Of a stretch of DNA of 64,000 bases, positions 1-64,000 are shown one piece after another (the first letter of the stretch is position 1; each line of letters begins with the position of its first letter). The notes beneath the pieces were generated by a model, which saw only the letters and a list, made by a program, of their open reading frames with translations, was not told where the DNA came from and did not search any database. The stretch comes from Oryzomonas sagensis (GTDB lineage Bacteria > Desulfobacterota > Desulfuromonadia > Geobacterales > Pseudopelobacteraceae): positions 1-64,000 of the forward strand of contig NZ_VZRA01000007.1 in NCBI RefSeq assembly GCF_008802355.1, in the 5' to 3' direction. The translations under genes were made by a program, and so were the position numbers.

Positions 1-892
1 TGCCGCTGGCATCATAAGCCTTGGCGGAAAGGGTATAGCTGCCGTTGGCAATGGAGGCGGTATTCCAACTGTAGCTGTACGGGGCGGTATTGGCGGCATA
101 CAGCAGAGCGCCATTCTCATAAAATTCAACACTGCTCACTCCCACGTTATCACTGGCAGTGGCAGCGATGGTTACTGTCCCGCTCACCACGGAACCCGTG
201 GCCGGTGACGTCACCGATACCGTCGGAGCCGTCGTGTCGCTGCCCGCAACCGTTACCGAGACAACACCGGATTGCCCCACGTTGCCGGCGGCATCATAGG
301 CCTTGGCCTGCAGCGTGTAGCTGCCGGAGGCAAGCCCGGCGGTATTCCAGGAATACACATAGGGGGTCGCGGTGTCCGTGGCCTTAAGAACGCCGTTCAC
401 GTAGAACTCCACCTTCGTTACCCCCACGTTGTCGCTGGCGCTGGCATTGACCGAAACCGTGCCGCTCACCGTCGCACTTGCGGTCGGAGAGCTGAGGGAC
501 ACGGTCGGCGGGGTCAATTCGGGGATACTGGCGACATTCGAGTAGGAGCTTTCGACACCGGAGGCGTTATAGGCGGCAACGGCAAAGTAGTAGGCATGGG
601 CCGGGTCCAGTCCCGTGATGGTGGCGCTGGTCAGGCTCTGGACATCGAGAGGGGCCGCGCCCTGGGTGGCACCGGTCCCCTGAAAGGGCTGGGTGGCGGA
701 ATCTGCCTGGTAATAGACCTTGTAGCCGGTCACGCTCGGATCCGTATCGGCATCCCACTGGAGAACTATACTGGAGGCAAAACAGGTAGCTTGGGCAGCT
801 ACGAGTAAAACCATCGTGAGCAGATTGACCAAAAACAATCGGGACTCACCAATCCAGCCATTTCCTGTGTTCTTCCATGTAGCAGTTCTCAT
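1..892 (-). CDS. Exported FnIII / bacterial Ig-like repeat protein (3' end outside window)
   Basis: The gene runs off the left edge, so only about 297 codons are present. The ATG at 892 follows an AGGAG ribosome site and lies about 25 nt past the terminator of the riboswitch at 918-1030. A hydrophobic segment at residues 19-35 ending in CFA suggests Sec export; Met27 is a less likely alternative start. Residues about 40-125 resemble a fibronectin type III domain (LQWDADTDPSVTGYKVYY). At least two ~90-residue Big_7-like Ig modules follow, each with a DNVGV..VEFY core and a SYTL.AKAYDA end. No enzymatic domain is visible. Inference: a secreted surface or matrix protein whose expression is gated by the riboswitch and CRP-type sites upstream. 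The true C-terminus and any anchoring signal cannot be seen. Confidence 0.85.
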   Translation of the reverse strand, partial: MRTATWKNTGNGWIGESRLFLVNLLTMVLLVAAQATCFASSIVLQWDADTDPSVTGYKVYYQADSATQPFQGTGATQGAAPLDVQSLTSATITGLDPAHAYYFAVAAYNASGVESSYSNVASIPELTPPTVSLSSPTASATVSGTVSVNASASDNVGVTKVEFYVNGVLKATDTATPYVYSWNTAGLASGSYTLQAKAYDAAGNVGQSGVVSVTVAGSDTTAPTVSVTSPATGSVVSGTVTIAATASDNVGVSSVEFYENGALLYAANTAPYSYSWNTASIANGSYTLSAKAYDASG

Positions 893-917
893 TTTGCGTT
901 CTCCTGTTTTTGCCAAT

Positions 918-963
918 AAAAAAGCCGGGGCCGATATACCTTTTGGTATTTCGGCGACCCGGC
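918..963 (-). terminator. Intrinsic terminator of riboswitch 1
   Basis: Read on the minus strand, GCCGGG..GCCGA.ATACC pairs with GGTAT.TCGGCCCCGGC around an AAAA loop and is followed by six T. The 5' arm contains the 3' strand of the aptamer P1 helix (ATACC), so ligand-stabilised P1 and the terminator should exclude each other. Inference: ligand binding favours read-through into the gene at 1-892 (an ON switch). Confidence 0.9.
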
Positions 964-1030
964 TGTCTCAAGGAGACCCTGTAGGCTTTCCGTCCCATCC
1001 TCGCGGATGGTTTAGTATTATCGTGTACCC
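945..1030 (-). promoter_or_regulatory. GEMM-I riboswitch 1 (predicted cGAMP type, GEMM-Ib)
   Basis: The minus strand carries the GEMM-I core: a GGTA/TACC closing helix, ATAATACTAAACCATCC, a GCGA tetraloop hairpin, GGGACGGAAAGCCTAC, a GTCTC..GAGAC helix and AGCCGGGTCGCCGAAA. Aligned by eye to the Vibrio Vc2 aptamer, the base at the ligand-contacting position 20 is A instead of G. Family knowledge: Geobacter GEMM-I RNAs with A20 prefer 3',3'-cGAMP over c-di-GMP. It lies directly upstream of the FnIII/Ig-like gene at 1-892, with its own overlapping terminator. Confidence 0.92.
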
Positions 1031-1046
1031 TTCTTTATGTAGTTCC

Positions 1047-1052
1047 TTTATC
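1047..1052 (-). promoter_or_regulatory. Candidate -10 element of a class II CRP-type promoter
   Basis: GATAAA (4 of 6 matches to TATAAT) on the minus strand would put the transcript start near 1040, ten nucleotides before the riboswitch. With that start, the nearer TGTGA-N6-TCACA palindrome (1074-1089) is centred at -41.5, the standard class II activator position. No convincing -35 box is present, which fits an activator-dependent promoter. This is inference from spacing only. Confidence 0.5.
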
Positions 1053-1073
1053 GCAGAAAGCCCCAAGTAAAGG

Positions 1074-1089
1074 TGTGACCGGTCTCACA
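1074..1089. promoter_or_regulatory. CRP/FNR-family operator, proximal copy
   Basis: TGTGACCGGTCTCACA is a perfect TGTGA-N6-TCACA palindrome, identical in its half-sites to the cAMP-CRP consensus. It is embedded in a 22-bp segment that recurs 41 bp further upstream with one change. Confidence 0.7.
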
Positions 1090-1114
1090 AAATCAAGGAA
1101 GTCTTCGTCAGAGG

Positions 1115-1130
1115 TGTGACCGGGCTCACA
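1115..1130. promoter_or_regulatory. CRP/FNR-family operator, distal copy
   Basis: TGTGACCGGGCTCACA is a second perfect palindrome. Its centre is exactly 41 bp (about four helical turns) from the proximal copy, so both would face the same side of the DNA and sit near -41.5 and -82.5 of the predicted start. Confidence 0.7.
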
Positions 1131-1283
1131 AAAGAGATGAATAATTGGAATCGGGAGAACAAGATTTGTTGCAAGGAGGGATTTTACGGCTCGCAGGAGG
1201 CAGTCACGCGGTTATCTGATCCCGGCTGAGGTCTACTGCAAGGGAGTGCTTGAACAAACCAGAGTAAAGAAGAGATGCGGGGC

Positions 1284-1333
1284 AAAAACAACCCGGCTGT
1301 CGTTACATTCTCCCCAAAAAGAAACAGCCGGGT
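1284..1333 (-). terminator. Second, mutually exclusive terminator behind riboswitch 2
   Basis: The arm ACCCGGCTGT (1324-1333 on the minus strand) can pair either with the upstream ACAGCCGGGT at 1363-1372 or with another perfect copy of ACAGCCGGGT at 1291-1300, which is followed by TTGTTTTT. Both pairings give 10-bp perfect stems ahead of a T-run, so two alternative terminators share one arm. Confidence 0.7.
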
Positions 1334-1372
1334 CTCCTATACCTGATGATGGTATTTCGGCGACCCGGCTGT
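1316..1372 (-). terminator. Intrinsic terminator of riboswitch 2
   Basis: ACAGCCGGGT (1363-1372) pairs perfectly with ACCCGGCTGT (1324-1333) on the minus strand and is followed by TTCTTTTT. The 5' arm overlaps the 3' part of the aptamer, giving the same switch geometry as at 918-1030. Confidence 0.85.
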
Positions 1373-1435
1373 CTCAGAGAGACCCTGTAAGTTTTCCGCC
1401 CCATTCACACGAATGGTTGAGTATTATCGCGTACC
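1351..1435 (-). promoter_or_regulatory. GEMM-I riboswitch 2, partly degenerate
   Basis: This copy shares the ATAATACTCAACC core, the CCATTC..GAATGG hairpin and the GTCTC..GAGAC helix with riboswitch 1, and position 20 is again A. However, the highly conserved GGAAAGCCTAC is GGAAAACTTAC here, which removes the G and a C that start the third helix. It lies downstream of the 380-residue protein gene (1622-2764) and upstream of the CRP-type sites, and no open reading frame follows directly. Inference: a decaying duplicate, or a copy used only as a regulated terminator between the two units. Confidence 0.85.
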
Positions 1436-1436
1436 G

Positions 1437-1621
1437 TTTTTTTGAACTTCCGCTGGCAAATACTCTGAGCAGCAATTCATGTCGACTGAATTCAACACCA
1501 TGCGACACGGAACAAACAAACCCTTGACCATCTGAAATCACGTGTTTTTATACAGAAGACGGTTTATTTTCACGTGGTGGTGCGGTTTCTCTCTGACGAT
1601 CTCTCATCAACCGGCAGTTGG
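1437..1621. other. Intergenic region without a recognised element
   Basis: This stretch lies between the stop of the 380-residue protein gene and riboswitch 2. It contains two CACGTG motifs (around 1541-1552 and 1572) but no convincing terminator, coding sequence or CRP-type palindrome. Confidence 0.5.
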
Positions 1622-2764
1622 TCATTGAACCGTGGCTTTAAGATTCTTCGGCGCAGTCGGACCAGATGCGACACTGCCACCAAGAGTAACTGGATAACCG
1701 GACGCATTTGCGGTCCCGGTCGAATCGACAACATACAAATAAGCGGTTGCATTGCTTGCAAATCCACCTTGATTAACCGTCGCAACAATAGACCCAGCTG
1801 ACCACGACATGAGCGGCTGGATTTCGCAACTTTTCCGAGATGCCCATGTGGAGGCATCGCATAGTTCAACACGAGATTGGCTACCCTTTTGGACATAAAT
1901 ATCATCTTGCCAAACGGTTCCAGCCGTCTGGCCATTGCCAAAATAGTTTTGAAATTCAATAAAATTCCAAGCCGTTCCTAAAACATGTGTTTTCAAACCA
2001 GTATAAGTACTTGAGTGCAGAGTGCTTCCTGGCTCATAATGTGTAACAGTAACAGTGCCGTCCGATGCGCTGGTGGAAGAACTGGCTGTAAGGTAATAAT
2101 CCATTCTATGCCATGTTCCTTCAGTTTGTGGAAATAAGTTCGTGTCTATCCAGACGGTATGATCGTTGCTCGTATTAGGGTCCACGTAAAAATATGTCTG
2201 ATAAGTACCCCAGTTTGAAAACATTAGCTCTTGCGGTCCATCAACAATAGTATCATTTTGAGAAAATCTCAGCATTTTCCACTGATGATTATTGAGTCCA
2301 TTGCCAGTAGTGACTTTAACCCAGTATGATACAAATATGGACTCACCGACGCCTATCCCGCTTGGCAGCGAGTAGGAATAAGCCGCCTCTAAAGCACCGT
2401 CAGCTGTTGTAGTAACAGCTTTAAGGGATTTACTTCCACTATGCGGAGTATCGGTAGAATAGAGCATGTGTCGCCAGTCTTTATTATTGCTCCAATTATT
2501 CCTGGTAAACTCGGCACCGTCACTGCCAGCTTCAACGGCAGTACCTATCGACTCAAAGTTTGCCGTACCTGCCGAGGGGTTGCCGGTGAATCCTGAGCCA
2601 CCGATTGTAATGCTTAGCCCGTTTTGATATGTGCCGGCAGCGGATACAGCAGAAGAGGTGACACTCGCAGCAGATGTTGCAGTGCTGGCAATTGAAGTGA
2701 TAGAAGGTGTGGCGCCAGCCACCGATGACCACAGTATAGCCCCAATTACTAATAGTCTTTTCAT
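1622..2764 (-). CDS. Exported protein of unknown function, riboswitch-controlled
   Basis: 380 residues starting at an ATG with an AGGGAG ribosome site. A signal peptide is clear (MKRLLVIGAILWSSVAGA, cut after residue 18). After a Ser/Thr/Ala-rich stretch, residues about 48-75 resemble the start of an IPT/TIG-like fold (ITIGGSGFTGNPSAGTANF). The central 200 residues are rich in Trp, Tyr and Asn and look like a beta-sandwich of the concanavalin/polysaccharide-lyase kind (FVSYWVKVTTG; VWQDDIYVQKG). The final residues (PTAPKNLKATVQ) look like the linker that usually opens a fibronectin III domain, but a stop follows at once. I do not recognise a named family. Inference: a secreted carbohydrate-binding or matrix protein under the control of the riboswitch at 2882-2967. 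Confidence 0.85.
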   Translation of the reverse strand: MKRLLVIGAILWSSVAGATPSITSIASTATSAASVTSSAVSAAGTYQNGLSITIGGSGFTGNPSAGTANFESIGTAVEAGSDGAEFTRNNWSNNKDWRHMLYSTDTPHSGSKSLKAVTTTADGALEAAYSYSLPSGIGVGESIFVSYWVKVTTGNGLNNHQWKMLRFSQNDTIVDGPQELMFSNWGTYQTYFYVDPNTSNDHTVWIDTNLFPQTEGTWHRMDYYLTASSSTSASDGTVTVTHYEPGSTLHSSTYTGLKTHVLGTAWNFIEFQNYFGNGQTAGTVWQDDIYVQKGSQSRVELCDASTWASRKSCEIQPLMSWSAGSIVATVNQGGFASNATAYLYVVDSTGTANASGYPVTLGGSVASGPTAPKNLKATVQ

Positions 2765-2852
2765 TATTCATCTCCCTTTTCCCTTAATACTTGGCCACAA
2801 AACATTGTCAGACACGCCTTAATTATAAACCCGCTCCAACCGGTAATTAAAT

Positions 2853-2899
2853 AAAAAAACCGAGCCCGTTATACCAATTGTGGCATTTCGGCGACCCGG
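2853..2899 (-). terminator. Intrinsic terminator of riboswitch 3
   Basis: On the minus strand CCGGGTCGCCG..TGCCA pairs imperfectly with TGGTATAACGGGCTCGG, followed by seven T. The hairpin is less regular than those of the other two riboswitches but has the same overlap with the aptamer's closing helix. Confidence 0.75.
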
Positions 2900-2967
2900 C
2901 TGTCTCGTGGAGACCCAGTAGGCTTTCCGTCCCATTCTCGCGAATGGTTTAGTATTATCGTTTACCC
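2882..2967 (-). promoter_or_regulatory. GEMM-I riboswitch 3 (predicted cGAMP type)
   Basis: The minus strand has GGGTAAACGATAATACTAAACC, a CCATTC..GAATGG hairpin closed by GCGA, GGGACGGAAAGCCTAC, GTCTC..GAGAC and AGCCGGGTCGCCGAAATGCC. The closing helix is GGTA with TGCC, a G-U variant of the GGTA/TACC pair in the other two copies, which supports a conserved helix. Position 20 is A. The leader continues about 90 nt past the terminator to the ATG at 2764. Confidence 0.92.
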
Positions 2968-3014
2968 TATGATATTTCTTAAAATAAAAGCTAACAAAAA
3001 ACCAAATCAAATCA

Positions 3015-3030
3015 TGTGATGTTAATCACA
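3015..3030. promoter_or_regulatory. CRP/FNR-family operator upstream of riboswitch 3
   Basis: TGTGATGTTAATCACA is a perfect TGTGA-N6-TCACA palindrome. On the minus strand candidate -10 elements lie at 2988-2993 (TGTTAGCTT, extended -10; site then at -41.5) and 2969-2974 (TATCAT; site near -60.5, but the start would cut into the aptamer). The start is therefore unresolved. Confidence 0.65.
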
Positions 3031-3056
3031 AAAAATATGCAAATTCACTTAATGAG

Positions 3057-3992
3057 CTACAATCTCATTTCTTTTCTAAAAAGACGTTTTTGAGCCATAT
3101 ACCAGAAAGAAGGCCTGTTTTTATCAATGCTATGTATAATATCTAGCGTTGAATCAAGTAACTTATTTCTACTATTTAAATATTTATTTAAACCAGACAT
3201 TCCATCACAAACACCTTTTATCCAATATTTAAGTTTTCTATCTCTAATAGAATAAACAAAAGTTGATAAAAGGCCTTTAAAAATATAGATAATTGAATAA
3301 GTTAATGGAAAGTTTCTAGCAGCAACCATGAATTGGTTTCTTGTATCATAATAATATCTATACCATGATTTTCTACCAGATTCGGCATGGTGATGAACCA
3401 AGCAAATATCGCCACAATATTTAACCTCGTAGCCTGAATTCATAATCCTGAGTGCTATGTCTATTCCTTCATGACTCAGAAAGAAATCTTCCGCATAGTA
3501 TCCCGCCTTTTCAAATACTTTTTTCCTAAATGCAACTGCGCCTTCAGTAATTTCGTACGTCAAAAATGATTTATTTTCAAACTCGTCAGACCTACAGTGA
3601 TGAATCCAATTACAAATCTTTCCTTCTATATGATCCACTACTTTAAAATTCAAGGCCCCCAAATTCTCATTTGAAACAAAATAATTAATAATCGTCTCAA
3701 TTTTATCATCATCCACCCCAAATATATCATCATCAATTGTTATAATAATATCACCGTTTGCCTTTTTAATACCAATATTACGTGCAGCGACACCAATATT
3801 GGTACTTGTTTTATGATAAGCAACATACTGATATTGTTTTACAACAATACCAGTATTATCTACTGAATTATTATCAATTACAATTATTTCCAAATTATTA
3901 TATCTAATATTGGTCAGCGAGGCCAGTAATGTATTTAAAAAATTGGCTCTATTATATGTCAAAATACATATTGAAACTGTTATATTTTTCAT
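3057..3992 (-). CDS. Family 2 glycosyltransferase
   Basis: 311 residues from MKNITVSICILTYN; an in-frame ATG at 4025 would add 11 residues, and neither start has a strong ribosome site. GT-A features are in order: the nucleotide-binding start (ILTYNRANF), a donor Asp segment (VIDNNSVDNTG), and the metal-binding run TIDDDIFG near residues 97-104. A later HEGIDIALRI segment fits the catalytic region of rhamnosyl-type GT2 enzymes. It is the last gene of the 41-kb co-directional run. Base composition is strongly AT-rich, like the next gene upstream and unlike the rest of the locus, which suggests acquisition from an AT-rich donor. Substrate unknown. Confidence 0.85.
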   Translation of the reverse strand: MKNITVSICILTYNRANFLNTLLASLTNIRYNNLEIIVIDNNSVDNTGIVVKQYQYVAYHKTSTNIGVAARNIGIKKANGDIIITIDDDIFGVDDDKIETIINYFVSNENLGALNFKVVDHIEGKICNWIHHCRSDEFENKSFLTYEITEGAVAFRKKVFEKAGYYAEDFFLSHEGIDIALRIMNSGYEVKYCGDICLVHHHAESGRKSWYRYYYDTRNQFMVAARNFPLTYSIIYIFKGLLSTFVYSIRDRKLKYWIKGVCDGMSGLNKYLNSRNKLLDSTLDIIHSIDKNRPSFWYMAQKRLFRKEMRL

Positions 3993-4062
3993 AACGAATA
4001 ATACCTTATATTGTTTTAAATTCAAACAATGCTAGCTTCAACTTAATTAAAAATTGAGCTTG

Positions 4063-5406
4063 TCAAACTTTACGATCGAGACCGTTGATTAGATACAATT
4101 CACTAGTTTTTTCAGTAACTATTTTGTTTATATTGTAAAGTGAAATGGCAACACCACACCCAAGCCACCAATATATTTCATACAAATCCATACCAAAAAA
4201 GCCAAGAACCAATCTTATTGCGATATAAGCGAATACCGCCGTTGTAATGCATTGAAGAAATTTTAAATCTTTTATATTTTCCTCTGCCTTAGATTTTATA
4301 ACGTCACTACTAAAATTATTATACAGTATTTCAGTATTATCTATCAATAAACGTGCTAGATTTTTTTTAATTATACTGAGCATTGTTAACATCTTGTATA
4401 TTAGCAATAGAAATATAATAAGCCCATGAATTCCCAGGTTTGTCGCCACCTCCAAATACAGATTATGTGTGTCCTGTGACCTATTAAAATATTGTGACCT
4501 GACTTTTGGGAATGCTTGTATTCCAACACCGAATGGGTGTTGATAAAATATTTCTATCGCATCCTTCATTATTTCAACTCGCTTCTCAGATGAATGACCT
4601 TCTTTTTCTTTCATGGTAAATATTGAATTAAACCTTTCAACATATTGTAATGGAACAACTAAATAAGACAAACTCAAAAAAGCAATGAGAATTAATACGT
4701 ATTTTGTACGTTTTAGATTAAACATTATAAAAAACATAAAGAAGATAAAACCAACATAACCCGTTCTTGATCCAGTATAAATAATGATATTAAATGAAAA
4801 TATAGCTAACACTAAAAGAGTTATTTTTATATACTTATTAGATATTGGCCAAAGCGCATATATAAACGGCAGCGTGCCAAGGGCCATCCCTGAAAATGAA
4901 TTAGGGTGCTCATAGATCGGGGTAGGACCATGAAGCCTCATCACCCCCTGATTTTCCCACATCATACTTCCCGTTATTTTACCGAAAAATCCTTCTTCGC
5001 CCATCTTAAAACAGGCCAACAAAAAGGCAGCCAAGAAAAATTTCAAGTGCCGAGGGCTTCTTACAAAACAGGTAATAAACCACGCCATGCACGCAAACTT
5101 TATGATTCTATCCCAAAAAACATCAATGGATCTGTCAAAATCATAAGAAAACGGCAAAGAAACCACTAAAATAAAAAAATACAATCCAATATAGGGGAAG
5201 AGAGGGCAGTTCCAATTCAACTTAGGAGTGAACAAAACAGACAATACAATAAGAATGGATGCATAAATAAACTCAAATCGTATACTGCCAAGCATTGGTA
5301 CTCTGATGCCTATTTCCAAAAACCATATAACAACATACCCACATAGCAGAAGGATACTTAGCAGAGATATATCGGGATATTCAGTTATTTCTATTTTATT
5401 TTTCAT
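4063..5406 (-). CDS. O-antigen polymerase/ligase family membrane protein (Wzy/WaaL-like)
   Basis: 447 residues with about 10-12 predicted transmembrane segments. Near residues 285-330 is the motif region expected of the Wzy_C/O-antigen ligase family: HPFGVGIQAFPK, then a periplasmic loop with QDTHNLYLEVATNLG, where the His-Asn pair is characteristic. Enzymes of this family join polyprenol-linked glycan units (polymerase) or move them to an acceptor (ligase) at the periplasmic face. It is the only such candidate in the window, so it may polymerise the product of this locus. The gene is very AT-rich, which fits the rapid exchange typical of wzy genes. No clear ribosome site precedes the ATG. 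Confidence 0.8.
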   Translation of the reverse strand: MKNKIEITEYPDISLLSILLLCGYVVIWFLEIGIRVPMLGSIRFEFIYASILIVLSVLFTPKLNWNCPLFPYIGLYFFILVVSLPFSYDFDRSIDVFWDRIIKFACMAWFITCFVRSPRHLKFFLAAFLLACFKMGEEGFFGKITGSMMWENQGVMRLHGPTPIYEHPNSFSGMALGTLPFIYALWPISNKYIKITLLVLAIFSFNIIIYTGSRTGYVGFIFFMFFIMFNLKRTKYVLILIAFLSLSYLVVPLQYVERFNSIFTMKEKEGHSSEKRVEIMKDAIEIFYQHPFGVGIQAFPKVRSQYFNRSQDTHNLYLEVATNLGIHGLIIFLLLIYKMLTMLSIIKKNLARLLIDNTEILYNNFSSDVIKSKAEENIKDLKFLQCITTAVFAYIAIRLVLGFFGMDLYEIYWWLGCGVAISLYNINKIVTEKTSELYLINGLDRKV

Positions 5407-5439
5407 ATATTTCGCATAGGTTAGGTGAATTCAAATACG

Positions 5440-6798
5440 TTATTGTACCCGGCAAATGGAAAATCGGTATTTCCCAGATTTTTCAGGTTTGATACAATCT
5501 ACAAGCTTAATTGTCACATTAACACCATTTCCGAGCAATTTTATAAAATATTCAGACAATTCATATTGTGTACCTCTACTATAATCTAAAGCAGGAACTA
5601 CCAATAGAACAATCTGATCCATAGTTTCTTGCACAATCTGCAATTGTGCTATGCCGGAAAATTTCGTCAACGTATTTTCAATCAATGACACGCCAGCGAC
5701 CCTGGAACCATCCCTTCGGATCAAGTAATCCGCGACTCTGCCGGTAACTTGTTCCATTAAAGGCAGCCCCCTTCCGCAGGAGCACTTTCGTTCGCTTGGA
5801 ATCCCCATATCCTCAACCTGGTATCGGATAAAAGGCATTGCATAATTCATTAAATCAGTGATTACAATCTTACCTTGTTCTCCTGGCTTTGCAGGAGTAT
5901 TGTCTTCCTTCAGGAACTCAATGTAGAGATGTTCAATATTCAAATGCAAACCTTCGTGTTTCTCGCATTCAGATGCGATCAGGCTTAATTCCTCACAACC
6001 ATAACGGTCGGTAACTTTAACCCCAAAAACCGACTCAATAAACTTACGTTCATTTGGCAAAAGCATCATTGAGGTTGATAAGATGCCTCTAGGCTTTATC
6101 TCCTTGATTCCAAGCTTATTGACGTATTCCGCCAATATATAAAGAGAATGGGCATGACCATACAAAAGAGATGGTTTGGCGCGCTCCCATTCCGCCGCAA
6201 AAGTCTTCACGGCATGTTCCGTGACGTTCATGGTATCTAGATATATCAATGGGTTCAGCAGCCAGTTCTTTAATTTTCCTTTTATATCTTTAGGCAGCTC
6301 AGGATTTCCCCATACGGCACCAACGGGTTCCCCAACCTCCCACCCAGTCCATCTGTCATGCCGACGAGCACAGGCGTTGCGCAATTCGCTGCACTTTTCG
6401 GTGAGATAAACGTCAAGTGGCTTTCCCGTCGAGCCCCCGGTTTTATAGTGTTGTAGCTCTGCCGTATCAAAATCGCGACTGATCATGCGCAGCGTATTTT
6501 TACGAATGTCTTCTTTGGTTAGAAGCGGAATAACGTGCAAATCCTCGGGAGAACGCACTGATTCGGGAGTAATCCCGGCTTTTTCGAACCTTTCGCGGTA
6601 AAATGAGTTATTTTCCCATACATGGCAAAGCATGCGCTCAAGCCGTTGCCATTGCCTGTTTTTCAACTCCTCTTCCGGTAAAAATTGTGTTTGCTCCAAC
6701 TCGCGCCAGTATCGGAGGAGGGGACTGCCGTTAAGCCGGAAAATGAGCGGCTCGAACAGCTTGCGGCGTAGCAGCGACGATGTAATGCTACCCGGCAT
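5440..6798 (-). CDS. CapK/phenylacetate-CoA ligase-like adenylate-forming enzyme
   Basis: 452 residues with a strong AGGAGG ribosome site before the ATG. The adenylate-forming P-loop is visible as TGGSTGKPLDVYL near residues 119-131, followed by YGCEELSLIASEC (about 265-277), the substrate/AMP signature of the PaaK/CapK group, and a C-terminal hinge region. Family knowledge: such proteins recur in capsule and exopolysaccharide loci, where they are thought to activate an acyl group for sugar decoration; the exact reaction is mostly unproven. Its start overlaps the end of the upstream glycosyltransferase gene by 11 bp, so translation is probably coupled. It could supply an activated acid to the nearby GNAT-type or hexapeptide acyltransferases, which is speculation. 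Confidence 0.8.
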   Translation of the reverse strand: MPGSITSSLLRRKLFEPLIFRLNGSPLLRYWRELEQTQFLPEEELKNRQWQRLERMLCHVWENNSFYRERFEKAGITPESVRSPEDLHVIPLLTKEDIRKNTLRMISRDFDTAELQHYKTGGSTGKPLDVYLTEKCSELRNACARRHDRWTGWEVGEPVGAVWGNPELPKDIKGKLKNWLLNPLIYLDTMNVTEHAVKTFAAEWERAKPSLLYGHAHSLYILAEYVNKLGIKEIKPRGILSTSMMLLPNERKFIESVFGVKVTDRYGCEELSLIASECEKHEGLHLNIEHLYIEFLKEDNTPAKPGEQGKIVITDLMNYAMPFIRYQVEDMGIPSERKCSCGRGLPLMEQVTGRVADYLIRRDGSRVAGVSLIENTLTKFSGIAQLQIVQETMDQIVLLVVPALDYSRGTQYELSEYFIKLLGNGVNVTIKLVDCIKPEKSGKYRFSICRVQ

Positions 6799-7948
6799 GG
6801 TTCCTCCTTATTGCGTCCCATCTGTCGCAAAAGGAACGATAATAACCTTCCCATTGCGGCATGATGGTTTCCCAGGTGAATTTTTCGATTATTTTTCTTT
6901 TGGAATTGCCACCTAGTTTTTTCCTCAATTCCTGGGAATCGGCAAGGCTGAGGATGGCATTTGCCAATGCCACAGCATTGGCTGGTGGAATACAGGCGCC
7001 ATTCGTATCGTCAACCAGTTCGCTGTTGCCACCGACCGCGGTGGCCACCACGGGGAGGCCGCAGGCCATGTATTCCAATATGGCATTCGACAGGCCCTCC
7101 TTGTCGGAACACAAAACGCCGACATCAATATGGTGCAGATAATCGCTCACATTGGCGACAGCGCCCATGAAATGCACTCTGTCGCCGACATCCAGAGTAT
7201 CGGCAAGGCGCTGTAGTTCCACTCTCAGCCTGTCGTCGCCCAAAATGACTAGTCGAATGATCTTCCTGGGGGCACTAGTCTTCAATTCCGCCAAAGCGTG
7301 AAGCAGAATATCTATTCTTTTCACTGGCTTCAGGTTGGCTACGATCCCTATCCACAAGTCGGCACGATACTCTTCGAAAAGAACGGGGCAATCCGGTGGC
7401 AGCATTGGGAAGTCAAGACCATTGCCAATTACTGTGATATTTTCAAGAGGTATGTTTTCATATCGAACTATATGTTCCTTTATGGCAAAGGCGTTAGCTG
7501 CTATGCCATCCGCTGATCGCAAAACAAACGGTTTGATTTTTTTATACAGCCAATGATAGGAAGGTTCATCGCTCCCCAAGCCCAAATCTCTTCGGCTGAC
7601 AATCAAAGAATGCTGTTGTTTGCTCAGTAATTTCCCCAACCATCCAACAAAGATCGAATCTTCAAAAAAGGTCTGAACGATATCTATATCCATTTCGCGA
7701 AGAAGGCGCTGATAATCTAAAAGGACCAGAGGAAAGCCGGGCTTCAGGAATCCTCTATACCCCAGTGTGACAACCTTGCATGGTAATGAATTTCGTATCA
7801 TCCATGGAGATTCATACAAACATACCAGCGTGACTTCAAACATATTCCGGTCCAAACGTTCGATGATGCTCAGGAGTTGCTTCTCAGTTCCCCCTTTATC
7901 GGAATCGATAGTGTCGATGAGATATGCGATGTGAATTTTTTTTGTCAT
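6788..7948 (-). CDS. Family 4 glycosyltransferase
   Basis: 386 residues with a GT-B layout. The N-terminal half opens with IAYLIDTIDSDKGGTEKQLL, an acceptor-site loop typical of GT4. The C-terminal half has VANLKPVKRIDILLHAL (about 208-224), the EGLSNAILEYMACGLPVVAT donor-site block (E..S...LEAMA.G.P-type, about 290-309) and a final IIEKFTW. GT4 enzymes are retaining transferases using nucleotide sugars at the inner membrane face. It lies between a polysaccharide deacetylase gene (20-nt gap) and the CapK-like gene (overlap). Donor and acceptor cannot be read from sequence. Confidence 0.88.
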   Translation of the reverse strand: MTKKIHIAYLIDTIDSDKGGTEKQLLSIIERLDRNMFEVTLVCLYESPWMIRNSLPCKVVTLGYRGFLKPGFPLVLLDYQRLLREMDIDIVQTFFEDSIFVGWLGKLLSKQQHSLIVSRRDLGLGSDEPSYHWLYKKIKPFVLRSADGIAANAFAIKEHIVRYENIPLENITVIGNGLDFPMLPPDCPVLFEEYRADLWIGIVANLKPVKRIDILLHALAELKTSAPRKIIRLVILGDDRLRVELQRLADTLDVGDRVHFMGAVANVSDYLHHIDVGVLCSDKEGLSNAILEYMACGLPVVATAVGGNSELVDDTNGACIPPANAVALANAILSLADSQELRKKLGGNSKRKIIEKFTWETIMPQWEGYYRSFCDRWDAIRRNHAG

Positions 7949-7968
7949 GAAATGCCTTCACCCATCAC

Positions 7969-8952
7969 TTACAGATAACCAGATACGCGCGACCTGAAGC
8001 TCCCCCTGGTTTCAAACCTTCCAACACTGATCCTGGGAATTTCCAGCAGACAATTCTGCGCAGACCATATCCCAGGCGTAGTAGTTACAGCAGTTTCATA
8101 TCCCGCCAGGTGTACCTGCTCTTTCACGCAACTGTTTAAATTCCCATTAGGATACGCAAAATGCCTGGGCGGTAAGCCGGTCATTCTGGTAATTTCCCGA
8201 TGAGCCGTTCGAAGTGATTCCTGAACCTCTTGAGGGGTGAGTTGGTCCAATAGTTCATGCCCATGGGTGTGTGAGCCGACAGTAACACAAGCCGAAGCTG
8301 CAAGGCGTCGCGACTCCTCCGGGGTCAGCATTTGCAGGGAAGCCCCGACAGCAGCGTATGACTCCAAAATGCTCTCAACGTTTTTATCACGATCCGGCGG
8401 CGCCATGAGCTTCAACCTGCTCAGAATTCGCTGGACTTGCTGCCATCGACACTGCTCACTGGCCAGATGAGAAATTTTGTAACGCTCCTTCTGACCATTC
8501 AATGTCAGGCAAACGTGTACGTCACGGGGCACATCAAGCAAGTTAATGATCCGGTCGTACCAATACTGTTTTTGGTCCACAACCGCCTGAGTAGCTATAA
8601 ACACGGTGAATGGAAGTCCCAGCGATTCCATTAACGGCAATACGATATCAATATTCCCCTTGTACCCATCGTCAAACGTCACAACCGCGAATGGCCTATG
8701 GTAATTTGGTTTCCCCGTGATCCTATCGAGTGCATGATCCATTGATACAACATCGAAATGGGTCTTCAGAAAGAGCATCTGCCACCGGAAATCCGATTCC
8801 CGGACGACCGTCCAGGCAGGCAACTTAAAATCGTCCGGGAGTACCTCGTGGTACATCAGCACGATACCTGAAGACGGAGACATTCGGCTGATGGCGCATT
8901 TGGCAACGATCTCCGGGAAAATATATCTAAACAAACGATTCTTGAGCCCCAC
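7969..8952 (-). CDS. Polysaccharide deacetylase (NodB domain)
   Basis: 327 residues with a GTG start, only 2 nt after the stop of the GNAT gene. The NodB fold is clear: VVTFDDGYKGN (about residues 93-103, the two catalytic/metal Asp), a zinc-binding GSHTHGHELL (about 227-236) and FAYPNGN near 262. Family enzymes remove N- or O-acetyl groups from glycans (carbohydrate esterase 4). No signal peptide is obvious, so it may act in the cytoplasm on lipid-linked intermediates. Together with the genes at 18166 and 33737 it makes three deacetylases in this locus. Confidence 0.87.
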   Translation of the reverse strand: MGLKNRLFRYIFPEIVAKCAISRMSPSSGIVLMYHEVLPDDFKLPAWTVVRESDFRWQMLFLKTHFDVVSMDHALDRITGKPNYHRPFAVVTFDDGYKGNIDIVLPLMESLGLPFTVFIATQAVVDQKQYWYDRIINLLDVPRDVHVCLTLNGQKERYKISHLASEQCRWQQVQRILSRLKLMAPPDRDKNVESILESYAAVGASLQMLTPEESRRLAASACVTVGSHTHGHELLDQLTPQEVQESLRTAHREITRMTGLPPRHFAYPNGNLNSCVKEQVHLAGYETAVTTTPGIWSAQNCLLEIPRISVGRFETRGSFRSRVSGYL

Positions 8953-8954
8953 GC

Positions 8955-10001
8955 CTATCTACCCCGCACCCTTTTGCATAGTTCTTTGGACTGGTCCAGA
9001 ACACTGAACAAATGGGAACGCCACGTGCCTCGTTTCATGTCGCATCGATAGAGTACCCGCGACTCATTTGTCCAAATGCCTTTGTAACTCTCATCGCCCT
9101 GGAGAAAATTGAACTCAGTCACACCTTTCGAACAACAGTTTTCAAGCGCCAGAAAGAGCAGAACCGAACCAGGGCTCAAATCCCCATAAGCCGGATCATG
9201 GGCGACCTGATAGTAAAAAAAACGGTTGCAAAACTCGAAGCCGTAGATGACTGCAATCAACTTGTCGTGCAGGCGAAGCCCATAGAAACGAACCATCCTC
9301 GATTCCTGGGCGAGGAGTCGATGCAACGCCTCCACGCGACCACCTTCAAAAGTGCTATCAAGCACTCTTTCCACCGCCCTTTTCTGATGAAGGGCAAATA
9401 ATGCATCTAAGAAAAAAGCGTGGGTGCCCTTATCCACCGAGAAAACCAACTCCCCGCCGGCCTCCAGAAACTTACGTACCAGGGAACGCAAATTATAACG
9501 TTTTTTTTGCTTGAACTCTCCGAGTAAATCAGCGAAATCCCTGGGCAAAATCTTGAATGGTTCTACGGAAACGCTCTTGGCCGGCAGGTTCCAGTCAGCC
9601 AGTTCATCCCCTAAAACCCAGTCCAGTATAAATCGATCCCAGCCGGGAACATTCAGCAGGTATTCCCGTATGGCTTTGGCGCATTTTGCCCTGTAATGTT
9701 GAGCACTTATCAACCCGATTGGATCCGGGTAGAAATCCGTGCCCAAAAAACGCAGATCCCTCCCACCCAACGCATTAGGTTTGCTGACCAAGGGGAGCAC
9801 TGCCCTGACACAGCCATCTTGCTTTGCAAGAAGTATAAACAGTTTATCATCTGGGCAGAGGTTCTTCGCGGAAGCCTTTAACCAGTCCCCACAACAAAAA
9901 AAACTGGGGTAAGTCATACTTTGAGCAATTTCTGTACAAATGGCCCAAACTTCATTCAGATTGTCTATGCCTGCATACTCAACGAGAAAATTTGAATTCA
10001 T
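8955..10001 (-). CDS. GNAT-fold acyltransferase of the CelD/BcsL (Acetyltransf_6) type
   Basis: 348 residues. The C-terminal half carries the signature of this family: KQKKRYNLRSLVRKF (about 165-179), YYQVAHDPAYGDLSPGSVLL, then FNFLQGDESYKGIWTNE (about 300-316). The FDFLRGDE.YK-type block is shared with CelD and FemAB-like proteins of cellulose and exopolysaccharide loci. Related FemAB-like proteins accompany XrtA systems. Inference: N-acylation or aminoacylation of an amino sugar in the exported polymer. It lies in a tight cluster with a deacetylase (2-nt gap) and a hexapeptide acetyltransferase, so removal and replacement of acyl groups may be paired. Confidence 0.8.
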   Translation of the reverse strand: MNSNFLVEYAGIDNLNEVWAICTEIAQSMTYPSFFCCGDWLKASAKNLCPDDKLFILLAKQDGCVRAVLPLVSKPNALGGRDLRFLGTDFYPDPIGLISAQHYRAKCAKAIREYLLNVPGWDRFILDWVLGDELADWNLPAKSVSVEPFKILPRDFADLLGEFKQKKRYNLRSLVRKFLEAGGELVFSVDKGTHAFFLDALFALHQKRAVERVLDSTFEGGRVEALHRLLAQESRMVRFYGLRLHDKLIAVIYGFEFCNRFFYYQVAHDPAYGDLSPGSVLLFLALENCCSKGVTEFNFLQGDESYKGIWTNESRVLYRCDMKRGTWRSHLFSVLDQSKELCKRVRGR

Positions 10002-10046
10002 ATTGATTTAAGCATCGTATGTGGTCTACGAATAGTGTTCAGAGGA

Positions 10047-10634
10047 TTAATGCCCATGGCCATCCACCGTATTCACGACATATTCACCGGATCCCTTTGT
10101 GGAGACTATTTCTCCGGGAATCCCCACGATCACCCCGTAATCGGGTGTCGGCTTGGTCACCACGCAGTTGGCTCCGACAGCGGTGTGATTGCCGATGGTT
10201 ATCCCTCCAATGATCTTGCTGCCAGGCCCGAAATATACGTTGTTCATGATTACCGGGGTTCCGGGATATTTTCCACCATAGGTCGTGCCGATGGTCACTT
10301 CCTGGTTGATATTGCAGTTGCAACCTATTTTTGCTTCGCAATTCACAATGATCCCACCAAAATGGCCGATGTAAAGCCCTGGCCCGATGTCGGTGTTGTA
10401 GGGGATGCTGATCCCGTATTTGAACTGATAATGATTGAGCAGGAGCCGTGCCATAGCATAAATAGGTAAGAACCAAATCCCCTTAGACTTCAGATACCGG
10501 GCGGTTCTCATGAAAAAAGAATATCTGAAACCGGGGATAGTTGCATAACACTTCAAGAAGGGACCCAAGTTGCGTTGGCCGCAATACCGGTAAAGGTCGG
10601 AAGTAACGATAAAGGTATATTGTTTCCAGTTCAT
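10047..10634 (-). CDS. Serine O-acetyltransferase-like hexapeptide transferase
   Basis: 195 residues from MNWKQYTFIV; the ATG overlaps the TGA of the upstream glycosyltransferase gene (ATGA, 10631-10634), so coupled translation fixes the start. The left-handed beta-helix repeats run from about residue 90 (IPYNTDIGPGLYIGHFGGIIV, NCNINQEVTIG, PVIMNNVYFGPGSKIIGGITIG). The active-site His lies in IGHFGG, as in CysE/WcaB-type enzymes. In polysaccharide clusters such proteins O-acetylate sugars with acetyl-CoA rather than make cysteine precursors, which is the likely role here. It lacks the long N-terminal domain of true CysE. Confidence 0.85.
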   Translation of the reverse strand: MNWKQYTFIVTSDLYRYCGQRNLGPFLKCYATIPGFRYSFFMRTARYLKSKGIWFLPIYAMARLLLNHYQFKYGISIPYNTDIGPGLYIGHFGGIIVNCEAKIGCNCNINQEVTIGTTYGGKYPGTPVIMNNVYFGPGSKIIGGITIGNHTAVGANCVVTKPTPDYGVIVGIPGEIVSTKGSGEYVVNTVDGHGH

Positions 10635-11539
10635 GAAACACCTCTCCCACAGGCCGTCAGGAGATTTTTCACCAAGCCCTTGTATGCAGCCACTTCGGCC
10701 GGGTTTTGGCCGATAGCATCTATGAAGTACCAACTGGATTTTTTCCGGTCAATGGGGCGATAGTACTCGCCACGGTTGCAATACGTAACCGCATATGCCT
10801 TCCGTATGGTCCAAGCCGAAAGGAGTCCCGGATATGTTCCCAGGAAATTCACCATGATCCTGTCGGAACATCGCTGCCTTTCCTCAAGGTTTTTGGACAT
10901 CTGCCCCGAATGTCCCATACGGTAATAAAACAGGCGGTCATCCACATAGTCAAATTCGTAAGCCGTAGATATCCTGAGCCATAGATCCCAGTCAATGCCC
11001 ATTTCCAGGCTCTCGTTAAACCCACCGAATCTTTCAAAACACGACTTCCGGACTATGGAGGAAGAAAACTGCACAAAATTGTCGAACAAGAGCCACTTGG
11101 TAACCGCCCCGCGTCGCGGTTGAAGATAGGTGCCTGTCATTTCATAGTCAAAGCTATCGTTGTTCTCGTCAATATATCGTGCCCGGCAATAGACAACTCC
11201 CGTACGTTCATTGTCGAAGCAGACCATCTGTTTTTCGAGTTTTTCCACGCACCATCGGTCGTCGGCATCGAGAAAAGCTACAAATTCACCACGAGATCGC
11301 TTGATCCCCATGTTTTTTGCAACGGCCTGCCCCTGATTTTCCTGTTGGATATAGACAATCTTCGGATTTTTTAGGTAGTTGCACATGACCTCATCCGTGT
11401 TGTCGGTGGAGCCATCATTGACCACGATAATCTCGACATTCCGGTAGGTCTGTTTCAGCACGGAATCAATCGCTTTACCAACGTATTTCCCATAGTTAAA
11501 ACAGGTGACCACCACGCTGACAAGGGGTGTCATATCCAT
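10631..11539 (-). CDS. Family 2 glycosyltransferase
   Basis: 302 residues. GT-A motifs: VVVTCFNYGKYVGKAIDSVL at the start, IVVNDGSTDNTDEV (about 36-49, the DGSTD diphosphate-sugar motif), FLDADDRW (about 91-98, metal-binding DxD), and a later WDLWLRI. The C-terminal 60 residues contain no membrane segment. Fifteen nucleotides separate it from the next upstream GT2 gene and it overlaps the downstream acetyltransferase by 4 bp, so these three form a tight sub-operon. Sugar specificity is not readable. Confidence 0.9.
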   Translation of the reverse strand: MDMTPLVSVVVTCFNYGKYVGKAIDSVLKQTYRNVEIIVVNDGSTDNTDEVMCNYLKNPKIVYIQQENQGQAVAKNMGIKRSRGEFVAFLDADDRWCVEKLEKQMVCFDNERTGVVYCRARYIDENNDSFDYEMTGTYLQPRRGAVTKWLLFDNFVQFSSSIVRKSCFERFGGFNESLEMGIDWDLWLRISTAYEFDYVDDRLFYYRMGHSGQMSKNLEERQRCSDRIMVNFLGTYPGLLSAWTIRKAYAVTYCNRGEYYRPIDRKKSSWYFIDAIGQNPAEVAAYKGLVKNLLTACGRGVS

Positions 11540-11554
11540 TGAAAATCCCGTGTA

Positions 11555-12550
11555 TTATGCATTGGCACCATTATCTCCTACTTTCTTGAGTCCCATGGCC
11601 ATCAAAATCGTTCGTGCAATCCCCTTCCATGCAGTCACGGCCTGTGACCAGCACGGATTGCCCGAAAGCGCCTGCCAATCCTTTTGCATGGCCCGCAGAT
11701 AGTGGCTATGATTCGCATAATAGCGGGCAAGGCCCATCTGGCAACCGGCGATGTAACGGTTCAAATGCGTACAAACTCTTGGGTCCTGCTCGTTGTCTCG
11801 CAGCAAACTACGGCTATAAATACCATCAGACAGCATCTTGGTTGGATCACTGCTTGTATTATTTTCATGAAGCCTCCTCAACATTCCAACTTCATTAACA
11901 ATACCCACGGAGCTATGTCGAGCTAATCGGTAGTAGAAATGAAAATCTTCGCAGACCCTAAGTGTTGGCTCAAAGCAAGGTTCATATTGAAGCATACTTT
12001 TTCTGAACAATAATGTTCCTGCGATACCAAAATTCTCTTGTGCCAAGATAAGACACGGATCTTCAAGGATCAATTCTTTCTTGGCTTTTAGTTGCAGCAA
12101 CAGTTGTGGACAAGTTTGAAAATGTGATTCTAAATAAAAAGCACCTTCATTGAAATTGCGATAGTCACAGAATACCAGCCCAACATTGGAATGACGTTCC
12201 ATGAAATCAACCTGCCGGAGGATGTGGTCCGGCACCATGATATCGTCGGCATCGATAAAGCAGATAAGATCTCCTAAGCTATGCGTTATGCCCGTATTTC
12301 GCGCGATACCTGCGCCGCTGTTGTTTTGGTAATGGTAACTGATTGTAGACGTATATTTTTCAATAAGCTCACTTACAATTGCGCCGGTAGTATCAACAGA
12401 ACCATCATCAATAACTATCAATTCAAAATTTTGATAGGTCTGTGACAACACACTCTTAATCGCTTCAGCAATAAATTCTGATGCGTTATATGCCGGCATG
12501 ACGACAGACACCAATGGTTGATATGATATTGGGAGGTTTTCGCCTGCCAT
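11555..12550 (-). CDS. Family 2 glycosyltransferase
   Basis: 331 residues. The GT-A start is SVVMPAYNASEFIAEAIKS, followed by VIDDGSVDTTG (about 45-55) and FIDADDIMVPDHIL (about 98-111). A CEDFHFYYRLA segment near 225 corresponds to the ED acceptor motif of inverting GT2 enzymes. The protein ends in a short basic region without membrane spans. It is one of three consecutive GT2 genes (10631-13614) that probably add successive sugars to one repeat unit. Substrate unknown. Confidence 0.9.
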   Translation of the reverse strand: MAGENLPISYQPLVSVVMPAYNASEFIAEAIKSVLSQTYQNFELIVIDDGSVDTTGAIVSELIEKYTSTISYHYQNNSGAGIARNTGITHSLGDLICFIDADDIMVPDHILRQVDFMERHSNVGLVFCDYRNFNEGAFYLESHFQTCPQLLLQLKAKKELILEDPCLILAQENFGIAGTLLFRKSMLQYEPCFEPTLRVCEDFHFYYRLARHSSVGIVNEVGMLRRLHENNTSSDPTKMLSDGIYSRSLLRDNEQDPRVCTHLNRYIAGCQMGLARYYANHSHYLRAMQKDWQALSGNPCWSQAVTAWKGIARTILMAMGLKKVGDNGANA

Positions 12551-12669
12551 TTAACCAGCCTTCCCTTTAAGAATATAACCAGCACTATTAGATATTCAAT
12601 TCCGTCAAAGGATATGGCAGCCCATTGCAAACCGATGCTCTAAAAAAATCGAATGAGCCCTCATAATCT

Positions 12670-13614
12670 TTAAGAACTCCATTTAGTCAAAAGACGCTTG
12701 ACCTTTATCACCGGTTCAAAAACCGCTTGCGGCAGACTGCACAGCAGATAATAAACTATGCTCCGCGTATCGAAGGGACATATCTTCAGCGCCTTGGACA
12801 AACAAGACTTGGCCTTTTTTCTATCTTTCACGTCATAATAATAGATAAATGCATATTTTCTATAAATGGTGTTCAGGTTGAGTTTAGCCGCATTGCGCAC
12901 CCTATGCTTATCGAGTCCAACCAAATCGCCGCTACGGGCAATTTCGGAATTAATAATAGAGACATACCCATCCAGCATTTCGTCATATCTCTTGGAGAGA
13001 CTGCCAGCTCTTAGGCGGTAGCAAACGAGCTTTTCCGCGCAAAATACAATTCTGAACTTCCGTGCGATTCTCAACCATAGTTCATAGTCCTCACAGAGGA
13101 TATCCTGATTGAATAAACCGGCCTCAACCAAGCAGGACTTACGAAGCAAGGTTACAGAAGGAGTGTTGATACGATTCCTTCGCAGAAATTCAAGGTAGAC
13201 ATCTCCACTGGGCATGCTGGAGGGACGCTCGTTGACGATATCCCTGCCGTGTTCATCGATCAGGGATGGATATGAATAGACCAGAGCGCAATTGGGCTCC
13301 CCTTCGATGGTACGGACAAGGCTCTCCAGGTTTCCTGGCAGCCATTGATCATCATCATCAATGAAAGCCACATATGAACCATTTGCTGCGCTTAGCCCCA
13401 GGTTTCTGGCAGCGCCGCACCCAGCATTGTCCTGTCTTAAATAGATAACCCTGTCAGAGACCGGGGCGAGTACGGAACGGATGTCCTGGCTGGAGCCATC
13501 ATCCACGACAATTATTTCGAAACGTGGATACGTCTGATCGAGAACGGACTGAACTGATTGCAGCAGGTATCGCGTACCGTTGTAGGTTGGAATGATAACA
13601 CTCACCAGCTCCAT
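12670..13614 (-). CDS. Family 2 glycosyltransferase
   Basis: 314 residues from MELVSVIIPTYN, chosen because a GGAG precedes this ATG; a longer in-frame start at 13662 lacks support. Motifs: VVDDGSSQD (about 36-44), FIDDDDQWLPGN (about 88-99), LCEDYELWLRIARK (about 180-193). This is a standard inverting GT-A layout. It follows the sialyltransferase-like gene by 92 nt, so it may act on the same glycan. Its own sugar cannot be deduced. Confidence 0.9.
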   Translation of the reverse strand: MELVSVIIPTYNGTRYLLQSVQSVLDQTYPRFEIIVVDDGSSQDIRSVLAPVSDRVIYLRQDNAGCGAARNLGLSAANGSYVAFIDDDDQWLPGNLESLVRTIEGEPNCALVYSYPSLIDEHGRDIVNERPSSMPSGDVYLEFLRRNRINTPSVTLLRKSCLVEAGLFNQDILCEDYELWLRIARKFRIVFCAEKLVCYRLRAGSLSKRYDEMLDGYVSIINSEIARSGDLVGLDKHRVRNAAKLNLNTIYRKYAFIYYYDVKDRKKAKSCLSKALKICPFDTRSIVYYLLCSLPQAVFEPVIKVKRLLTKWSS

Positions 13615-13706
13615 ATCTTGTCTCCACGAAAATGCGATTAACCTATACTTGTCGCCGGACAATCTTAGTTGAATCAGAATATCTTATAGGCTCAACCACT
13701 CAAACG

Positions 13707-14810
13707 TCACAACGTAACTACTTCGAAGCTTTCACAGGTATTATTTTCAAAATAAGTGTAAATACTCTGAACAAATTCATGGAACCGCGTTAAATGTTCA
13801 GGAGCCAAATAAAACGCCTTGATTCTAACGTTGTGGCCCAGGATAATATTACAATTTTGCAGTGCGGAGCAAAAGAAAGATGCGAGTATTTTGGGCATAT
13901 TTCCCTTGACAGTGATTTCATATTCAATCGGGCCGTCAAAGCATTTGACCTCAAATCCCAGACATCCTTTGATCTTATCAATCATTTCAATCGATTCGCG
14001 CGGATGGGGGATATAAAACATCTTTTCGCCGGCAAAATATGACTTTATTTTCTTTAAATATTCCAGATATAATTCCTTTTTTATATAACCGTCTTCAACC
14101 AGGCATTGTCCCAGAAAAAAGACTTCATCAGAAGGCAGGGCACGTGTAACCATTTCCCGCAAATAGTCATACTTGTTTCGAATCAAACGATCACCAGTTC
14201 CTACTTCAATGTCATATGCTGAAAAAAAATTAATAGTACCGGCATCGTTATCATTCCACTCGATGTAGGACTGCCGCCACATCCGCCGTAGTCCCCCCAA
14301 AATTGAGCCTGCTTCTTTCGGGCATGCTTTTCTTAGAAGATAGTTCTTTCGTTCGTCGTTAATCTTTATGACATCCGTACCGTCGTCAATGATATAAAGG
14401 GTCTCGTGTGGGAGAGTATTTGCAAAGTGCCGCATATATTGTTTCCACTCTGCAAGATAATTGCCTAGAAAAATATTCTTGACCCTGCCAAAGGACGTCG
14501 CAATATTGTCCAACTTTTTTCTATTCTGGTACTGTTGATAATCATAACGGAATCCCCGGATTCTATTGGATATGGTTTTACCGAGGAATCTGGACTCAAA
14601 ATCCATCGTGTTATTATCTAAAGCAAAAAAGCAAAGGCTGTCCCAGTCATCCGCACCAGCTAATCTTTCGAATAGCTCTTGGGAAAAACCAACCCCCAAG
14701 CGTACAACGAGGTGGTTATTCACAAGCTCGAAATATTTTTTCGCTTCCATCGCATTGAGCAACTGTAACGGTGATTCGATCAGGAAAACATTCCCATAAG
14801 GAGTTCTCAT
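13707..14810 (-). CDS. Sialyltransferase-like enzyme (GT52-type), candidate nonulosonic acid transferase
   Basis: 367 residues. The start VFLIESPLQLLNAMEA resembles the opening of bacterial GT52 and related sialyltransferases. Two motifs shared by bacterial sialyltransferase families are present: an Asp-Asp-Gly (YIIDDGTDV, residues 142-144), expected to contain the general base, and an HP motif (YIPHPRES, residues 269-270), expected to bind CMP. No membrane segment or signal peptide is visible, so it should be cytoplasmic. The locus encodes a complete CMP-legionaminic acid pathway (21698-28521) and no other candidate transferase for a CMP-activated sugar is seen. Inference: it transfers legionaminic acid. 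Exact family membership needs a profile search. Confidence 0.7.
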   Translation of the reverse strand: MRTPYGNVFLIESPLQLLNAMEAKKYFELVNNHLVVRLGVGFSQELFERLAGADDWDSLCFFALDNNTMDFESRFLGKTISNRIRGFRYDYQQYQNRKKLDNIATSFGRVKNIFLGNYLAEWKQYMRHFANTLPHETLYIIDDGTDVIKINDERKNYLLRKACPKEAGSILGGLRRMWRQSYIEWNDNDAGTINFFSAYDIEVGTGDRLIRNKYDYLREMVTRALPSDEVFFLGQCLVEDGYIKKELYLEYLKKIKSYFAGEKMFYIPHPRESIEMIDKIKGCLGFEVKCFDGPIEYEITVKGNMPKILASFFCSALQNCNIILGHNVRIKAFYLAPEHLTRFHEFVQSIYTYFENNTCESFEVVTL

Positions 14811-14862
14811 AATAAATCTTCTCCAACGTCAGCCCTGAAGGTCCAATCGTTCATCATGGCCT

Positions 14863-16674
14863 TCAGGTCCCCGTTCGCGCCGCAGCCTGAAACCACGCCG
14901 ATGACCCCAGCAGTTCGTCGTAAGACCCCTGGTTGACAATATGACCATGCTCCATGTGATAGATGATATCACAATCCTTTACCGTGGTCAGACGGTGGGC
15001 GATCATGATGATGGTTTTTTCTCCCGAAAGGGTACGAAGGGCATCCATCACCGCCTCCTCGGTAATACCGTCCAGGGCGCTGGTGGCCTCGTCCATGATC
15101 AACACGACAGGGTTGCGATACAGGGCACGGGCAATGCCGATACGCTGGCGCTGGCCGCCGCTCAGGCGCACTCCCCGCTCCCCGATGACCGTCTCGAAGC
15201 CGTTGGGCAGCTCTTGCTCGATAAACTCGTTCAGGTTGGCAATACGGGCGGCACGAATCACGGCCTCCATGTCGACGTCCTCCTCTGGGACACCAAAGGC
15301 GATATTGCGGGTGATGGTGTCGTCGCAAAGGTAGATGTGCTGAGGCACGTAGCCCAGGTTGCGTTGCCAGTTGGCGACAGTGTCGCCGCTGACCTCGCTG
15401 CCGTCCACCAGCAATTGACCCTGGGTCGGGCTCAGCAGGCCGAGGATGATATCCACGGTGGTTGTCTTGCCGGAGCCCGTGGCGCCGACCAGTCCGATGG
15501 AGGTGTTGGGGGAGATCGTCAGGCTGATTTCTTTGACGGCAGGTTCTTGAGCTCCGGCATAACGAAAGGATACGCCCTCGAGCACGAGTTTTTGTGTGAA
15601 CGGCAGGGGCTTCAGGCTCTGAGCATCGACAACGGCGACATCCGGATCGGCTGACAGCGGACTTTCGCACATATCCTGATGCAGGATTTCCAGGGTGGGC
15701 AGGCTTACGCGCACCGCCGAAATGCTGGCAAAGATCTGCTGCAGGGCCGGCATCAGCCGGTATCCGGCAAAAGCATAGATGGAGAGGAGCGGGACTATCT
15801 TGCCCACATCTTTCTCGGATTCCAGGGAATAGATGACGATCAGCAGAATGCCGCCGAAAGCGATGGTTTCCAGGGCATACCGCGGAAGCTGGGAGATAAC
15901 GCCGACCGTGGCATTCCGCCGCGCATGACGCAGGGCATGGGCCGCGAACCTGTCCAGGAAGACCCGCTCCCTTCCCAGGATCTTCAGGTCCTTGATGCCG
16001 CTCAGTGCCTCGCTGGCCGCCTTGAACTTCATGGTGTTGGCTTCAACCTGTTCCCGGCCGATGCGGACCAGGCGGCGGCGTACCACAAGGTAGATCGCGC
16101 CATAGGACCCGCCGAGAACGACGATAATGGCAACGGCAACGAAGGGATCGACGACCATCAGAAAAGCCATGATAAAGATGCAGAGCAATGAGCTTGACAG
16201 GAGCTGCATGCCGGGGCTGAGAATCCCGGCGATAACGGTCCGGGCCTCGGAGAGCACATTCTTGCCCATCTCGGCGGTGTTTCTGTTGAGGAAAAACTCA
16301 TAGGGCCGTGACAGGTACGCCGCGAGAAGTCGGCGCGCCAGGTTGTAATTGAGCCTGTTGTCGTACCGGAGCGTCAGCCAGGTGGTCAGGGCCTTGAACA
16401 GGTTGCTGAAGACCATGAGGCCAAGCACCACGATTCCCAGAAAGAACAGAAAGCTCTGCAGGCTGCTGAATTGGAAGAAATCATAGGCATGTTTCAGCCA
16501 CCGGTTGGTCCGGATCACACCCGGATTTGCAACAACCGCCATGAAGGGAAGGATCGAGGCGATGCCGGCCATCTCGACGAAGGCCATACTGACCAGGGCA
16601 ACGAACTGAACATAGAGTTGGATCTTTTCTCTTTTGGAAAGCAGATCAAACATTTTTCTGATGGTTACGAGCAT
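14863..16674 (-). CDS. ABC transporter, fused membrane and ATPase domains (PglK/MsbA-like flippase)
   Basis: 603 residues from MLVTIRKMF, chosen because GGAGA precedes it; an ATG 21 bp further upstream has no ribosome site. The first ~330 residues hold six transmembrane helices, the rest a full nucleotide-binding domain: Walker A GATGSGKTTTV, signature LSGGQRQRIGIARAL, Walker B VLIMDEATSALD and the H-loop IAHRLTT. The N-terminal motif KREKIQLYVQFVALVSMAF resembles PglK-type lipid-linked oligosaccharide flippases. No Wzx-type flippase was seen in the window, so this protein is the best candidate to move the lipid-linked repeat unit across the inner membrane. An unrelated export role is possible. 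Confidence 0.88.
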   Translation of the reverse strand: MLVTIRKMFDLLSKREKIQLYVQFVALVSMAFVEMAGIASILPFMAVVANPGVIRTNRWLKHAYDFFQFSSLQSFLFFLGIVVLGLMVFSNLFKALTTWLTLRYDNRLNYNLARRLLAAYLSRPYEFFLNRNTAEMGKNVLSEARTVIAGILSPGMQLLSSSLLCIFIMAFLMVVDPFVAVAIIVVLGGSYGAIYLVVRRRLVRIGREQVEANTMKFKAASEALSGIKDLKILGRERVFLDRFAAHALRHARRNATVGVISQLPRYALETIAFGGILLIVIYSLESEKDVGKIVPLLSIYAFAGYRLMPALQQIFASISAVRVSLPTLEILHQDMCESPLSADPDVAVVDAQSLKPLPFTQKLVLEGVSFRYAGAQEPAVKEISLTISPNTSIGLVGATGSGKTTTVDIILGLLSPTQGQLLVDGSEVSGDTVANWQRNLGYVPQHIYLCDDTITRNIAFGVPEEDVDMEAVIRAARIANLNEFIEQELPNGFETVIGERGVRLSGGQRQRIGIARALYRNPVVLIMDEATSALDGITEEAVMDALRTLSGEKTIIMIAHRLTTVKDCDIIYHMEHGHIVNQGSYDELLGSSAWFQAAARTGT

Positions 16675-16837
16675 GAAATAAGGTCTCCGGGACATAATCG
16701 TTGAAAATTAGGCACTTCTTTACCGCATGCCTCGGCTGGCAATGGGAAAATCACCTCAAAGGTCTGTTGGAGGCCGGCCTCACGCAAAGGGCTCGAGCCC
16801 TATCACGAGGCCCGTTCATAGAGCTGCCCGTGGAAAA

Positions 16838-18124
16838 TCACCTGATTTCCAAGAGCCCTTTTGCGGCCCAGCGGGACAGATAGTCCGAGACACAGGCTTC
16901 CTCCAGGCCGACCCTATCGGCCAAACTCTTTGTCGTAACCGGCCGCTGCAACGTTGGTATCAGGTCCATGAGCAGCCTCATCTTCCTCCTCTCATCGCTT
17001 GGAGCATCACCAAACGCCACTTGGCCGAGATCAATGTAGAGATCGTAGCGAGGGTTGGAAAGACAGATATTCCCCTCAAACGTCTTATACACAAGTGACG
17101 ATGCCTCCAAGAGTTCCACCGTTTTTTCCAGCACGCCGACCGCCTCCTCGAGACATGCCTCGCTCATGAGGGAACAGTTGTCCCGTGAAGAATGGTACTC
17201 GGGGTACGGCATGCGCGACAGGGAGCAGGACGGGATGCCGTAGGCCTCCCAGATATACTCGTCATTGATGATAATGCTCTCAAAAGCCCCACGGCGGTAC
17301 GGTATCCCCTGCCCCCCCATGACCGCGGCCATCGCCTGTTCGAGGTTCGAGTCGGCGCCCCGCGATTCCTGGAGGGCAAGCCCCGTTTGCGAACCGAGCA
17401 TCCACAGACAGGCACATTCCAGAATCCTTCCGCGCTCGTTCTTATCCTGCTTGCCGAGATAATATTCCGTACCCATGATCCCTTGGGCGAGAACCAGTTT
17501 ATAGGTAAACTTGGTGTTCTTTCCGGCAAGGCGCCGGAAAAGCTCTATCCCGGCAACAACGCCGGCCAAGCCGTCATTGGCGACCCCGGGGTGGTCAAGG
17601 TTTGCGCAGAAGGTAAAGGTTTCGCCAAGTTCCCCCCTGTGGGTGAATTCCAGCATCTTCAGAGATCCTTGCGACTCCTCCGTTTCAATAACGACTTCGT
17701 ATTCGCCTTCCTGAAGTCCGTCATAGAAGGTTTTGGGGACACAGAAACCCCACTCCCTCTGCCAGCTCCTGAAGAGTTGCCTGAAGTGGAACGTAATCGA
17801 ATCGTCATACCGGTGATCGTAGTGAAGATGCCGTTTCAGTTCCTGAAGGCCGACCTTCCCATGAAACCTTTGCGACAAGGAGATGACGGCCAGGGCATGC
17901 CACTTTCCGTCATAGATGACCTGGCCATCCTTGAGAATCTTTGCTTCCTTGACGTCCCATTTGGGGGGTATGACCCAGCCGTTGTATTCCTCGTCAGCAT
18001 GGTATTCAATAACCCTGAACGGCAGGATTTTCCGCAGGTATTCGATTGTCCTGTCATAATCGCTTGAACAGATGACCCTGTTCAGGGGGGTCAGGTCGTG
18101 CAATATCTCCATCATCAGACTCAC
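16838..18124 (-). CDS. DUF4910/DUF2172 aminopeptidase-like protein with C-terminal winged helix
   Basis: 428 residues if the GTG at 18124 is used; it has GGGAG seven nt upstream, better than the ATG pair at 18112-18115. The core contains CANLDHPGVANDGLAG (His178, Asp184), GTEYYLG (Glu220) and YHSSRD further on, matching the di-zinc ligand pattern of the M28-like DUF4910 group. A final ~70 residues (TKSLADRVGLEEACVSDYL) look like a winged-helix domain, as in other members. Family knowledge: such proteins occur in capsule and nonulosonic acid loci, but no reaction is established. Inference: hydrolysis of an amide or amino-acid substituent of a sugar. It is 41 nt downstream of a deacetylase gene. 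Confidence 0.75.
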   Translation of the reverse strand: MSLMMEILHDLTPLNRVICSSDYDRTIEYLRKILPFRVIEYHADEEYNGWVIPPKWDVKEAKILKDGQVIYDGKWHALAVISLSQRFHGKVGLQELKRHLHYDHRYDDSITFHFRQLFRSWQREWGFCVPKTFYDGLQEGEYEVVIETEESQGSLKMLEFTHRGELGETFTFCANLDHPGVANDGLAGVVAGIELFRRLAGKNTKFTYKLVLAQGIMGTEYYLGKQDKNERGRILECACLWMLGSQTGLALQESRGADSNLEQAMAAVMGGQGIPYRRGAFESIIINDEYIWEAYGIPSCSLSRMPYPEYHSSRDNCSLMSEACLEEAVGVLEKTVELLEASSLVYKTFEGNICLSNPRYDLYIDLGQVAFGDAPSDERRKMRLLMDLIPTLQRPVTTKSLADRVGLEEACVSDYLSRWAAKGLLEIR

Positions 18125-18165
18125 GTTTCTTCTCCCGGTTCCGCGGCAATTACCATGGCAACCTG

Positions 18166-19149
18166 TCAGACCATGATTTTTCTGGTCCACTCATGGAGCC
18201 CGGCATCGTTTCTCTTCGGCAGGTCATTGGTATCAAGCCGCGAAAGAGCCAAAGGATTCTCGCGCTCCAAATCCGCGATCCCGACGCTTACCGATAAACC
18301 GATCCGGCATCCTTTCATGGCCAGAATCGAAAGCAGGGAATCATTGTAACCACCATACGGATAGCACATTACCCAGTTTTCGAGGTCACACCCGATGCCG
18401 CCCAGGAACTCCAGCGAGAGATCGATCTCCCGTTCCTGTTCCTCTTTTGAAAGCGAGTCCAGCCAGTAGTGGTCATAGCCGTGGCTTCCGATGAACATGC
18501 CGTTTCTCCGCATGCACTCGAGTTGCTCCGCGTCCATGTATAATTCCCTGGCAAAGGCAGCCTCGTCGCCGGTAACAAACTCGGCGAACAGCTTGTCGAC
18601 CATCCTTGCCCTGAGTTCTTCCGGAAGCCCCTTCTGCAGTATCCTCTTGATGAAAACGACATCCGCCGTATCGTAGCGGCCCGCCACCGCCAGTCTTTCA
18701 TAGTAGGATTCAGGCCGGTCGAGAGCGTATCCTGACTGGTTTTCGCTGATGTCGGAGAAGATTGTTTGGATGATTCGTGCCTTGTCGGTTACCGATGCGA
18801 GAACAAAATGGATCTTGTTCACATCGAGCACGAGATGCTTGGTGACCGCCTTGGCCGGCGGGAAAAAACACCCCTGTATTCCGTATCTGTCGAGAACAGG
18901 GAATACGTTGGTGAAATGATCGATATAGCCGTCATCAAAGGTTAACAGAAGCGCCTTCGGCGGCAATTCGTACCCCTTCGTCCGAGCCGCATGAATAAGC
19001 TCCTCCATCGTTATGGGGGTATAGTGCGCACGCATGTAGCCGACCTGGCCGACAAAATCCTGCAGATCCAACCCTTTGATCCCGGGATATCGGGAATGTT
19101 TCAGATCCCGTACGAAGTGATACATGACAATGGTGATTTTTCTGGGCAT
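18166..19149 (-). CDS. Polysaccharide deacetylase (NodB domain)
   Basis: 327 residues from ATG 19149 (AGG five nt upstream); a GTG two codons earlier is possible. NodB motifs: LLLTFDDGYIDHF (about residues 64-76), FIGSHGYDHYW (about 220-230, zinc His pair) and CYPYGGYND near 260. No signal peptide is visible, so it is probably cytoplasmic. Its place next to the legionaminic acid genes and the DUF4910 gene suggests action on the sugar or a lipid-linked precursor, for example creating a free amine for another acyl group. Substrate not readable. Confidence 0.87.
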   Translation of the reverse strand: MPRKITIVMYHFVRDLKHSRYPGIKGLDLQDFVGQVGYMRAHYTPITMEELIHAARTKGYELPPKALLLTFDDGYIDHFTNVFPVLDRYGIQGCFFPPAKAVTKHLVLDVNKIHFVLASVTDKARIIQTIFSDISENQSGYALDRPESYYERLAVAGRYDTADVVFIKRILQKGLPEELRARMVDKLFAEFVTGDEAAFARELYMDAEQLECMRRNGMFIGSHGYDHYWLDSLSKEEQEREIDLSLEFLGGIGCDLENWVMCYPYGGYNDSLLSILAMKGCRIGLSVSVGIADLERENPLALSRLDTNDLPKRNDAGLHEWTRKIMV

Positions 19150-19238
19150 ACGCACCTGGCTCGATAAAATTCTTGTTTGCGTTGCATGCCTGGTTGAGAC
19201 GACGTGGCACGACGCCGGTTATTCATGGCACCATCATA

Positions 19239-20063
19239 TCACCACACGCTCAGTCCTCCATCCACCACGATATTCTGCCCCGTCACATAACTCGATGCAT
19301 CCGAAGCCAGATAGATCAAGGCACCGACCATTTCTTCGCCCTGCGCCATGCGGCCGAGGGGGACGCGTGCGGCGTAGCGCTCCTTGAAGGTTTCATTCTG
19401 CCCGCTCTCGACACCGGCGGGAACGAGGGTATTGACCCTGATCCCCTTATCGGCCCAATAGGCCGCCAGGTATTTCGTCAATCCGACAACCGCAGCCTTG
19501 GAGGCGGCATAGACCCCCGGATTGCTGATCTGTCGCCCCAGATAGAAGGAACCCTCGTAAATTCTCTTGTCAGAGGCAAGGATGCCATAGATGGAAGACG
19601 TCTGGATGATGCTTCCGCCTGTCCCCTGGAGTACCATCCGGCCTCCCACCGCCTGGGCGACCAGAAACATGCCGTCAATGTTGACCGCCATGACCTTGCG
19701 CCACTCCTCAAGGGAATAATTTTCGAACGGCGCGAAAAAAGCCTCATGATCAGACGACTTGGAAGCAGCGTTATTGTGCAGGATATGCACGTTGCCGAAC
19801 CGCTCCACCACCCTCTGCACCATGGCGCTTACAGATCGCGGATCCGATACGTCGCAGGAGACTCCTTCCGCCTCGATCCCGAATTCTTCAGCCAGTTCCC
19901 GGGCGAATTCCGCCGTTTTGTCGCCATCCAGATCAACAACGGCAACATTGGCGTTGAACTCGGCCAGCCCCTGGCAGAAACGGCGGCCGAGAATGCCCAG
20001 CCCACCGGTCACGATCGCGGTCTTGCCCGTTAGATCGAACATGTTCCTATAGGTGGATTTCAT
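19239..20063 (-). CDS. Short-chain dehydrogenase/reductase in the legionaminic acid cluster
   Basis: 274 residues from MKSTYRNMF; the ATG at 20063 has an AAGG nine nt upstream and overlaps the upstream gene by 17 bp. Rossmann signature AIVTGGLGILGRRF (glycine-rich, with Leu-Gly-Ile-Leu-Gly in place of the usual spacing), NNAAS, and the catalytic YAASK. The last residues VTGQNIVVDGGLSVW are typical of classical SDRs. Campylobacter legionaminic acid loci also carry an accessory SDR (PtmA), and this protein occupies the same context. Its role there is not well defined, so the reaction remains open. Confidence 0.82.
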   Translation of the reverse strand: MKSTYRNMFDLTGKTAIVTGGLGILGRRFCQGLAEFNANVAVVDLDGDKTAEFARELAEEFGIEAEGVSCDVSDPRSVSAMVQRVVERFGNVHILHNNAASKSSDHEAFFAPFENYSLEEWRKVMAVNIDGMFLVAQAVGGRMVLQGTGGSIIQTSSIYGILASDKRIYEGSFYLGRQISNPGVYAASKAAVVGLTKYLAAYWADKGIRVNTLVPAGVESGQNETFKERYAARVPLGRMAQGEEMVGALIYLASDASSYVTGQNIVVDGGLSVW

Positions 20064-20970
20064 GCAAAAAGACCTTCCTCCCCTGGGATTGGGACATCCT
20101 GCCCGCCATGAGAAGCCGCATGGCTCCGAGCGTTTCCTCCGGGTCAATGGCGGGCCTGCCCTCCTTGATGGATTGGCAGAAGTGCCATAACATCCTGCTG
20201 AACATGGAAAAATTATCGGTGATCTCATGGGAGGAAATCTTCCTGGTCCCGAAAAAATCGACGCGGAAGCATTTCGTCACATCCCCAAGGGCGTCGAGTT
20301 GCAGGAGCGACCCGTCATCCATCTGGACGGCAACCGAGGTATGGGGCGCATCGAGTGCGACCACCGAAACGGCCCGGGAACGGACGACATTGGAGATGGC
20401 GTCCACGAGATGAATCCCGTATTTCTCCCATGAATTGAGGATGGTCCCGCGAATCAGGCGGATATCCCCATACTCGTTCAGCGCGGCCCGCGGCTCGTCG
20501 AGCTCTTTGGCGTAGCGCATGCCCGCACAGGACATGAGTTTTCCGTTCCTCAGATATTCTCCCAAGGTCGCCAGTTCGGAGATGGAGAGACTCAGGGGCT
20601 TGTCGACGAAGACGTGCATGCCTGCCTTCAGAAAAGGGATTGCCATGTCGAAGTGATTTTCGTAGTCGTCGCGGGCGATGATCACCGCATCCACGTTGCC
20701 GATCATATCCTCGGGGCGGGAGACCGCATGGGGAATCAGGCAGGCTTCGCACAGCCTTTTTGTTACGTGCGGGTCCTGGCTCCAGCAATGGGTCACCCCA
20801 ACCCCGTCGATGCCGAATTCGGATGGATCACGGCGCCGTACGTAGTCGTAGATCACGGGCCATCCGGAAGCGGCCAGCCCGGCATCCGAATAACCGTTTA
20901 TGATCGAGGAAAACGAAAACGGGTGACCATTGCCCTCACTCACCCCTATCATGCCGAGCCGGATCATCAC
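20047..20970 (-). CDS. Gfo/Idh/MocA-family oxidoreductase
   Basis: 307 residues starting at an ATG that overlaps the end of the upstream SDR gene by 4 bp. The N-terminal Rossmann fold begins RLGMIGVSEGNGHPFSF, and DAVIIARDDYENH followed by FVDKPLS (about 130-136) gives the conserved E/D-K-P block of the family. CAGMRYAKE lies in the substrate domain. Family members are NAD(P)-dependent sugar dehydrogenases. Position inside the legionaminic acid block suggests action on a nucleotide sugar or nonulosonic acid derivative, perhaps giving an epimer or variant; this is inference. Confidence 0.82.
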   Translation of the reverse strand: MMIRLGMIGVSEGNGHPFSFSSIINGYSDAGLAASGWPVIYDYVRRRDPSEFGIDGVGVTHCWSQDPHVTKRLCEACLIPHAVSRPEDMIGNVDAVIIARDDYENHFDMAIPFLKAGMHVFVDKPLSLSISELATLGEYLRNGKLMSCAGMRYAKELDEPRAALNEYGDIRLIRGTILNSWEKYGIHLVDAISNVVRSRAVSVVALDAPHTSVAVQMDDGSLLQLDALGDVTKCFRVDFFGTRKISSHEITDNFSMFSRMLWHFCQSIKEGRPAIDPEETLGAMRLLMAGRMSQSQGRKVFLHEIHL

Positions 20971-21701
20971 AGAACCCTCCTGTAGCGTTCATCGGCCTTT
21001 CCCTCCAGCCAGCTGATTCCCTCCAGTTCCGGGAAAAGGGGAATCTCGTATCCCAGCCAGAAAAAGCGGCCGGAGGGGCCGTTTTCATCCAGTGACAACA
21101 GGTAGTCAACCGTCGGGTGGCAGACGGAAGGGGGCATGGGGGCGTCAGGCGCCATGTTGCTGCGAACCGGCCCTGGGCTCATCAGGTTGATCTTGATATT
21201 GTAATCGTTGCACTCCTTTGCCGCCGTCACCGTGAAAGCGTTCAATGCGCCTTTTGACGAGCTATACGCGCCGTATCCCGGGAAACAGTTCAAAGGCGCA
21301 CCGGAGGTCACGTTGATCACCCTGCCGAAGTTATGGGCCTTCATTGCCGGAATGGTCTTCTTCAGGATATACAAGGGGGCAAAACAGTTAACCCGAAAGG
21401 AACGCATGACATCATCCATGTCCAGGGAGTCGAACGTTCCGCCTCTATTCACCCCGGCGTTATTGATGACATACGGTATGTACGGATGGTTCTCCAGGAT
21501 ATGCCCAAGGCCGCTTTCCAACTCCTCCGGCTTCGCCAGGTCAATGCAATAGGTCGTTACATTCCGGTTGTGCCGGAAGGCGTCCTGAATGGCCTGTCCC
21601 TGCCTGGCAACAGCCAGCACATGGTATTTCCGCGAAAGGTATTCCGTCAGCGACAGGCCGACGCCGCTGCTGACGCCGGTGATGAGAACCGTATCGTTCA
21701 T
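20967..21701 (-). CDS. Short-chain dehydrogenase/reductase
   Basis: 244 residues, overlapping legF-like by 4 bp (21698-21701) and the Gfo/Idh gene by 4 bp. TGVSSGVGLSL gives the cofactor-binding glycine motif, NNAGVNRGG the NNAG motif, and YGAYSSSKGAL the catalytic YxxxK. The C-terminus (WLEGKADERYRRVL) is unusual for the family. With the neighbouring Gfo/Idh enzyme and the second SDR it forms a three-oxidoreductase set attached to the nonulosonic acid genes, suggesting modification of the sugar beyond plain legionaminic acid. Reaction unknown. Confidence 0.83.
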   Translation of the reverse strand: MNDTVLITGVSSGVGLSLTEYLSRKYHVLAVARQGQAIQDAFRHNRNVTTYCIDLAKPEELESGLGHILENHPYIPYVINNAGVNRGGTFDSLDMDDVMRSFRVNCFAPLYILKKTIPAMKAHNFGRVINVTSGAPLNCFPGYGAYSSSKGALNAFTVTAAKECNDYNIKINLMSPGPVRSNMAPDAPMPPSVCHPTVDYLLSLDENGPSGRFFWLGYEIPLFPELEGISWLEGKADERYRRVL

Positions 21702-22402
21702 TGCACGCCCCTCCCCGCAAGGATGGCTTCCGCAAGAAAGACATCATTCCAGCCGTCGATATCAACCGACCTCTCCGCCGGCATAACGACCGCCGCCGAG
21801 TTGCCGAAGAGGATGCTGGGGACATCCGCCGTCAGTCCGTCGGCCCGGAACGCATACACGGCGCCGTTCAACTGGTAGGCCCTGGGGAGCTTTTGCCGGG
21901 GCAGCCACGGGTTGACGCCGGGGATGAACACATCCGGTTGGCCGTTCTCGATCCTCCATGCCCGACACGGGTTCAATTCGGCCTCCTTGAAGGTTGCGAC
22001 AGAGTCGATGGCGCTGTCTTGCAACAATGCGAGGCACTGCCGTATATCGTCGGCGCTCCGCAAGGGTGAGGTGGGTTCCAGCAGCATGACGATGTCGGCG
22101 CTCTCGCCCTCGTTTCGCAAAGCTTCGATGAGATACCGCAAGGTGTCGATAACCAGGGCGTCGTCCGCGGCAAGCCGGGAGGGCCGGGAGTAGACTTCGG
22201 CCCCGCTCTCTCCGGCGACCCGGCCGATCTCGTCGTCGTCGGTGGACACGATAATCCTGTCGATTTCGCCCACCTGCTGCGCAACCTCAACGGTCCAGCA
22301 CAGCAAAGGCTTTCCCGCCAGCGGCGTTATATTTTTCCGCGGTATCGACTTGCTGCCGCCCCGGGCGGGTATGACCGCCAGTACCCTCTTCCCCTGTATC
22401 AT
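21698..22402 (-). CDS. legF: CMP-legionaminic acid / CMP-sialic acid synthetase family protein
   Basis: 234 residues. The nucleotide-binding start LAVIPARGGSKSIPRKN is the classic CMP-nonulosonate synthetase motif (R, G, S, K contacts to CTP). ISTDDDEIGRVA and ELNPCRAW follow the family order, and a Mg-binding VDIDGWND lies near the end. The enzyme activates a nonulosonic acid with CTP before transfer. The surrounding LegB/LegC/PtmE set points to legionaminic rather than sialic or pseudaminic acid. Gene order and 4-bp overlaps indicate one transcript. Confidence 0.88.
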   Translation of the reverse strand: MIQGKRVLAVIPARGGSKSIPRKNITPLAGKPLLCWTVEVAQQVGEIDRIIVSTDDDEIGRVAGESGAEVYSRPSRLAADDALVIDTLRYLIEALRNEGESADIVMLLEPTSPLRSADDIRQCLALLQDSAIDSVATFKEAELNPCRAWRIENGQPDVFIPGVNPWLPRQKLPRAYQLNGAVYAFRADGLTADVPSILFGNSAAVVMPAERSVDIDGWNDVFLAEAILAGRGVQ

Positions 22403-22438
22403 CTCTTTACGGCTCCCATCGCGGCATTGCCCGCGGCA

Positions 22439-23503
22439 TCAGAAATTCAGGTGCAAGGTATCCAACGCCTTCTTGTATTCGGCCCACTCCCCGACATCAA
22501 TCCACGACTTTTCGCTGACCGGGTAGATGCCGACCTTCCCCCCGGACTCCTTTACCTTCTCGATAAGATGGGTAAAATGGAAAAATTCATTTTCCGGGAT
22601 GAAGCTCAATGTTTCCGGTTTAACCACATACAAACCGGTATTTACCAGGAAGTTGTATTCGGGTTTCTCACGTATCCTGCTCAGGATGCCGCCGTTTTCC
22701 ACCTCGCAGACGCCGTACGGGATATTGTAGTTCTTGAGGGAAGCCACCAGGGTGATGTCGTTGTCGTTGGTCAGGTGGTGCTTCACCACATCCGGGTAGT
22801 CTGCCTTGATGATGACGTCGCAGTTCGTCACGATCAGGGGCGTGTCGATCTTGCCGCACAGATACCGCAGGCTGCCGGCAGTCCCCAATGGCTTGTCCTC
22901 GTATATGTACTCGATGGTGTAGGCAGGGCCCAGTTCCTCGAAATAGGATTTGATTATCTTCGACTTGTAGTTGACGGAGATGTAAAATTTGTCGACCCCG
23001 CAGACAACGAATGAATCGATTATGGTCTCAATGACGGTCTTGTCGCCGAGCGGGATCAGCGGCTTCGGCAGTATCCTGGTAAAAGGATCGAGCCGGGTCC
23101 CCTTCCCCCCGGCCATGATGACGACCGGCAGGCGGATCGGCGCGAGTTGCCGGCCGGCCTGCACCTCTCCGAAGACATTCTCCCAGAGCAGGACCTCGAT
23201 GATCTCCCTTTTCCCGTTGACGACCGGAATGCACCCTATCTTCTTCTCCAACATCGTGGCTTTGATCTGTTCCAGATCGTAACCGGCAGTTGCAAGGCAC
23301 GGCATCGTGTTGCAGATGCTCTCCACCGTGCCGTCGAGACTTCCTTCCGCCAGAATCCAGCGCCGGATGTCGCCGTCCGTCAGGGTGCCGATCAGACGCT
23401 CTTCGCCGTCAACGACAAACAGGGTTCTTCGTTCGGTCTCTTCAAGCTGCAGCAAGGCGTCCTTGACCCGTGAACCGTTCCTGATCATGAGCGTGGTAAT
23501 CAT
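22439..23503 (-). CDS. ptmE: CBS-domain nucleotidyltransferase, PtmE-like glucosamine-1-phosphate guanylyltransferase
   Basis: 354 residues. The first ~118 residues hold two CBS motifs (RTLFVVDGEERLIGTLTDGD; KIGCIPVVNGKREI), followed by an NTP-transferase domain starting VVIMAGGKGTRLDPFT (about 128-143) with ILPKPLIPLGDK. This CBS-plus-transferase layout is that of Campylobacter PtmE, which makes the GDP-linked glucosamine that feeds the legionaminic acid pathway. It sits 36 nt upstream of legF and 11 nt downstream of the LegG-like gene. The CBS pair may bind an adenine nucleotide and regulate flux; that is inference. Confidence 0.85.
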   Translation of the reverse strand: MITTLMIRNGSRVKDALLQLEETERRTLFVVDGEERLIGTLTDGDIRRWILAEGSLDGTVESICNTMPCLATAGYDLEQIKATMLEKKIGCIPVVNGKREIIEVLLWENVFGEVQAGRQLAPIRLPVVIMAGGKGTRLDPFTRILPKPLIPLGDKTVIETIIDSFVVCGVDKFYISVNYKSKIIKSYFEELGPAYTIEYIYEDKPLGTAGSLRYLCGKIDTPLIVTNCDVIIKADYPDVVKHHLTNDNDITLVASLKNYNIPYGVCEVENGGILSRIREKPEYNFLVNTGLYVVKPETLSFIPENEFFHFTHLIEKVKESGGKVGIYPVSEKSWIDVGEWAEYKKALDTLHLNF

Positions 23504-23514
23504 AACAAGACCTT

Positions 23515-24702
23515 TCAGGCCAAATCCCGGAACTCTTTCCGGATGAGATCTTCCGAGAGTTCTATGGTCTTCAGCTTTTCCTTGATCCGCAGCGATGTCT
23601 TTCCATCCCGGAACCGGTCATAGGGATTGCCCATTGTCTCCAGGCCGGCCCTGAAATCGTGGGAGAGCGCCCGGCCAATACCTTCTCCGATCGATTCGGT
23701 CGAGGTATCGGCGTCGATCACATTGGCCGCCCGCATCCGCCCCCTCTGGCGTTCGCCGATGTTGACGACCGGCAGCCCGAAGGAGGGTGCCTCAATCAAC
23801 CCGCTCGAAGAATTCCCCAGCATCAGGTCGAGATTTTTCAGGCAGCTCAGGTACTTAAGCTGGCCGAGACTGTCAAAGAGCTTGAACCTGTGCGGGTTTG
23901 CCCTGCAGAATTCCTCAACCCTGGCGTTGATGACGCTGCCGCCCGTATCGGCGTTTGCCTTGGTGAAGACCGCCTTGATGCCCGAGGCTTCGATCGCTGC
24001 GAGCAGATTGTCGATCTGTTCCCGAGCCGTGCCCTGCTCGGTGGTAACCGGATGATAGGTGACAATGGCAACGATCCCTTCCAGCTTGAACCGGAGCGCA
24101 GTTTCCAACTCATTGCGGTTCAACAGGGGCAGCCGGTACAGGGCGTCAAGCCCCGGCGCGCCAAAATTGAAGGTGACATCGGGGTTTTCCCCCATCTGCA
24201 GAATCCGTGTGCGGTAGGTTTCAGTTGCCGGAAAATGGATACTCGCCATCTTGGTCAGGGAATGCCTGAACACCTCGTCAATGGCCCCCTGGCTGGTTTC
24301 ACCGCCATGGATGTGGGCCAGCGGGATGCGGAACACCACTGCCGCAAGGGCAATCGGGACGATCTCGAACCGGTCCCCCAGAAGCACAACGATATCCGGC
24401 CCGATCTCCTTCAAGGCATCGGCAAAGGAGATCATCGCCACTCCCATGGATTTGACGATCCCACTCTCACTGTCGGAGGAGAGCAACATCTCGATCCGCT
24501 TGTCGATGCGAAATCCGTCCTTCTCGATGACATCGGCGGTCATGCCGAATGCGGCCGCAAGATGCATGCCCGTAGCAATGACGCTCAACGACAGATCGGG
24601 ATCATCCTCGATCTCCTTCATGAGCCAGCAGAGCAGCCCGTAATCGGCCCGTGACGTGGTGACGACGCAGATTTTGCGTTTTTTTACGCCAAGTAATGCC
24701 AT
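23515..24702 (-). CDS. legG: Hydrolysing UDP/GDP-sugar 2-epimerase, LegG/NeuC type
   Basis: 395 residues with the GT-B-like epimerase fold. Visible family motifs: VVTTSRADYGLL at the start, VVLLGDRFEIVPIAL (about 105-119), LAHIHGGETSQGAIDE (about 130-145) and GNSSSGLIEAPSFGLPVVNIG (catalytic-loop region near 300). LegG removes the nucleotide and inverts C2 to give 2,4-diacetamido-2,4,6-trideoxymannose, the substrate of LegI. The start overlaps the LegI gene end by 19 bp. The neighbours decide LegG over NeuC. Confidence 0.87.
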   Translation of the reverse strand: MALLGVKKRKICVVTTSRADYGLLCWLMKEIEDDPDLSLSVIATGMHLAAAFGMTADVIEKDGFRIDKRIEMLLSSDSESGIVKSMGVAMISFADALKEIGPDIVVLLGDRFEIVPIALAAVVFRIPLAHIHGGETSQGAIDEVFRHSLTKMASIHFPATETYRTRILQMGENPDVTFNFGAPGLDALYRLPLLNRNELETALRFKLEGIVAIVTYHPVTTEQGTAREQIDNLLAAIEASGIKAVFTKANADTGGSVINARVEEFCRANPHRFKLFDSLGQLKYLSCLKNLDLMLGNSSSGLIEAPSFGLPVVNIGERQRGRMRAANVIDADTSTESIGEGIGRALSHDFRAGLETMGNPYDRFRDGKTSLRIKEKLKTIELSEDLIRKEFRDLA

Positions 24703-25703
24703 TGCAGCACGTCATCCTTTGCAATCGTCTTGTTGACCCTCAACCCGACCAGCTTCTCCATGTCTTTCGGCTGCACACCGTGCCCCGGCCTTTTGACCGT
24801 CAGCTTATCGATAGAGATGATCTCGCCCTCCGCAATCGTTTCCGCAGCCACAACGCTCTTTCGGGCAATATCGATATTCTTCAACTCGCAGGGGGCCGGT
24901 CTCTTGATGCCGTCACCCATGGCCTGCTCGACGTTCCTGATCGCCTGAACCATGCGCATGAAATCCGCCGGATTGAGCGACGCCTTGTGGTCAGGCCCTT
25001 CCATGGCATTGTCCAGGGTAAAATGTTTCTCGATAACCCTGGCACCGAGTGAAACCGCCGCCAGGGGGATCTCGATGCCCGGGGTATGGTCCGAGTAGCC
25101 CACCGCCGCCTTGAAGGCCTCCCGCAGGGTGAGCATGGCGTTCAGGTTGATCTCCCCATAGGGTGCGGGGTACTCGGTGACGCAATGGAGCAGGGTGACG
25201 CAAGGGTTTCCGCACGCCTGGAATATCCCGAGGGCCTCTTCGACCTCGCCCAGGGTGGACATACCGGTGGACAGGATCACCGGCTTCCCCTTTCGCGCGA
25301 TATGTTCCAGCAAAGGATGGTTGGTGATCTCACCCGACGGGACCTTGAAGGTGGACATGCCGAGCGAATCCAAGAGGTCCGCGCTCTCCTCATCGAAGGG
25401 GCTCGACATGAACTCGATGCCGCGCCGGCGGCAGTGGTCGAAGAGCTCCCTGAAATCCCCATCTTTGAGTTCGAGCCTCTTCAGCATCTCGAACTGGGAA
25501 GCCCCTCCCGTTGCGTCGCGCTTCTGGTAGTCCGCCTTTGCCGCGCTCCTGGTAACCAGGTTCTCGGCCTTGAAGGTCTGGAACTTGACGGCATCGGCAC
25601 CGCACAGCCTCGCGGCATCCACAAGCTCTTTGGCGATTTCCGGCGAACCGTTGTGATTCACGCCCGCCTCGGCAATGATATAGGTCCTCTGTTCACGCAT
25701 CAT
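24684..25703 (-). CDS. legI: N-acetylneuraminate-synthase family enzyme, LegI-like
   Basis: 339 residues from MMREQRTYIIAEAG; GAGG lies five nt before this ATG and the TGA of the downstream-listed acetyltransferase gene overlaps it. The TIM-barrel NeuB domain has AEAGVNHNG, DAVKFQTFK, PSGEITNHPLL, ILSTGMST and YSDHTPG; the last ~60 residues form the antifreeze-like SAF domain (RPGHGVQPKD). The enzyme condenses the 2-epimerised diacetamido sugar with phosphoenolpyruvate to give legionaminic acid. All expected motif blocks are intact. Confidence 0.88.
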   Translation of the reverse strand: MMREQRTYIIAEAGVNHNGSPEIAKELVDAARLCGADAVKFQTFKAENLVTRSAAKADYQKRDATGGASQFEMLKRLELKDGDFRELFDHCRRRGIEFMSSPFDEESADLLDSLGMSTFKVPSGEITNHPLLEHIARKGKPVILSTGMSTLGEVEEALGIFQACGNPCVTLLHCVTEYPAPYGEINLNAMLTLREAFKAAVGYSDHTPGIEIPLAAVSLGARVIEKHFTLDNAMEGPDHKASLNPADFMRMVQAIRNVEQAMGDGIKRPAPCELKNIDIARKSVVAAETIAEGEIISIDKLTVKRPGHGVQPKDMEKLVGLRVNKTIAKDDVLQWHYLA

Positions 25704-26329
25704 CCGATCCTCTTCGCGGGGTTGCCCACATACGTCCCCGGGATCGTTATATCCTTTACCACCGTGGAGCCGGCGCCGATCAGGCAATTGGCGCAGATGC
25801 CCACGCCCTGGATGACGTTCGCCCCGGTTCCGATCAGGCTGTTGTCCCCCACGGTTACGCCGCCGCTGAGCGTGGCGCCGGGCGCGATGTGGACGTTATC
25901 CCCGATCCGGCAGTCATGCTCGACCGTGCTGTTCGTGTTGAGGATGCAGGCACGCCCGATCTGCGAGCCGCTGTTGACCACCACCCCGTCCAGGACGGCT
26001 GTTCCGGCACCGAGCCGGACCTCCTCGTTGACGACGGCCTGGGGAGACACCACCGGAGGGAACCCGTAACCGAGCGCAAGGAATTCGTTCTGAAGCCTGA
26101 TCCTCCGGTCTGAAGCGTCGATTTTCCCTATGCCGATAATTGCCCGGCAAGCGGCATCTTTCCGTATCATCTCCGCAAGGATGCCGTCATCACCGAGATA
26201 CGGGGCCCCGAGAATCGGCCCATTGTCCTGCCGGTCCGTATAACCGGCAAGGTCATAGCCGGATTTTTTCAGGACGCAGATCAGGACCTTTGCATGTCCG
26301 CCTCCGCCGATGACGACCAGCCTATCCAT
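25700..26329 (-). CDS. legH: PglD/NeuD-type sugar N-acetyltransferase, LegH-like
   Basis: 209 residues from MDRLVVIGGGGHAKV. The N-terminal Rossmann-like domain binds the nucleotide-sugar, and a hexapeptide beta-helix runs from about residue 90 (VRLGAGTAVLDGVVV to the end). The catalytic His of the family is in NSTVEHDCRIG. It acetylates the 4-amino group produced by LegC. Overlaps on both sides (8 bp with legC, 4 bp with legI) support its place in the pathway. A NeuD-type O-acetyltransferase role is the main alternative. Confidence 0.82.
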   Translation of the reverse strand: MDRLVVIGGGGHAKVLICVLKKSGYDLAGYTDRQDNGPILGAPYLGDDGILAEMIRKDAACRAIIGIGKIDASDRRIRLQNEFLALGYGFPPVVSPQAVVNEEVRLGAGTAVLDGVVVNSGSQIGRACILNTNSTVEHDCRIGDNVHIAPGATLSGGVTVGDNSLIGTGANVIQGVGICANCLIGAGSTVVKDITIPGTYVGNPAKRIG

Positions 26330-27491
26330 GGCGCAACCGCTCGGCCACAAAGGCCACCTCGCCCGCCGTGATACCCGTGCTGCAGGGAATGTTCAACGTT
26401 ATCTCCAGCATCCGGCACGCCTTTTCGATATGATACTGCTGGCAATCGCGGTAGGGGACCTGGAGGTGATTCAGGTGCCAGACGGGTCTCGTCTGGACCC
26501 CCTCCCCCTTCAGGTATGCCATCACTTCCTCCCGGTCCTTCCCGTAGCGGGTGCGGTCGACCTGCAACGCGTACATCCAGTGGTTGTTCCGCGCATACGG
26601 GGGGGCGTCCGCAAGCGTCAGGCCGTCGATGTGGTCTATCGTCTCCTTGTATCTCAGGAAATTTTCCCGTTTCGACTCCAGAAATCCGGGCAAAAGTTCC
26701 AGCTGTGCCACCCCGATTGCGGCCTGGACGTTGGTCAGACGGAAGTTGTAACCGACCTCGTTATGAACATACCTGACCTCATCGTCCTTTGCCTGGGTGG
26801 TCAGGTATCTCGCCCTTTCGGCATATTTGGGAATGCTGGTAACGATCATCCCCCCGCCGCCGGTCGTGATGATCTTGTTGCCGTTGAAGGAAAAACAGCC
26901 CACATCCCCGATGGTTCCCGTATGCTTCCCCGCCAGCACCGGATCGAGATAACGGGTGCCCAGGCTCTCGGTCGCATCCTCGACGATGCCGATGTTGCGG
27001 TCGCGACAGGTAGTCGCAAGTTCATGCATCCTGACCGCATTGCCGAATATGTGGACGGGGATTATGGCGGCAACCCTTCTGCCGGTTCGCTTGTTGTAGG
27101 TAACGCCACGCTGGATTTCCGTCTCGTCCCGCAGAAAATCAAGGGTTTTTTCCACGTCAATGTTGTAGAAATCGTCGCAATCCATGAAGACCGGGGCGGC
27201 GCCCAGGTAGTTCACGGCATTCACCGGGGCGATGAACGTGAGGGTCGGGACGATAACCTCATCGCCGGGGAGCACGCCAACAACCCTGAGCGCCACCTGG
27301 AGCGCCGCGGTCCCGTTGACGCAGGCAACGGCGTGGGGGGAGCCGACGAAGGCGCTGAACTCCTCCTCGAACCGTTCAACGTACTTGCCGGCCGTGGAAA
27401 CCCACCCCGTATCCAGGCACTCCTTGACATAGTTCCATTCATTGCCCTTCAGGGACGGTACTGAGAGCGGTATCATTTTCGGAGTATCCAT
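26322..27491 (-). CDS. legC: PLP-dependent sugar aminotransferase, LegC-like
   Basis: 389 residues from MDTPKMIPLSVPSL, with AGGGGG before the ATG; longer in-frame extension upstream is non-coding in character. DegT/DnrJ/EryC1 fold: GTAALQVALR, DCDDFYNIDV, EDATESLGTRY (cofactor Asp) and CFSFNGNKIITTGGGGM with the Schiff-base Lys. LegC transfers an amino group to the 4-keto sugar made by LegB. It lies 19 nt after legB and overlaps legH. Confidence 0.87.
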   Translation of the reverse strand: MDTPKMIPLSVPSLKGNEWNYVKECLDTGWVSTAGKYVERFEEEFSAFVGSPHAVACVNGTAALQVALRVVGVLPGDEVIVPTLTFIAPVNAVNYLGAAPVFMDCDDFYNIDVEKTLDFLRDETEIQRGVTYNKRTGRRVAAIIPVHIFGNAVRMHELATTCRDRNIGIVEDATESLGTRYLDPVLAGKHTGTIGDVGCFSFNGNKIITTGGGGMIVTSIPKYAERARYLTTQAKDDEVRYVHNEVGYNFRLTNVQAAIGVAQLELLPGFLESKRENFLRYKETIDHIDGLTLADAPPYARNNHWMYALQVDRTRYGKDREEVMAYLKGEGVQTRPVWHLNHLQVPYRDCQQYHIEKACRMLEITLNIPCSTGITAGEVAFVAERLRHG

Positions 27492-27510
27492 GCGCCCCCT
27501 ATAAGATCGT

Positions 27511-28521
27511 TCAGATGTTGTAGATATGCGGTTTGTACAGCTTGAGGTTTTCCGGAAGGGCGAACCACTCGATTGTCCGGGCAAGCCCCCTCCGCAGCCC
27601 TTCGAGGCCGGCGTAGTTCTGTTCATGCCTGAGCAGCCGCCTCGCCTTGGCGGTATCGGCCCAGAGCCTCTCCACCTCGCTCTTTTCGGGCCTGAGCCGC
27701 TCCTCATCGGTGACGATCTCCATGTCAGCCCCCATGATATCGGCAATCATCCGGGCCGTGTCCCCCATGGAGATCTCGTAGTTGCTGCCGATATTGATCA
27801 CCTCACCCACGGCTGCATCGCATTGGGCGACCGCCATGAACCCGGCAACCGTGTCGGTCACGTAGTTGAGGTCGCGCGTCGGATGGAGCGCACCGAGCCT
27901 GATGGTGCGAGCCCCGGACGCAATCTGGGTAATGACCGTCGGCACAAAGGCCCGCGCGGATTGTCTCGGTCCGTAGGTGTTGAAGGGGCGGATTATGGCG
28001 ACCGGCGTTTGAAAGGAATGATAAAAGGACAAGGCGAGGTGGTCGGCGCCGATCTTGGAAGCGGAGTACGGCGACTGGCCCAGGAGGGGATGTTCTTCGG
28101 TTATGGGCACAAAACGGGCCGTGCCGTAAACCTCGCTGGTCGATGTGTGCACCACCTTGGCCACCCCCAACTCGCGAGCGGCCTGAAGGACATTCAGGGT
28201 CCCCTTGATATTGGTGTCGACATAGGTATCCGGCGAATGGTAGGAATAGGGGATCGCTATGAGCGCGGCCAGATGGAGTACGATGTCGCACCCCGTCATG
28301 GCCTGTTTCACCCCGTGGGGGTCACGGATATCGCCGCTAAAGACGTCCAGCGACGTCGACACTTCCGGGGCGAGGCTGTCCAGCCATCCCCAGGAGTTGA
28401 ACGAGTTGTAATACACGAAGGCGCGGACATCGCAGCCGGAGCGCACGAGTTCCTCGGTGAGGTGAGAACCGATAAAACCGTCGGCGCCGGTCACAAGGAT
28501 TTTTTTGTTTCTCAGGTCCAT
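27511..28521 (-). CDS. legB: NAD-dependent nucleotide-sugar 4,6-dehydratase, LegB-like
   Basis: 336 residues, extended SDR. TGADGFIGSHLTEEL binds NAD, HTSTSEVYGTA and YSASKIGADHLALSF give the catalytic Ser/Thr and YxxxK, and RPFNTYGPRQSARAF is typical of the LegB subgroup. It converts GDP-GlcNAc to the 4-keto-6-deoxy intermediate, the first committed step of the Campylobacter-type legionaminic acid route. As first gene of the block it is followed by legC after 19 nt. Confidence 0.87.
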   Translation of the reverse strand: MDLRNKKILVTGADGFIGSHLTEELVRSGCDVRAFVYYNSFNSWGWLDSLAPEVSTSLDVFSGDIRDPHGVKQAMTGCDIVLHLAALIAIPYSYHSPDTYVDTNIKGTLNVLQAARELGVAKVVHTSTSEVYGTARFVPITEEHPLLGQSPYSASKIGADHLALSFYHSFQTPVAIIRPFNTYGPRQSARAFVPTVITQIASGARTIRLGALHPTRDLNYVTDTVAGFMAVAQCDAAVGEVINIGSNYEISMGDTARMIADIMGADMEIVTDEERLRPEKSEVERLWADTAKARRLLRHEQNYAGLEGLRRGLARTIEWFALPENLKLYKPHIYNI

Positions 28522-28574
28522 TGATGCTCTCTTTTCCGTGTCAAGCGTGGCGGCGGACCTGCCCCCGGCGTGCC

Positions 28575-29903
28575 TTACCGGGGCTCCGTGTCCTTAATAT
28601 GTTCGGTTATGACATCGGGCAACCTCTTTGCCTCGCGGCATCGCTTCCCGGCAACGGCCCGTATGGTCGCCCGCAACGCTTCCCCCTGTCGGAGGTACTC
28701 CCGCGCCAATTCAAGTATTTCATCGATCTCCCCGCTGGAGGGGAAGACGGGGAACTCGCGCACATAGTCATACTCGAGGAGCGTCTGCAGGCTGAGCATC
28801 TTGTGGGCGCTGGACCCGAGAAAGATGCACGGCGTTCCACCCAGTGAAGCGAGGATGGTGGGATGGTATCTGCCGGAGATGAAGAGGCGGGCATTTGCCA
28901 GGATCGCGCCCCCCATGAATACCGAGGTATTGACCGGGACAAACCCCACCCCGGCTTCGGCTGCAACCGTCCGGAGAAAGACATCCCCCCCGCAGTTTTC
29001 CGTGAGATACACCGGATACCCCAGTCCCTGAACCTTTTCCAGAAGGCGCGCGAAATGGGGTACTGCCGCTGTTTTGTCTTTCGCGGCCAATGCGCTTCCG
29101 CCGATGCAGATATAGGGTTTGGAGAAATCCAGCCGCCCCAGATTCTGCTTGTTCTCCGGGAAGGGCATGATGAAGTCTCCGTTTGCCGGGATCTGCGAGG
29201 CGCTCTTCTCGATGTACGGATACCAGCTGAAAAGGGAATCGGGGACAAGGCTGCACTCGGCGGCCGGCATCTCCTTCTTCACATAGTCCAGTGACTGGTA
29301 ATCCCGCACAATGACCCCGTTACACCGGGACAGCGTCCTTCGGGCGAATTCCAGGGTCGCATGATTCCGCCCGGTGGTAGGGCAGTCGGAAACGAGTCCA
29401 TTGGCAAAAACCACCTTTTTGTGCAGATGCAGCCCCAACTCGGCCATCCCCAGCAGGAACAGGACTTCCCGGCGCGGCGGGGTGGCAAGCACAAAATCGC
29501 CTTCCCCATGGATGACGAGGAGGTCGGCGTTTTGAGCCTTCTCGTATATCTCCCCGATCTCCCGGTGGGTATCCTTGTAGCGGAGGATATTGGCAACGGT
29601 TTCCACAGGATCATGGGCTATGAAATCCTTGGCCCCGAATAACTCTTCCAGCCGGATATAGTACTCGTAGATCCTTTTTTTGTGCCGGCTTGCACGCAGC
29701 ATCGCAAAGAGCCAGCCATACCCCGGCGGGAGAAGCGTACCGACATATCCGAAGCCGGCAGAGTCCAGTTGGAACGCACTGCCGGGTATGGTATCGCCGA
29801 CCCGGAATCGCTCCGACAATATCTGCAGCAGGGCAATGCTCCCGCCTCGCCCCCCCCAGTTTTGGTATGAACTGTTATCGCCTACCAGCAGAACGTTTGT
29901 CAT
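28575..29903 (-). CDS. Polysaccharide pyruvyl transferase family protein
   Basis: 442 residues from MTNVLLVGDNSSYQNWGG; an in-frame ATG 27 codons earlier precedes the family start and lacks similarity. Features of the family (PF04230, CsaB/WcaK-like): VIHGEGDFVL near 120, RDYQSLDYVK near 200, CIGGSALAAKD, and a C-terminal ISGRYHPTILASLGGTPC block that carries the conserved His and the cofactor-site glycine. Family enzymes put a pyruvate ketal on an exopolysaccharide sugar using phosphoenolpyruvate, adding negative charge. It may use the same PEP pool as LegI. Confidence 0.78.
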   Translation of the reverse strand: MTNVLLVGDNSSYQNWGGRGGSIALLQILSERFRVGDTIPGSAFQLDSAGFGYVGTLLPPGYGWLFAMLRASRHKKRIYEYYIRLEELFGAKDFIAHDPVETVANILRYKDTHREIGEIYEKAQNADLLVIHGEGDFVLATPPRREVLFLLGMAELGLHLHKKVVFANGLVSDCPTTGRNHATLEFARRTLSRCNGVIVRDYQSLDYVKKEMPAAECSLVPDSLFSWYPYIEKSASQIPANGDFIMPFPENKQNLGRLDFSKPYICIGGSALAAKDKTAAVPHFARLLEKVQGLGYPVYLTENCGGDVFLRTVAAEAGVGFVPVNTSVFMGGAILANARLFISGRYHPTILASLGGTPCIFLGSSAHKMLSLQTLLEYDYVREFPVFPSSGEIDEILELAREYLRQGEALRATIRAVAGKRCREAKRLPDVITEHIKDTEPR

Positions 29904-29934
29904 GGATGCTTTCCGCGGGGTGCGCCGCCCGCCG

Positions 29935-31062
29935 TCAGTCAACAAGCCTCCTATAAATTTTAGCGTAGTTCTCCGCCATTGCACGCGCGGAATACGTACC
30001 GACGACTATTTTTTTACATCGGTCAGCCATTTCTGCCGCCAAAGCCTCATCCACCATGACTCTGCCGATGCCTTCCGACAGATCAACGGCACGGGGAGCT
30101 GGCACCAGTATCCCCGCCTTGCCATGCTGCAAGACCTCGGGGACCCCCCCGACACTGGTCGCAACAACCGGCACCCCCGCCTGCATCGCCTCGAGCAGGA
30201 CGAGCGGTAGCCCTTCGGTGAGGGAGGACAACACAAAGACTCTGAAAAACGGCAGATAGTCTCTGGCGTTCTCCCGGTAGCCGGGCATGAGTACCCGGTT
30301 TTCCAAACCGAGTTCCCGCACCTTCCGCTCCAGGTCCTTCCGCAGGTCGCCATCCCCCAGAATCACCAAACGGATGTCCTGACGCCTTTGGGCCAGAATT
30401 GCAACCGCCTCGATCAGCCGGTCAAACCCTTTTTCCCTTGAGAATCGCCCGATGGCGCCAAGGGTATACCCCCCCCGGCAGAAATCCCGTACCTCACGAT
30501 CGAGTCCCTTGCCATCAACGAGGTCAACGGGGTCGCTCGCCAAAGGAATGCCGTTCGTGACCACTTCCATGCGGAGCCTTGGGCGATTCCTCAATTTGGG
30601 ATGGCTTTTCATGGCCTCGTTGACCAGCACGATCCGGTCGATAAAATTCAGGGCAAGCGAATCGAACCATTCGTAGAGCATCATGCGGTTGATCTCGCCC
30701 GTTCCTGTCCAGCCATGTATCGTCGCGATCATGGGGATTTTGCGAATGCTCCGCGGGATAAGCCCAAGGAGGATATTCCCCTTGTAACCATGGGAATGGA
30801 GGAGCGTTGCTTTTTCCCTGCGGGCAAAACGGAGAACCTCAAGGGCACCCACCACATTGGGTCCCGATCTCATGCGGAAAACCTGCACCCGCAAGCCACG
30901 CCGACGGGCCTCTTCTTCAAGCGGCTTGTCGGCAACAGCACGCTCCCCCATGCTGGCCAGGACCGGTTCAAACCCCATCGCGACCTGTTCGCTCATCAGG
31001 TTGAGGAGCATAATCTCGGCTCCGTACAATCCGCCGCTATCAATGACATGCACGATCCTCAT
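29935..31062 (-). CDS. Family 4 glycosyltransferase
   Basis: 375 residues starting MRIVHVIDSGGLYGAEIMLL, the acceptor loop of GT4 enzymes. The donor half has AIGRFSREKGFDRLIEAVA (about 205-223), VILGDGDLR, SSLTEGLPLVLLEAMQAGVP (E..S.....LEAMA-type motif, about 284-303) and VPAPRAVDL. Only one nucleotide separates its ATG from the stop of the upstream GT2 gene. It belongs to the set placed directly after the exosortase block and may add a core sugar. Specificity unknown. Confidence 0.9.
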   Translation of the reverse strand: MRIVHVIDSGGLYGAEIMLLNLMSEQVAMGFEPVLASMGERAVADKPLEEEARRRGLRVQVFRMRSGPNVVGALEVLRFARREKATLLHSHGYKGNILLGLIPRSIRKIPMIATIHGWTGTGEINRMMLYEWFDSLALNFIDRIVLVNEAMKSHPKLRNRPRLRMEVVTNGIPLASDPVDLVDGKGLDREVRDFCRGGYTLGAIGRFSREKGFDRLIEAVAILAQRRQDIRLVILGDGDLRKDLERKVRELGLENRVLMPGYRENARDYLPFFRVFVLSSLTEGLPLVLLEAMQAGVPVVATSVGGVPEVLQHGKAGILVPAPRAVDLSEGIGRVMVDEALAAEMADRCKKIVVGTYSARAMAENYAKIYRRLVD

Positions 31063-31063
31063 C

Positions 31064-32206
31064 TCATCCCTTGCGCGGCGTCCAGACCACCTGTTTTTTC
31101 CCGAGGAGGAATTTGCCGAAAGCGTGTGCCGCGGCCAGGTTAAGCAGGAAAAAATATCTGCTGAACGTCAGGACTCTTCCCCAGACTCCGGCACTCTTTG
31201 TGCGGGGTGCGGCTAAAGCGCCCACATACCCTGCATGCTGCAGCACCAGCATCACCGTATACCCTTCGCCATTCCCCAATAACAGCCAGTTAGTGACATA
31301 GGCAACAAGCAGAAAGCAAAAGCAGAGATAACGCAGTACCTTGTGGGACCAGAGTTGCCAGGCGAAAAGAGGGTTAATCCCCGGCCACAACAACTGCCGC
31401 ATGTCGAAAAGAGCCCAGAACGCACGCAGGGATACCCTGACCCGCATCCGGTACTCGTCGTCCGTATCCTTCAGGCTAGGTTCCCACAGGACGGCCTCGG
31501 GCTCATACACGACCCGATACCCCTGTTGGACGACCTTGAGCGGCTGGACGAAATCCGGCAGTTGATCGGCGTTCATCGGCCGGTAGAGCGTGGCGCGCAC
31601 GGCATCTATCCCACCATCCACCCCGACCACCGAACCGAGCCTGGTCTCGATGGAACGAAGGGCATTCTCATACTTCATATAGGCGCTGCACCCCTCGCCG
31701 ATAGGGGTGCCGTCCGGGTTGGCGTAGATCATCCTGCCGGTAACATACCCCACCTCTTCATCGGCAAAATTCGCCAGCAGCTTGCGTAACGCATCGGGAG
31801 CATAGAGGGAGTTGGCATCGGAAAAGATGATGATATCTCCCTTTGCCAGGGGGACGGCCATATTGAGAGCGCCGGTCTTGCCGGCACGGGGTTCCTGCCT
31901 CAGGAGGCGGACATCGCGGGCGGCGAAGCCTTGCACGACAGCGTCGGTCCGGTCGGTCGACCCGTCCGAGATAACGATGATCTCCAGCTTATCGTGAGGG
32001 TATTCCAATCCGAGCTTATTTTCGATGGTGGTTGCGATGCCCTCCGCCTCGTTGTAGGCCGATATCAGAATCGTGACGGTCGGTTCGAAGGTTTTCTTCT
32101 TGACCGTGCGCTGAAGGCAAGCCGCCAGACCGGCGGCAAGCAAGGGGTAGCCGGCATAGATATAAAAAATGAGTGCCACTGATAAGAAAAAAACCGTTGC
32201 AATCAT
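31064..32206 (-). CDS. Membrane-anchored family 2 glycosyltransferase
   Basis: 380 residues. One N-terminal transmembrane helix (residues 2-22) and about two to three at the C-terminus (about 305-370) flank a cytoplasmic GT-A domain: ILISAYNEAEGI, VISDGSTDRTDAVV, FSDANSLYAPDAL, GVDGGIDAVRA and a late region with RVRVSLRAFWALF. The layout is that of processive or membrane-tethered GT2 enzymes. It is 15 nt downstream of epsI, so it belongs with the exosortase genes. No clear ribosome site was found before the ATG. Confidence 0.88.
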   Translation of the reverse strand: MIATVFFLSVALIFYIYAGYPLLAAGLAACLQRTVKKKTFEPTVTILISAYNEAEGIATTIENKLGLEYPHDKLEIIVISDGSTDRTDAVVQGFAARDVRLLRQEPRAGKTGALNMAVPLAKGDIIIFSDANSLYAPDALRKLLANFADEEVGYVTGRMIYANPDGTPIGEGCSAYMKYENALRSIETRLGSVVGVDGGIDAVRATLYRPMNADQLPDFVQPLKVVQQGYRVVYEPEAVLWEPSLKDTDDEYRMRVRVSLRAFWALFDMRQLLWPGINPLFAWQLWSHKVLRYLCFCFLLVAYVTNWLLLGNGEGYTVMLVLQHAGYVGALAAPRTKSAGVWGRVLTFSRYFFLLNLAAAHAFGKFLLGKKQVVWTPRKG

Positions 32207-32221
32207 CGGCTGCTTTCGCGT

Positions 32222-32878
32222 TTATGATCGAGTGATGTAGCTGTGAAAAACAGGGTAAAAATCTTCAATGAAATCGAACACACGCTTCCGTACCGTCTCA
32301 ATGCTTTCTTCCCCCAGTGGTGCATTGATCCGTACGAAGGCGTTATCTTCACTCCGGCCTGAGAATTTATCCACAACCATGGCAACTTTTTGCGACTGCG
32401 TGCTGTGAACGGCCTTCCCGTTTGCCTGAAACCAATAAACGACGAGTTCCCGGTCCCCCTGATGCTCAGCTATCATATACGAGTATTGGATCGTCAGCTT
32501 CTGCTTGTTTTTCAGGACATACTCTCCGGTGCCGCGATTGCCGATCTGCCACCCCTGCCCCTGAAAGCAGACCAAAGGATCATGGGCCGCTCCGACTTTC
32601 TTTACCGTGCGGTAATACCCGATGTACAGGTTGACGAGCCCTTTGCCGCGGCGGTAGGAGTGATAGAGATAGTCGTCAAGTTTGAGCGCCTCGACGATCG
32701 GTGGGTCCATCGGAAAAGCACGGATCAGTTGCCAGGTGCCGACCGGGGAAATACCCTGTTGCAGCGGTTCCTTCGCCCTATCGGCTGCCCCCGCCTTGAG
32801 ATGCTCCTTGATGACGAACGTGGTACCGGCCAACAATACGATAAGAATTGCCAGCCGTACCGACCTCACCGCTCCCAT
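32222..32878 (-). CDS. epsI: Exosortase-associated protein EpsI
   Basis: 218 residues from MGAVRSVRL; the ATG overlaps the end of the exosortase gene by 13 bp. One N-terminal transmembrane helix (residues about 7-24) places the rest in the periplasm. HDPLVCFQGQGW (about 98-109) is the conserved His-Pro-Cys-Gly-Trp block of the EpsI family, often found fused to or next to XrtA. The C-terminal half has TIQYSYMIAEH and VVYWFQANGK, as expected. EpsI is required for exopolysaccharide production in related loci; its biochemical role is unknown. Confidence 0.88.
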   Translation of the reverse strand: MGAVRSVRLAILIVLLAGTTFVIKEHLKAGAADRAKEPLQQGISPVGTWQLIRAFPMDPPIVEALKLDDYLYHSYRRGKGLVNLYIGYYRTVKKVGAAHDPLVCFQGQGWQIGNRGTGEYVLKNKQKLTIQYSYMIAEHQGDRELVVYWFQANGKAVHSTQSQKVAMVVDKFSGRSEDNAFVRINAPLGEESIETVRKRVFDFIEDFYPVFHSYITRS

Positions 32879-33723
32879 AACGCCAGCCCCTTTCCCGCCG
32901 CCAGAAACAGGCCCAAGGCAATCCCGAACACGGCAAGCCCCAAACACGTATGGAGCGTCCCTTCCGACAGGTCGATGGAGAGGAAATAGAGAGCTGAGAT
33001 CAGGACGAAAACACGGAGGATATTGACTGCGAGCGCAATGGGAACAGCGAGGAGTAACAGCGTCCCCCGCAGCATAGTGGATCGCAAGGTAAAATACGCC
33101 AACACCGTTCCAAGGGTCAGCATGGTCATGATCGATCGAAGACCGCTGCATGCCTGCACAACCTGGAACGTCCCTTGGGGAAGTTGTATTATGTTTCCAT
33201 CGTGAAAAATCGGAATACCGCTGAATGATGCAAGTCCGACGCTTGCCTTGGTGACGAGCAATTGGAGCGGAATGGTCAGTCTCGCTATAATCTGGGCCGG
33301 GACAGGTATCATGAAGGCGAGGAACACGAGAGGGAGAAAACAGGCCCTGAAGACGCCATAGCCAAACAGAAAAATGACGGCACCCCAGAGAAATACGATC
33401 ATGGACAGCGACGCGATGGTTTGCATTTCTCCTATTTTCGAAACGGCATAGAGAAACAGGGCGCCTGTTGCCAGAAGCAATCCCGACCATGAACCGACAG
33501 CCTGTTTTTCAAGAAAAACCTCTCGCTTTTGCCAGAGCATATAAGCGGCCACCGGCGCTATTATAAAGCCATGTGAATAGTCGTCGGAATGGGACCAGGC
33601 ATGAACCAGGCTGGTGATGACGGGAAAGTAGGCGCAGACGAAAGCCACGCCGAAAACGGCCCAGAAGAGGTACTGTAGTTGAACGCCACGCGCCGTGGAT
33701 AACAATTGCTTTGCAAACGGCAT
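32866..33723 (-). CDS. xrtA: Exosortase of the XrtA type
   Basis: 285 residues from MPFAKQ at 33723 (GGGGA upstream); an earlier ATG would overlap the deacetylase gene. About eight transmembrane segments. The transpeptidase triad is in order: Cys192 in VVQACSGLRS, Arg237 in NILRVFVL, His258 in GTLHTCLGL. Family knowledge: exosortases cut PEP-CTERM sorting tails and attach the protein to a surface component. The flanking DUF3473 deacetylase, EpsI, ATPase, outer-membrane protein and PrsT-like protein define the XrtA subtype. No protein wholly inside the window ends in a recognisable PEP-CTERM tail, so substrates must be encoded elsewhere. Confidence 0.93.
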   Translation of the reverse strand: MPFAKQLLSTARGVQLQYLFWAVFGVAFVCAYFPVITSLVHAWSHSDDYSHGFIIAPVAAYMLWQKREVFLEKQAVGSWSGLLLATGALFLYAVSKIGEMQTIASLSMIVFLWGAVIFLFGYGVFRACFLPLVFLAFMIPVPAQIIARLTIPLQLLVTKASVGLASFSGIPIFHDGNIIQLPQGTFQVVQACSGLRSIMTMLTLGTVLAYFTLRSTMLRGTLLLLAVPIALAVNILRVFVLISALYFLSIDLSEGTLHTCLGLAVFGIALGLFLAAGKGLALWER

Positions 33724-33736
33724 CGAACAGTCCCCT

Positions 33737-34651
33737 TTACGAGCGCATAGAACCATCGTCAAAATACATCCGCTTCAGTGATGTGAAGCTGAAGTCCCCC
33801 AGCAGCTGGTGAAATCGTTGTGCCGTCTTGTGAAGATTGAGGTAGTGACGAAACGTGCTTTTGACGCCGGCGCCTCTCATTCGGGGTTGTTCCGGATCGA
33901 GTTCCCAGGGGTGCAGATAAAAAACGAACGATTTATTTTCTTTGGAATTAATACGTTGCAACCCCCACTTCGTGAATGCATAGGGGAAAAAACGGAAATA
34001 TCCTCCCCCGGCAATGGGAATGTTTTTTCCGCAAATGTTTACGGTTGTAATAGGAATTTCGAATATTCGCGGTGCAGCCCCGATTTCAGCCCCTCCGGTT
34101 TCGGGCGCTTCCGTCTCCGGGTCCCAGTCGCCATTGGCTTTGCGCAGCACATTGCAAGCGTAGCGGGGCCAGTCGGGAATCCCATAAAAGTCATGGCGAA
34201 TAGGGAATACACTGGAATCGTAAAGATACCCCGCCTCAATCAGCTCATCGAAGGCCCAGAAAGAGTTGCGTGCGATTGAATAACTGGGAGCGCGATACCC
34301 GATGACCGCTGTTCCAAGCAAGTTTTCAAGCACCGCCTTGCTTTTGCGGATGTCGTCGCGGAATTCCTGTCTGGTTTGCTGGGTAACCCGTTGGTGGCCA
34401 TACCCATGACAGGCGATTTCATGTCTTCTTGCCTGAATTTCCTTAACTAATCGAGGTGTGCGTTCCGCAATCCACCCCAGCACAAAAAACGTGGCGGTAA
34501 CGCCGAATTCGTCGAGCATATCCAGTATGCGGCGAGTATTATCTTCAACCCGCAATGGGTAGGCGCCCCACTCACTGCGTTTCACACAGCGCTCGAACGC
34601 CGACACTTGAAAATAATCTTCCACATCGATGGTCAGGACATTAAGAATCAA
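33737..34651 (-). CDS. XrtA-system polysaccharide deacetylase (NodB plus DUF3473)
   Basis: 304 residues. NodB motifs: VLTIDVEDYFQVSAFE at the start, EIACHGYGHQRV (about 77-88) and GYRAPSYSI. The C-terminal ~100 residues (FEIPITTVNICGKNIPIAGGGYFRF, split here only for description; FYLHPWELDPEQPR) match DUF3473, found next to XrtA. Overlaps of 4 bp with the outer-membrane gene upstream and a 13-nt gap to xrtA show tight coupling. It probably deacetylates the growing exopolysaccharide. Confidence 0.88.
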   Translation of the reverse strand: MILNVLTIDVEDYFQVSAFERCVKRSEWGAYPLRVEDNTRRILDMLDEFGVTATFFVLGWIAERTPRLVKEIQARRHEIACHGYGHQRVTQQTRQEFRDDIRKSKAVLENLLGTAVIGYRAPSYSIARNSFWAFDELIEAGYLYDSSVFPIRHDFYGIPDWPRYACNVLRKANGDWDPETEAPETGGAEIGAAPRIFEIPITTVNICGKNIPIAGGGYFRFFPYAFTKWGLQRINSKENKSFVFYLHPWELDPEQPRMRGAGVKSTFRHYLNLHKTAQRFHQLLGDFSFTSLKRMYFDDGSMRS

Positions 34652-35901
34652 AAAGTCTTCCTCACTTCGACAATGCCACGGTTGATCTCTTTGGCGTCGG
34701 CCGCTCTGTCCACAGCATAACGATAGGTTTCAAAGGAATACGTCACACCAAGGCTGATGTCATAATTGAAAGCATAGGTCAAGCCGCTTGTGGCGATGAA
34801 ATGGTAGGGGAAATCGCCGGAATTGCTCTGATAGAAATGTTCCGCCGTTGCGTTAAGGCTGACCGTCAGGCTCGGTATGATTTCGTGACGTCCATAGCCG
34901 GAGAAGGAAAGTTTGCGCTGGCTACGAATATCCGTTTGCGTATTGACATACTCGGAATAGGTGCTCGACGCCCCCAAAGCCCCGCGGGCCAATACCTTGT
35001 CGATCTTCCCGATGTAGTCGGTTTCTTTGGTCGAAACGGACTGCGGATCTTCGGTGGTTTGAGCCTTTGTTTCCACCGTTACCGTGGCGACCTCGAAGTC
35101 ATGCGTAAGGCCGGCATCCCAAAAATAATACGCAACATCATTGGCCTTGTCGAAGAGCTGCCAGCTTCTGCCCAGTTTGCCGAAAACAAAAGACTTGTCG
35201 GCATATTGATATTTGAAGCCACCATACACGTCATGCGTGTCGAAACGACTCAGCGACGTTTTGCTGCGCGTAAATGCATACCCGGACGTAAGACTCAGTT
35301 TGGGCGTCACTTCATAACTGAAATCGGCAAGGGCACTATGTTCGAACTTGTCGATGCTGGTTGCATCCCAATACCGGGTATCGGAATAGCGATAACCGGT
35401 TTTGAGCGTACTCTTTTCGCCCATTTTCCACAGCAGATACGGCGAAACGGCAGCGATATTCTGGTCGGTCTGGTTGAGAAAGAGACTGCTTTGGGTGGTC
35501 ACGTCACGGGTAACGTTAACGGTTACCCGGCGATAGGTTTCATTGAGATCGAGATAGAAGAAATTATCTACAAACGCGATGTTCCCCTTCACCATGGCGT
35601 CGTGATTAAACTCGGCATCACGGCTGTGCCGCGCATAGTTTCGGTAGTCGAACGTATAGGCCGTGTCCCAATTCCAGAAGGGGGTCAGGTAATGAAGCGA
35701 CGCTCCCGGCTGGACACGGGTAATATAGTCGGTTCTCTTGCCGGCCGCGACCTCGTAGATGTTGTCGTTGACCTCTTCGCTGACCGCAAGCGATGGCTTA
35801 AACGCCGTCTCTGCGGCGCAGGCCTGCCGGGCAATCCCCGTTACAAGGCCTGTTACGATCAGTGAGCATATCATCCAAGCCTGCCGGGAACAGTTCATCA
35901 T
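34648..35901 (-). CDS. XrtA-associated outer-membrane beta-barrel protein
   Basis: 417 residues with a signal peptide cut near ACAAET (residue 29-30). The rest alternates aromatic and polar residues in beta-strand fashion (HYLTPFWNWDTAYTFDYRNY; LKTGYRYSDTRYWDATS) and ends in Phe (VRKTF), the usual barrel C-terminus. This matches the family of ~400-residue outer-membrane proteins found in XrtA loci between the deacetylase and ATPase genes. Likely role: export pore or anchoring of exopolysaccharide at the outer membrane. 4-bp overlaps on both sides. Confidence 0.82.
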   Translation of the reverse strand: MMNCSRQAWMICSLIVTGLVTGIARQACAAETAFKPSLAVSEEVNDNIYEVAAGKRTDYITRVQPGASLHYLTPFWNWDTAYTFDYRNYARHSRDAEFNHDAMVKGNIAFVDNFFYLDLNETYRRVTVNVTRDVTTQSSLFLNQTDQNIAAVSPYLLWKMGEKSTLKTGYRYSDTRYWDATSIDKFEHSALADFSYEVTPKLSLTSGYAFTRSKTSLSRFDTHDVYGGFKYQYADKSFVFGKLGRSWQLFDKANDVAYYFWDAGLTHDFEVATVTVETKAQTTEDPQSVSTKETDYIGKIDKVLARGALGASSTYSEYVNTQTDIRSQRKLSFSGYGRHEIIPSLTVSLNATAEHFYQSNSGDFPYHFIATSGLTYAFNYDISLGVTYSFETYRYAVDRAADAKEINRGIVEVRKTF

Positions 35902-37085
35902 TTTCTCCTGCCGAAGGTATCGCCGCCAAAAACCCTGCGGACAAACCCTACATTCGTGGGTTCATGAGGCATGTCAAGGGCACTGTCGTCTCCCTGGGGC
36001 GGGACGATTTCATCCAGCTTTCTGATAAGGCTGAATATCTGCGAATCGGCCTTTGCCATATGCGAGGAGACGCTATTCTGAAGCTGCGTGAAGCGATCCT
36101 GAAACTCGTTGATGACTGTTTGCACCGGGCTGCCGCTTGTCCCCTCAAGCGCATCGATCCGCCGGGCAATATCGCTCAACAGAGCGCGCATATCATTGTT
36201 GTCCAGCACGTGCGATGCAGCGCCGGCATCGGCCGACAACGCTTCCGGGGGGGTAACGGCCCCGCTCGACCAAAAATGGTTGTCGAAATCAAGGTCCCCG
36301 ATAACTTCGCGCACCATCTCGACGGGAATCACCTTCATTTCTTCGGCAAATGCCGAAAGCATCAGGAAATCGCAGATAATGTTTATTAAGCGGGGAATTC
36401 CCCTGCTGTAGCGGAAGATAATGTCCAACGACTCGAAAGGGAACTCCACGGCAAGGGCATTGCCTGCGACTTCCAGGCGATGCATTATGTACCGCTCGGT
36501 TTCCTGACGGTTGAGCGATTGTAAATGGCAATTTATGCTGATCCGCTGCCGCAACTGGCGCAGCTCGGGGGTAGACAGGATCGTCCTCAGTTCGGGTTGT
36601 CCGACTAGAATAATCTGCAGGAGCTTACTGTCGGACGTCTCCAGGTTGGAGAGCATCCTGACCTCTTCCAGAAGCTCCGGAGCGAGGTTTTGGGCTTCAT
36701 CTATGATCAGGATCGGCTGATTGCCGCGCGCATACTGGTCAACCAGGAAATCATTCAGATCCCGGATCAGGGTAACCTTGTCCTTCCCTTGGGTCTGAAG
36801 GCCGAAATCGTCATTGATCATCGCCAGCAGCTGTTCGGAGGTGACGCGGGTGTTAAAAACCTTGGCCAGGACCAACTGCTCATAGCGCTTATTGAGCAGG
36901 TTTCTAATTATTGTGGTTTTGCCCGAACCGACCTCTCCGGTAAGAAGAATGAAACCTGCCCGCTCTCTGATTCCGTAGTCCAGAAACGTCAACGCCTTTT
37001 TGTGCGACTTGCTCAGGTAGATGAAACTTGGGTCGGGAACCAAGTCAAATGGTTTCATGCGCAAATTGAAAAAGGTTTCGTACAT
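35898..37085 (-). CDS. XrtA-associated ExeA-like AAA ATPase
   Basis: 395 residues from MYETFFNLRMKPFDLVPDP; GGAG lies upstream and a longer start would run into the kinase gene. Walker A LLTGEVGSGKTTII (about 45-58), Walker B PILIIDEAQNL (about 120-130), then an Arg-rich sensor region (LRQRISINCHLQSL). The C-terminal ~110 residues are low-complexity and predicted helical. Family knowledge: this ExeA/GspA-like ATPase is a constant member of XrtA loci; its job is probably assembly or energy supply for export. The KPF motif near the start is typical. Confidence 0.87.
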   Translation of the reverse strand: MYETFFNLRMKPFDLVPDPSFIYLSKSHKKALTFLDYGIRERAGFILLTGEVGSGKTTIIRNLLNKRYEQLVLAKVFNTRVTSEQLLAMINDDFGLQTQGKDKVTLIRDLNDFLVDQYARGNQPILIIDEAQNLAPELLEEVRMLSNLETSDSKLLQIILVGQPELRTILSTPELRQLRQRISINCHLQSLNRQETERYIMHRLEVAGNALAVEFPFESLDIIFRYSRGIPRLINIICDFLMLSAFAEEMKVIPVEMVREVIGDLDFDNHFWSSGAVTPPEALSADAGAASHVLDNNDMRALLSDIARRIDALEGTSGSPVQTVINEFQDRFTQLQNSVSSHMAKADSQIFSLIRKLDEIVPPQGDDSALDMPHEPTNVGFVRRVFGGDTFGRRK

Positions 37086-37101
37086 ACGTGCTCCGCTTTT
37101 G

Positions 37102-37932
37102 TTATGTAGCCTTGTGATAATACGAGTAGCGTTCGTCATGCCGGTCAAGTATGGCGTCGTTATATACCATTCCCAGTAGTTCGCACCCCTTGAGAGCTTC
37201 AACAGCTTCCTTGATGTTTTCGTGGGAAGCAAGCCGTTCCTTTACGACAAACAGTACCCCGTCCATCTGGTGGGCTAAGGAGCGCGTCTCCGCAAAGAGG
37301 AGAATGGGCGGCGTGTCGAAGATGAGATACCGGTCGGGATAGCGGTATTTCATCTCTTCGATCAACTCCTTCATCTTCTGCGACGTGAACAGTTCGACCG
37401 GGTTGCTGACAGCATGGCCAGCCGGTATTATGGAGAGCTTGCCAATACCTGTGGCGATGATCGTATCTCCGATATCCGTTCCATCAAGGAGGACGTCCGA
37501 GAGTCCTCGTCCGCTGTCAATATTGAGGTAACGCTGGACAGAAGGACTGCGCAGGTCCGCGTCCACCAACAGGACGGTGTGGTCGAATTCCTGGGCCAGA
37601 CTGATGGCGAGGTTGAGGGCGGTGAGCGTCTTCCCTTCGTGTGGTACCGCGCTGGTCACCATAATCGTGTTCTTGAAAAAATCCTCACCTTTGGTCATTT
37701 TTACCAGTACGGATTTTAGTTTTCGGTACTCTTCCGCCGTAGGTGAATGCGGATCGTTCAGATTGACGAGATACGGGTTGTCAGGTCTTATTTTGTGGGC
37801 TACGGGCGGGATTGGAGGAGGCTGAGACGGAATGGCCCTGAAAACGCGTTTTTGTGGATGCCCCTCGGGAGGCGGGGCAACGCCATCCCGAAGCTGTGCC
37901 GCCTTTTCCATGGCCTTTTCGATTCTGCTCAT
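37102..37932 (-). CDS. CpsD/CapB-type bacterial tyrosine kinase, XrtA-associated
   Basis: 276 residues opening MSRIEKAMEKAAQLR, the usual start of this group. P-loop SAVPHEGKTLTALNLA (about 94-109), Walker A' VLLVDADLRSPS (about 124-135) and a Walker B-like YLIFDTPPILL. The C-terminus ends RYSYYHKAT, with the tyrosine cluster used for autophosphorylation, though short. It pairs with the separate chain-length protein upstream (47-nt gap), as in the two-protein Wzc-like arrangement of these loci. Role: control of polymer length and export by phosphorylation cycles. Confidence 0.87.
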   Translation of the reverse strand: MSRIEKAMEKAAQLRDGVAPPPEGHPQKRVFRAIPSQPPPIPPVAHKIRPDNPYLVNLNDPHSPTAEEYRKLKSVLVKMTKGEDFFKNTIMVTSAVPHEGKTLTALNLAISLAQEFDHTVLLVDADLRSPSVQRYLNIDSGRGLSDVLLDGTDIGDTIIATGIGKLSIIPAGHAVSNPVELFTSQKMKELIEEMKYRYPDRYLIFDTPPILLFAETRSLAHQMDGVLFVVKERLASHENIKEAVEALKGCELLGMVYNDAILDRHDERYSYYHKAT

Positions 37933-37979
37933 ATGTTAACCCTTTCGTGATACATCAGGTGTATCGCCAGATGGCCTTC

Positions 37980-39485
37980 TTACCGCAGATGCCCCTTGAC
38001 GTCCTGAACCAGATTAGCCGGAGAAACGTAGGTAATCATTTTATCGACATAATTAAGTCCCAGCAGCTCCATTGCCGGGAAACAGAGCAGAAAAAGAAAA
38101 TATACGCCGGCAACGGTAAACAGGCGCGTCGCGCGCTTGTGCTGCATGGCCGCCTCGCGCGGATTCAGTATATGTGGAATAACCGCCAAAACGGGCACAC
38201 CGAATTCCTTGACAAAATTGGCATCTTTCACTGATGCGTCCATCTGTTCAAGGAACAGCAGAACGCAAAAACTGCCCGCCAGGCCACCGGCGATTCCGAA
38301 CAACATAATGGCAAGGCGATTCGGGCTTATGGGTGCCGTGGGGAGGACAGCGGGGTCGACAACACGAAACGTCGTCGATTTGTCCTGCACCTCCATCTGC
38401 TTTGAGACCTCGGACTGCCCGTGACGCGCGAACAGCTGGTCGTAGATATTTTTCTGGTTGTTTCTTTCCAGTTCCAACTTATCGAGTTCAGCCTTTGCCG
38501 CAGGAATGTTCCTGAGCAGTGCCTGATTCGAAGCGATATTGCGCCGCAGTCCACCTTCCGATATCTTGATGGCGGCGATCTCCGAATCGACTTTTGCCAG
38601 CTCGTTGGAGTCAAGCGCCTGCCCGCCACCCGACGTCTTCATCTGCTCCTTGATTGACTCGATTTCCGTTTTTACCGTGAGTACCCCGGGATAGCTATCG
38701 GTATATTGAGCCTGCAGTTCATGCAACTGTTTCTGCAGCGCAGACAGCTTCGAACGCAACGGGTCGCTGGTCGTTTTCGTTACCTGGCGCATTCCCTCCA
38801 ACTGCCGACGCCTCATTTCCAGATCAATGAGTTTCTGCTGCGAAGCATTAATATCCTGAAAAAGTTTTCCCTCATCAATCGAGATGGCCGTCCCCTTCGC
38901 CCGCTTATAAGCGTTTACTTCATCCTGCGCCTTATCCAATTTGGTTTTGAAAGCGGATATTTGTTCAGAGAGAAACTTGGTAGCGTCATACGATTCACCG
39001 CGTTTTGATGAAGTATTTTCTTCAATATAAAGGCGAACCAACGTATTGACGACATCCTGGGCCAATCGTGGGTTACGGTCTTTGTATGAAATTATGAACA
39101 AATTCTTGTCTTTTACTTGTACGACGATATTTTTCTGGAGCTTTTTTACAAGTTCTTCTTCAGTTTCGGTATTATTATTCGGTGCCAGGTTCATATCAAC
39201 ACTGTCAGCGGTCTTGGCAAGCAGCGTGCGGCTGGTGATTGCATAGGTAAGAACTTTTATCGTGTCTTCCATGGATGGTGAAACGGTAAGACCTTTGACA
39301 AGCTCACTGATCACGTTTTTTTCTATAAAAACAGTGCTTTTTGCTTCATATATTTTGGGGAGCGCAAAACTTACGATAGTAACTGCCGTCATAATCAGCA
39401 AAGCCAGCGTCACAAATAATTCTTTACGCCTGATCAAAAGCTGCCGATATTTTTTGAAATCAAGCTCAGAAGACTGCATATGCAC
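37980..39485 (-). CDS. Polysaccharide chain-length determinant (Wzz/GumC-like), XrtA-associated
   Basis: 501 residues. Transmembrane helices near residues 24-44 and 405-425 (and possibly 460-478) enclose a long periplasmic coiled coil rich in Lys, Gln and Glu. The proline-rich pre-membrane motif DPAVLPTAPISPNRL is intact. A cytoplasmic kinase domain is absent; that role falls to the separate kinase gene downstream. The start may be either of two nearby ATGs (39485 or 39479). The protein sets polymer length and contacts the outer-membrane export protein encoded 35 nt upstream. Confidence 0.88.
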   Translation of the reverse strand: MHMQSSELDFKKYRQLLIRRKELFVTLALLIMTAVTIVSFALPKIYEAKSTVFIEKNVISELVKGLTVSPSMEDTIKVLTYAITSRTLLAKTADSVDMNLAPNNNTETEEELVKKLQKNIVVQVKDKNLFIISYKDRNPRLAQDVVNTLVRLYIEENTSSKRGESYDATKFLSEQISAFKTKLDKAQDEVNAYKRAKGTAISIDEGKLFQDINASQQKLIDLEMRRRQLEGMRQVTKTTSDPLRSKLSALQKQLHELQAQYTDSYPGVLTVKTEIESIKEQMKTSGGGQALDSNELAKVDSEIAAIKISEGGLRRNIASNQALLRNIPAAKAELDKLELERNNQKNIYDQLFARHGQSEVSKQMEVQDKSTTFRVVDPAVLPTAPISPNRLAIMLFGIAGGLAGSFCVLLFLEQMDASVKDANFVKEFGVPVLAVIPHILNPREAAMQHKRATRLFTVAGVYFLFLLCFPAMELLGLNYVDKMITYVSPANLVQDVKGHLR

Positions 39486-39520
39486 CTCACAAGCAATATT
39501 TTACCTGAACCGGCCGCCGT

Positions 39521-40330
39521 TTAAAAAAGGCTTTCCTTGACAAGGACGTAATCACCCGCTTCCAGCACCAGATTCTGGGACAGGTCGCCTTGCTTGAAAA
39601 GCTTTTTAGCCTTGACTTCCAGGGATTGTTCCTTTTGCCCGACCTTTCTCCTGATTACGATATCATCCTGGTCCGCGAACTTGGTGAAACCTCCCGCTTC
39701 GAGTATCGCCTCCATGACCCTCATGCCCTCCCGGTACTCAACGGCTTTCGGGGTGAGGACGGCGCCGAGGATATAGACATTCTTATCCAGCAGGAGCGGA
39801 ATGAACAGTGAATCGCCGGACTCAAGCAGTATGTCATTCTCCGACTCTCCCTTGATAAACAGCTTATAGAAATCTTCTTTCACTCTTTTCCCGTTTCTCA
39901 ACAAATACGCTCTCCGGAGATCGGCAGTCTTGACCTCGCCAAGCGTGCATAACAATTGCAGGAGCGTTGTCCGCCGCTGGAGATCATAGACCCCCGACTT
40001 GATCCCACCGCCGTAAATATACACTTTGCTGTTGGTGATATCTCTCACGGTAACCGTAACAATAGGATTCTTCACCAACTCCCTGAGCCGTGCCCCCAAG
40101 GACACCTGCAACTCCTTGGGGGTCGTGCCGCTGGCAGCCACATCCCCCAGGCCCGGAACGGTGATCTTGCCATCCGGACGTACTTTCACGGAGAACGTCA
40201 GTTCTTTTACCCCCCATACGGAAATATCCAGGCCGTCACCTTCGCCGATCACATAGTCCGCCGCACCGGATGCCACGGGGGCCATCAAGAAGAGCATGCC
40301 TATACATGCCGCCATCAGATTTATTCTCAT
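39521..40330 (-). CDS. Polysaccharide export protein (Wza-like, XrtA-associated)
   Basis: 269 residues from MRINLMAACIG; GAGGA precedes this ATG, while the longer start overlaps the transferase gene. A signal peptide ends near ASGA (residue 21-22). The poly-export domain starts DYVIGEGDGLDISVWGVKEL with VRPDGKITVPGLGDV, followed by SLBB segments (VYIYGGGIKSGVYDLQ; VYILGAVLTPKAVEY). No lipobox Cys is present, unlike Wza. It forms the periplasmic to outer-membrane conduit together with the chain-length protein. Confidence 0.88.
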   Translation of the reverse strand: MRINLMAACIGMLFLMAPVASGAADYVIGEGDGLDISVWGVKELTFSVKVRPDGKITVPGLGDVAASGTTPKELQVSLGARLRELVKNPIVTVTVRDITNSKVYIYGGGIKSGVYDLQRRTTLLQLLCTLGEVKTADLRRAYLLRNGKRVKEDFYKLFIKGESENDILLESGDSLFIPLLLDKNVYILGAVLTPKAVEYREGMRVMEAILEAGGFTKFADQDDIVIRRKVGQKEQSLEVKAKKLFKQGDLSQNLVLEAGDYVLVKESLF

Positions 40331-40364
40331 AGATTCCTCACGAAACAGGGATATTGGCAGGGCG

Positions 40365-41762
40365 TTATTGCCCGCCACGGCCAAAAAGCACAACCTTGAT
40401 GGTTTCGAAGAAGATCAACGTGTCCAGGAACGGGCTGATATTTTTGATATAGAACAGGTCATAGCGTAATTTTTCAATGGCATCTTCTATTGTCGAACCG
40501 TAAGGGTATCGTACCTGTGCCCATCCCGTCAGTCCGGGCTTTATGAAGTGACGCTTAGAATAGTACGGGATCACCTGTTTCAATTTTTCAACGAATTCAG
40601 GCCGTTCCGGACGCGGCCCCACAAAGCTCATATCCCCTTTCAAAACGTTGTACAGTTGGGGGATTTCATCGATCCGCGACTTCCTGAACAAGCTCCCGAG
40701 CTTGGTCACACGCGGGTCATTCTTGGTGGCCCATATGGCGCCGGACGCGTCCTCCGCATCCTGGCGCATGGTTCTGAACTTGAACAAATTAAACATTTTC
40801 TCCTTATTGCCGACACGCATCTGCCTGAAAAACACCGGACCCGGCGAATCAAGTTTAATGGCAAATGCGATGAAGGGGAAAAGGGGGAGCGTCAGAAACA
40901 AACCCGTTAAGGACAGGACGATATCGATATAACGTTTGCAGATATTGAAATAGATTGGCCTGCGGAAGCCGCTGGAAAAAATGATCCAACTGGGAGTGAT
41001 TTGCTCCAGCATGAGTTTGCCATGGATAAGCTCATAGAACGAGGGAGCATCCATGACTTCAATGCCGTTCAGTTTGCAGCGCAAAACATCCCTGAGCGGG
41101 AAAACGCCCCTTCTCTCGGACAGTGCAACAACAATTACATCGGCCTGTGCAACAAGCGTAGCCGCCATCAGGTCGTCGGCGTTTCCAACAATCAGGTCAG
41201 GGGGAACGACAACGCTCTCGCCTTGTTTCTCATTGTCGCCGGCACCATTACACGTGCATACTGCGTATCCCGCCAGGGTATAATTACGGTTGTGGGCCGA
41301 ACAGAACTCCCCGACCTGGCTTGCCAGCGAGCCGGTACCCAATACCAAAACCCGCCGGGAAAATCGTGGATTGTGGCGGCCAACCAGGTAAAAAATCACA
41401 TGCCAGACATATTGCAGGAGAGAAAAAATGGCAATCGAGATTGCCAGTATGCCGCGCCCGAGCATAATGTTCGGGTCAACGTAATAGGTGATGGAGAGCA
41501 GGAAAAACGAAGTTGCCGCACCGAGCAGGGTATTAATGATGATCTCACGCTTTCTGGTGTTTCTGTCGAAATCGTAGGTGTCCATCAGGTGCGAAGCGAA
41601 CAGGATCGCCAGGACGAAAATGAATGCCGTATAAAATGTCGAAGTTTCGGACAGCTTGCTGGTGACTTCCGCGTAACCGAAACGTACCACGGCTGCGGAG
41701 TAGAGAGACAGCAGAATCAGTAGGACGTCGACTATTATGAGGATAAACCAGCGCAAACTCAT
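40365..41762 (-). CDS. Initiating undecaprenyl-phosphate sugar phosphotransferase (XrtA-type, WbaP/EpsB-like)
   Basis: 465 residues. Four to five N-terminal transmembrane helices, a central CoA-binding-like domain (RRVLVLGTGSLASQVGE, about 137-153), then a membrane helix and the catalytic bacterial sugar transferase domain: KRYIDIVLSLTG, DSPGPVFFRQMRVG, FNLFKFRTM, RKSRIDEIPQLYNV and GPRPERPEFVEK. It starts repeat-unit synthesis by moving a hexose-1-phosphate onto undecaprenyl phosphate. It lies 7 nt after the PrsT-like gene. Confidence 0.9.
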   Translation of the reverse strand: MSLRWFILIIVDVLLILLSLYSAAVVRFGYAEVTSKLSETSTFYTAFIFVLAILFASHLMDTYDFDRNTRKREIIINTLLGAATSFFLLSITYYVDPNIMLGRGILAISIAIFSLLQYVWHVIFYLVGRHNPRFSRRVLVLGTGSLASQVGEFCSAHNRNYTLAGYAVCTCNGAGDNEKQGESVVVPPDLIVGNADDLMAATLVAQADVIVVALSERRGVFPLRDVLRCKLNGIEVMDAPSFYELIHGKLMLEQITPSWIIFSSGFRRPIYFNICKRYIDIVLSLTGLFLTLPLFPFIAFAIKLDSPGPVFFRQMRVGNKEKMFNLFKFRTMRQDAEDASGAIWATKNDPRVTKLGSLFRKSRIDEIPQLYNVLKGDMSFVGPRPERPEFVEKLKQVIPYYSKRHFIKPGLTGWAQVRYPYGSTIEDAIEKLRYDLFYIKNISPFLDTLIFFETIKVVLFGRGGQ

Positions 41763-41769
41763 GTGGGTC

Positions 41770-44415
41770 TCATTTTCTCAGTTCAGAGAGCATCGATTTG
41801 GCGGCATTTGCATCGGCAAAGTCACCGAGCGTAAGGGCCTTTTGTAAGGTTCGCACTGCATTTATCTTATCACCGGACGTCCTGTATGCAAGTGCCAGGT
41901 GGTAAGCGATCGTTGGATTATGCGGGAGAAGAGTGGCGGCCTTTTCCAAAACCTTTTTCGCCTCGTCTATTCGGCGATTTTTCAGCAAGGCATATCCCAG
42001 CGTGTCCATGACTCCGGGATTTCCCGGCTCCAGCTTAAAGGCACCGATTGCCAGCCGCAGGGCTTCTTCCTTCTTGCCGTAACCTTCCGCGCAGAGATAG
42101 GCCAGGTTGTTCAGAGCCGGTACATAGGTATGTGATTTCTCCAGACAGAGCCGGTATTTCCCGACCGCTTCCCTCTGTTTCCCCTTCAGGTCAAATATTG
42201 CCCCCTGGGCGTAAATGGCCGGCACGTAATCAGGTTTTTTACGCTCGGCGTTGACATACGCAACCATCGCCTGGTCATAATCCTTTTGGGTTTCAAAGAG
42301 CTTTCCCAAAAAGAGCAGCGCATTCGCGTTATCGGGATCGACACGCAAACCATTCTTCACTTCCCTGATCGCGCCAGGGTAATTTTTTTGGTTTTCGTAA
42401 ACGGAACCGAGCAACACATAGCCACGCGCCGAGCCCGGATATTTGGCGATGACCTTGCGCGCCTGCTCTACCGCCTTGGCAGTGTTCTTCATGGCTACAT
42501 AGGTAGTTACTTTCAGGACAATGCCCGCTTCCGGGTTGAGGGCTTCCACGTCGTCGAACATCTTAACGGCTTCTTTATACTTCTTATCGGCAACCAGGAT
42601 ACGCCCTTTCATCTCGAGGGCTGAAACATCGTGCGGGTTAACCTTTATTGCGTCATCCAGCACCTTTATCGCCTTGTCGGTTTCCTTCTTTTTCAGATGA
42701 TGGCTCGCCTGCGCCAAAAATGCCGCGGGGATATTGGCATCTTTTGCCTTCTGGTAATAGACGAGGGCCGACCGGTCGTCGCCCTTTATTTCATATAAAG
42801 CAGCCAGGCCGAGCATTGCCTGGGCATTATGCGGATCATTGCGATAAAGGGTGCCGTACTCGTCAATGGCTTTGTCATAATTACCCGCAACGGCATAATA
42901 CGTAGCCAGGCTCTGGTAGGACGCGGGCAGCAGCGGGTCAATCTCTTTCGCCTTTTGCAGGTTTCTGATACCTTCGGCTTGCTTGCTTTCGGAGAAATTG
43001 AGAGCCGCCAAGGCATTATAGAGCGGGGCATCGCTCTTTTTCCCCGTCAAACCGGACTTGAGGACAGACAGCGCCTTGGGGGTGTTGCCCTTCCGCATAT
43101 AGTAAGAGGCGAGCAGCAGGCGACTATTCAGGGAATCGGGAGCCATCTTGACGGCCGTTGCAAGCTCCATTTCTCCCTCGGTGTTTTTCCCACGGCTCAA
43201 ATAGTAATATCCCTTCTTCTGATAGGCATCGACCATCTTGGGATCAGCTTTTGTCGCCCGGTTCAGCTCCTGCATGCCCTCATCGAACATCCCCTTTGCC
43301 ATATAGGCATTGCCAAGCATGTTGTGAGCAACCGCATCCTTGTCATTCTGCTGCAGCACTTTATTGATCTCGGTAATCGCATCATCAGTCCGCTTTTGCG
43401 TCAGGAGAATTGCGCCCGTCATGAGCCGGGCCTGCCGTGAAGTGGGCACGACGTCAAGGATCTTGCGAAATTGGCTCAAGGCGGTTTCAAGTTCACCCAG
43501 ATTATAGTAGCAGAGCCCGAGGAAGTAATACCCTTCCGAGGTAGGCGTAATCTTTATGGAATTCTGAAGTTGGGCGGCGGCCTCCGCATATTTTTTTCGC
43601 TGGTAGCTGACCAACCCTTTCAAACGATAGCCATCGGATCTTTTGGGAAACGTTTTGATCATCTCGTCAGAGGTTTTCTCAGCCTGATCCAGTTCCCCCC
43701 TTTCAATACGGATCAGCCCGGACTTGTAACCGGCGAGCACCTCCGAGCGGTTGATTGCAAGGATTTTCTGATAAATTTCCAATGCCTTGTCAGCATTTCC
43801 CGCACTTTTTTCCATGGCGGCGAGCATATAATATGCGCGGGGGTTTTTCGGGTCCTCGGCCACGATTTCATCCAGAAGGCCTCTTGCCTTCGGCTCTTTG
43901 CCTGCGGCCACGTAGAGTGCCGCCAGTTCGAGCTTTGTCTTCGAACGCCGGGGGTCTGCCTTGATGGCCTGCAACAGGTAACTCGCCGCTTCGTCATACC
44001 TCCTACTCGCGGCACACGCTAGCCCCAGCGTCTCCAAGCACTCGGCGCTGCCGGGATGCTTGGCGAGGTAGCGCCCCGCCAATTTGAAAGCCTCATCGGT
44101 TTTCTTTGCAGAAACCATAAGTTTTGCCAATTCCAGCAAAACTTCATCACGGGAAGGATTTTGCTTCAGAACCTTGGTAAACTCCCTTTCCGCCTGTTCC
44201 CGCTTTCCCAAGGCGGCGTACGCCTTTGCCAACTGGAAACGCGCATCGCTGTAATTCTCATCTTTCTCCAAAGCACTTCTGAAGAGGACCACGGCAGCGT
44301 TCGAATTGGCAGCGTTCAGTTGCTTAAGTCCCTCGCTGAACAACTCTTCCTTCGACTTGCCGCCACAGGCAGAACAAACGAACAAGACCAAGGCAACCAA
44401 AAAGATTCTAAGCAC
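41770..44415 (-). CDS. prsT: PrsT-like TPR-repeat lipoprotein of the XrtA/PEP-CTERM system
   Basis: 881 residues from the GTG at 44415, which has AGGAGG eight nt upstream; longer in-frame starts lack a site. The N-terminus is a short hydrophobic signal ending CSAC, an atypical lipobox, so lipid attachment is likely but not sure. The remainder is more than twenty tetratricopeptide repeats (for example AHNMLGNAYMAKGMFDEGM; PASYQSLATYYAVAGNYDKA). This long TPR lipoprotein is a marker of XrtA loci, where it is thought to organise export and surface attachment. It is the first gene of the 41-kb run and lies about 480 nt after the predicted sigma-54 start. Confidence 0.88.
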   Translation of the reverse strand: MLRIFLVALVLFVCSACGGKSKEELFSEGLKQLNAANSNAAVVLFRSALEKDENYSDARFQLAKAYAALGKREQAEREFTKVLKQNPSRDEVLLELAKLMVSAKKTDEAFKLAGRYLAKHPGSAECLETLGLACAASRRYDEAASYLLQAIKADPRRSKTKLELAALYVAAGKEPKARGLLDEIVAEDPKNPRAYYMLAAMEKSAGNADKALEIYQKILAINRSEVLAGYKSGLIRIERGELDQAEKTSDEMIKTFPKRSDGYRLKGLVSYQRKKYAEAAAQLQNSIKITPTSEGYYFLGLCYYNLGELETALSQFRKILDVVPTSRQARLMTGAILLTQKRTDDAITEINKVLQQNDKDAVAHNMLGNAYMAKGMFDEGMQELNRATKADPKMVDAYQKKGYYYLSRGKNTEGEMELATAVKMAPDSLNSRLLLASYYMRKGNTPKALSVLKSGLTGKKSDAPLYNALAALNFSESKQAEGIRNLQKAKEIDPLLPASYQSLATYYAVAGNYDKAIDEYGTLYRNDPHNAQAMLGLAALYEIKGDDRSALVYYQKAKDANIPAAFLAQASHHLKKKETDKAIKVLDDAIKVNPHDVSALEMKGRILVADKKYKEAVKMFDDVEALNPEAGIVLKVTTYVAMKNTAKAVEQARKVIAKYPGSARGYVLLGSVYENQKNYPGAIREVKNGLRVDPDNANALLFLGKLFETQKDYDQAMVAYVNAERKKPDYVPAIYAQGAIFDLKGKQREAVGKYRLCLEKSHTYVPALNNLAYLCAEGYGKKEEALRLAIGAFKLEPGNPGVMDTLGYALLKNRRIDEAKKVLEKAATLLPHNPTIAYHLALAYRTSGDKINAVRTLQKALTLGDFADANAAKSMLSELRK

Positions 44416-44902
44416 TTTGACTCCCTCCTGGCTGAGACGAAGAACTTTTTCAAGACATGCTTCATGCACTGCTTCAGTGAAGGCAGTCGCTCCCTATCCT
44501 GTCAGCCGTGCCGCACGCTCAAATCCAGACGCTTCGTCATCCACCATTCCGGCGGTAAGCTTCGCAGCTCTCCCCCATTTCACATCAGCTCGCATTAACA
44601 CGCTATTGCCCCGCGAATTTACGAACAAAGACCACCTTCCCGGGCGCCCACCCTGCTCTCTTTATAATCTAAAACGCTGCTGTCGAAAAAATTAACAATC
44701 AAGTGACCACCAAAGCGTATTCGCAAAAAGCATCCACCAAAACAGCAACTTATATTCGCGGCACACAAATTGCTTCAAAACCACCAAACTTACGTGACTT
44801 TTCCGGGGCCATTTTGTGCTGCCCCAAAAAGAGGCGGCGTGCACGTTGTAATGGTCGGTCGTTGCAATGCCAGCCAGGCGAAAATCCAATGCCGACACCA
44901 AA

Positions 44903-44918
44903 TGCAAACGTCGGGCCA
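44903..44918 (-). promoter_or_regulatory. Sigma-54 (-24/-12) promoter for the exopolysaccharide run
   Basis: TGGCCCGACGTTTGCA on the minus strand matches TGGCACG-N4-TTGCA at every defined position except one (C for A), with GG and GC exactly 10 bp apart. The start would be near 44892. Family knowledge: in other bacteria PEP-CTERM/XrtA genes, including prsT, depend on RpoN with the PrsK/PrsR pair, which makes this site biologically plausible. Confidence 0.75.
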
Positions 44919-44996
44919 AAATATTACGAGACAAACATGCATACATATAACACAGTTTAATATTTAAGTGACGATCAAACAACGTCGTCGCCACGT

Positions 44997-45010
44997 ATTG
45001 TGAGAACAAT
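44997..45010. promoter_or_regulatory. Palindrome upstream of the sigma-54 promoter
   Basis: ATTGTGAGAACAAT has perfect 5-bp arms. Its centre is about 111 bp upstream of the predicted start, within the usual range for an enhancer-binding activator. Identity of the binder is unknown. Confidence 0.4.
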
Positions 45011-45151
45011 AAAGCCAACACTGCAATTACGTATGAATATACATATTATTTCCTGTTAAGAAATTTCCATAAACAGTATTATAAAACATAATTGTAATCA
45101 ACACATTTTAATGCTGCTTTCTCGTAATATGAGTAGCGGGGAGACATCGAA

Positions 45152-45505
45152 ATGGAGAAGAGAAATTTTACGCGGGTTACTTTTTCTGGCGGGGCCTCAA
45201 TTAAGTACAAAGAGCAAATTTTCTGGGGGAATATAGGGAATGTAAGCTTACAAGGCTTCTTTATCAAAACAAAGCATGACCTGCCGCTCGATAATCCCCT
45301 GGAAGTGACCATCTATCAATCGCACAACTCTTCAATCTATTTGAATGCCTGCGTAGTTCGTAGCGAAGAGGACGGAGTGGGCATGAAAATCAGCGGACTG
45401 GATGTGAACTCCTTTGTCCGCCTCAGGGAGGTAATCTCACAACAATGCAACGATCAAACGCTTATTATGCATGAAACCTATAAAATGGCGAACTGCATTC
45501 ACTGA
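45152..45505 (+). CDS. PilZ domain protein, copy A
   Basis: 117 residues, one of the few plus-strand genes, with a GGGGAG ribosome site. The c-di-GMP motifs are intact: RNFTR (residues 4-8, RxxxR) and NVSLQG (NxSxxG, about 30-35). The rest of the beta-barrel follows (LEVTIYQSHNSSIYLNACVV; GVGMKISGLD). It is clearly paralogous to the protein at 50423-50800: both share RNFTRV, SLQGF, VTIY, GVGMKI and ETYKMAN at the C-terminus. It is divergent from the prsT-like gene. Inference: a single-domain c-di-GMP receptor acting on a partner protein. Confidence 0.9.
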   Translation: MEKRNFTRVTFSGGASIKYKEQIFWGNIGNVSLQGFFIKTKHDLPLDNPLEVTIYQSHNSSIYLNACVVRSEEDGVGMKISGLDVNSFVRLREVISQQCNDQTLIMHETYKMANCIH

Positions 45506-45573
45506 CTATTGCCCGAGCGACCAGCACGTACCGCCGCCCCTCCTTTTTCCCGCAGATAATACATGGAACCCCC

Positions 45574-46443
45574 ATGAACCTCACCAAGAAGCGAATCGTC
45601 GTTCTGTTCCACAGCGGCAATTGCGCTACCGGGGTCACCAAATACAGCGTTGACCACCTCGCCAGATACTGGCGCGAGGACGGGCACGAAGTCGTGTATC
45701 TGTTTGGGACAAAAACCTATGTGCCGGCCGACATCGTACTCTTGCACGTGGACCTGTCGGTCGTCCCCGATCAATACCTCGCCTTCGCCGCGCGCTATCC
45801 GATTGTCCTCAATGGGCACATCCGGGACATTCGCAAGTCTGTTGTCAGCACCCAACTCGTCGATCCGCGACAATCATGGACCGGGCCCGTCATAGTGAAG
45901 TCCAATTGCAACTACGGAGGTGCGCCTGAGCAATCGCTGACACCGGGGTGGCTCACCAAACACTCCCGCGCTTGGCGCACGGCATGCCAAGCCGTGGATC
46001 GGCTCACCGGCCGGGAAGCGATTACCGACTGGACGAAATACCGGGTTTACGACAGCGTCAAAGATGTTCCATCGTCTTTTTTCAAACGGAGCGACGTTGT
46101 GGTCGAACGATTTCTCCCGGAGCGCGAGAACGGCTTGTATCATCTGCGCATGTTCCAGGTCCTCGGCGACCGCTGGACCTGCATGAGGATCGCGTCTCCC
46201 CACCCTGTGTTCAAGGCCTCGATGAGCGTTTCGTCGGAAGAGATCGAACCGCACTCCGAAGTCTACACATGGCGCAAGCAATTTAACCTCGATTACGGAA
46301 AGTTGGACTATCTCGTCCACGAGGGGCGGCCCGTGCTGATTGATGTCAACAAGACGACAGGGGCGTCGGGCCAGGTGGCAGGGGCCCCTTTGCAGGCGAT
46401 GCGCCGTCGGATCGCCGAGGGGCTGTACAGCTATTTCGCCTAG
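45574..46443 (+). CDS. ATP-grasp-like protein
   Basis: 289 residues, 68 nt downstream of PilZ copy A on the same strand. No close family is recognised, but ATP-grasp features can be read: an N-terminal region with VVLFHSGNCATGVTKYSVDH, a central GPVIVKSNCNYGGAPE (Lys and Gly-rich loop expected to cover ATP), VVERFLPER (adenine-binding hinge with Glu), and a C-terminal FNLDYGKLDYLV..RPVLIDVNKTTG, where Asp and Asn would hold Mg. Such proteins often ligate a carboxylate to an amine. Similar hinge and D..N.TG features occur in glutathione-synthetase-like and sugar-modifying members. It converges with the gene at 46573. Substrate unknown. Confidence 0.65.
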   Translation: MNLTKKRIVVLFHSGNCATGVTKYSVDHLARYWREDGHEVVYLFGTKTYVPADIVLLHVDLSVVPDQYLAFAARYPIVLNGHIRDIRKSVVSTQLVDPRQSWTGPVIVKSNCNYGGAPEQSLTPGWLTKHSRAWRTACQAVDRLTGREAITDWTKYRVYDSVKDVPSSFFKRSDVVVERFLPERENGLYHLRMFQVLGDRWTCMRIASPHPVFKASMSVSSEEIEPHSEVYTWRKQFNLDYGKLDYLVHEGRPVLIDVNKTTGASGQVAGAPLQAMRRRIAEGLYSYFA

Positions 46444-46572
46444 TTCCCCGTGCGGTTTGCGGTTAGTCGTGAGAAGGAATACCGAGTTGTTTTTGCGGGT
46501 GCCAGGGCGCGGCGACATGAGCTGCATCAAGGGACCAAACGACGGCAGCGTACAAGAGAGCCGGAATTACGG

Positions 46573-47598
46573 CTACGAACTAACCACGGGGCACGAACCG
46601 GGCGTGCTGCTGCTTGGCGGGCACGACGAAGCGAACGTGATATGCGCCAGGGGGGCCGGCAGCACGTCGGTGAATTCCAAGCGCACGCAGGCGTAGCGGT
46701 CGACATTTCTACTCGTGAGGAGCACCGGATAAAGCCGTCCCTTGGAGTTGCGGCAGAGCACCACCTCACCGGCCTGCGTGCGCTGATCACCGCCCGGGAA
46801 TGGGCGGAATCCGAGCGTCGCGCCGGTTGCTCGCTGGGTCATGTGGACGTCTTTGATCAGCCTGTCGAAGAGGTAGTTGGTGACGCGACCGGTCAGGCGG
46901 TACCGATGCATGCGCTCGGCGGCCTCGGCCGCGGTGATGGGACGCCCGAGGAAACGCGCCACATTGTCGACAGCCTGTGGCGGCGGGTCGGAATCGGGAG
47001 GCTCAACCGGGGCATTTCTCAGGAGCCGGTCATACTCCTCGAGGTCGAACTCCTCCGACTCGACAATCAGGCCAACCCGGTGCGAAATGCGCATCTCGTC
47101 GATCAGTTGACGAAACTTCCGCACGTATCCCTCCGTGAGCTCGAGAGGGATGTCGTTCGTGCGCAAGCCGCAAAGGTTATCGACGACAAGAAAGAAGTGC
47201 GCGCCGGGCGGATACAACTCGATTATGCGGCGGCAGAGGGTGTTAATCTGCGAAAGGATCAGAAGCTCGGAAAGACCGACATCGTAGGTTAGCGGCAAAA
47301 TCCCTGGGCGGGTCGTGGCGTGGTAGCCCGGTCCGATATCGTAGAAAAACTTCAGAGCCCCGCCTGTCGACATCCGTCTGCGCAGCATGGTCACGACATC
47401 ATCGCGATAGCACTCGGTTTTGTTCCGCCCCAGATAGCAGAACGCGCGGCTCGTGAGCACCGTAAAGAGCTCATTGGCGAGCGGCGCATCGTCGATCGGA
47501 CCCGCGTCCGGGAGGCTTGGCAAGGGCACGATCCCCCCGAGCACATCGCTGAGATAGGCGCTCACCTCGTGATTAATCGTTTGGCCGATTGCTATCAC
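46573..47598 (-). CDS. Possible DIT1/PvcA (isocyanide synthase)-like protein
   Basis: 341 residues with a GTG start of moderate support. By eye the central part follows the DIT1/PvcA family: an LPLTYDVGLSELLILSQIN stretch, then TLCRRIIELYPPGAHFFLVV and D....TNDIPLELTEGYVRKF, in the same order as PvcA's LPD..ERLAL..LN.LC..I..LYPPGA. The key YPPGA block is the strongest hint. The C-terminal third is less clear and ends in a Ser/Pro/Cys-rich tail. Family knowledge: these enzymes turn the amino group of Tyr or Trp into an isocyanide. The assignment is tentative; a profile comparison would decide it. Confidence 0.45.
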   Translation of the reverse strand: MIAIGQTINHEVSAYLSDVLGGIVPLPSLPDAGPIDDAPLANELFTVLTSRAFCYLGRNKTECYRDDVVTMLRRRMSTGGALKFFYDIGPGYHATTRPGILPLTYDVGLSELLILSQINTLCRRIIELYPPGAHFFLVVDNLCGLRTNDIPLELTEGYVRKFRQLIDEMRISHRVGLIVESEEFDLEEYDRLLRNAPVEPPDSDPPPQAVDNVARFLGRPITAAEAAERMHRYRLTGRVTNYLFDRLIKDVHMTQRATGATLGFRPFPGGDQRTQAGEVVLCRNSKGRLYPVLLTSRNVDRYACVRLEFTDVLPAPLAHITFASSCPPSSSTPGSCPVVSS

Positions 47599-47669
47599 AT
47601 CTCAGCCCCACTCTCATGTTTATCGTTAACCGCGCGGCGCGTTTGTGCCTATTTACCGTTTTTACGTCT

Positions 47670-48611
47670 CTAACCCGTGCGTTCGCCGGCATCCAGACAT
47701 TCTTGTTTAGCTCTTTGCCGGTATTGGTATATATTTCCTTTTAAAATCCAATAATTAATTCCCAAATCAATCCTTTTATCATAATCATAACAGTATATGA
47801 TTCTCCTGATAGCCGTTTCAAAGAGCTTTCTAAAAAGATATCGAGGTGCATTGAACCAATAAATGGCCTTCGGCAGTTCGTAGAGCTGCGCCATAGAACG
47901 CCCATATCTGAATGCCCTGCCATATAACCAAGCAACTTCTAACTGCTCGCGTCGAATTTGGTGATAAACTAAAGCGTTCGGCAAAAATACCGCGTTCATC
48001 CCGGACTCTTCCAGTTTCATGAGCAGTTCGGTCTCGCTGCCCATTATATAATTATCCCCATTGGGGCCTATATCCGGATTAAATTGCCACCCCTCAAGAA
48101 AAACAGTGGAACGTATGGCCATATTGGGTCCCCAAACCTTATGCGGTGGACAGTGCCCTTCTCCAGTGTCCCAGTTTACAACGACATAGGCTCCTTTGAA
48201 AAATTTGTGGGCTTCTGATATCGGACTTTTCGTCCCCGGAGGATATTGGGGCAATATCCTGCCTCCAAATACGGAAACGTCCGGCCATCTCGCTGAACCG
48301 TCCCACATCTCCAGCAACCAATGATGATCTGCTATGACATCATCGTCAGTAAATACAAAAAGATCGCCCGTTGCCAGTTTAACCGCTTTATTCAGGGCAT
48401 TGTTCTTTCCACGTTTTTTTTCTACGAGATACCTGATGGGTAATCTATTGGTAAAACCAAGCACCAGTTGCTCGGTCTTTGGGTCGCCATGATTATCAAC
48501 CACAAAAATTTCCCAACTCAATCCATCAGTTATGATGTCGCAAAAACTGTCGAGAGTGCGGGACAATATTTCATTACGCTTATATGTTGCAAGCATCACC
48601 GTTATGTTCAT
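47670..48611 (-). CDS. Family 2 glycosyltransferase
   Basis: 313 residues from MNITVMLATYKRNEIL; GAGGAC precedes the ATG, and the longer in-frame start is not supported. GT-A motifs: VVDNHGDPKTEQL, VFTDDDVIADHHWLLEM (about 84-100) and a GSETELLMKLEESG acceptor region. The C-terminal ~50 residues are rich in Arg and Tyr and without membrane spans. It has a good TATAAT -10 box upstream (48692-48697) and is followed 71 nt later by the PvcA-like gene, so both may share a transcript. Confidence 0.88.
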   Translation of the reverse strand: MNITVMLATYKRNEILSRTLDSFCDIITDGLSWEIFVVDNHGDPKTEQLVLGFTNRLPIRYLVEKKRGKNNALNKAVKLATGDLFVFTDDDVIADHHWLLEMWDGSARWPDVSVFGGRILPQYPPGTKSPISEAHKFFKGAYVVVNWDTGEGHCPPHKVWGPNMAIRSTVFLEGWQFNPDIGPNGDNYIMGSETELLMKLEESGMNAVFLPNALVYHQIRREQLEVAWLYGRAFRYGRSMAQLYELPKAIYWFNAPRYLFRKLFETAIRRIIYCYDYDKRIDLGINYWILKGNIYQYRQRAKQECLDAGERTG

Positions 48612-48676
48612 GCAACAGTCCTCATAACGCGTGGATATTCCGGGGGAGGTGTCCCCAGCCCCTCGGGCGGGCAGAA

Positions 48677-48701
48677 ACGCTATCATGGTGTATTATAGCG
48701 T
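48677..48701. promoter_or_regulatory. Palindromic operator overlapping a TATAAT promoter element
   Basis: ACGCTAT and ATAGCGT form perfect 7-bp arms separated by 11 nt. The right arm overlaps a perfect TATAAT on the minus strand (48692-48697), about 81 nt before the glycosyltransferase start at 48611. No good -35 box is visible. Position over the -10 suggests a repressor or an activator-dependent promoter. Confidence 0.45.
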
Positions 48702-48847
48702 AATTTTTCCTTTTGAAATTTTAACCTTCTTTTTTCCACATTGGATCGGCCAATCGTTTGACCTTCACATAAAGCCCTTCGCGGTTTTCGTCATAAATAC
48801 CCAACGACAACTTCCGTCGTAAAATTTCCCCCGGCATAATGACTCTA

Positions 48848-49645
48848 TCAGGCCCTTTCAGGGGTGCCGAGGTAGCGTTCATAAGTCTTGCAGGCAGGGG
48901 TGCGCAGGTAGTAAAAGAGGGTGCAGAACTCGAGGGCAGCGGTGAAGAAGTCTCTCCATTTAAGCTTCGAGCCCTTTACATCCGCCCATTGCAAAAGAGG
49001 AACCTCAACCCATCTGGAACTTGCCTCCGGTGGAGATACGTTCATGACAATGGGAAACCGGGCGAGCATCTCGACATCAAACGTCCAAGCGACCTTGAAG
49101 GGCTTACCGAAGACGTGCCGCAAGGCCTCGCTGTTCCTGAACATCTTGGCTCCGCACTGGGTGTCGTAAATACTGATATCGAGCAGGATCGACGCGCATG
49201 TCGCGAAAACCCTGCCAAAGTAGTGCCGCAGGGCGTTACGCTCAATCCTTCGACCAAGGAGGCGTACACGTGAGCCAATAACTATTTCTGCGCCCGAAGA
49301 ATCGAGTAACCGGCTAAACTCCCCTATGACGTCAAGGGGAGTCGCCAGGTCGGCGTCCCAGTACCCGATATAATCGTAGGCGCCCAGAAACGACGTGAGC
49401 ATGCCCTGGCGTACGGCCTCGGCCTTGCCTGAGTTTTTCTCCAGATTCACAATTTCTACCTGGGCGGGATTTTCAGCTTTCAGCGAGGCAAGAATCTGCG
49501 GCGTGCCATCCGTACTCCCATCATTGACAAAGAGAAGCGACAGGTCGCTGGTGTTATCCAGGGCATCCAGAAAAGCCTTCGGGTTCAGCCGCGTTGCTTC
49601 GTTATAGCATGGAATGATTATCCTCGTTTTTCGCATAAAACCCAT
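48848..49645 (-). CDS. Dolichyl-phosphate-glucose/mannose synthase-like glycosyltransferase (GT2)
   Basis: 265 residues. RIIIPCYNEATRLNPKAFLD, LLFVNDGSTDGTPQIL and GYWDADLATPLDVI follow the DPM1/ALG5-type layout, with MLTSFLGAYDYIG before the DxD. There are no C-terminal membrane helices. Such enzymes make polyprenyl-phosphate sugars that serve GT-C membrane transferases; two GT-C-like proteins are encoded nearby (53005-56135). It overlaps the methyltransferase gene by 28 bp. A direct role in polymer synthesis cannot be excluded. Confidence 0.82.
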   Translation of the reverse strand: MGFMRKTRIIIPCYNEATRLNPKAFLDALDNTSDLSLLFVNDGSTDGTPQILASLKAENPAQVEIVNLEKNSGKAEAVRQGMLTSFLGAYDYIGYWDADLATPLDVIGEFSRLLDSSGAEIVIGSRVRLLGRRIERNALRHYFGRVFATCASILLDISIYDTQCGAKMFRNSEALRHVFGKPFKVAWTFDVEMLARFPIVMNVSPPEASSRWVEVPLLQWADVKGSKLKWRDFFTAALEFCTLFYYLRTPACKTYERYLGTPERA

Positions 49646-50355
49646 CCCGTGAGTCCAGGTATCTTTATGCCCAAACGGCTGGCCGATATCAACAGGCTGT
49701 TATCACTATCAAAAACCGTCCCGACGGCCCTGGTGATGACCTTGCCCCTGTCCCAGTTCCCGACGCCATCCGACTCCTTGCCGATATTCAGGAGTTTATA
49801 GAGGACAAGTTTCGGCAGCAGAAGGGAGGAAAAAAGATAGCCGGAGGAAAGGACCTTGAGTCCGCACATTGCGGTCAATGCAACGAGTTCTTTCAGGTTG
49901 TAGCGCCGGTAATGCCCGAGGAAGGCATCGTGCCTGCCGAAGAGGGATTGGAAAGCGGGAACGGTTATCATGACCTTGCCATCTCTGGGGGCATACCTGT
50001 CAACGATATCCGTCAGGAATTTCCGGTCAGCTTCCACATGCTCTATCACGTCAAGGAGGAGTATGAGATCATACGGCCCCTTTTCGGGCATTTCCCGGCA
50101 ATAGTTCATGCCGCCGGCACGGTTGTTAAGCTCGCATATCAATTCATCGGTCAGGTTTATATCTACAGCCGTTACCTCTTTGCTTGTCAGGCGATTGAAA
50201 ATATTTCCGGAGATGAAACCGTCGCCACACCCCACATCAAGCGCCGTGATCCCCTCAAACATGACAGGATCCAGAATCTTGCGCAGAGCCTTGAGTCGCG
50301 CAACCTCCCACGGGTGTTTTTTCGCATGGGTTATGGTAAATTCCTTTAAATCCAT
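49618..50355 (-). CDS. SAM-dependent methyltransferase
   Basis: 245 residues; AGGAG precedes the ATG. Class I Rossmann fold: ITALDVGCGDGFISGNI (motif I, about 35-51), VTAVDINLTDELI (motif II), GPYDLILLLDVIEHVEADR (motif IV region) and a late FGRHDAFLGHYRRYN block, which resembles ubiquinone/menaquinone or sugar methyltransferases of the Methyltransf_11/23 kind. It overlaps the GT2 gene downstream. Inference: methylation of a lipid carrier or sugar in the same pathway; substrate not readable. Confidence 0.82.
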   Translation of the reverse strand: MDLKEFTITHAKKHPWEVARLKALRKILDPVMFEGITALDVGCGDGFISGNIFNRLTSKEVTAVDINLTDELICELNNRAGGMNYCREMPEKGPYDLILLLDVIEHVEADRKFLTDIVDRYAPRDGKVMITVPAFQSLFGRHDAFLGHYRRYNLKELVALTAMCGLKVLSSGYLFSSLLLPKLVLYKLLNIGKESDGVGNWDRGKVITRAVGTVFDSDNSLLISASRLGIKIPGLTGWVLCEKRG

Positions 50356-50422
50356 TCGCTCCTGCTCAAACGGGTGACCCCGGGATTACACCTCGCAACG
50401 GCAGATACCATCAGGACGGCGC

Positions 50423-50800
50423 TCAGTCATTTACGATCTTGACGTAGTTGGCCATTTTATACGTTTCACTCATGATCATGGCAGGGGCATCACTTTTTAA
50501 GGAAACGGCGTCAACCAGCCTGACAAAGGAATCCGCATCGAGTTCATCGATCTTCATGCCCACGCCCACGTCTTCGCAGTGGATCGTACTCGCACGCACA
50601 TTGATGGAAGAATGGGGCGGGTGATAGATGGTAACGTCTAACGGCAAATCCAATGGCATGTCCGGTTTTACGGTACTTGATGTTCTGATATAGAATCCCT
50701 GTAAGCTCAAATTTTCAACAGTGCCCCATACGAGGTGATTGTTGTAAGAAATCGACGCACCATCAGAGAAAGCAACCCTGGTAAAGTTTCTGTTTTCCAT
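50423..50800 (-). CDS. PilZ domain protein, copy B
   Basis: 125 residues. RNFTR (residues 4-8) and NLSLQG (about 32-37) are the two c-di-GMP-binding motifs, followed by VTIYHPPHSSINVRAS and GVGMKIDELDADSF. It is a diverged paralogue of the plus-strand protein at 45152-45505, with an 8-residue insertion after the second motif. A consensus-like sigma-70 promoter (50887-50915) serves it separately from the TonB-like gene. Inference: a c-di-GMP receptor connected to surface or polysaccharide output; the partner is unknown. Confidence 0.9.
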   Translation of the reverse strand: MENRNFTRVAFSDGASISYNNHLVWGTVENLSLQGFYIRTSSTVKPDMPLDLPLDVTIYHPPHSSINVRASTIHCEDVGVGMKIDELDADSFVRLVDAVSLKSDAPAMIMSETYKMANYVKIVND

Positions 50801-50886
50801 TTTGCATTACCCCGAGGATTACGCAAAGATAGTTGTTTCCCACCAGACAGTACCCGGTGAAAAGGTTCTAAAACATATACAGGTAA

Positions 50887-50915
50887 ATAGTAAGCGCATA
50901 ATGCCTTCTTGTCAA
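50887..50915 (-). promoter_or_regulatory. Sigma-70 promoter of pilZ copy B
   Basis: Minus strand TTGACA (50910-50915, perfect) is followed after exactly 17 bp by TACTAT (50887-50892). The start would be near 50880, giving an ~80-nt leader. The -35 lies just beyond the stop codon of the upstream TonB-like gene. Confidence 0.75.
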
Positions 50916-50920
50916 AAAAC

Positions 50921-52807
50921 CTATTCAGAATACTCCTTCCAGACAAGACCGGATCCCGATTCGAATTTTGTTATACTGTCGCCATCTTCGATGCTGCCGG
51001 TAAAGGCGGCATCGTCATCCCAGAGTATCCCTTCCGGCATGAGTATTCTGGCCACGACCTCCTTTCCGCCAACGGCACGCGGGCGCACGATCTTTTTAAC
51101 CCGCTTTGCCGTTGCTTCATAGAGAATCAGTGAAAAGGAAGCGTCGCAATTGCCGCAATGCTCCTGCGAAAACGTATAGACCCCTTCCTTGGTCTTCTCG
51201 ATTACCGCCTCCCGGATGTCCGCGCGGGCTGTCACTATGACCGGAAAGACCGGTATCCCGTTACGGGACTCGGTACGGGTGAAGGGCCTGTCCCGCCTCG
51301 ATTTCTCGAATTTTTTGAAGGTAACCGTCAAAGGGGGATATTTTTTGCCGGAGATGACCAGCTTGAGGTCGCCCGTGACAATCGGGACCGGAATGCCTTT
51401 CGCTTCATGATTGGTCTGCATCTTGGCCAGTTGCCCCAACCAACTCTTCTCTGCCGCCAATCTGTTGTTTTCCTGAAGTATCCGGTCCATTTTCTGCTGC
51501 TCGACCTTGCGAAGCGCATCTTCGCGGCTTTTGCCGTCATGCGTCGCCTGTTCGCGGGCACGTTGCTCCTGACGGGCCTTTTCGCGGGCAAGCCGTTCGT
51601 TCTCTGCCCTGAGGAGTTCCGCCTCGCGTGCTTTTTGCTCCTGCTCTGCCGCCAGCCGAGCCCGCCGTTCCTGGGCAAACCGCTTCTGCTCGGCAAGTTC
51701 ACGGGCCTTGCGCTCCTGTTCTGCTGTGCGGAGTGCCTCTGCACGGCTCGTGCGGTCGCGTTCCGCCTGCTCGCGGGCCAACTGCTGCTGGCGGGCCTTC
51801 TCCCGGGCAAGACGTTCCTGCTCGACGCGTTCACGGGCCTTGCGTTCCAACTCCGCTGTGCGGAGCACCTCTTCACGGCTCGTGCGGTCGCGTTCCGCCT
51901 GCTCGCGGGCCAACTGCTGCTGGCGGGCCTTCTCCTGGGCAAGACGTTCCTGCTCGACGCGTTCACGGGCCTTGCGTTCCAGCTCCGCTGTGCGGAGCGC
52001 CTCTTCACGGCTCGTGCGGTCGCGTTCCGCCTGCTCGCGGGCCAACTGCTGCTGGCGGGCCTTCTCCCGGGCAAGCCGTTCCTGTTCTGCCGCCAGCCGG
52101 GTCCTCTGTTCCCGGGCAATGTTCTCCCGCTCCCGGCGTTCTTGCTCCTGGCGCTCCACTGCCAAGCGCACTGACGCCGCTTGCCGAACAGCTTCCTCCT
52201 CTGCCCTGCGCAACTCATCTTCGTGCAGAACGGCGAGGCGGGCCTTTTCCCGCTCGGCGTCGGGGGATTCACCGGCCGCGACCGGTTCTTGCGCCGGAGG
52301 TGCTTTATCGGTGACCGGTGTTTTGCGTGGCAAGGCCTGGGGCGATGCCGGGAGGGCTGCTGCCGGGCTTGTTGCCGCAGGAAGCGGGCTTTTGACGGCG
52401 AGATGTCCGACAGAAGGTGGAATGACCATCTCGGGGGGGGCGCTATCGTCGGCGGACGGGGAGGGAACGGCATCATCTGTCGTCGTTTGCTCCACTGCCT
52501 CTTCAGGGGCACCTGGGGCAGACGCCATGGTATCGGTGCCGGGCGGTGGATTCGAGGCGCTCGGTTGCAATGGCGGTGCATCATCCGAGGGCGCATCTCC
52601 GCCGCCGGGGAAGAAAAACGAGGAGAGCCGGAAAAAATCGACCTTTTCCGCGGTTGCAACTACCGGCAGTTGCATTATCGGCGCGATCATGGCGGCAAAC
52701 ATCAGGCTGTGCACGAACAGGGAGCCGAGAGCAGACCAGAACAGGAGCCTGCCGCATGCCTTTCTGCGCGCCAGTAGCAAGGCTCTATTTTCGTATGGAG
52801 CGTGCAA
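50921..52807 (-). CDS. TonB-like coiled-coil protein with tandem repeats
   Basis: 628 residues with a TTG start at 52807, supported by GGAGGG six nt upstream. One transmembrane helix near residues 23-46 follows a short basic cytoplasmic tail, as in TonB/TolA. A Pro/Ala/Ser-rich stretch (about 70-200) leads into a highly charged Arg/Glu/Ala/Gln coiled coil (about 200-470), built largely from three near-identical 44-residue units (ARQQQLAREQAERDRTSREE). The last ~155 residues form a globular domain with CGNC and a VVARILMPEGILW segment; I do not recognise it, and it lacks the usual TonB C-terminal motif. Likely a periplasm-spanning protein linking inner membrane to an outer partner. Confidence 0.75.
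   Translation of the reverse strand: MHAPYENRALLLARRKACGRLLFWSALGSLFVHSLMFAAMIAPIMQLPVVATAEKVDFFRLSSFFFPGGGDAPSDDAPPLQPSASNPPPGTDTMASAPGAPEEAVEQTTTDDAVPSPSADDSAPPEMVIPPSVGHLAVKSPLPAATSPAAALPASPQALPRKTPVTDKAPPAQEPVAAGESPDAEREKARLAVLHEDELRRAEEEAVRQAASVRLAVERQEQERRERENIAREQRTRLAAEQERLAREKARQQQLAREQAERDRTSREEALRTAELERKARERVEQERLAQEKARQQQLAREQAERDRTSREEVLRTAELERKARERVEQERLAREKARQQQLAREQAERDRTSRAEALRTAEQERKARELAEQKRFAQERRARLAAEQEQKAREAELLRAENERLAREKARQEQRAREQATHDGKSREDALRKVEQQKMDRILQENNRLAAEKSWLGQLAKMQTNHEAKGIPVPIVTGDLKLVISGKKYPPLTVTFKKFEKSRRDRPFTRTESRNGIPVFPVIVTARADIREAVIEKTKEGVYTFSQEHCGNCDASFSLILYEATAKRVKKIVRPRAVGGKEVVARILMPEGILWDDDAAFTGSIEDGDSITKFESGSGLVWKEYSE
51690..52095. repeat. Three tandem copies of a 132-bp coding repeat
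   Basis: Copies start at about 51751, 51883 and 52015 with an exact 132-bp period and few mismatches; a more diverged copy lies to the left. They encode the 44-residue coiled-coil units of the TonB-like protein. The period is a multiple of 3, so copy-number change would keep the frame. Confidence 0.85.
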
Positions 52808-52854
52808 AGATCACCCTCCGGCACACGTCGGGATGACGGCGAAAACGACAATGA

Positions 52855-52870
52855 CGCAACGTGGCAGCCA
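52855..52870 (-). promoter_or_regulatory. Possible sigma-54 promoter of the TonB-like gene
   Basis: TGGCTGCCACGTTGCG on the minus strand has TGGC and TTGC with the required 10-bp spacing between GG and GC, but the intermediate positions of the -24 element do not match. A start near 52844 would give a 37-nt leader to the TTG codon. Weaker than the site at 44903. Confidence 0.4.
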
Positions 52871-53004
52871 GGCCCGTTAAGCTTGGCGCCAACCCCTCCC
52901 CCGGGTTCGAGTGTGAAACGTTTGGAACTCAATGAGCGGGCACGTCTATCCGCTTCAAGTCTACAACAAAACATTCGCTCTCGGAGGCCCCACCCCAGGG
53001 AAAA

Positions 53005-54582
53005 TCATTTTTTAATTTCATCGATTACCGCAAGCTGCATGTGGGGGTACTTTTCAATCAGGTACTGATATTCCGGGCTGTTTTTTACAAAGATGCTGGC
53101 GACCTTGTCGGAATAAATCAGCTTCCACCCGGGCATTGCCTGGAGAAAGCGAGCAAGAACGGAATTGGTATCGAAGAAGAACCAACCGACGGCATATTTA
53201 TTGAGGACAGCCTCCCAACCGGGTTGTAACGTCGTGACCTTGAAGTATTCCTTCAAGATGCCGGCGGAGTGGTACATGTCGAGCCGTCCGTCGATGAAAA
53301 CCTTGTACCGGTCGGCAAGCATATAGATCGTCACATCGCCGAACTCATCATTGTTGAAGACGTTGCCGGTGACGCGCTCCCTCTTCAAAAACTCCAGGGC
53401 GGCAACCGGCTTGATCGTGGGGTCGAAACGGTAGGATATTTTGCCGGAAACGATAAAGAACGTTACCGCCAGCGTTACCAGAACCGGCCACAGCCCCCCT
53501 CGCGCCAGCGCATCAACCGAGGCAACGGTAGCCTCACGCCTGCGGAAAAAACGGGTAATCCGGGGGAAACAGCGCTCCAGATCGTCAGTATCGAGATGGC
53601 GGGTAATGATTGGCAGAAAAACCATCGCAAAAAGCGGGGTATATCGTACGGAATAAAGGGCCATATTCAGAAAAAACAAGATCAGAATCAGGTGTACCGG
53701 CGGCATGCGACGACGGCTGGCAACGAGAACGGCAACCATGATAAAGAGGAGGTATTTGAGCATCTGCGGTTCGTGAAAGTTTGGCGACAGAAACTCCTGG
53801 ACACTGTCCATGAGCGTCTTGTCCATGGCCAATTGAAAGGGGAACAGGAAGATTTTGTAACCGAGGGGGTTGAGCAGTGCAGCGACGAGCGACCCGCCCA
53901 GAATCTTCAATAAGATGGCGACCCGTTGCCTGGCCCAGGCATCCCATGCCGAACGGTCGATGAAAGAGAGGGACAGGTTCCCGGCAAGATAGAGGCAAAT
54001 CAAAAAAATGCCGACGATATACCCGCCATGCAGGTTGACCCAGAGGACCATGCTCGCGGGGAGCAGCCATGCCCGTATCCTCTCTCCATCCTGCAGTTTC
54101 TCCAGGGCGATATACCAGGAGATCATGAAGAACAGAGAAAAAATATGCGGCCGGGCGAGCCAGTGTACCTTGGCGGCAGCAATGAACAGGAGAAGGACGG
54201 CTGACGAGAGGAGTATGCCTGCGCCACGGTCGCGGAGCATTCGGAAAAACAACAGGTTGGTGACGGCAATCACCAGTGAGAAGAGAAGCACGACCCCGGG
54301 CAACCCCGCCACGTGATGGCAGAGGGCCATAATGATCTCGGCGAGCCATTCGTGGGCGGTCCACGGGAGTTGCGGCCAAATATACGAGAATGGGTCAAGG
54401 TGCAGGATGGTGCCGCTCTTCAACATCAGTTCGCCTGCCCTGACATGGTAGCCGGTGTCCCCGTCACCGAGCATCCGCATGCCGGCAAAGACGGCGGTAT
54501 ACAGCAGTACGGCGCCGAACAGGACATCGGAGATACGGGGGATCAGGTACTGGCGCGCCTTGAGGAGAGACTTCATCGTCAT
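53005..54582 (-). CDS. Polytopic membrane protein, GT-C-like
   Basis: 525 residues with about 10-11 transmembrane segments. A DGDTGYHVRAGELM motif after the first helix (about 36-49) has the acidic residues expected in the first periplasmic loop of GT-C glycosyltransferases, and WTAHEWLAEII follows. The final ~120 residues are soluble and periplasmic (VTGNVFNNDEFGDV; FIDGRLDMYHS). Family knowledge: GT-C enzymes use polyprenyl-phosphate sugars. The gene overlaps the next upstream membrane-protein gene by 4 bp. Transferase activity is inferred from topology and motif only. Confidence 0.65.
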   Translation of the reverse strand: MTMKSLLKARQYLIPRISDVLFGAVLLYTAVFAGMRMLGDGDTGYHVRAGELMLKSGTILHLDPFSYIWPQLPWTAHEWLAEIIMALCHHVAGLPGVVLLFSLVIAVTNLLFFRMLRDRGAGILLSSAVLLLFIAAAKVHWLARPHIFSLFFMISWYIALEKLQDGERIRAWLLPASMVLWVNLHGGYIVGIFLICLYLAGNLSLSFIDRSAWDAWARQRVAILLKILGGSLVAALLNPLGYKIFLFPFQLAMDKTLMDSVQEFLSPNFHEPQMLKYLLFIMVAVLVASRRRMPPVHLILILFFLNMALYSVRYTPLFAMVFLPIITRHLDTDDLERCFPRITRFFRRREATVASVDALARGGLWPVLVTLAVTFFIVSGKISYRFDPTIKPVAALEFLKRERVTGNVFNNDEFGDVTIYMLADRYKVFIDGRLDMYHSAGILKEYFKVTTLQPGWEAVLNKYAVGWFFFDTNSVLARFLQAMPGWKLIYSDKVASIFVKNSPEYQYLIEKYPHMQLAVIDEIKK

Positions 54583-56135
54583 GGCACGCTCCCCCCGAAG
54601 GTCAAGGGAAGTTTCGGATACAGGCGGTTCACCAGGAGAATGTCGCCGGAAGCGACATACGTTTTCGGGAGCACGACATCCACCCGGATGCCGGATAAAT
54701 CGGAGGTATCCACGGCCCGTTTGTGCTCTCGGTCCGTATAGACCAGCGTAGCGAACCGTTTGATTTCCCGGGGCAGTTCTATCGTCTTCATACGGAAGGT
54801 CTGCCGACGTTTCCCGCCGAGGAACTCCCGGACCTGCCCATCCGGCGCCACCGTGTACTCGGCCTCATAGGCGGTATATTCCGGGAGGTAGTACATCACA
54901 TGCCTGAACCCATAAAATACGTACCCTCCAACGAACAACGCCGTGGTCGCCGGATCGAACGTACTCAGATGCTTGAGCATGAGGGCCAGGTCCCGGTCAT
55001 GCTTGCGGATGACAGGCGCTGAAATCGGATAGGTGGAAAAAAGAAACAGGTAGAGGTTGACGGTGACGAGAACCACGGCAATGATGAGATTCCAGTTCCA
55101 CGCCAGCAAGGGCGACAGCTCCCGGTGGAGAAACTCCACCCCCTTGGGCAGCAGGATATACAGGGGAGGTGTGAAGACCAGGGCATAGCCGGGGTTTGCG
55201 GGGTGGATAAAGATCAATAGGTAGAAAAGGAAAGCCGGGGCGATCCAGATGGTGAAAAAGAGCTGCTTCTCTTTGTCGATCTGCCCTACCCGCCCCCGGC
55301 GCAGCATGATATACCCGCAAAAGGGAAGGACCACGACCCCGGCGCCAATACCGCACGTGGTAAAATTGAGCAGGGTGTAGGCATACACCAGGAGCATCCC
55401 CGCCCCCTGTTCGAAGACACTGTTGTGCCCTGTGTTGAAATGCCAGAGTTCCCGGAATGCGGAACCGTATGCCGCCCAGCCGCCGGTGGCGTGGATCATC
55501 GGCACAAACCAGGCAAGGGCGACGCAACTGAACGTAATTCCCCCAAGCAGCAGCAAGCGTAGCGGCAACCGCCGACAAGAATAGATCACCAATGGGAGAA
55601 GAAAGACCGGGGTATTCTGTCTCACCCCTCCCGAGAGCGCGAGGATAATGGCGAGCGCTAGCCAGGCCCCATACTTTTTCTCGGCAATAATCTTCCAGCA
55701 GAGGTAGGCGATTGCCGCACTGAAAAAACTTTCCAGGCCGTAATTCAAGGCGACCGCGCCATGAAACCAGAGATTGGGGCTGGTAATGGCCAGGATAGCC
55801 GCAAGGAGCGCACAGCGTACACCGAACATATCCCGGGCCAAGAGATAGACCACGACCACACATCCGGCGGTAAACAGCACGCTGAGGGTTACGAACACCC
55901 GATTCGGATCATCGACGACCGGGCGAACCAGGCGCCCCAGCAGGATGTAGAGGAAATAGCCGGGGGGATGGGGCTGGTGGAGACGGATGTCGTAGTGATC
56001 GAGCGCCAGGGCATACTGCACCGAATCGATATGATACAGGAGGCGGCCGGCAAAGGGGATACGGGTCAGAACCGTTACGAAGAACAACAGCAAGGGAACC
56101 ATCGGCTCCAGTTTGTTGGTGCTAAACAGCTTCAT
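54579..56135 (-). CDS. ArnT/GT39-like membrane glycosyltransferase
   Basis: 518 residues with about 11-12 transmembrane helices. The first loop carries YHIDSVQYALALDHYD (about 35-50), with Asp in the position typical for GT-C catalytic residues, followed by HPPGYFLYILLGRL. Later segments include GGVRQNTPVFLLPL. The C-terminal ~100 residues are soluble (YTDREHKRAVDTS). Such proteins add a sugar from a lipid carrier to lipid A, protein or glycan at the periplasmic face. The nearby DPM1-like enzyme could make the donor. Substrate unknown. Confidence 0.75.
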   Translation of the reverse strand: MKLFSTNKLEPMVPLLLFFVTVLTRIPFAGRLLYHIDSVQYALALDHYDIRLHQPHPPGYFLYILLGRLVRPVVDDPNRVFVTLSVLFTAGCVVVVYLLARDMFGVRCALLAAILAITSPNLWFHGAVALNYGLESFFSAAIAYLCWKIIAEKKYGAWLALAIILALSGGVRQNTPVFLLPLVIYSCRRLPLRLLLLGGITFSCVALAWFVPMIHATGGWAAYGSAFRELWHFNTGHNSVFEQGAGMLLVYAYTLLNFTTCGIGAGVVVLPFCGYIMLRRGRVGQIDKEKQLFFTIWIAPAFLFYLLIFIHPANPGYALVFTPPLYILLPKGVEFLHRELSPLLAWNWNLIIAVVLVTVNLYLFLFSTYPISAPVIRKHDRDLALMLKHLSTFDPATTALFVGGYVFYGFRHVMYYLPEYTAYEAEYTVAPDGQVREFLGGKRRQTFRMKTIELPREIKRFATLVYTDREHKRAVDTSDLSGIRVDVVLPKTYVASGDILLVNRLYPKLPLTFGGSVP

Positions 56136-56156
56136 GCAGGCTCCGCAAACAGGGCA

Positions 56157-56498
56157 TCACAGGATTTCAATCGTCTCACCGATGGCAAGACCGATGCCGG
56201 CCAGCGTACCGGCCGGCAGTTCGATGACCGATGCCGCACGGCGATAGATCGGGGAGATCCGGTTTGGCGGCAGAGAGGGGATCTGGGCAACCACCCGGTT
56301 GTCCCCATCCAGGAAAACGGCATCGATAGTGAACCTCATGCCGATGGTGTGGATGCCTTTGCACGGTTTTATCCAGAGCGCCTCCCCGGAATCGAGCGAT
56401 TTCCTCCCCAAGAGCCCCTTCATCCGCGCAAAAAGCGAATGGGCCACATGAATGGTTCCGGCCAGCTCCCGTGCCGGCCCTGCGACGATCGCCCGCAT
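56157..56498 (-). CDS. DUF192 family protein
   Basis: 113 residues. ARMKGLLGRKSLDSGEALW, KGIHTIGMRFTIDAVFLDGD and an IELPAGTLAGIGLAIGE end match the DUF192 core, a small beta-rich fold of unknown function often found near type II secretion and Tad genes. Its ATG follows directly on the stop of the outer-membrane gene (TAGATG), so translation is probably coupled. No signal peptide, unlike some members. Confidence 0.85.
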   Translation of the reverse strand: MRAIVAGPARELAGTIHVAHSLFARMKGLLGRKSLDSGEALWIKPCKGIHTIGMRFTIDAVFLDGDNRVVAQIPSLPPNRISPIYRRAASVIELPAGTLAGIGLAIGETIEIL

Positions 56499-57116
56499 CT
56501 AACGCCAGAAGGTTTCGGGCAGGAACATGCGGAGGCCAAAAGTCCCCTGTACCCAGTACGGATCGTATTCACCCACCTTGGTCGATCCGCTCAAAATGTC
56601 GCCGGAAATCGTCCGCACCGCACGGGCCTCGGCGGTCAGGGCGATCCCCTTGGTCAAAAACCAGTCGACCCCGGCACTGACATGCCCCCCGTAGGTCCAG
56701 TCCAGGTCATAATCGTTGCCGCTCACATGCTTCAGGCTGCCCTTGATGAAATCAGCACCGGCGCCGATGTAGGGCACCACCCTGCCATTGGGGATGAGCC
56801 GGCATTGCAGGCCGAGGCCGATATCGGTAAGCGTCGCTTCATACGCCTTGATCCCGCCCTTTGTCACATCCAGTTTGGGCAAATGGGTAACGTCCACCTC
56901 GGCCGCCACATAGTCGCCGAAACCGTAGAGCAGTCCCCCTCCCCCGGCAAACCCGGTCTTTGTCCTGGATGTGCCGTTGATGAAATCGTCCTTCACGGGG
57001 GTGGCGAATCCGAGCTTGCCGGTAAATCCCAGCCGGTTGGCGATGGTGTCGGCCATGGCGGTGGAGGCGAAAAGTACAAGCACGGAAACGGCAATTGCAT
57101 TGAAAACCTTATGCAT
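56499..57116 (-). CDS. Outer-membrane beta-barrel protein (OmpA/OmpW-like)
   Basis: 205 residues with GGAGG before the ATG and a signal peptide ending AMA-DT (residues 20-24). The mature part alternates in beta-strand fashion (GLLYGFGDYVAAEVDVTHL; RLIPNGRVVPYIGAGADFI) and ends LPETFWR, so the terminal aromatic is third from the end rather than last. This corresponds to 8-stranded barrels of the Ail/OmpW kind. Its place at the end of the Tad genes suggests an accessory role in the outer membrane, which is inference. Confidence 0.8.
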   Translation of the reverse strand: MHKVFNAIAVSVLVLFASTAMADTIANRLGFTGKLGFATPVKDDFINGTSRTKTGFAGGGGLLYGFGDYVAAEVDVTHLPKLDVTKGGIKAYEATLTDIGLGLQCRLIPNGRVVPYIGAGADFIKGSLKHVSGNDYDLDWTYGGHVSAGVDWFLTKGIALTAEARAVRTISGDILSGSTKVGEYDPYWVQGTFGLRMFLPETFWR

Positions 57117-57136
57117 AGTGATCCTCCAGAGAGATA

Positions 57137-58024
57137 TTACTGCCGCAAAATTGTTGCCGACGCCGTTTGCCCCGCACTATCCAACACGGAAACCGTCACC
57201 GTTTCAGGCCAAAGAGATGCGTCAACAAGTGTTGCCGTCAGGGTTGTGCTGCCGGAAAGGCTCACCGTAACGCGTGCCGTATTACTGGAATTGGGATTGG
57301 TGTACGGAGGAGTCCCCCCGGATATGGCAAACGTCCTCGTTGCCCCCACACCATCGGCGGCGGCAAAAGATAAGCGTGAAGGGGTCAGTGACAAAGCGGG
57401 GTTCGACGTTAGCGAGTAGCTTCGGCCCACGTAGGCCGTCACCGGCACCGCATCATTCGTTACAGCCTTAAAAACGACCGTGACGGCAGTGAAAGAGCCG
57501 ACGGGAGGAGAGGTAATATTCGTTGCGACATTAAATATTCCCATTCCGGCTGAATCGGTGGTAATCGTTTGTTGAGTCGGTTCGGGGTTTGGCGCTGTAG
57601 TCGTTCCCCCTATCGTCGTCGGCACCAAAAAGTCAATAATCACATCATTTGGATTAAGAGTCGTGATGCTGTAAACGTACATGGTAACCGGCACTCCCGC
57701 CCGTGAAGTGCCCTTGGCATCGGTCAGCTTGAACGGAATTGGTTGCAGGACCGATACACTCGGGACAACAGCGGGGTCTATGGTACGTGCAAAATCACTG
57801 AGCATATTTGTTTGTGATCCGGGTTGTGCACTTGCAGCATCAGTAAACATGATGACACCTGCGGAGCTGGTCCCAGTCCCGCTTCCCGAACCCGACCCGG
57901 TAGTGCCTGTCGAAAACTGATCGCTTGCCGAACTGTTCGTACCCGTATTCGAGCCGCCGCAACCTGCCAACGCCAGTAAAGACACCAGCAGAATGCATGG
58001 GAATAGCCGTTTCAGGTATCTCAT
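57137..58024 (-). CDS. Lipoprotein with Ig-like domains
   Basis: 295 residues from MRYLKRLFPCILL; AGGAGGGG lies before this ATG, and the longer in-frame start has no site. The lipobox LALAGC (Cys about residue 20) is clear, followed by a Gly/Ser-rich linker. Residues about 70-200 resemble a bacterial Ig-like (Big_1-type) fold (PFKLTDAKGTSRAGVPVTMY; TITTDSAGMGIFNV). The C-terminal ~85 residues (SFAAADGVGATRTFAISGG; SVLDSAGQTASATI) are a second beta-sandwich. The family is common in Geobacterales; function unknown. The position between Tad genes and the barrel suggests a surface adhesin or fibre-associated part. Confidence 0.78.
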   Translation of the reverse strand: MRYLKRLFPCILLVSLLALAGCGGSNTGTNSSASDQFSTGTTGSGSGSGTGTSSAGVIMFTDAASAQPGSQTNMLSDFARTIDPAVVPSVSVLQPIPFKLTDAKGTSRAGVPVTMYVYSITTLNPNDVIIDFLVPTTIGGTTTAPNPEPTQQTITTDSAGMGIFNVATNITSPPVGSFTAVTVVFKAVTNDAVPVTAYVGRSYSLTSNPALSLTPSRLSFAAADGVGATRTFAISGGTPPYTNPNSSNTARVTVSLSGSTTLTATLVDASLWPETVTVSVLDSAGQTASATILRQ

Positions 58025-58172
58025 ATGAAATCCCCTCCTGAGGTTCGAGTATAAATCCAGAAGAAATCGCTCTATGAACAGCGCAACGGACAGCGGTCCG
58101 GAAAGGTTCCTTGACAAGCCCTGGGCGGGTCGCCGGATGCCGGCAGCGACGAACCGTCCAGGGGATGAAAAA

Positions 58173-58256
58173 CTATTTCTTGCCCATCTTTACGTACAGT
58201 AGCGCCAGTTCCACGGCAATGACCAACAGTAGAATGGTATTGATATCCGGTCTCAT
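58173..58256 (-). CDS. 27-residue single-span membrane peptide
   Basis: A short frame from ATG 58256 to TAG 58173 with AAGGGGG eight nt upstream. The peptide has a hydrophobic run (ILLLVIAVELALLYV) between an acidic-containing start and a KMGKK tail. It lies 22 nt after tadC and before the Ig-like lipoprotein. No family is recognised. Its ribosome site, gene spacing and membrane-like composition argue that it is real. Confidence 0.55.
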   Translation of the reverse strand: MRPDINTILLLVIAVELALLYVKMGKK

Positions 58257-58278
58257 GTGCATGCCCCCTTTCTGCGGA

Positions 58279-59193
58279 TTATTTGAAGATCTGGCCGATC
58301 TTGATGATAGCCGGCCCCAACATCACGATAAGCAGTGCGGGGAAGATGAAAAAAACGAGCGGGAAGAGCATTTTGACGGCGGTTTTTGCCGCAGCCTCCT
58401 CCGCGATCTGACGCCGCCTGACCCGGAGCGAGTCGGAATGAATCCGCAACGCCTGGCTGAGGCTGGTGCCGAATCGTTCCGTCTGGATCAACATGGTCAC
58501 GAATGCCCTCAGATCATCCTCGTCCGTCCGTTCAGCCATGTCGCGCAGGGATTCCGGCCGGGACTTGCCGGCCCTGGTTTCCATGGCGGAGACATTCATT
58601 TCCTCGGCCAGCGGGTTCCCCTTGAACTGCGGGTTCTCGCAGGCGCGCAGCATTGCTGCGTCAATGCTCATACCCGCTTCGACACAGATGGTCAGGAGAT
58701 CGAGGATATCCGGCAGCGTCTGAAAAATGAGCAGTTTGCGTATCCGAGCCCTTCTCTGCACATAGAAACTCGGCAGGAGAAAGCCGATTATGGCCAGAGC
58801 CAGCGTGACCAGCAGCATCTCCGGGTCGGCGACCTTGCCGGTCGGCGCCGTCACGAGTGTCATGAACAGGATGGGGAAAAGCAGGGTAAAGAGGACCTTG
58901 CAGCCAAAAAAGACAACCAGGCTCGACTTGCGATAACCTGCCGACACGAGCAACTTTTCGTATTTGGAACGATCCCTCCCCTCTTGGGGGAGAACCGCCC
59001 CGAGGCGGGAGAGAAACCGGCTCAAGGGCGTTGGTTTGGCAATGAGTGTGGGGGCTTCAAACGACAGGGGCGTGACGACCAGTTTCGAAAGCCGCTCCTT
59101 GACGATCATGCGCCGAGAGACGTACCAATACAGAACGGCAGCGGTAATGAGGGCTATGGAGACAAAAACTGATCCGACGATCAACGTTATCAT
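58279..59193 (-). CDS. tadC: Tad secretion inner-membrane protein TadC
   Basis: 304 residues. One N-terminal helix, then a soluble region and a second membrane part, with the type II secretion F (T2SSF) domain around residues 165-290: LPDILDLLTICVEAGMSIDAA, PLAEEMNVSAMETRAGKSRPE and LSQALRIHSDSLRVRRR. TadB and TadC together form the membrane platform of the Tad machine. It follows tadB by 9 nt. AGGAT before the ATG. Confidence 0.88.
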   Translation of the reverse strand: MITLIVGSVFVSIALITAAVLYWYVSRRMIVKERLSKLVVTPLSFEAPTLIAKPTPLSRFLSRLGAVLPQEGRDRSKYEKLLVSAGYRKSSLVVFFGCKVLFTLLFPILFMTLVTAPTGKVADPEMLLVTLALAIIGFLLPSFYVQRRARIRKLLIFQTLPDILDLLTICVEAGMSIDAAMLRACENPQFKGNPLAEEMNVSAMETRAGKSRPESLRDMAERTDEDDLRAFVTMLIQTERFGTSLSQALRIHSDSLRVRRRQIAEEAAAKTAVKMLFPLVFFIFPALLIVMLGPAIIKIGQIFK

Positions 59194-59202
59194 GGCGCCA
59201 TC

Positions 59203-60165
59203 CTAGACCTTGATCGAGATGATTTTCTTGATCCACAGAAACCCGGAAAGTTGGGCGCAGATGGCACCGATCAACAGCTGGCTCCCGAGTTTTTCTTTGA
59301 ACAGCACATCTTCATAACCGGGCATCATGATATTGAACATGAAAAAGGTGGCGATGGGGAGAGCGGCCAGGATGTATCCCGACAGCCTACCCTGGGCGGT
59401 GATGACCTGCACCTGCCGCTTGATCTTCAGGCGTTCCCGGATCGTCCCGGCAAGTTTGTCGAGAATCTCCGACAGATTCCCGCCGATATCGTTGTTGAGT
59501 TCAATGGAGGCCACAAAAAACCGTAAATCGATACTTTCCATGCGATCAGTCATGCCGGCCAGGGAATCGGTAATCCTGAGGCCGAGTTTTTGCTGTTCAT
59601 AGGCGGTCTTGAAGAGATCGCGCAGCGGCTCATCCGACTCCTGGGCAACCAGTTCTATGGCACTGGTCAGGGAATGGCCGGCCCGCAGGGAACGGGAGAT
59701 CATGCTCAGGGCATCGGGCAGCTGTTCGGTGAATTTGTCCTGCCGCCTCACTTTTTTGAAATAGAGGAACATGAACGGGACCATGGCGGCCACGAGTGCC
59801 GCACAGACGGCAAAGATCAACCGGTGGGTAAACAGAAAGGTTCCACAGAAAGAAACAGCCGGGAGAAGAATCACCAGCAGTATGAACATGGTCAGGTCGA
59901 TGGCCACTCCGGCATGGTCCAGGAGCCGTCCGATGGCGCGACCGAAACGGAACATGGTCACCAAGCGCTCGAATTGGGGTGTTTCTTTAATAATTTCCGA
60001 GCGCAGGTCATCCGACATGGCATCGTCTACGCCCGTTTTGGCCATCCTGCGGAGCCGCCGTTTCAAGACCGCTTTCGGGGATTCCTGCGCGCGCAGGTAA
60101 GCGAGCACGAGCGCCGATACCAGCAGGAAAACCGCTATAAATGTGAAAAAAACGGCTAAGAACAT
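59203..60165 (-). CDS. tadB: Tad secretion inner-membrane protein TadB
   Basis: 320 residues. The T2SSF domain lies at about 155-285 (FTEQLPDALSMISRSLRAGH, TDRMESIDLRFFVASIELNN, GNLSEILDKLAGTIRERL), with helices at the N-terminus, near 100-130 and at the end. The order TadA-TadB-TadC in one direction is the standard one. GGAG precedes the ATG and the gap to tadA is 12 nt. Confidence 0.88.
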   Translation of the reverse strand: MFLAVFFTFIAVFLLVSALVLAYLRAQESPKAVLKRRLRRMAKTGVDDAMSDDLRSEIIKETPQFERLVTMFRFGRAIGRLLDHAGVAIDLTMFILLVILLPAVSFCGTFLFTHRLIFAVCAALVAAMVPFMFLYFKKVRRQDKFTEQLPDALSMISRSLRAGHSLTSAIELVAQESDEPLRDLFKTAYEQQKLGLRITDSLAGMTDRMESIDLRFFVASIELNNDIGGNLSEILDKLAGTIRERLKIKRQVQVITAQGRLSGYILAALPIATFFMFNIMMPGYEDVLFKEKLGSQLLIGAICAQLSGFLWIKKIISIKV

Positions 60166-60177
60166 AGATTCTCCGTC

Positions 60178-61491
60178 TTATTCGAATATTTCGTTCGGCA
60201 AGTTTATTCCCGAAAGCTTGAACCGCTGCATGAAGTGCGGTCGGATTCCCGTCGCTTTGAAGGTGCCGATAACCTTGCCGTCAGCATCGACACCCTGCTG
60301 GTCAAAGACAAAGATATCCTGCATGACGACCGTGTTCCCTTCCATACCCGTAATCTCGGCGATCTTGATGACCTTGCGCGACCCGTCCGGAAAACGCACC
60401 AACTGAATGAGGAGATTTATTGCCGACGATATTTGTTCGCGAATCGCCTTGTCGGGGAGATCCATCCCGGCCATCATGACCATGGTCCCTAACCGGGACA
60501 GGGCGTCCCGGGGCGAGTTGGCGTGAATGGTTGAGATGGAGCCGTCATGGCCGGTGTTCATGGCCTGTAACATATCCAGAGCCTCGCTGCTGCGCACCTC
60601 GCCGAGAACGATCCGGTCCGGCCGCATCCGCAGTGCGTTCCGCACCAGGTCGCGCTGCGTGACCTCACCTCTCCCCTCAATGTTGGGAGGGCGGGTTTCC
60701 AGCCTGACCACGTGATCCTGTTTCATCTGCAATTCCGCGGAATCCTCTATGGTGACGATCCGCTCGACTTCGGGAATGTATTCGGAAAGCACGTTCAACA
60801 TCGTGGTCTTGCCGGTGCCGGTACCTCCAGAGATGAGGATGTTCAAACGTGTCTTGACGCAATTTTGCAGGACAACGGCCATCCGCTCATCGACTGTGCC
60901 AAGGGCCATGAGATCGTTCATCTTCAGAGGATCGACTCCGAAGCGACGGATGGAAAGAACCGGCCCGTCGATTGCCAGGGGCGGGATAATGGCGTTGACC
61001 CGGGAACCGTCGGAAAGGCGGGCGTCCACATAGGGTGAAGACTCGTCGATGCGCCTGCCGACGCGGGAAACGATGCGCTCGATTATTTGCATCAAATGGT
61101 TGTTATCGCGAAAAATAATGTCTGTTTTCTGCAGCTTGCCCTTACGTTCGATGTACACATTGCTGCAGTTGTTGACCAGGATGTCGGAGATTGAGGGGTC
61201 GGAGAGCAGCGGCTCCAAGGGGCCGAGCCCGAATGTCTCGTGTTGAATATCGACGAGCAGTTTCTCTTTTTCCGTTTGATTGAGCGGCACCCCTTCATTG
61301 GCAATCAGGCCCTCGATGATCGAACCTATTTCCCGTGTCAGGTCGCCGCTTCCCAGGTAATCGAGTTTGCTGATGTCGATGCGCTCAATGAGGCGGTGGT
61401 GGATCCGCTGCTTCAATTCCTGGAAAAAGACCAAATTCTTTTCAACAGGAAGTTTCTGATTTTTGGGCCCGAAATGGTCGTTGAAAATCAT
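60178..61491 (-). CDS. tadA: Tad secretion ATPase TadA/CpaF
   Basis: 437 residues. Type II/IV secretion ATPase: Walker [10 protein letters not shown] at 222-230, an Asp-box TIEDSAELQ, a His box with [20 protein letters not shown] and STIHANSP. The N-terminal ~100 residues ([20 protein letters not shown]) match CpaF. It hydrolyses ATP to drive fibre assembly. AGGAG lies before the ATG. All catalytic motifs are intact. Confidence 0.92.
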
Positions 61492-61510
61492 GAACAGGTC
61501 TCCTGCGGCA

Positions 61511-62641
61511 TCAGCTGTTCAGCTGGGTGATAAGTTTGGCAATAGCAGCAGTGATCGGCGAACGCGGGTAAAGATTCACAACCGGCACCCCTTTGTTGAT
61601 CGAGTCGATGACCGCCCCATATTCGTTGGGAATGGTTGCGAACACCTTGGTTCCAAGAACGTTTTCAGCGTCGCCGATCTTGATGTCTGCCTTGGGCAGA
61701 TAGCGGTTTACCACTATCTTTACCGCGCTCCGCGCGATGCCCTTGTTTTCCAGTGCTGCAAGATAGCGGCGGACGTTTTTGAGCGCCGGCAGGGTCAGGA
61801 CCGTATTGAAGAGCAGGTGGTCGGAATCCCTGAACGTAATGAGATTCGCTCCGAAAAGCGGCCCTCCGGTATCGATGACCACGTAGGAAAAAGCGCTTTT
61901 GAGGAAGGTGAGCACCTGGGTGATCTGCTCGGCGGTGATACTCAAGGTTTCTTCCACTTCAAGCGGCTCACTCAGCAGATAGATTCCCGACGCATGGCGC
62001 GTCATGCTGGCGCGGAGAAAGTCCGCGTCAAGGCGGTTCACGTTGTTGGTGACGCTGCTCAGGGTATACTTCGGGTCGATATCCAGAAAGGAGGCCACAT
62101 CGCCGCAGAAGAGGTTGAAATCCACCAAAGCCACATTATCGTTGCTGGCGGCAAGAGTCGCGGCAAGGTTCACGGCAATGGTCGTCGTCCCCACCCCCCC
62201 CACCGGGTTGTATACCGATATGATCTTCCCCTGCCGTTGCGTAACCTGGCCGTTTGTCAATGGCGACAGGTTTTTCGCTACCTTCCGGAGCGCTTCGAAC
62301 AATTCTGTTTTCGCGACCGGCTTCAGGAAATATTCGGAAGCGCCAGACCGCATGAGCCGGAGTATCCAGTCCGGGTTCTTCTCGGTGGTGGCGACAAAGA
62401 TGGCGGTGGCGGGAAAGTGCGCTAAGATGTGCTGAACCTGTTCAACCCCCACCTCCAGTTGCGCCACCCCCAGAATGACAACCGACGGATTGTTCGTCTG
62501 GATCAGCCGATACCCCTCGCTGAAGTCCCCGGTCGCCCCAACAAGTTTGACCTTGTCGCCATAGGGCAGGATCAGGCTTTCAATGGCTTCCCGCGTTTCA
62601 CGGTCTGAATCAATAATGGCAATCGAGAGGTTTTGGGACAT
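61511..62641 (-). CDS. cpaE: CpaE/TadZ-like localisation protein
   Basis: 376 residues. The first ~120 form a response-regulator-like receiver domain ([19 protein letters not shown]-type end [14 protein letters not shown]), though the phosphoacceptor pattern is degenerate. The second part is a MinD/ParA-type ATPase whose P-loop reads [10 protein letters not shown] (145-154): both Lys of the deviant Walker A are replaced by Val and Thr. Such atypical loops occur in CpaE/TadZ, which mark the site of Tad machine assembly at the pole. It follows the TadG-like gene by 30 nt. Confidence 0.87.
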
Positions 62642-62671
62642 GGATGAGCTTTCCGTTATGCGATAATTTTT

Positions 62672-63799
62672 TTATTGCGCTAGGCTGGGCAAGGCCCCTG
62701 GTTCGATGCTGCCACAGGGATAACAGATGGCCGAGCTGATGTAAATTCCGTTACTGATACCTTTGCAGGGATCTGACGGCCCACTCGGCGCAGGGTTCGT
62801 TCGTCCGTTTAAATTACATGGGTTTCCACCAGTCGGGCAGGCATTGTTTATCGTGATCTTGGCATAACCCGCAACAGTCGCTGGTTTGGTTGTCGGGTCA
62901 GTTCCTGGTGTCGCATAGGGAACCAGGATTGTCCAGCCGGCAGCGGTTTTTTCTATTGCATCATAATTGGGATCGTAAAAATCTAACGAAGTGCCCTGAA
63001 AAGTTGCTGCATTAGTCCCGCCGCTGGTATCTATAGATTGGTAACAGACATCAACATTGGGTGGTGGAACGGGACAGATGTAACTGCCTCTAAAGATACT
63101 GTCAGCGGACGGAAAGCTGCCTGACAGGCTTGTCCACGCCATGTTCTTTTGGGGGTTAGTGGTCGACACCTTATTCTGGGGGTACAATCGGTACAGTGCT
63201 GCAGCAGACATGGCTTGGTTGCAGACATCTTGATTGATGAGAAAAAAGTATCGCGCCGCTGGGGGCCGCCAGGCGACCGCCGCAGCCACTGCGCCCATGG
63301 TGCTGTGGCCTGCTGCCCCGCCGAGAAAGAGGTTGAATGGGGTACTGGTGCCGATTATTCCGTTGTCGCTGGAGTCGATTCTTCTGGCAACCACTTTCAC
63401 GGCATTGACCCCTGGGGGTGGAGTCCCCGGGGGCACCGCAGGGGGGGTTGTGGTGAATTGAGGTGGTGTGGCCGTGGGGTTCCAGTACCCGAGGACGACG
63501 TCGCCGCTGGGATCATTACCGATGTTGGGGCTCATGGTCAGGTTGAAGTTGACCTTCCCCATATGTACCGCCGCTTTGCGGGCTCCGGTCTGGGTGGTGA
63601 AGGTGGTGCCGTTGAGCCGACCTGCACCGGCAAGCGCGCCGGCATCAGCTGTCTTTTGCAGTTGCGCCTTGTTCGCATACATGTACGCCAAGTCTATGGC
63701 AAGCCCTGCCATGACAATGAGCACGACAAGGGAGACGGTAATCAGGACCAGCGCAGACCCGCCATTGTTCAATCTGTTTACTCTCCGAGCGGCATCCAT
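62672..63799 (-). CDS. TadG-like pilus assembly protein
   Basis: 375 residues, overlapping the secretin gene end by 22 bp, with AGGGAG before the ATG. The N-terminus is the TadE/TadG-type membrane anchor: NNGGSALVLITVSLVVLIVM, GLAIDLAYMYANKAQLQKTA, DAGALAGAG. The remainder is secreted, rich in Pro, Gly and Asn, and contains ten or so Cys in the C-terminal part (VCYQSIDTSGG; AICYPCGSIEP). It probably is a minor pilin-like component or fibre-associated protein. The length matches TadG-like proteins without the vWA domain. Confidence 0.8.
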   Translation of the reverse strand: MDAARRVNRLNNGGSALVLITVSLVVLIVMAGLAIDLAYMYANKAQLQKTADAGALAGAGRLNGTTFTTQTGARKAAVHMGKVNFNLTMSPNIGNDPSGDVVLGYWNPTATPPQFTTTPPAVPPGTPPPGVNAVKVVARRIDSSDNGIIGTSTPFNLFLGGAAGHSTMGAVAAAVAWRPPAARYFFLINQDVCNQAMSAAALYRLYPQNKVSTTNPQKNMAWTSLSGSFPSADSIFRGSYICPVPPPNVDVCYQSIDTSGGTNAATFQGTSLDFYDPNYDAIEKTAAGWTILVPYATPGTDPTTKPATVAGYAKITINNACPTGGNPCNLNGRTNPAPSGPSDPCKGISNGIYISSAICYPCGSIEPGALPSLAQ

Positions 63800-64000
63800 T
63801 TGAGCTCCCTCTCTTGTTCAGGGGTCAGTTTCCGGTCCGTGGGGAGTTCCGGCCGTACCCCCGGAGCCAGAGGCTTGACGATCTTCGGCGTGATAAAGAA
63901 CACCAGCTCTTTTTCCGTGGTGCTGTCCTGGGTGGAGCGGAAGAGCGCCCCCAGGATCGGGATATCACCCAAGAGCGGAATCTTGGACATGGTTTTGATC
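63778..64000 (-). CDS. rcpA: Secretin of the Tad system (CpaC/RcpA-like), C-terminal end only
   Basis: The frame is open to the right edge; only the last ~73 codons are present. IPLLGDIPILGALFRS followed by KELVFFITPKIVKPL is the highly conserved end of the secretin domain, where the last strand enters the outer membrane. The final ~30 residues (Pro/Arg/Glu-rich) are a variable tail. Gene order secretin, TadG-like, CpaE, TadA, TadB, TadC supports the Tad assignment. Confidence 0.88.
   Translation of the reverse strand, partial: IKTMSKIPLLGDIPILGALFRSTQDSTTEKELVFFITPKIVKPLAPGVRPELPTDRKLTPEQERELKWMPLGE

Follow-up and report, generated by a model that had tools for sequence, protein, structure and literature searches.

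In Vibrio cholerae, the gene gbpA has a promoter controlled by cAMP-CRP ahead of its c-di-GMP riboswitch, Vc1, and binding of CRP to this promoter drives transcription of a surface-attachment protein (PMC4545359). A predicted CRP site ahead of a GEMM-I riboswitch is also what we describe here for Oryzomonas, but at gbpA one gene responds to the global regulator cAMP-CRP, and the effect of c-di-GMP is reported to be independent of Vc1 (PMC4545359). The GEMM-Ib cGAMP riboswitches of Geobacter resemble the present case in that one genome carries many GEMM-I copies; the term CRP is absent from the main texts describing them, the promoter side being new here (PMC6456294, PMC8835794). In Geobacter sulfurreducens, the GEMM-Ib genes are ON switches (PMC6456294). 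The predicted promoter geometry is that of the class II promoters of Escherichia coli, in which CRP centred at -41.5 replaces the -35 element and a site at -82.5 measurably activates by itself (PMC6301791). A Crp/Fnr-family protein with TTGTGANNNNNNTCACAA sites, HcpR, is known from Desulfovibrio, with hcp, frdX, sat and apsAB as reported targets and no link to GEMM riboswitches given in that account (PMC545781). Among the open-access papers listed, we recognised a CRP-type site at a GEMM riboswitch for gbpA alone. Compared with this single-gene precedent, the arrangement in Geobacterales concerns several genes, and new are its repeated, order-wide pairing of site and riboswitch, the class II spacing that stays fixed and the presence of a Crp-family protein of its own, often encoded close by.

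The window analysed is a stretch of 64,000 nucleotides from Oryzomonas sagensis, an iron-reducing soil bacterium. We consider it quite probable that in one region of this window a CRP-type promoter of class II is joined directly to the leader of a GEMM-I riboswitch and that this region works by the steps proposed below. The features concerned are the following.

1115 to 1130: distal palindrome TGTGA-N6-TCACA, exact match, centre 1122.5, at -82.5 from the predicted start
1074 to 1089: proximal palindrome TGTGA-N6-TCACA, exact match, centre 1081.5, at -41.5 from the predicted start
1047 to 1052, minus strand: -10 box GATAAA with TGC just before it (extended -10-like), read from the sequence and fitting the order-wide -10 peak
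950 to 1026, minus strand: GEMM-I / c-di-GMP-I aptamer (RF01051, 44.0 bits, cut-off 35)
918 to 963, minus strand: terminator with a U6 tail, its 5' arm being the 3' strand of the aptamer (from the fold of 1040-914)
1 to 892, minus strand: target gene, ATG at 892, running off the contig, Fn3-like and similar to a 578-aa protein on contig C11
3015 to 3030: third perfect palindrome, exact match, ahead of the second riboswitch of the window
2988 to 2993, minus strand: TAGCTT, a weak sequence standing where class II geometry would set the -10 box of the second promoter
2969 to 2974, minus strand: TATCAT, a competing -10 of the second promoter, which would set the palindrome at -60.5
2887 to 2963, minus strand: second GEMM-I aptamer (RF01051, 45.8 bits)
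1622 to 2764, minus strand: open reading frame of 380 aa after the second riboswitch

On the minus strand from 1140 to 890, the two palindromes are followed by TGC-GATAAA (1055-1047), the aptamer, the terminator and the ATG at 892. GATAAA agrees with TATAAT at four of six positions and, taken as -12 to -7, places +1 at 1040, 14 nt ahead of the Rfam aptamer (1026-950). The first-pass annotation had proposed two TGTGA-N6-TCACA sites with centres 41 bp apart, at the class II positions -41.5 and -82.5 relative to GATAAA, and a transcript starting about ten nt before the aptamer. Both CRP-type palindromes are indeed exact, and the centre near -41.5 agrees with the -10 box here and, at the same spacing, with a -10 peak across the order, the start position itself being a prediction; the start just before the aptamer stands as a predicted +1 at 1040, at 14 nt and not at about ten. 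The 41-bp tandem is kept in a second genome of the genus (G049, contig C12, 40047-40062 and 40088-40103). Allowing at most one mismatch, the window holds three matches to the palindrome versus 1.56 expected, and since 16 of 100 shuffles reach three, the count as such is unremarkable. Chance was nevertheless rejected as the explanation: what is significant is the position of the palindromes beside riboswitches, not how many of them the window holds.

This position was assessed in the whole genome (G000; 3.61 Mb, 18 contigs), which holds 21 matches to RF01051, 20 of them above the cut-off. Exact TGTGA-N6-TCACA occurs at six sites, the reversed control at none, and five of the six lie just upstream of four of the 21 GEMM-I riboswitches (two sites at L011, one each at L007, L005 and L008). 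Five of six sites falling by chance in 21 windows of 100 nt has a p of about 4e-16, a value that ignores paralogous copies of leaders, those on contigs C7 and C11 being near-identical. A fifth riboswitch (L003) has a palindrome with one mismatch, the other 16 matches have none with at most one mismatch upstream, and the sixth exact palindrome is located inside a 412-aa reading frame (L022:698-1936). The genome-wide enrichment at GEMM riboswitches on which the first-pass annotation had staked its proposal is thus found, and its double gate is the best-supported reading, extending from the one surface protein it had in mind to a small regulon of secreted-protein genes (four riboswitches with exact sites, a fifth with one mismatch).

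Among genomes of the genus, the share of exact palindromes that directly precede a riboswitch is 5/6 in G000, 5/5 in G049, 2/2 in G051, 2/4 in G052, 0/2 in G050 and 0/1 in G053. For 99 riboswitches of these six genomes, we scored sites with at most one mismatch at 45-110 nt upstream and found them at 15 of the 74 that belong to genomes with the candidate regulator introduced below (G000, G049, G051, G052) and at one of the 25 that belong to genomes without it (G050, G053), a contrast that is weak on its own; the reversed motif was found at 0/99. The -35 motif TTGAC is present in the last 80 nt of none of the 16 promoters with a site, versus 38 of the 83 without (p 4e-4), as expected of promoters that need an activator and in line with a class II promoter lacking a functional -35 element.

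Across the order we searched for a strict pattern, in which the palindrome is followed after 65-95 nt by the aptamer core, with the motif read backwards as control. It occurs in 22 of the 76 genomes of the family and in 33 of the 141 of the order, which include those 76, and the reversed pattern in none. For a separate multi-genome scan and for the regulator neighbourhoods treated below, an aptamer model was built here, its structure following the Rfam alignment. Among the matches listed in that scan (at least 80 stretches), part are without an aptamer by this model; aptamer-bearing records of Vibrio and Photobacterium (L074, L079, L085, L134) are also listed. The geometry was derived from 47 of 48 matches, leaving out one (G049 C25) with the same letters as a G000 row, which gave 36 non-redundant promoters after removal of those with more than 70% identity. 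In this set the position-averaged -10 score peaks (z 3.6, against 1.5 for the next best position) exactly at the offset that sets the centre of the palindrome at -41.5. The second position of the -10 hexamer is A in 26/36 promoters (0.72), a frequency matched at one other offset, in an A-rich stretch downstream, where the full -10 score is not matched. Because this peak is fixed while the gap from palindrome to aptamer core spans 75-95 nt, a spread of 20 nt, the -10 box tracks the palindrome and not the aptamer.

Two further observations concern the genes behind such promoters. Closely alike palindrome-riboswitch promoters precede a lipoprotein-like gene at L043, L046, L047, L050, L051 and L063; these genes start near-identically, form a second conserved target and belong to genomes with a more distant regulator type. 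In a Smithellaceae MAG (L132, 1766-2673), palindrome and GEMM aptamer stand ahead of a Crp-family gene whose product is 28% identical to the candidate regulator, making self-control of that gene possible.

The leader from 1040 to 914 folds at -48.1 kcal/mol (z -5.0) into a structure with a strong terminator built from the 3' strand of the aptamer, while the aptamer folded alone takes a different structure. A consensus terminator scan did not list the terminator at 918-963. Because the terminator takes up this strand in the leader fold, the riboswitch is predicted to act as an ON switch, as the GEMM-Ib genes of Geobacter sulfurreducens do. RF03167 scores 49.1 bits on the aptamer at 950-1026, under its cut-off of 59. 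As the ligand, 3',3'-cGAMP is plausible in place of c-di-GMP. A degenerate third GEMM copy is present at 1356-1432 on the minus strand (29.5 bits, under the cut-off), with no palindrome of at most two mismatches upstream and a counterpart in G049 (C12:40445-40521, 30.5 bits).

The 578-aa C11 relative of the product of 1-892 matches Big_7 and fn3 in Pfam, and the 380-aa frame at 1622-2764 has no match in Pfam or NCBIfam. Judged by eye, as was secretion of the target proteins, an Fn3-like segment lies near the N-terminus in 19 of 26 distinct downstream frames; others resemble lipoproteins or show no clear family membership, and in several the C-terminal end is a dockerin-like repeat. Pfam, run on few of these frames, listed no dockerin. 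The XrtA/PEP-CTERM proteins PrsK and PrsR follow on C11, above the cut-offs of TIGR02916 and TIGR02915 (NCBIfam), the histidine kinase and response regulator genes lying downstream of the locus at L153 7598-11112 (G000:C11). Since the window side holds frames that on inspection resemble a glycosyltransferase and an O-antigen ligase, the genomic setting is probably an exopolysaccharide/exosortase-type locus.

The genome contains four matches of cNMP-binding type. The Arg-Glu...Arg recognition helix of CRP reads TGTGA, and a CRP-type helix R-E-T-V-T-R occurs in two of the proteins, one of 237 aa (C11:4893-5606, minus strand) and one of 291 aa (contig C2). Two further Crp/Fnr proteins, at C1:1499546 and C1:597617, have the helices SETVSR and PLTVNR, are therefore not expected to read TGTGA and were set aside. 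The 237-aa protein belongs to the Crp/Fnr superfamily, with a cNMP-binding-type domain and a Crp helix-turn-helix that exceed their Pfam cut-offs (PF00027 90.3, PF13545 45.7 and PF00325 31.4 bits). It scores 79.3 bits against the NCBIfam CRP equivalog, which has a cut-off of 266, and lies far under all NCBIfam cut-offs listed. The R-E-T-x-x-R helix is kept in 61 of 61 distinct sequences of this regulator. In cyclic-nucleotide pockets an Arg-Ser pair holds cAMP; this pair is absent from the C11 protein, where Ser-Pro aligns with the Arg-Ser of 4ev0, and at that position Pro is invariant in all 61 sequences, the residue before it being S, Q, A, E or N. An E. coli-like cAMP-CRP was rejected as a name for the regulator on these two grounds, the CRP score and the absent pair, and by its sequence the protein is probably not a cAMP sensor. 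For the CRP-family activator that had been postulated, this particular Crp/Fnr-family protein is the likely candidate.

A search of the 141 genomes of the order for the 237-aa protein gave matches at 1e-20 in 84, of which 79 reached 1e-60 or better; the remainder are a fragment in G005 (58% identity), counted as regulator-bearing, and four weaker matches (G016, G053, G055, G137), counted as lacking it. The regulator is present in 33/33 pattern-positive and 47/108 pattern-negative genomes (Fisher 3e-10, ignoring shared ancestry), so that the pattern is found in 33 of 80 genomes with the regulator and 0 of 61 others, and 47 of the 80 are without the strict pattern. The same holds in the family (22/34 vs 0/42) and in genus g4 (12/20 vs 0/19), again with ancestry ignored. 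Among the positive genomes, the regulator is interrupted by a single in-frame stop in G086 and G126, and G005 is the one with the fragment.

In 14 of the 33 positive genomes, regulator and palindrome-riboswitch pair lie on the same contig at most 15 kb apart (G000, G006, G015, G020, G049, G052, G099, G100, G101, G112, G121, G126, G129 and G133), the closest being about 16 bp in G129 and less than 300 bp in G099, G100 and G101; G051 adds a linked case that the strict pattern does not cover, with the palindrome at 2391572 and the regulator at 2386537. On C11, outside the window, the regulator sits beside a paralogous target, in the order palindrome (2069-2084), aptamer (2132-2208), the 578-aa Fn3/Big_7 protein, a lipoprotein-like frame of 254 aa and the convergent regulator. 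G049 holds three palindrome-riboswitch genes and the regulator in one stretch, which suggests that contigs C7 and C11 adjoin in G000. We also scanned 40 regulator neighbourhoods for sites with at most one mismatch at 30-130 nt upstream of an aptamer found by the model: 28 of 38 sites were so placed, versus 0 of 4 for the reversed motif. Site-riboswitch pairs occurred in 20 neighbourhoods and not in the other 20, namely in 6/20 of those chosen without the strict pattern (16) or unlinked (4) and in 14/20 of those picked chiefly because the regulator was linked or was a distant one; the five around regulators of 46-52% identity (L271-L275) held none. At L256 (G095), perfect palindromes lie at 6112-6127, about 20 bp past the regulator gene, and at 6315-6330, 98.5 nt before the next GEMM aptamer.

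From the computed sites, their spacing and association with riboswitches, the co-occurrence and linkage of the regulator and the overlap of aptamer and terminator, we infer a double gate at initiation and elongation, with a predicted start site and putative activator binding, activation, ligand and effector. The activator would be a member of the Crp/Fnr family, in all likelihood the protein of 237 aa; it would bind the palindrome at -41.5, replace the missing -35 element and bring RNA polymerase to GATAAA, to which a second dimer at -82.5 may contribute. The transcript, beginning around 1040, would enter the aptamer at once. As long as no ligand is present, the terminator at 918-963 would capture the aptamer's 3' strand; with a bound cyclic dinucleotide, probably 3',3'-cGAMP, no terminator would form and the gene for the secreted Fn3/Ig-like protein would be read. 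Such an AND gate would be common to a small regulon and recur across Geobacterales. It would share with the E. coli class II promoters the -41.5 centre and the replaced -35 element, and would differ from them in having a putative activator without demonstrated cAMP binding and a transcript that begins in a riboswitch leader. A candidate source of the ligand is L224 (G000:C3:469734-470201), a GGDEF protein with GHLVGS: comparing the motif GHxxG(D/S) in 14 of 24 GGDEF matches (13 proteins, two rows being one gene), we found Ser where the others examined have Asp. We take this to be the Hypr signature position, which by sequence would make L224 a candidate Hypr cGAMP synthase.

Several other readings share part of this evidence. 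The palindromes might be read by the 291-aa Crp/Fnr protein (C2:145909-146526), which carries the same R-E-T-V-T-R helix; G053, without the main regulator at 1e-60, encodes relatives of it (36% and 35% identical to the query) and carries a single site, with one mismatch, ahead of a riboswitch. However, no more than 9 of the 33 pattern-positive genomes contain such matches (E 1e-20 or better, 34-39% identical to the query). No linkage of the 291-aa type to these promoters was noticed, the neighbourhoods scanned being those of the main regulator, and we hold the 291-aa protein to be an unlikely reader. That the bound protein acts instead as a repressor or roadblock, blocking RNA polymerase from -41.5 so that the gate combines de-repression with the riboswitch, draws on the ability of Crp/Fnr proteins to repress and on the overlap of this site with the -35 position; in E. 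coli some promoters with a site at -40.5 are activated and some repressed (PMC6301791). The lack of TTGAC at site-bearing promoters, expected where an activator is needed, and the -10 box keeping its -41.5 spacing both speak against repression, which we judge very improbable.

Inheritance without selection, the palindrome having travelled with copies of one promoter-aptamer cassette, would fit the near-identity of the C7 and C11 leaders and the likely orthology of many order-wide matches, but the same spacing in the 36 promoters left after redundancy removal, the differing downstream frames and a G051 site ahead of an aptamer of another sequence type make it the hardest of these readings to credit. 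A bolder form of the double gate holds that regulator and riboswitch co-evolved, that the regulator itself senses cGAMP or c-di-GMP and that nearly all members of its perfect-consensus regulon are riboswitch leaders; one messenger would then be read twice, the same signal being checked at initiation and then at elongation. We put this forward as speculation, unlikely as a whole.

Riboswitches are often studied as though their promoter were constant. The double gate, by contrast, predicts which riboswitch genes would remain silent despite the presence of the cyclic dinucleotide. With a concrete candidate regulator named, gating by two signals at initiation and elongation can be tested in culturable strains. 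In this order, to which electroactive soil bacteria belong, one particular transcription factor seems to be paired with some of the GEMM riboswitches, at fixed spacing and often with the genes linked.
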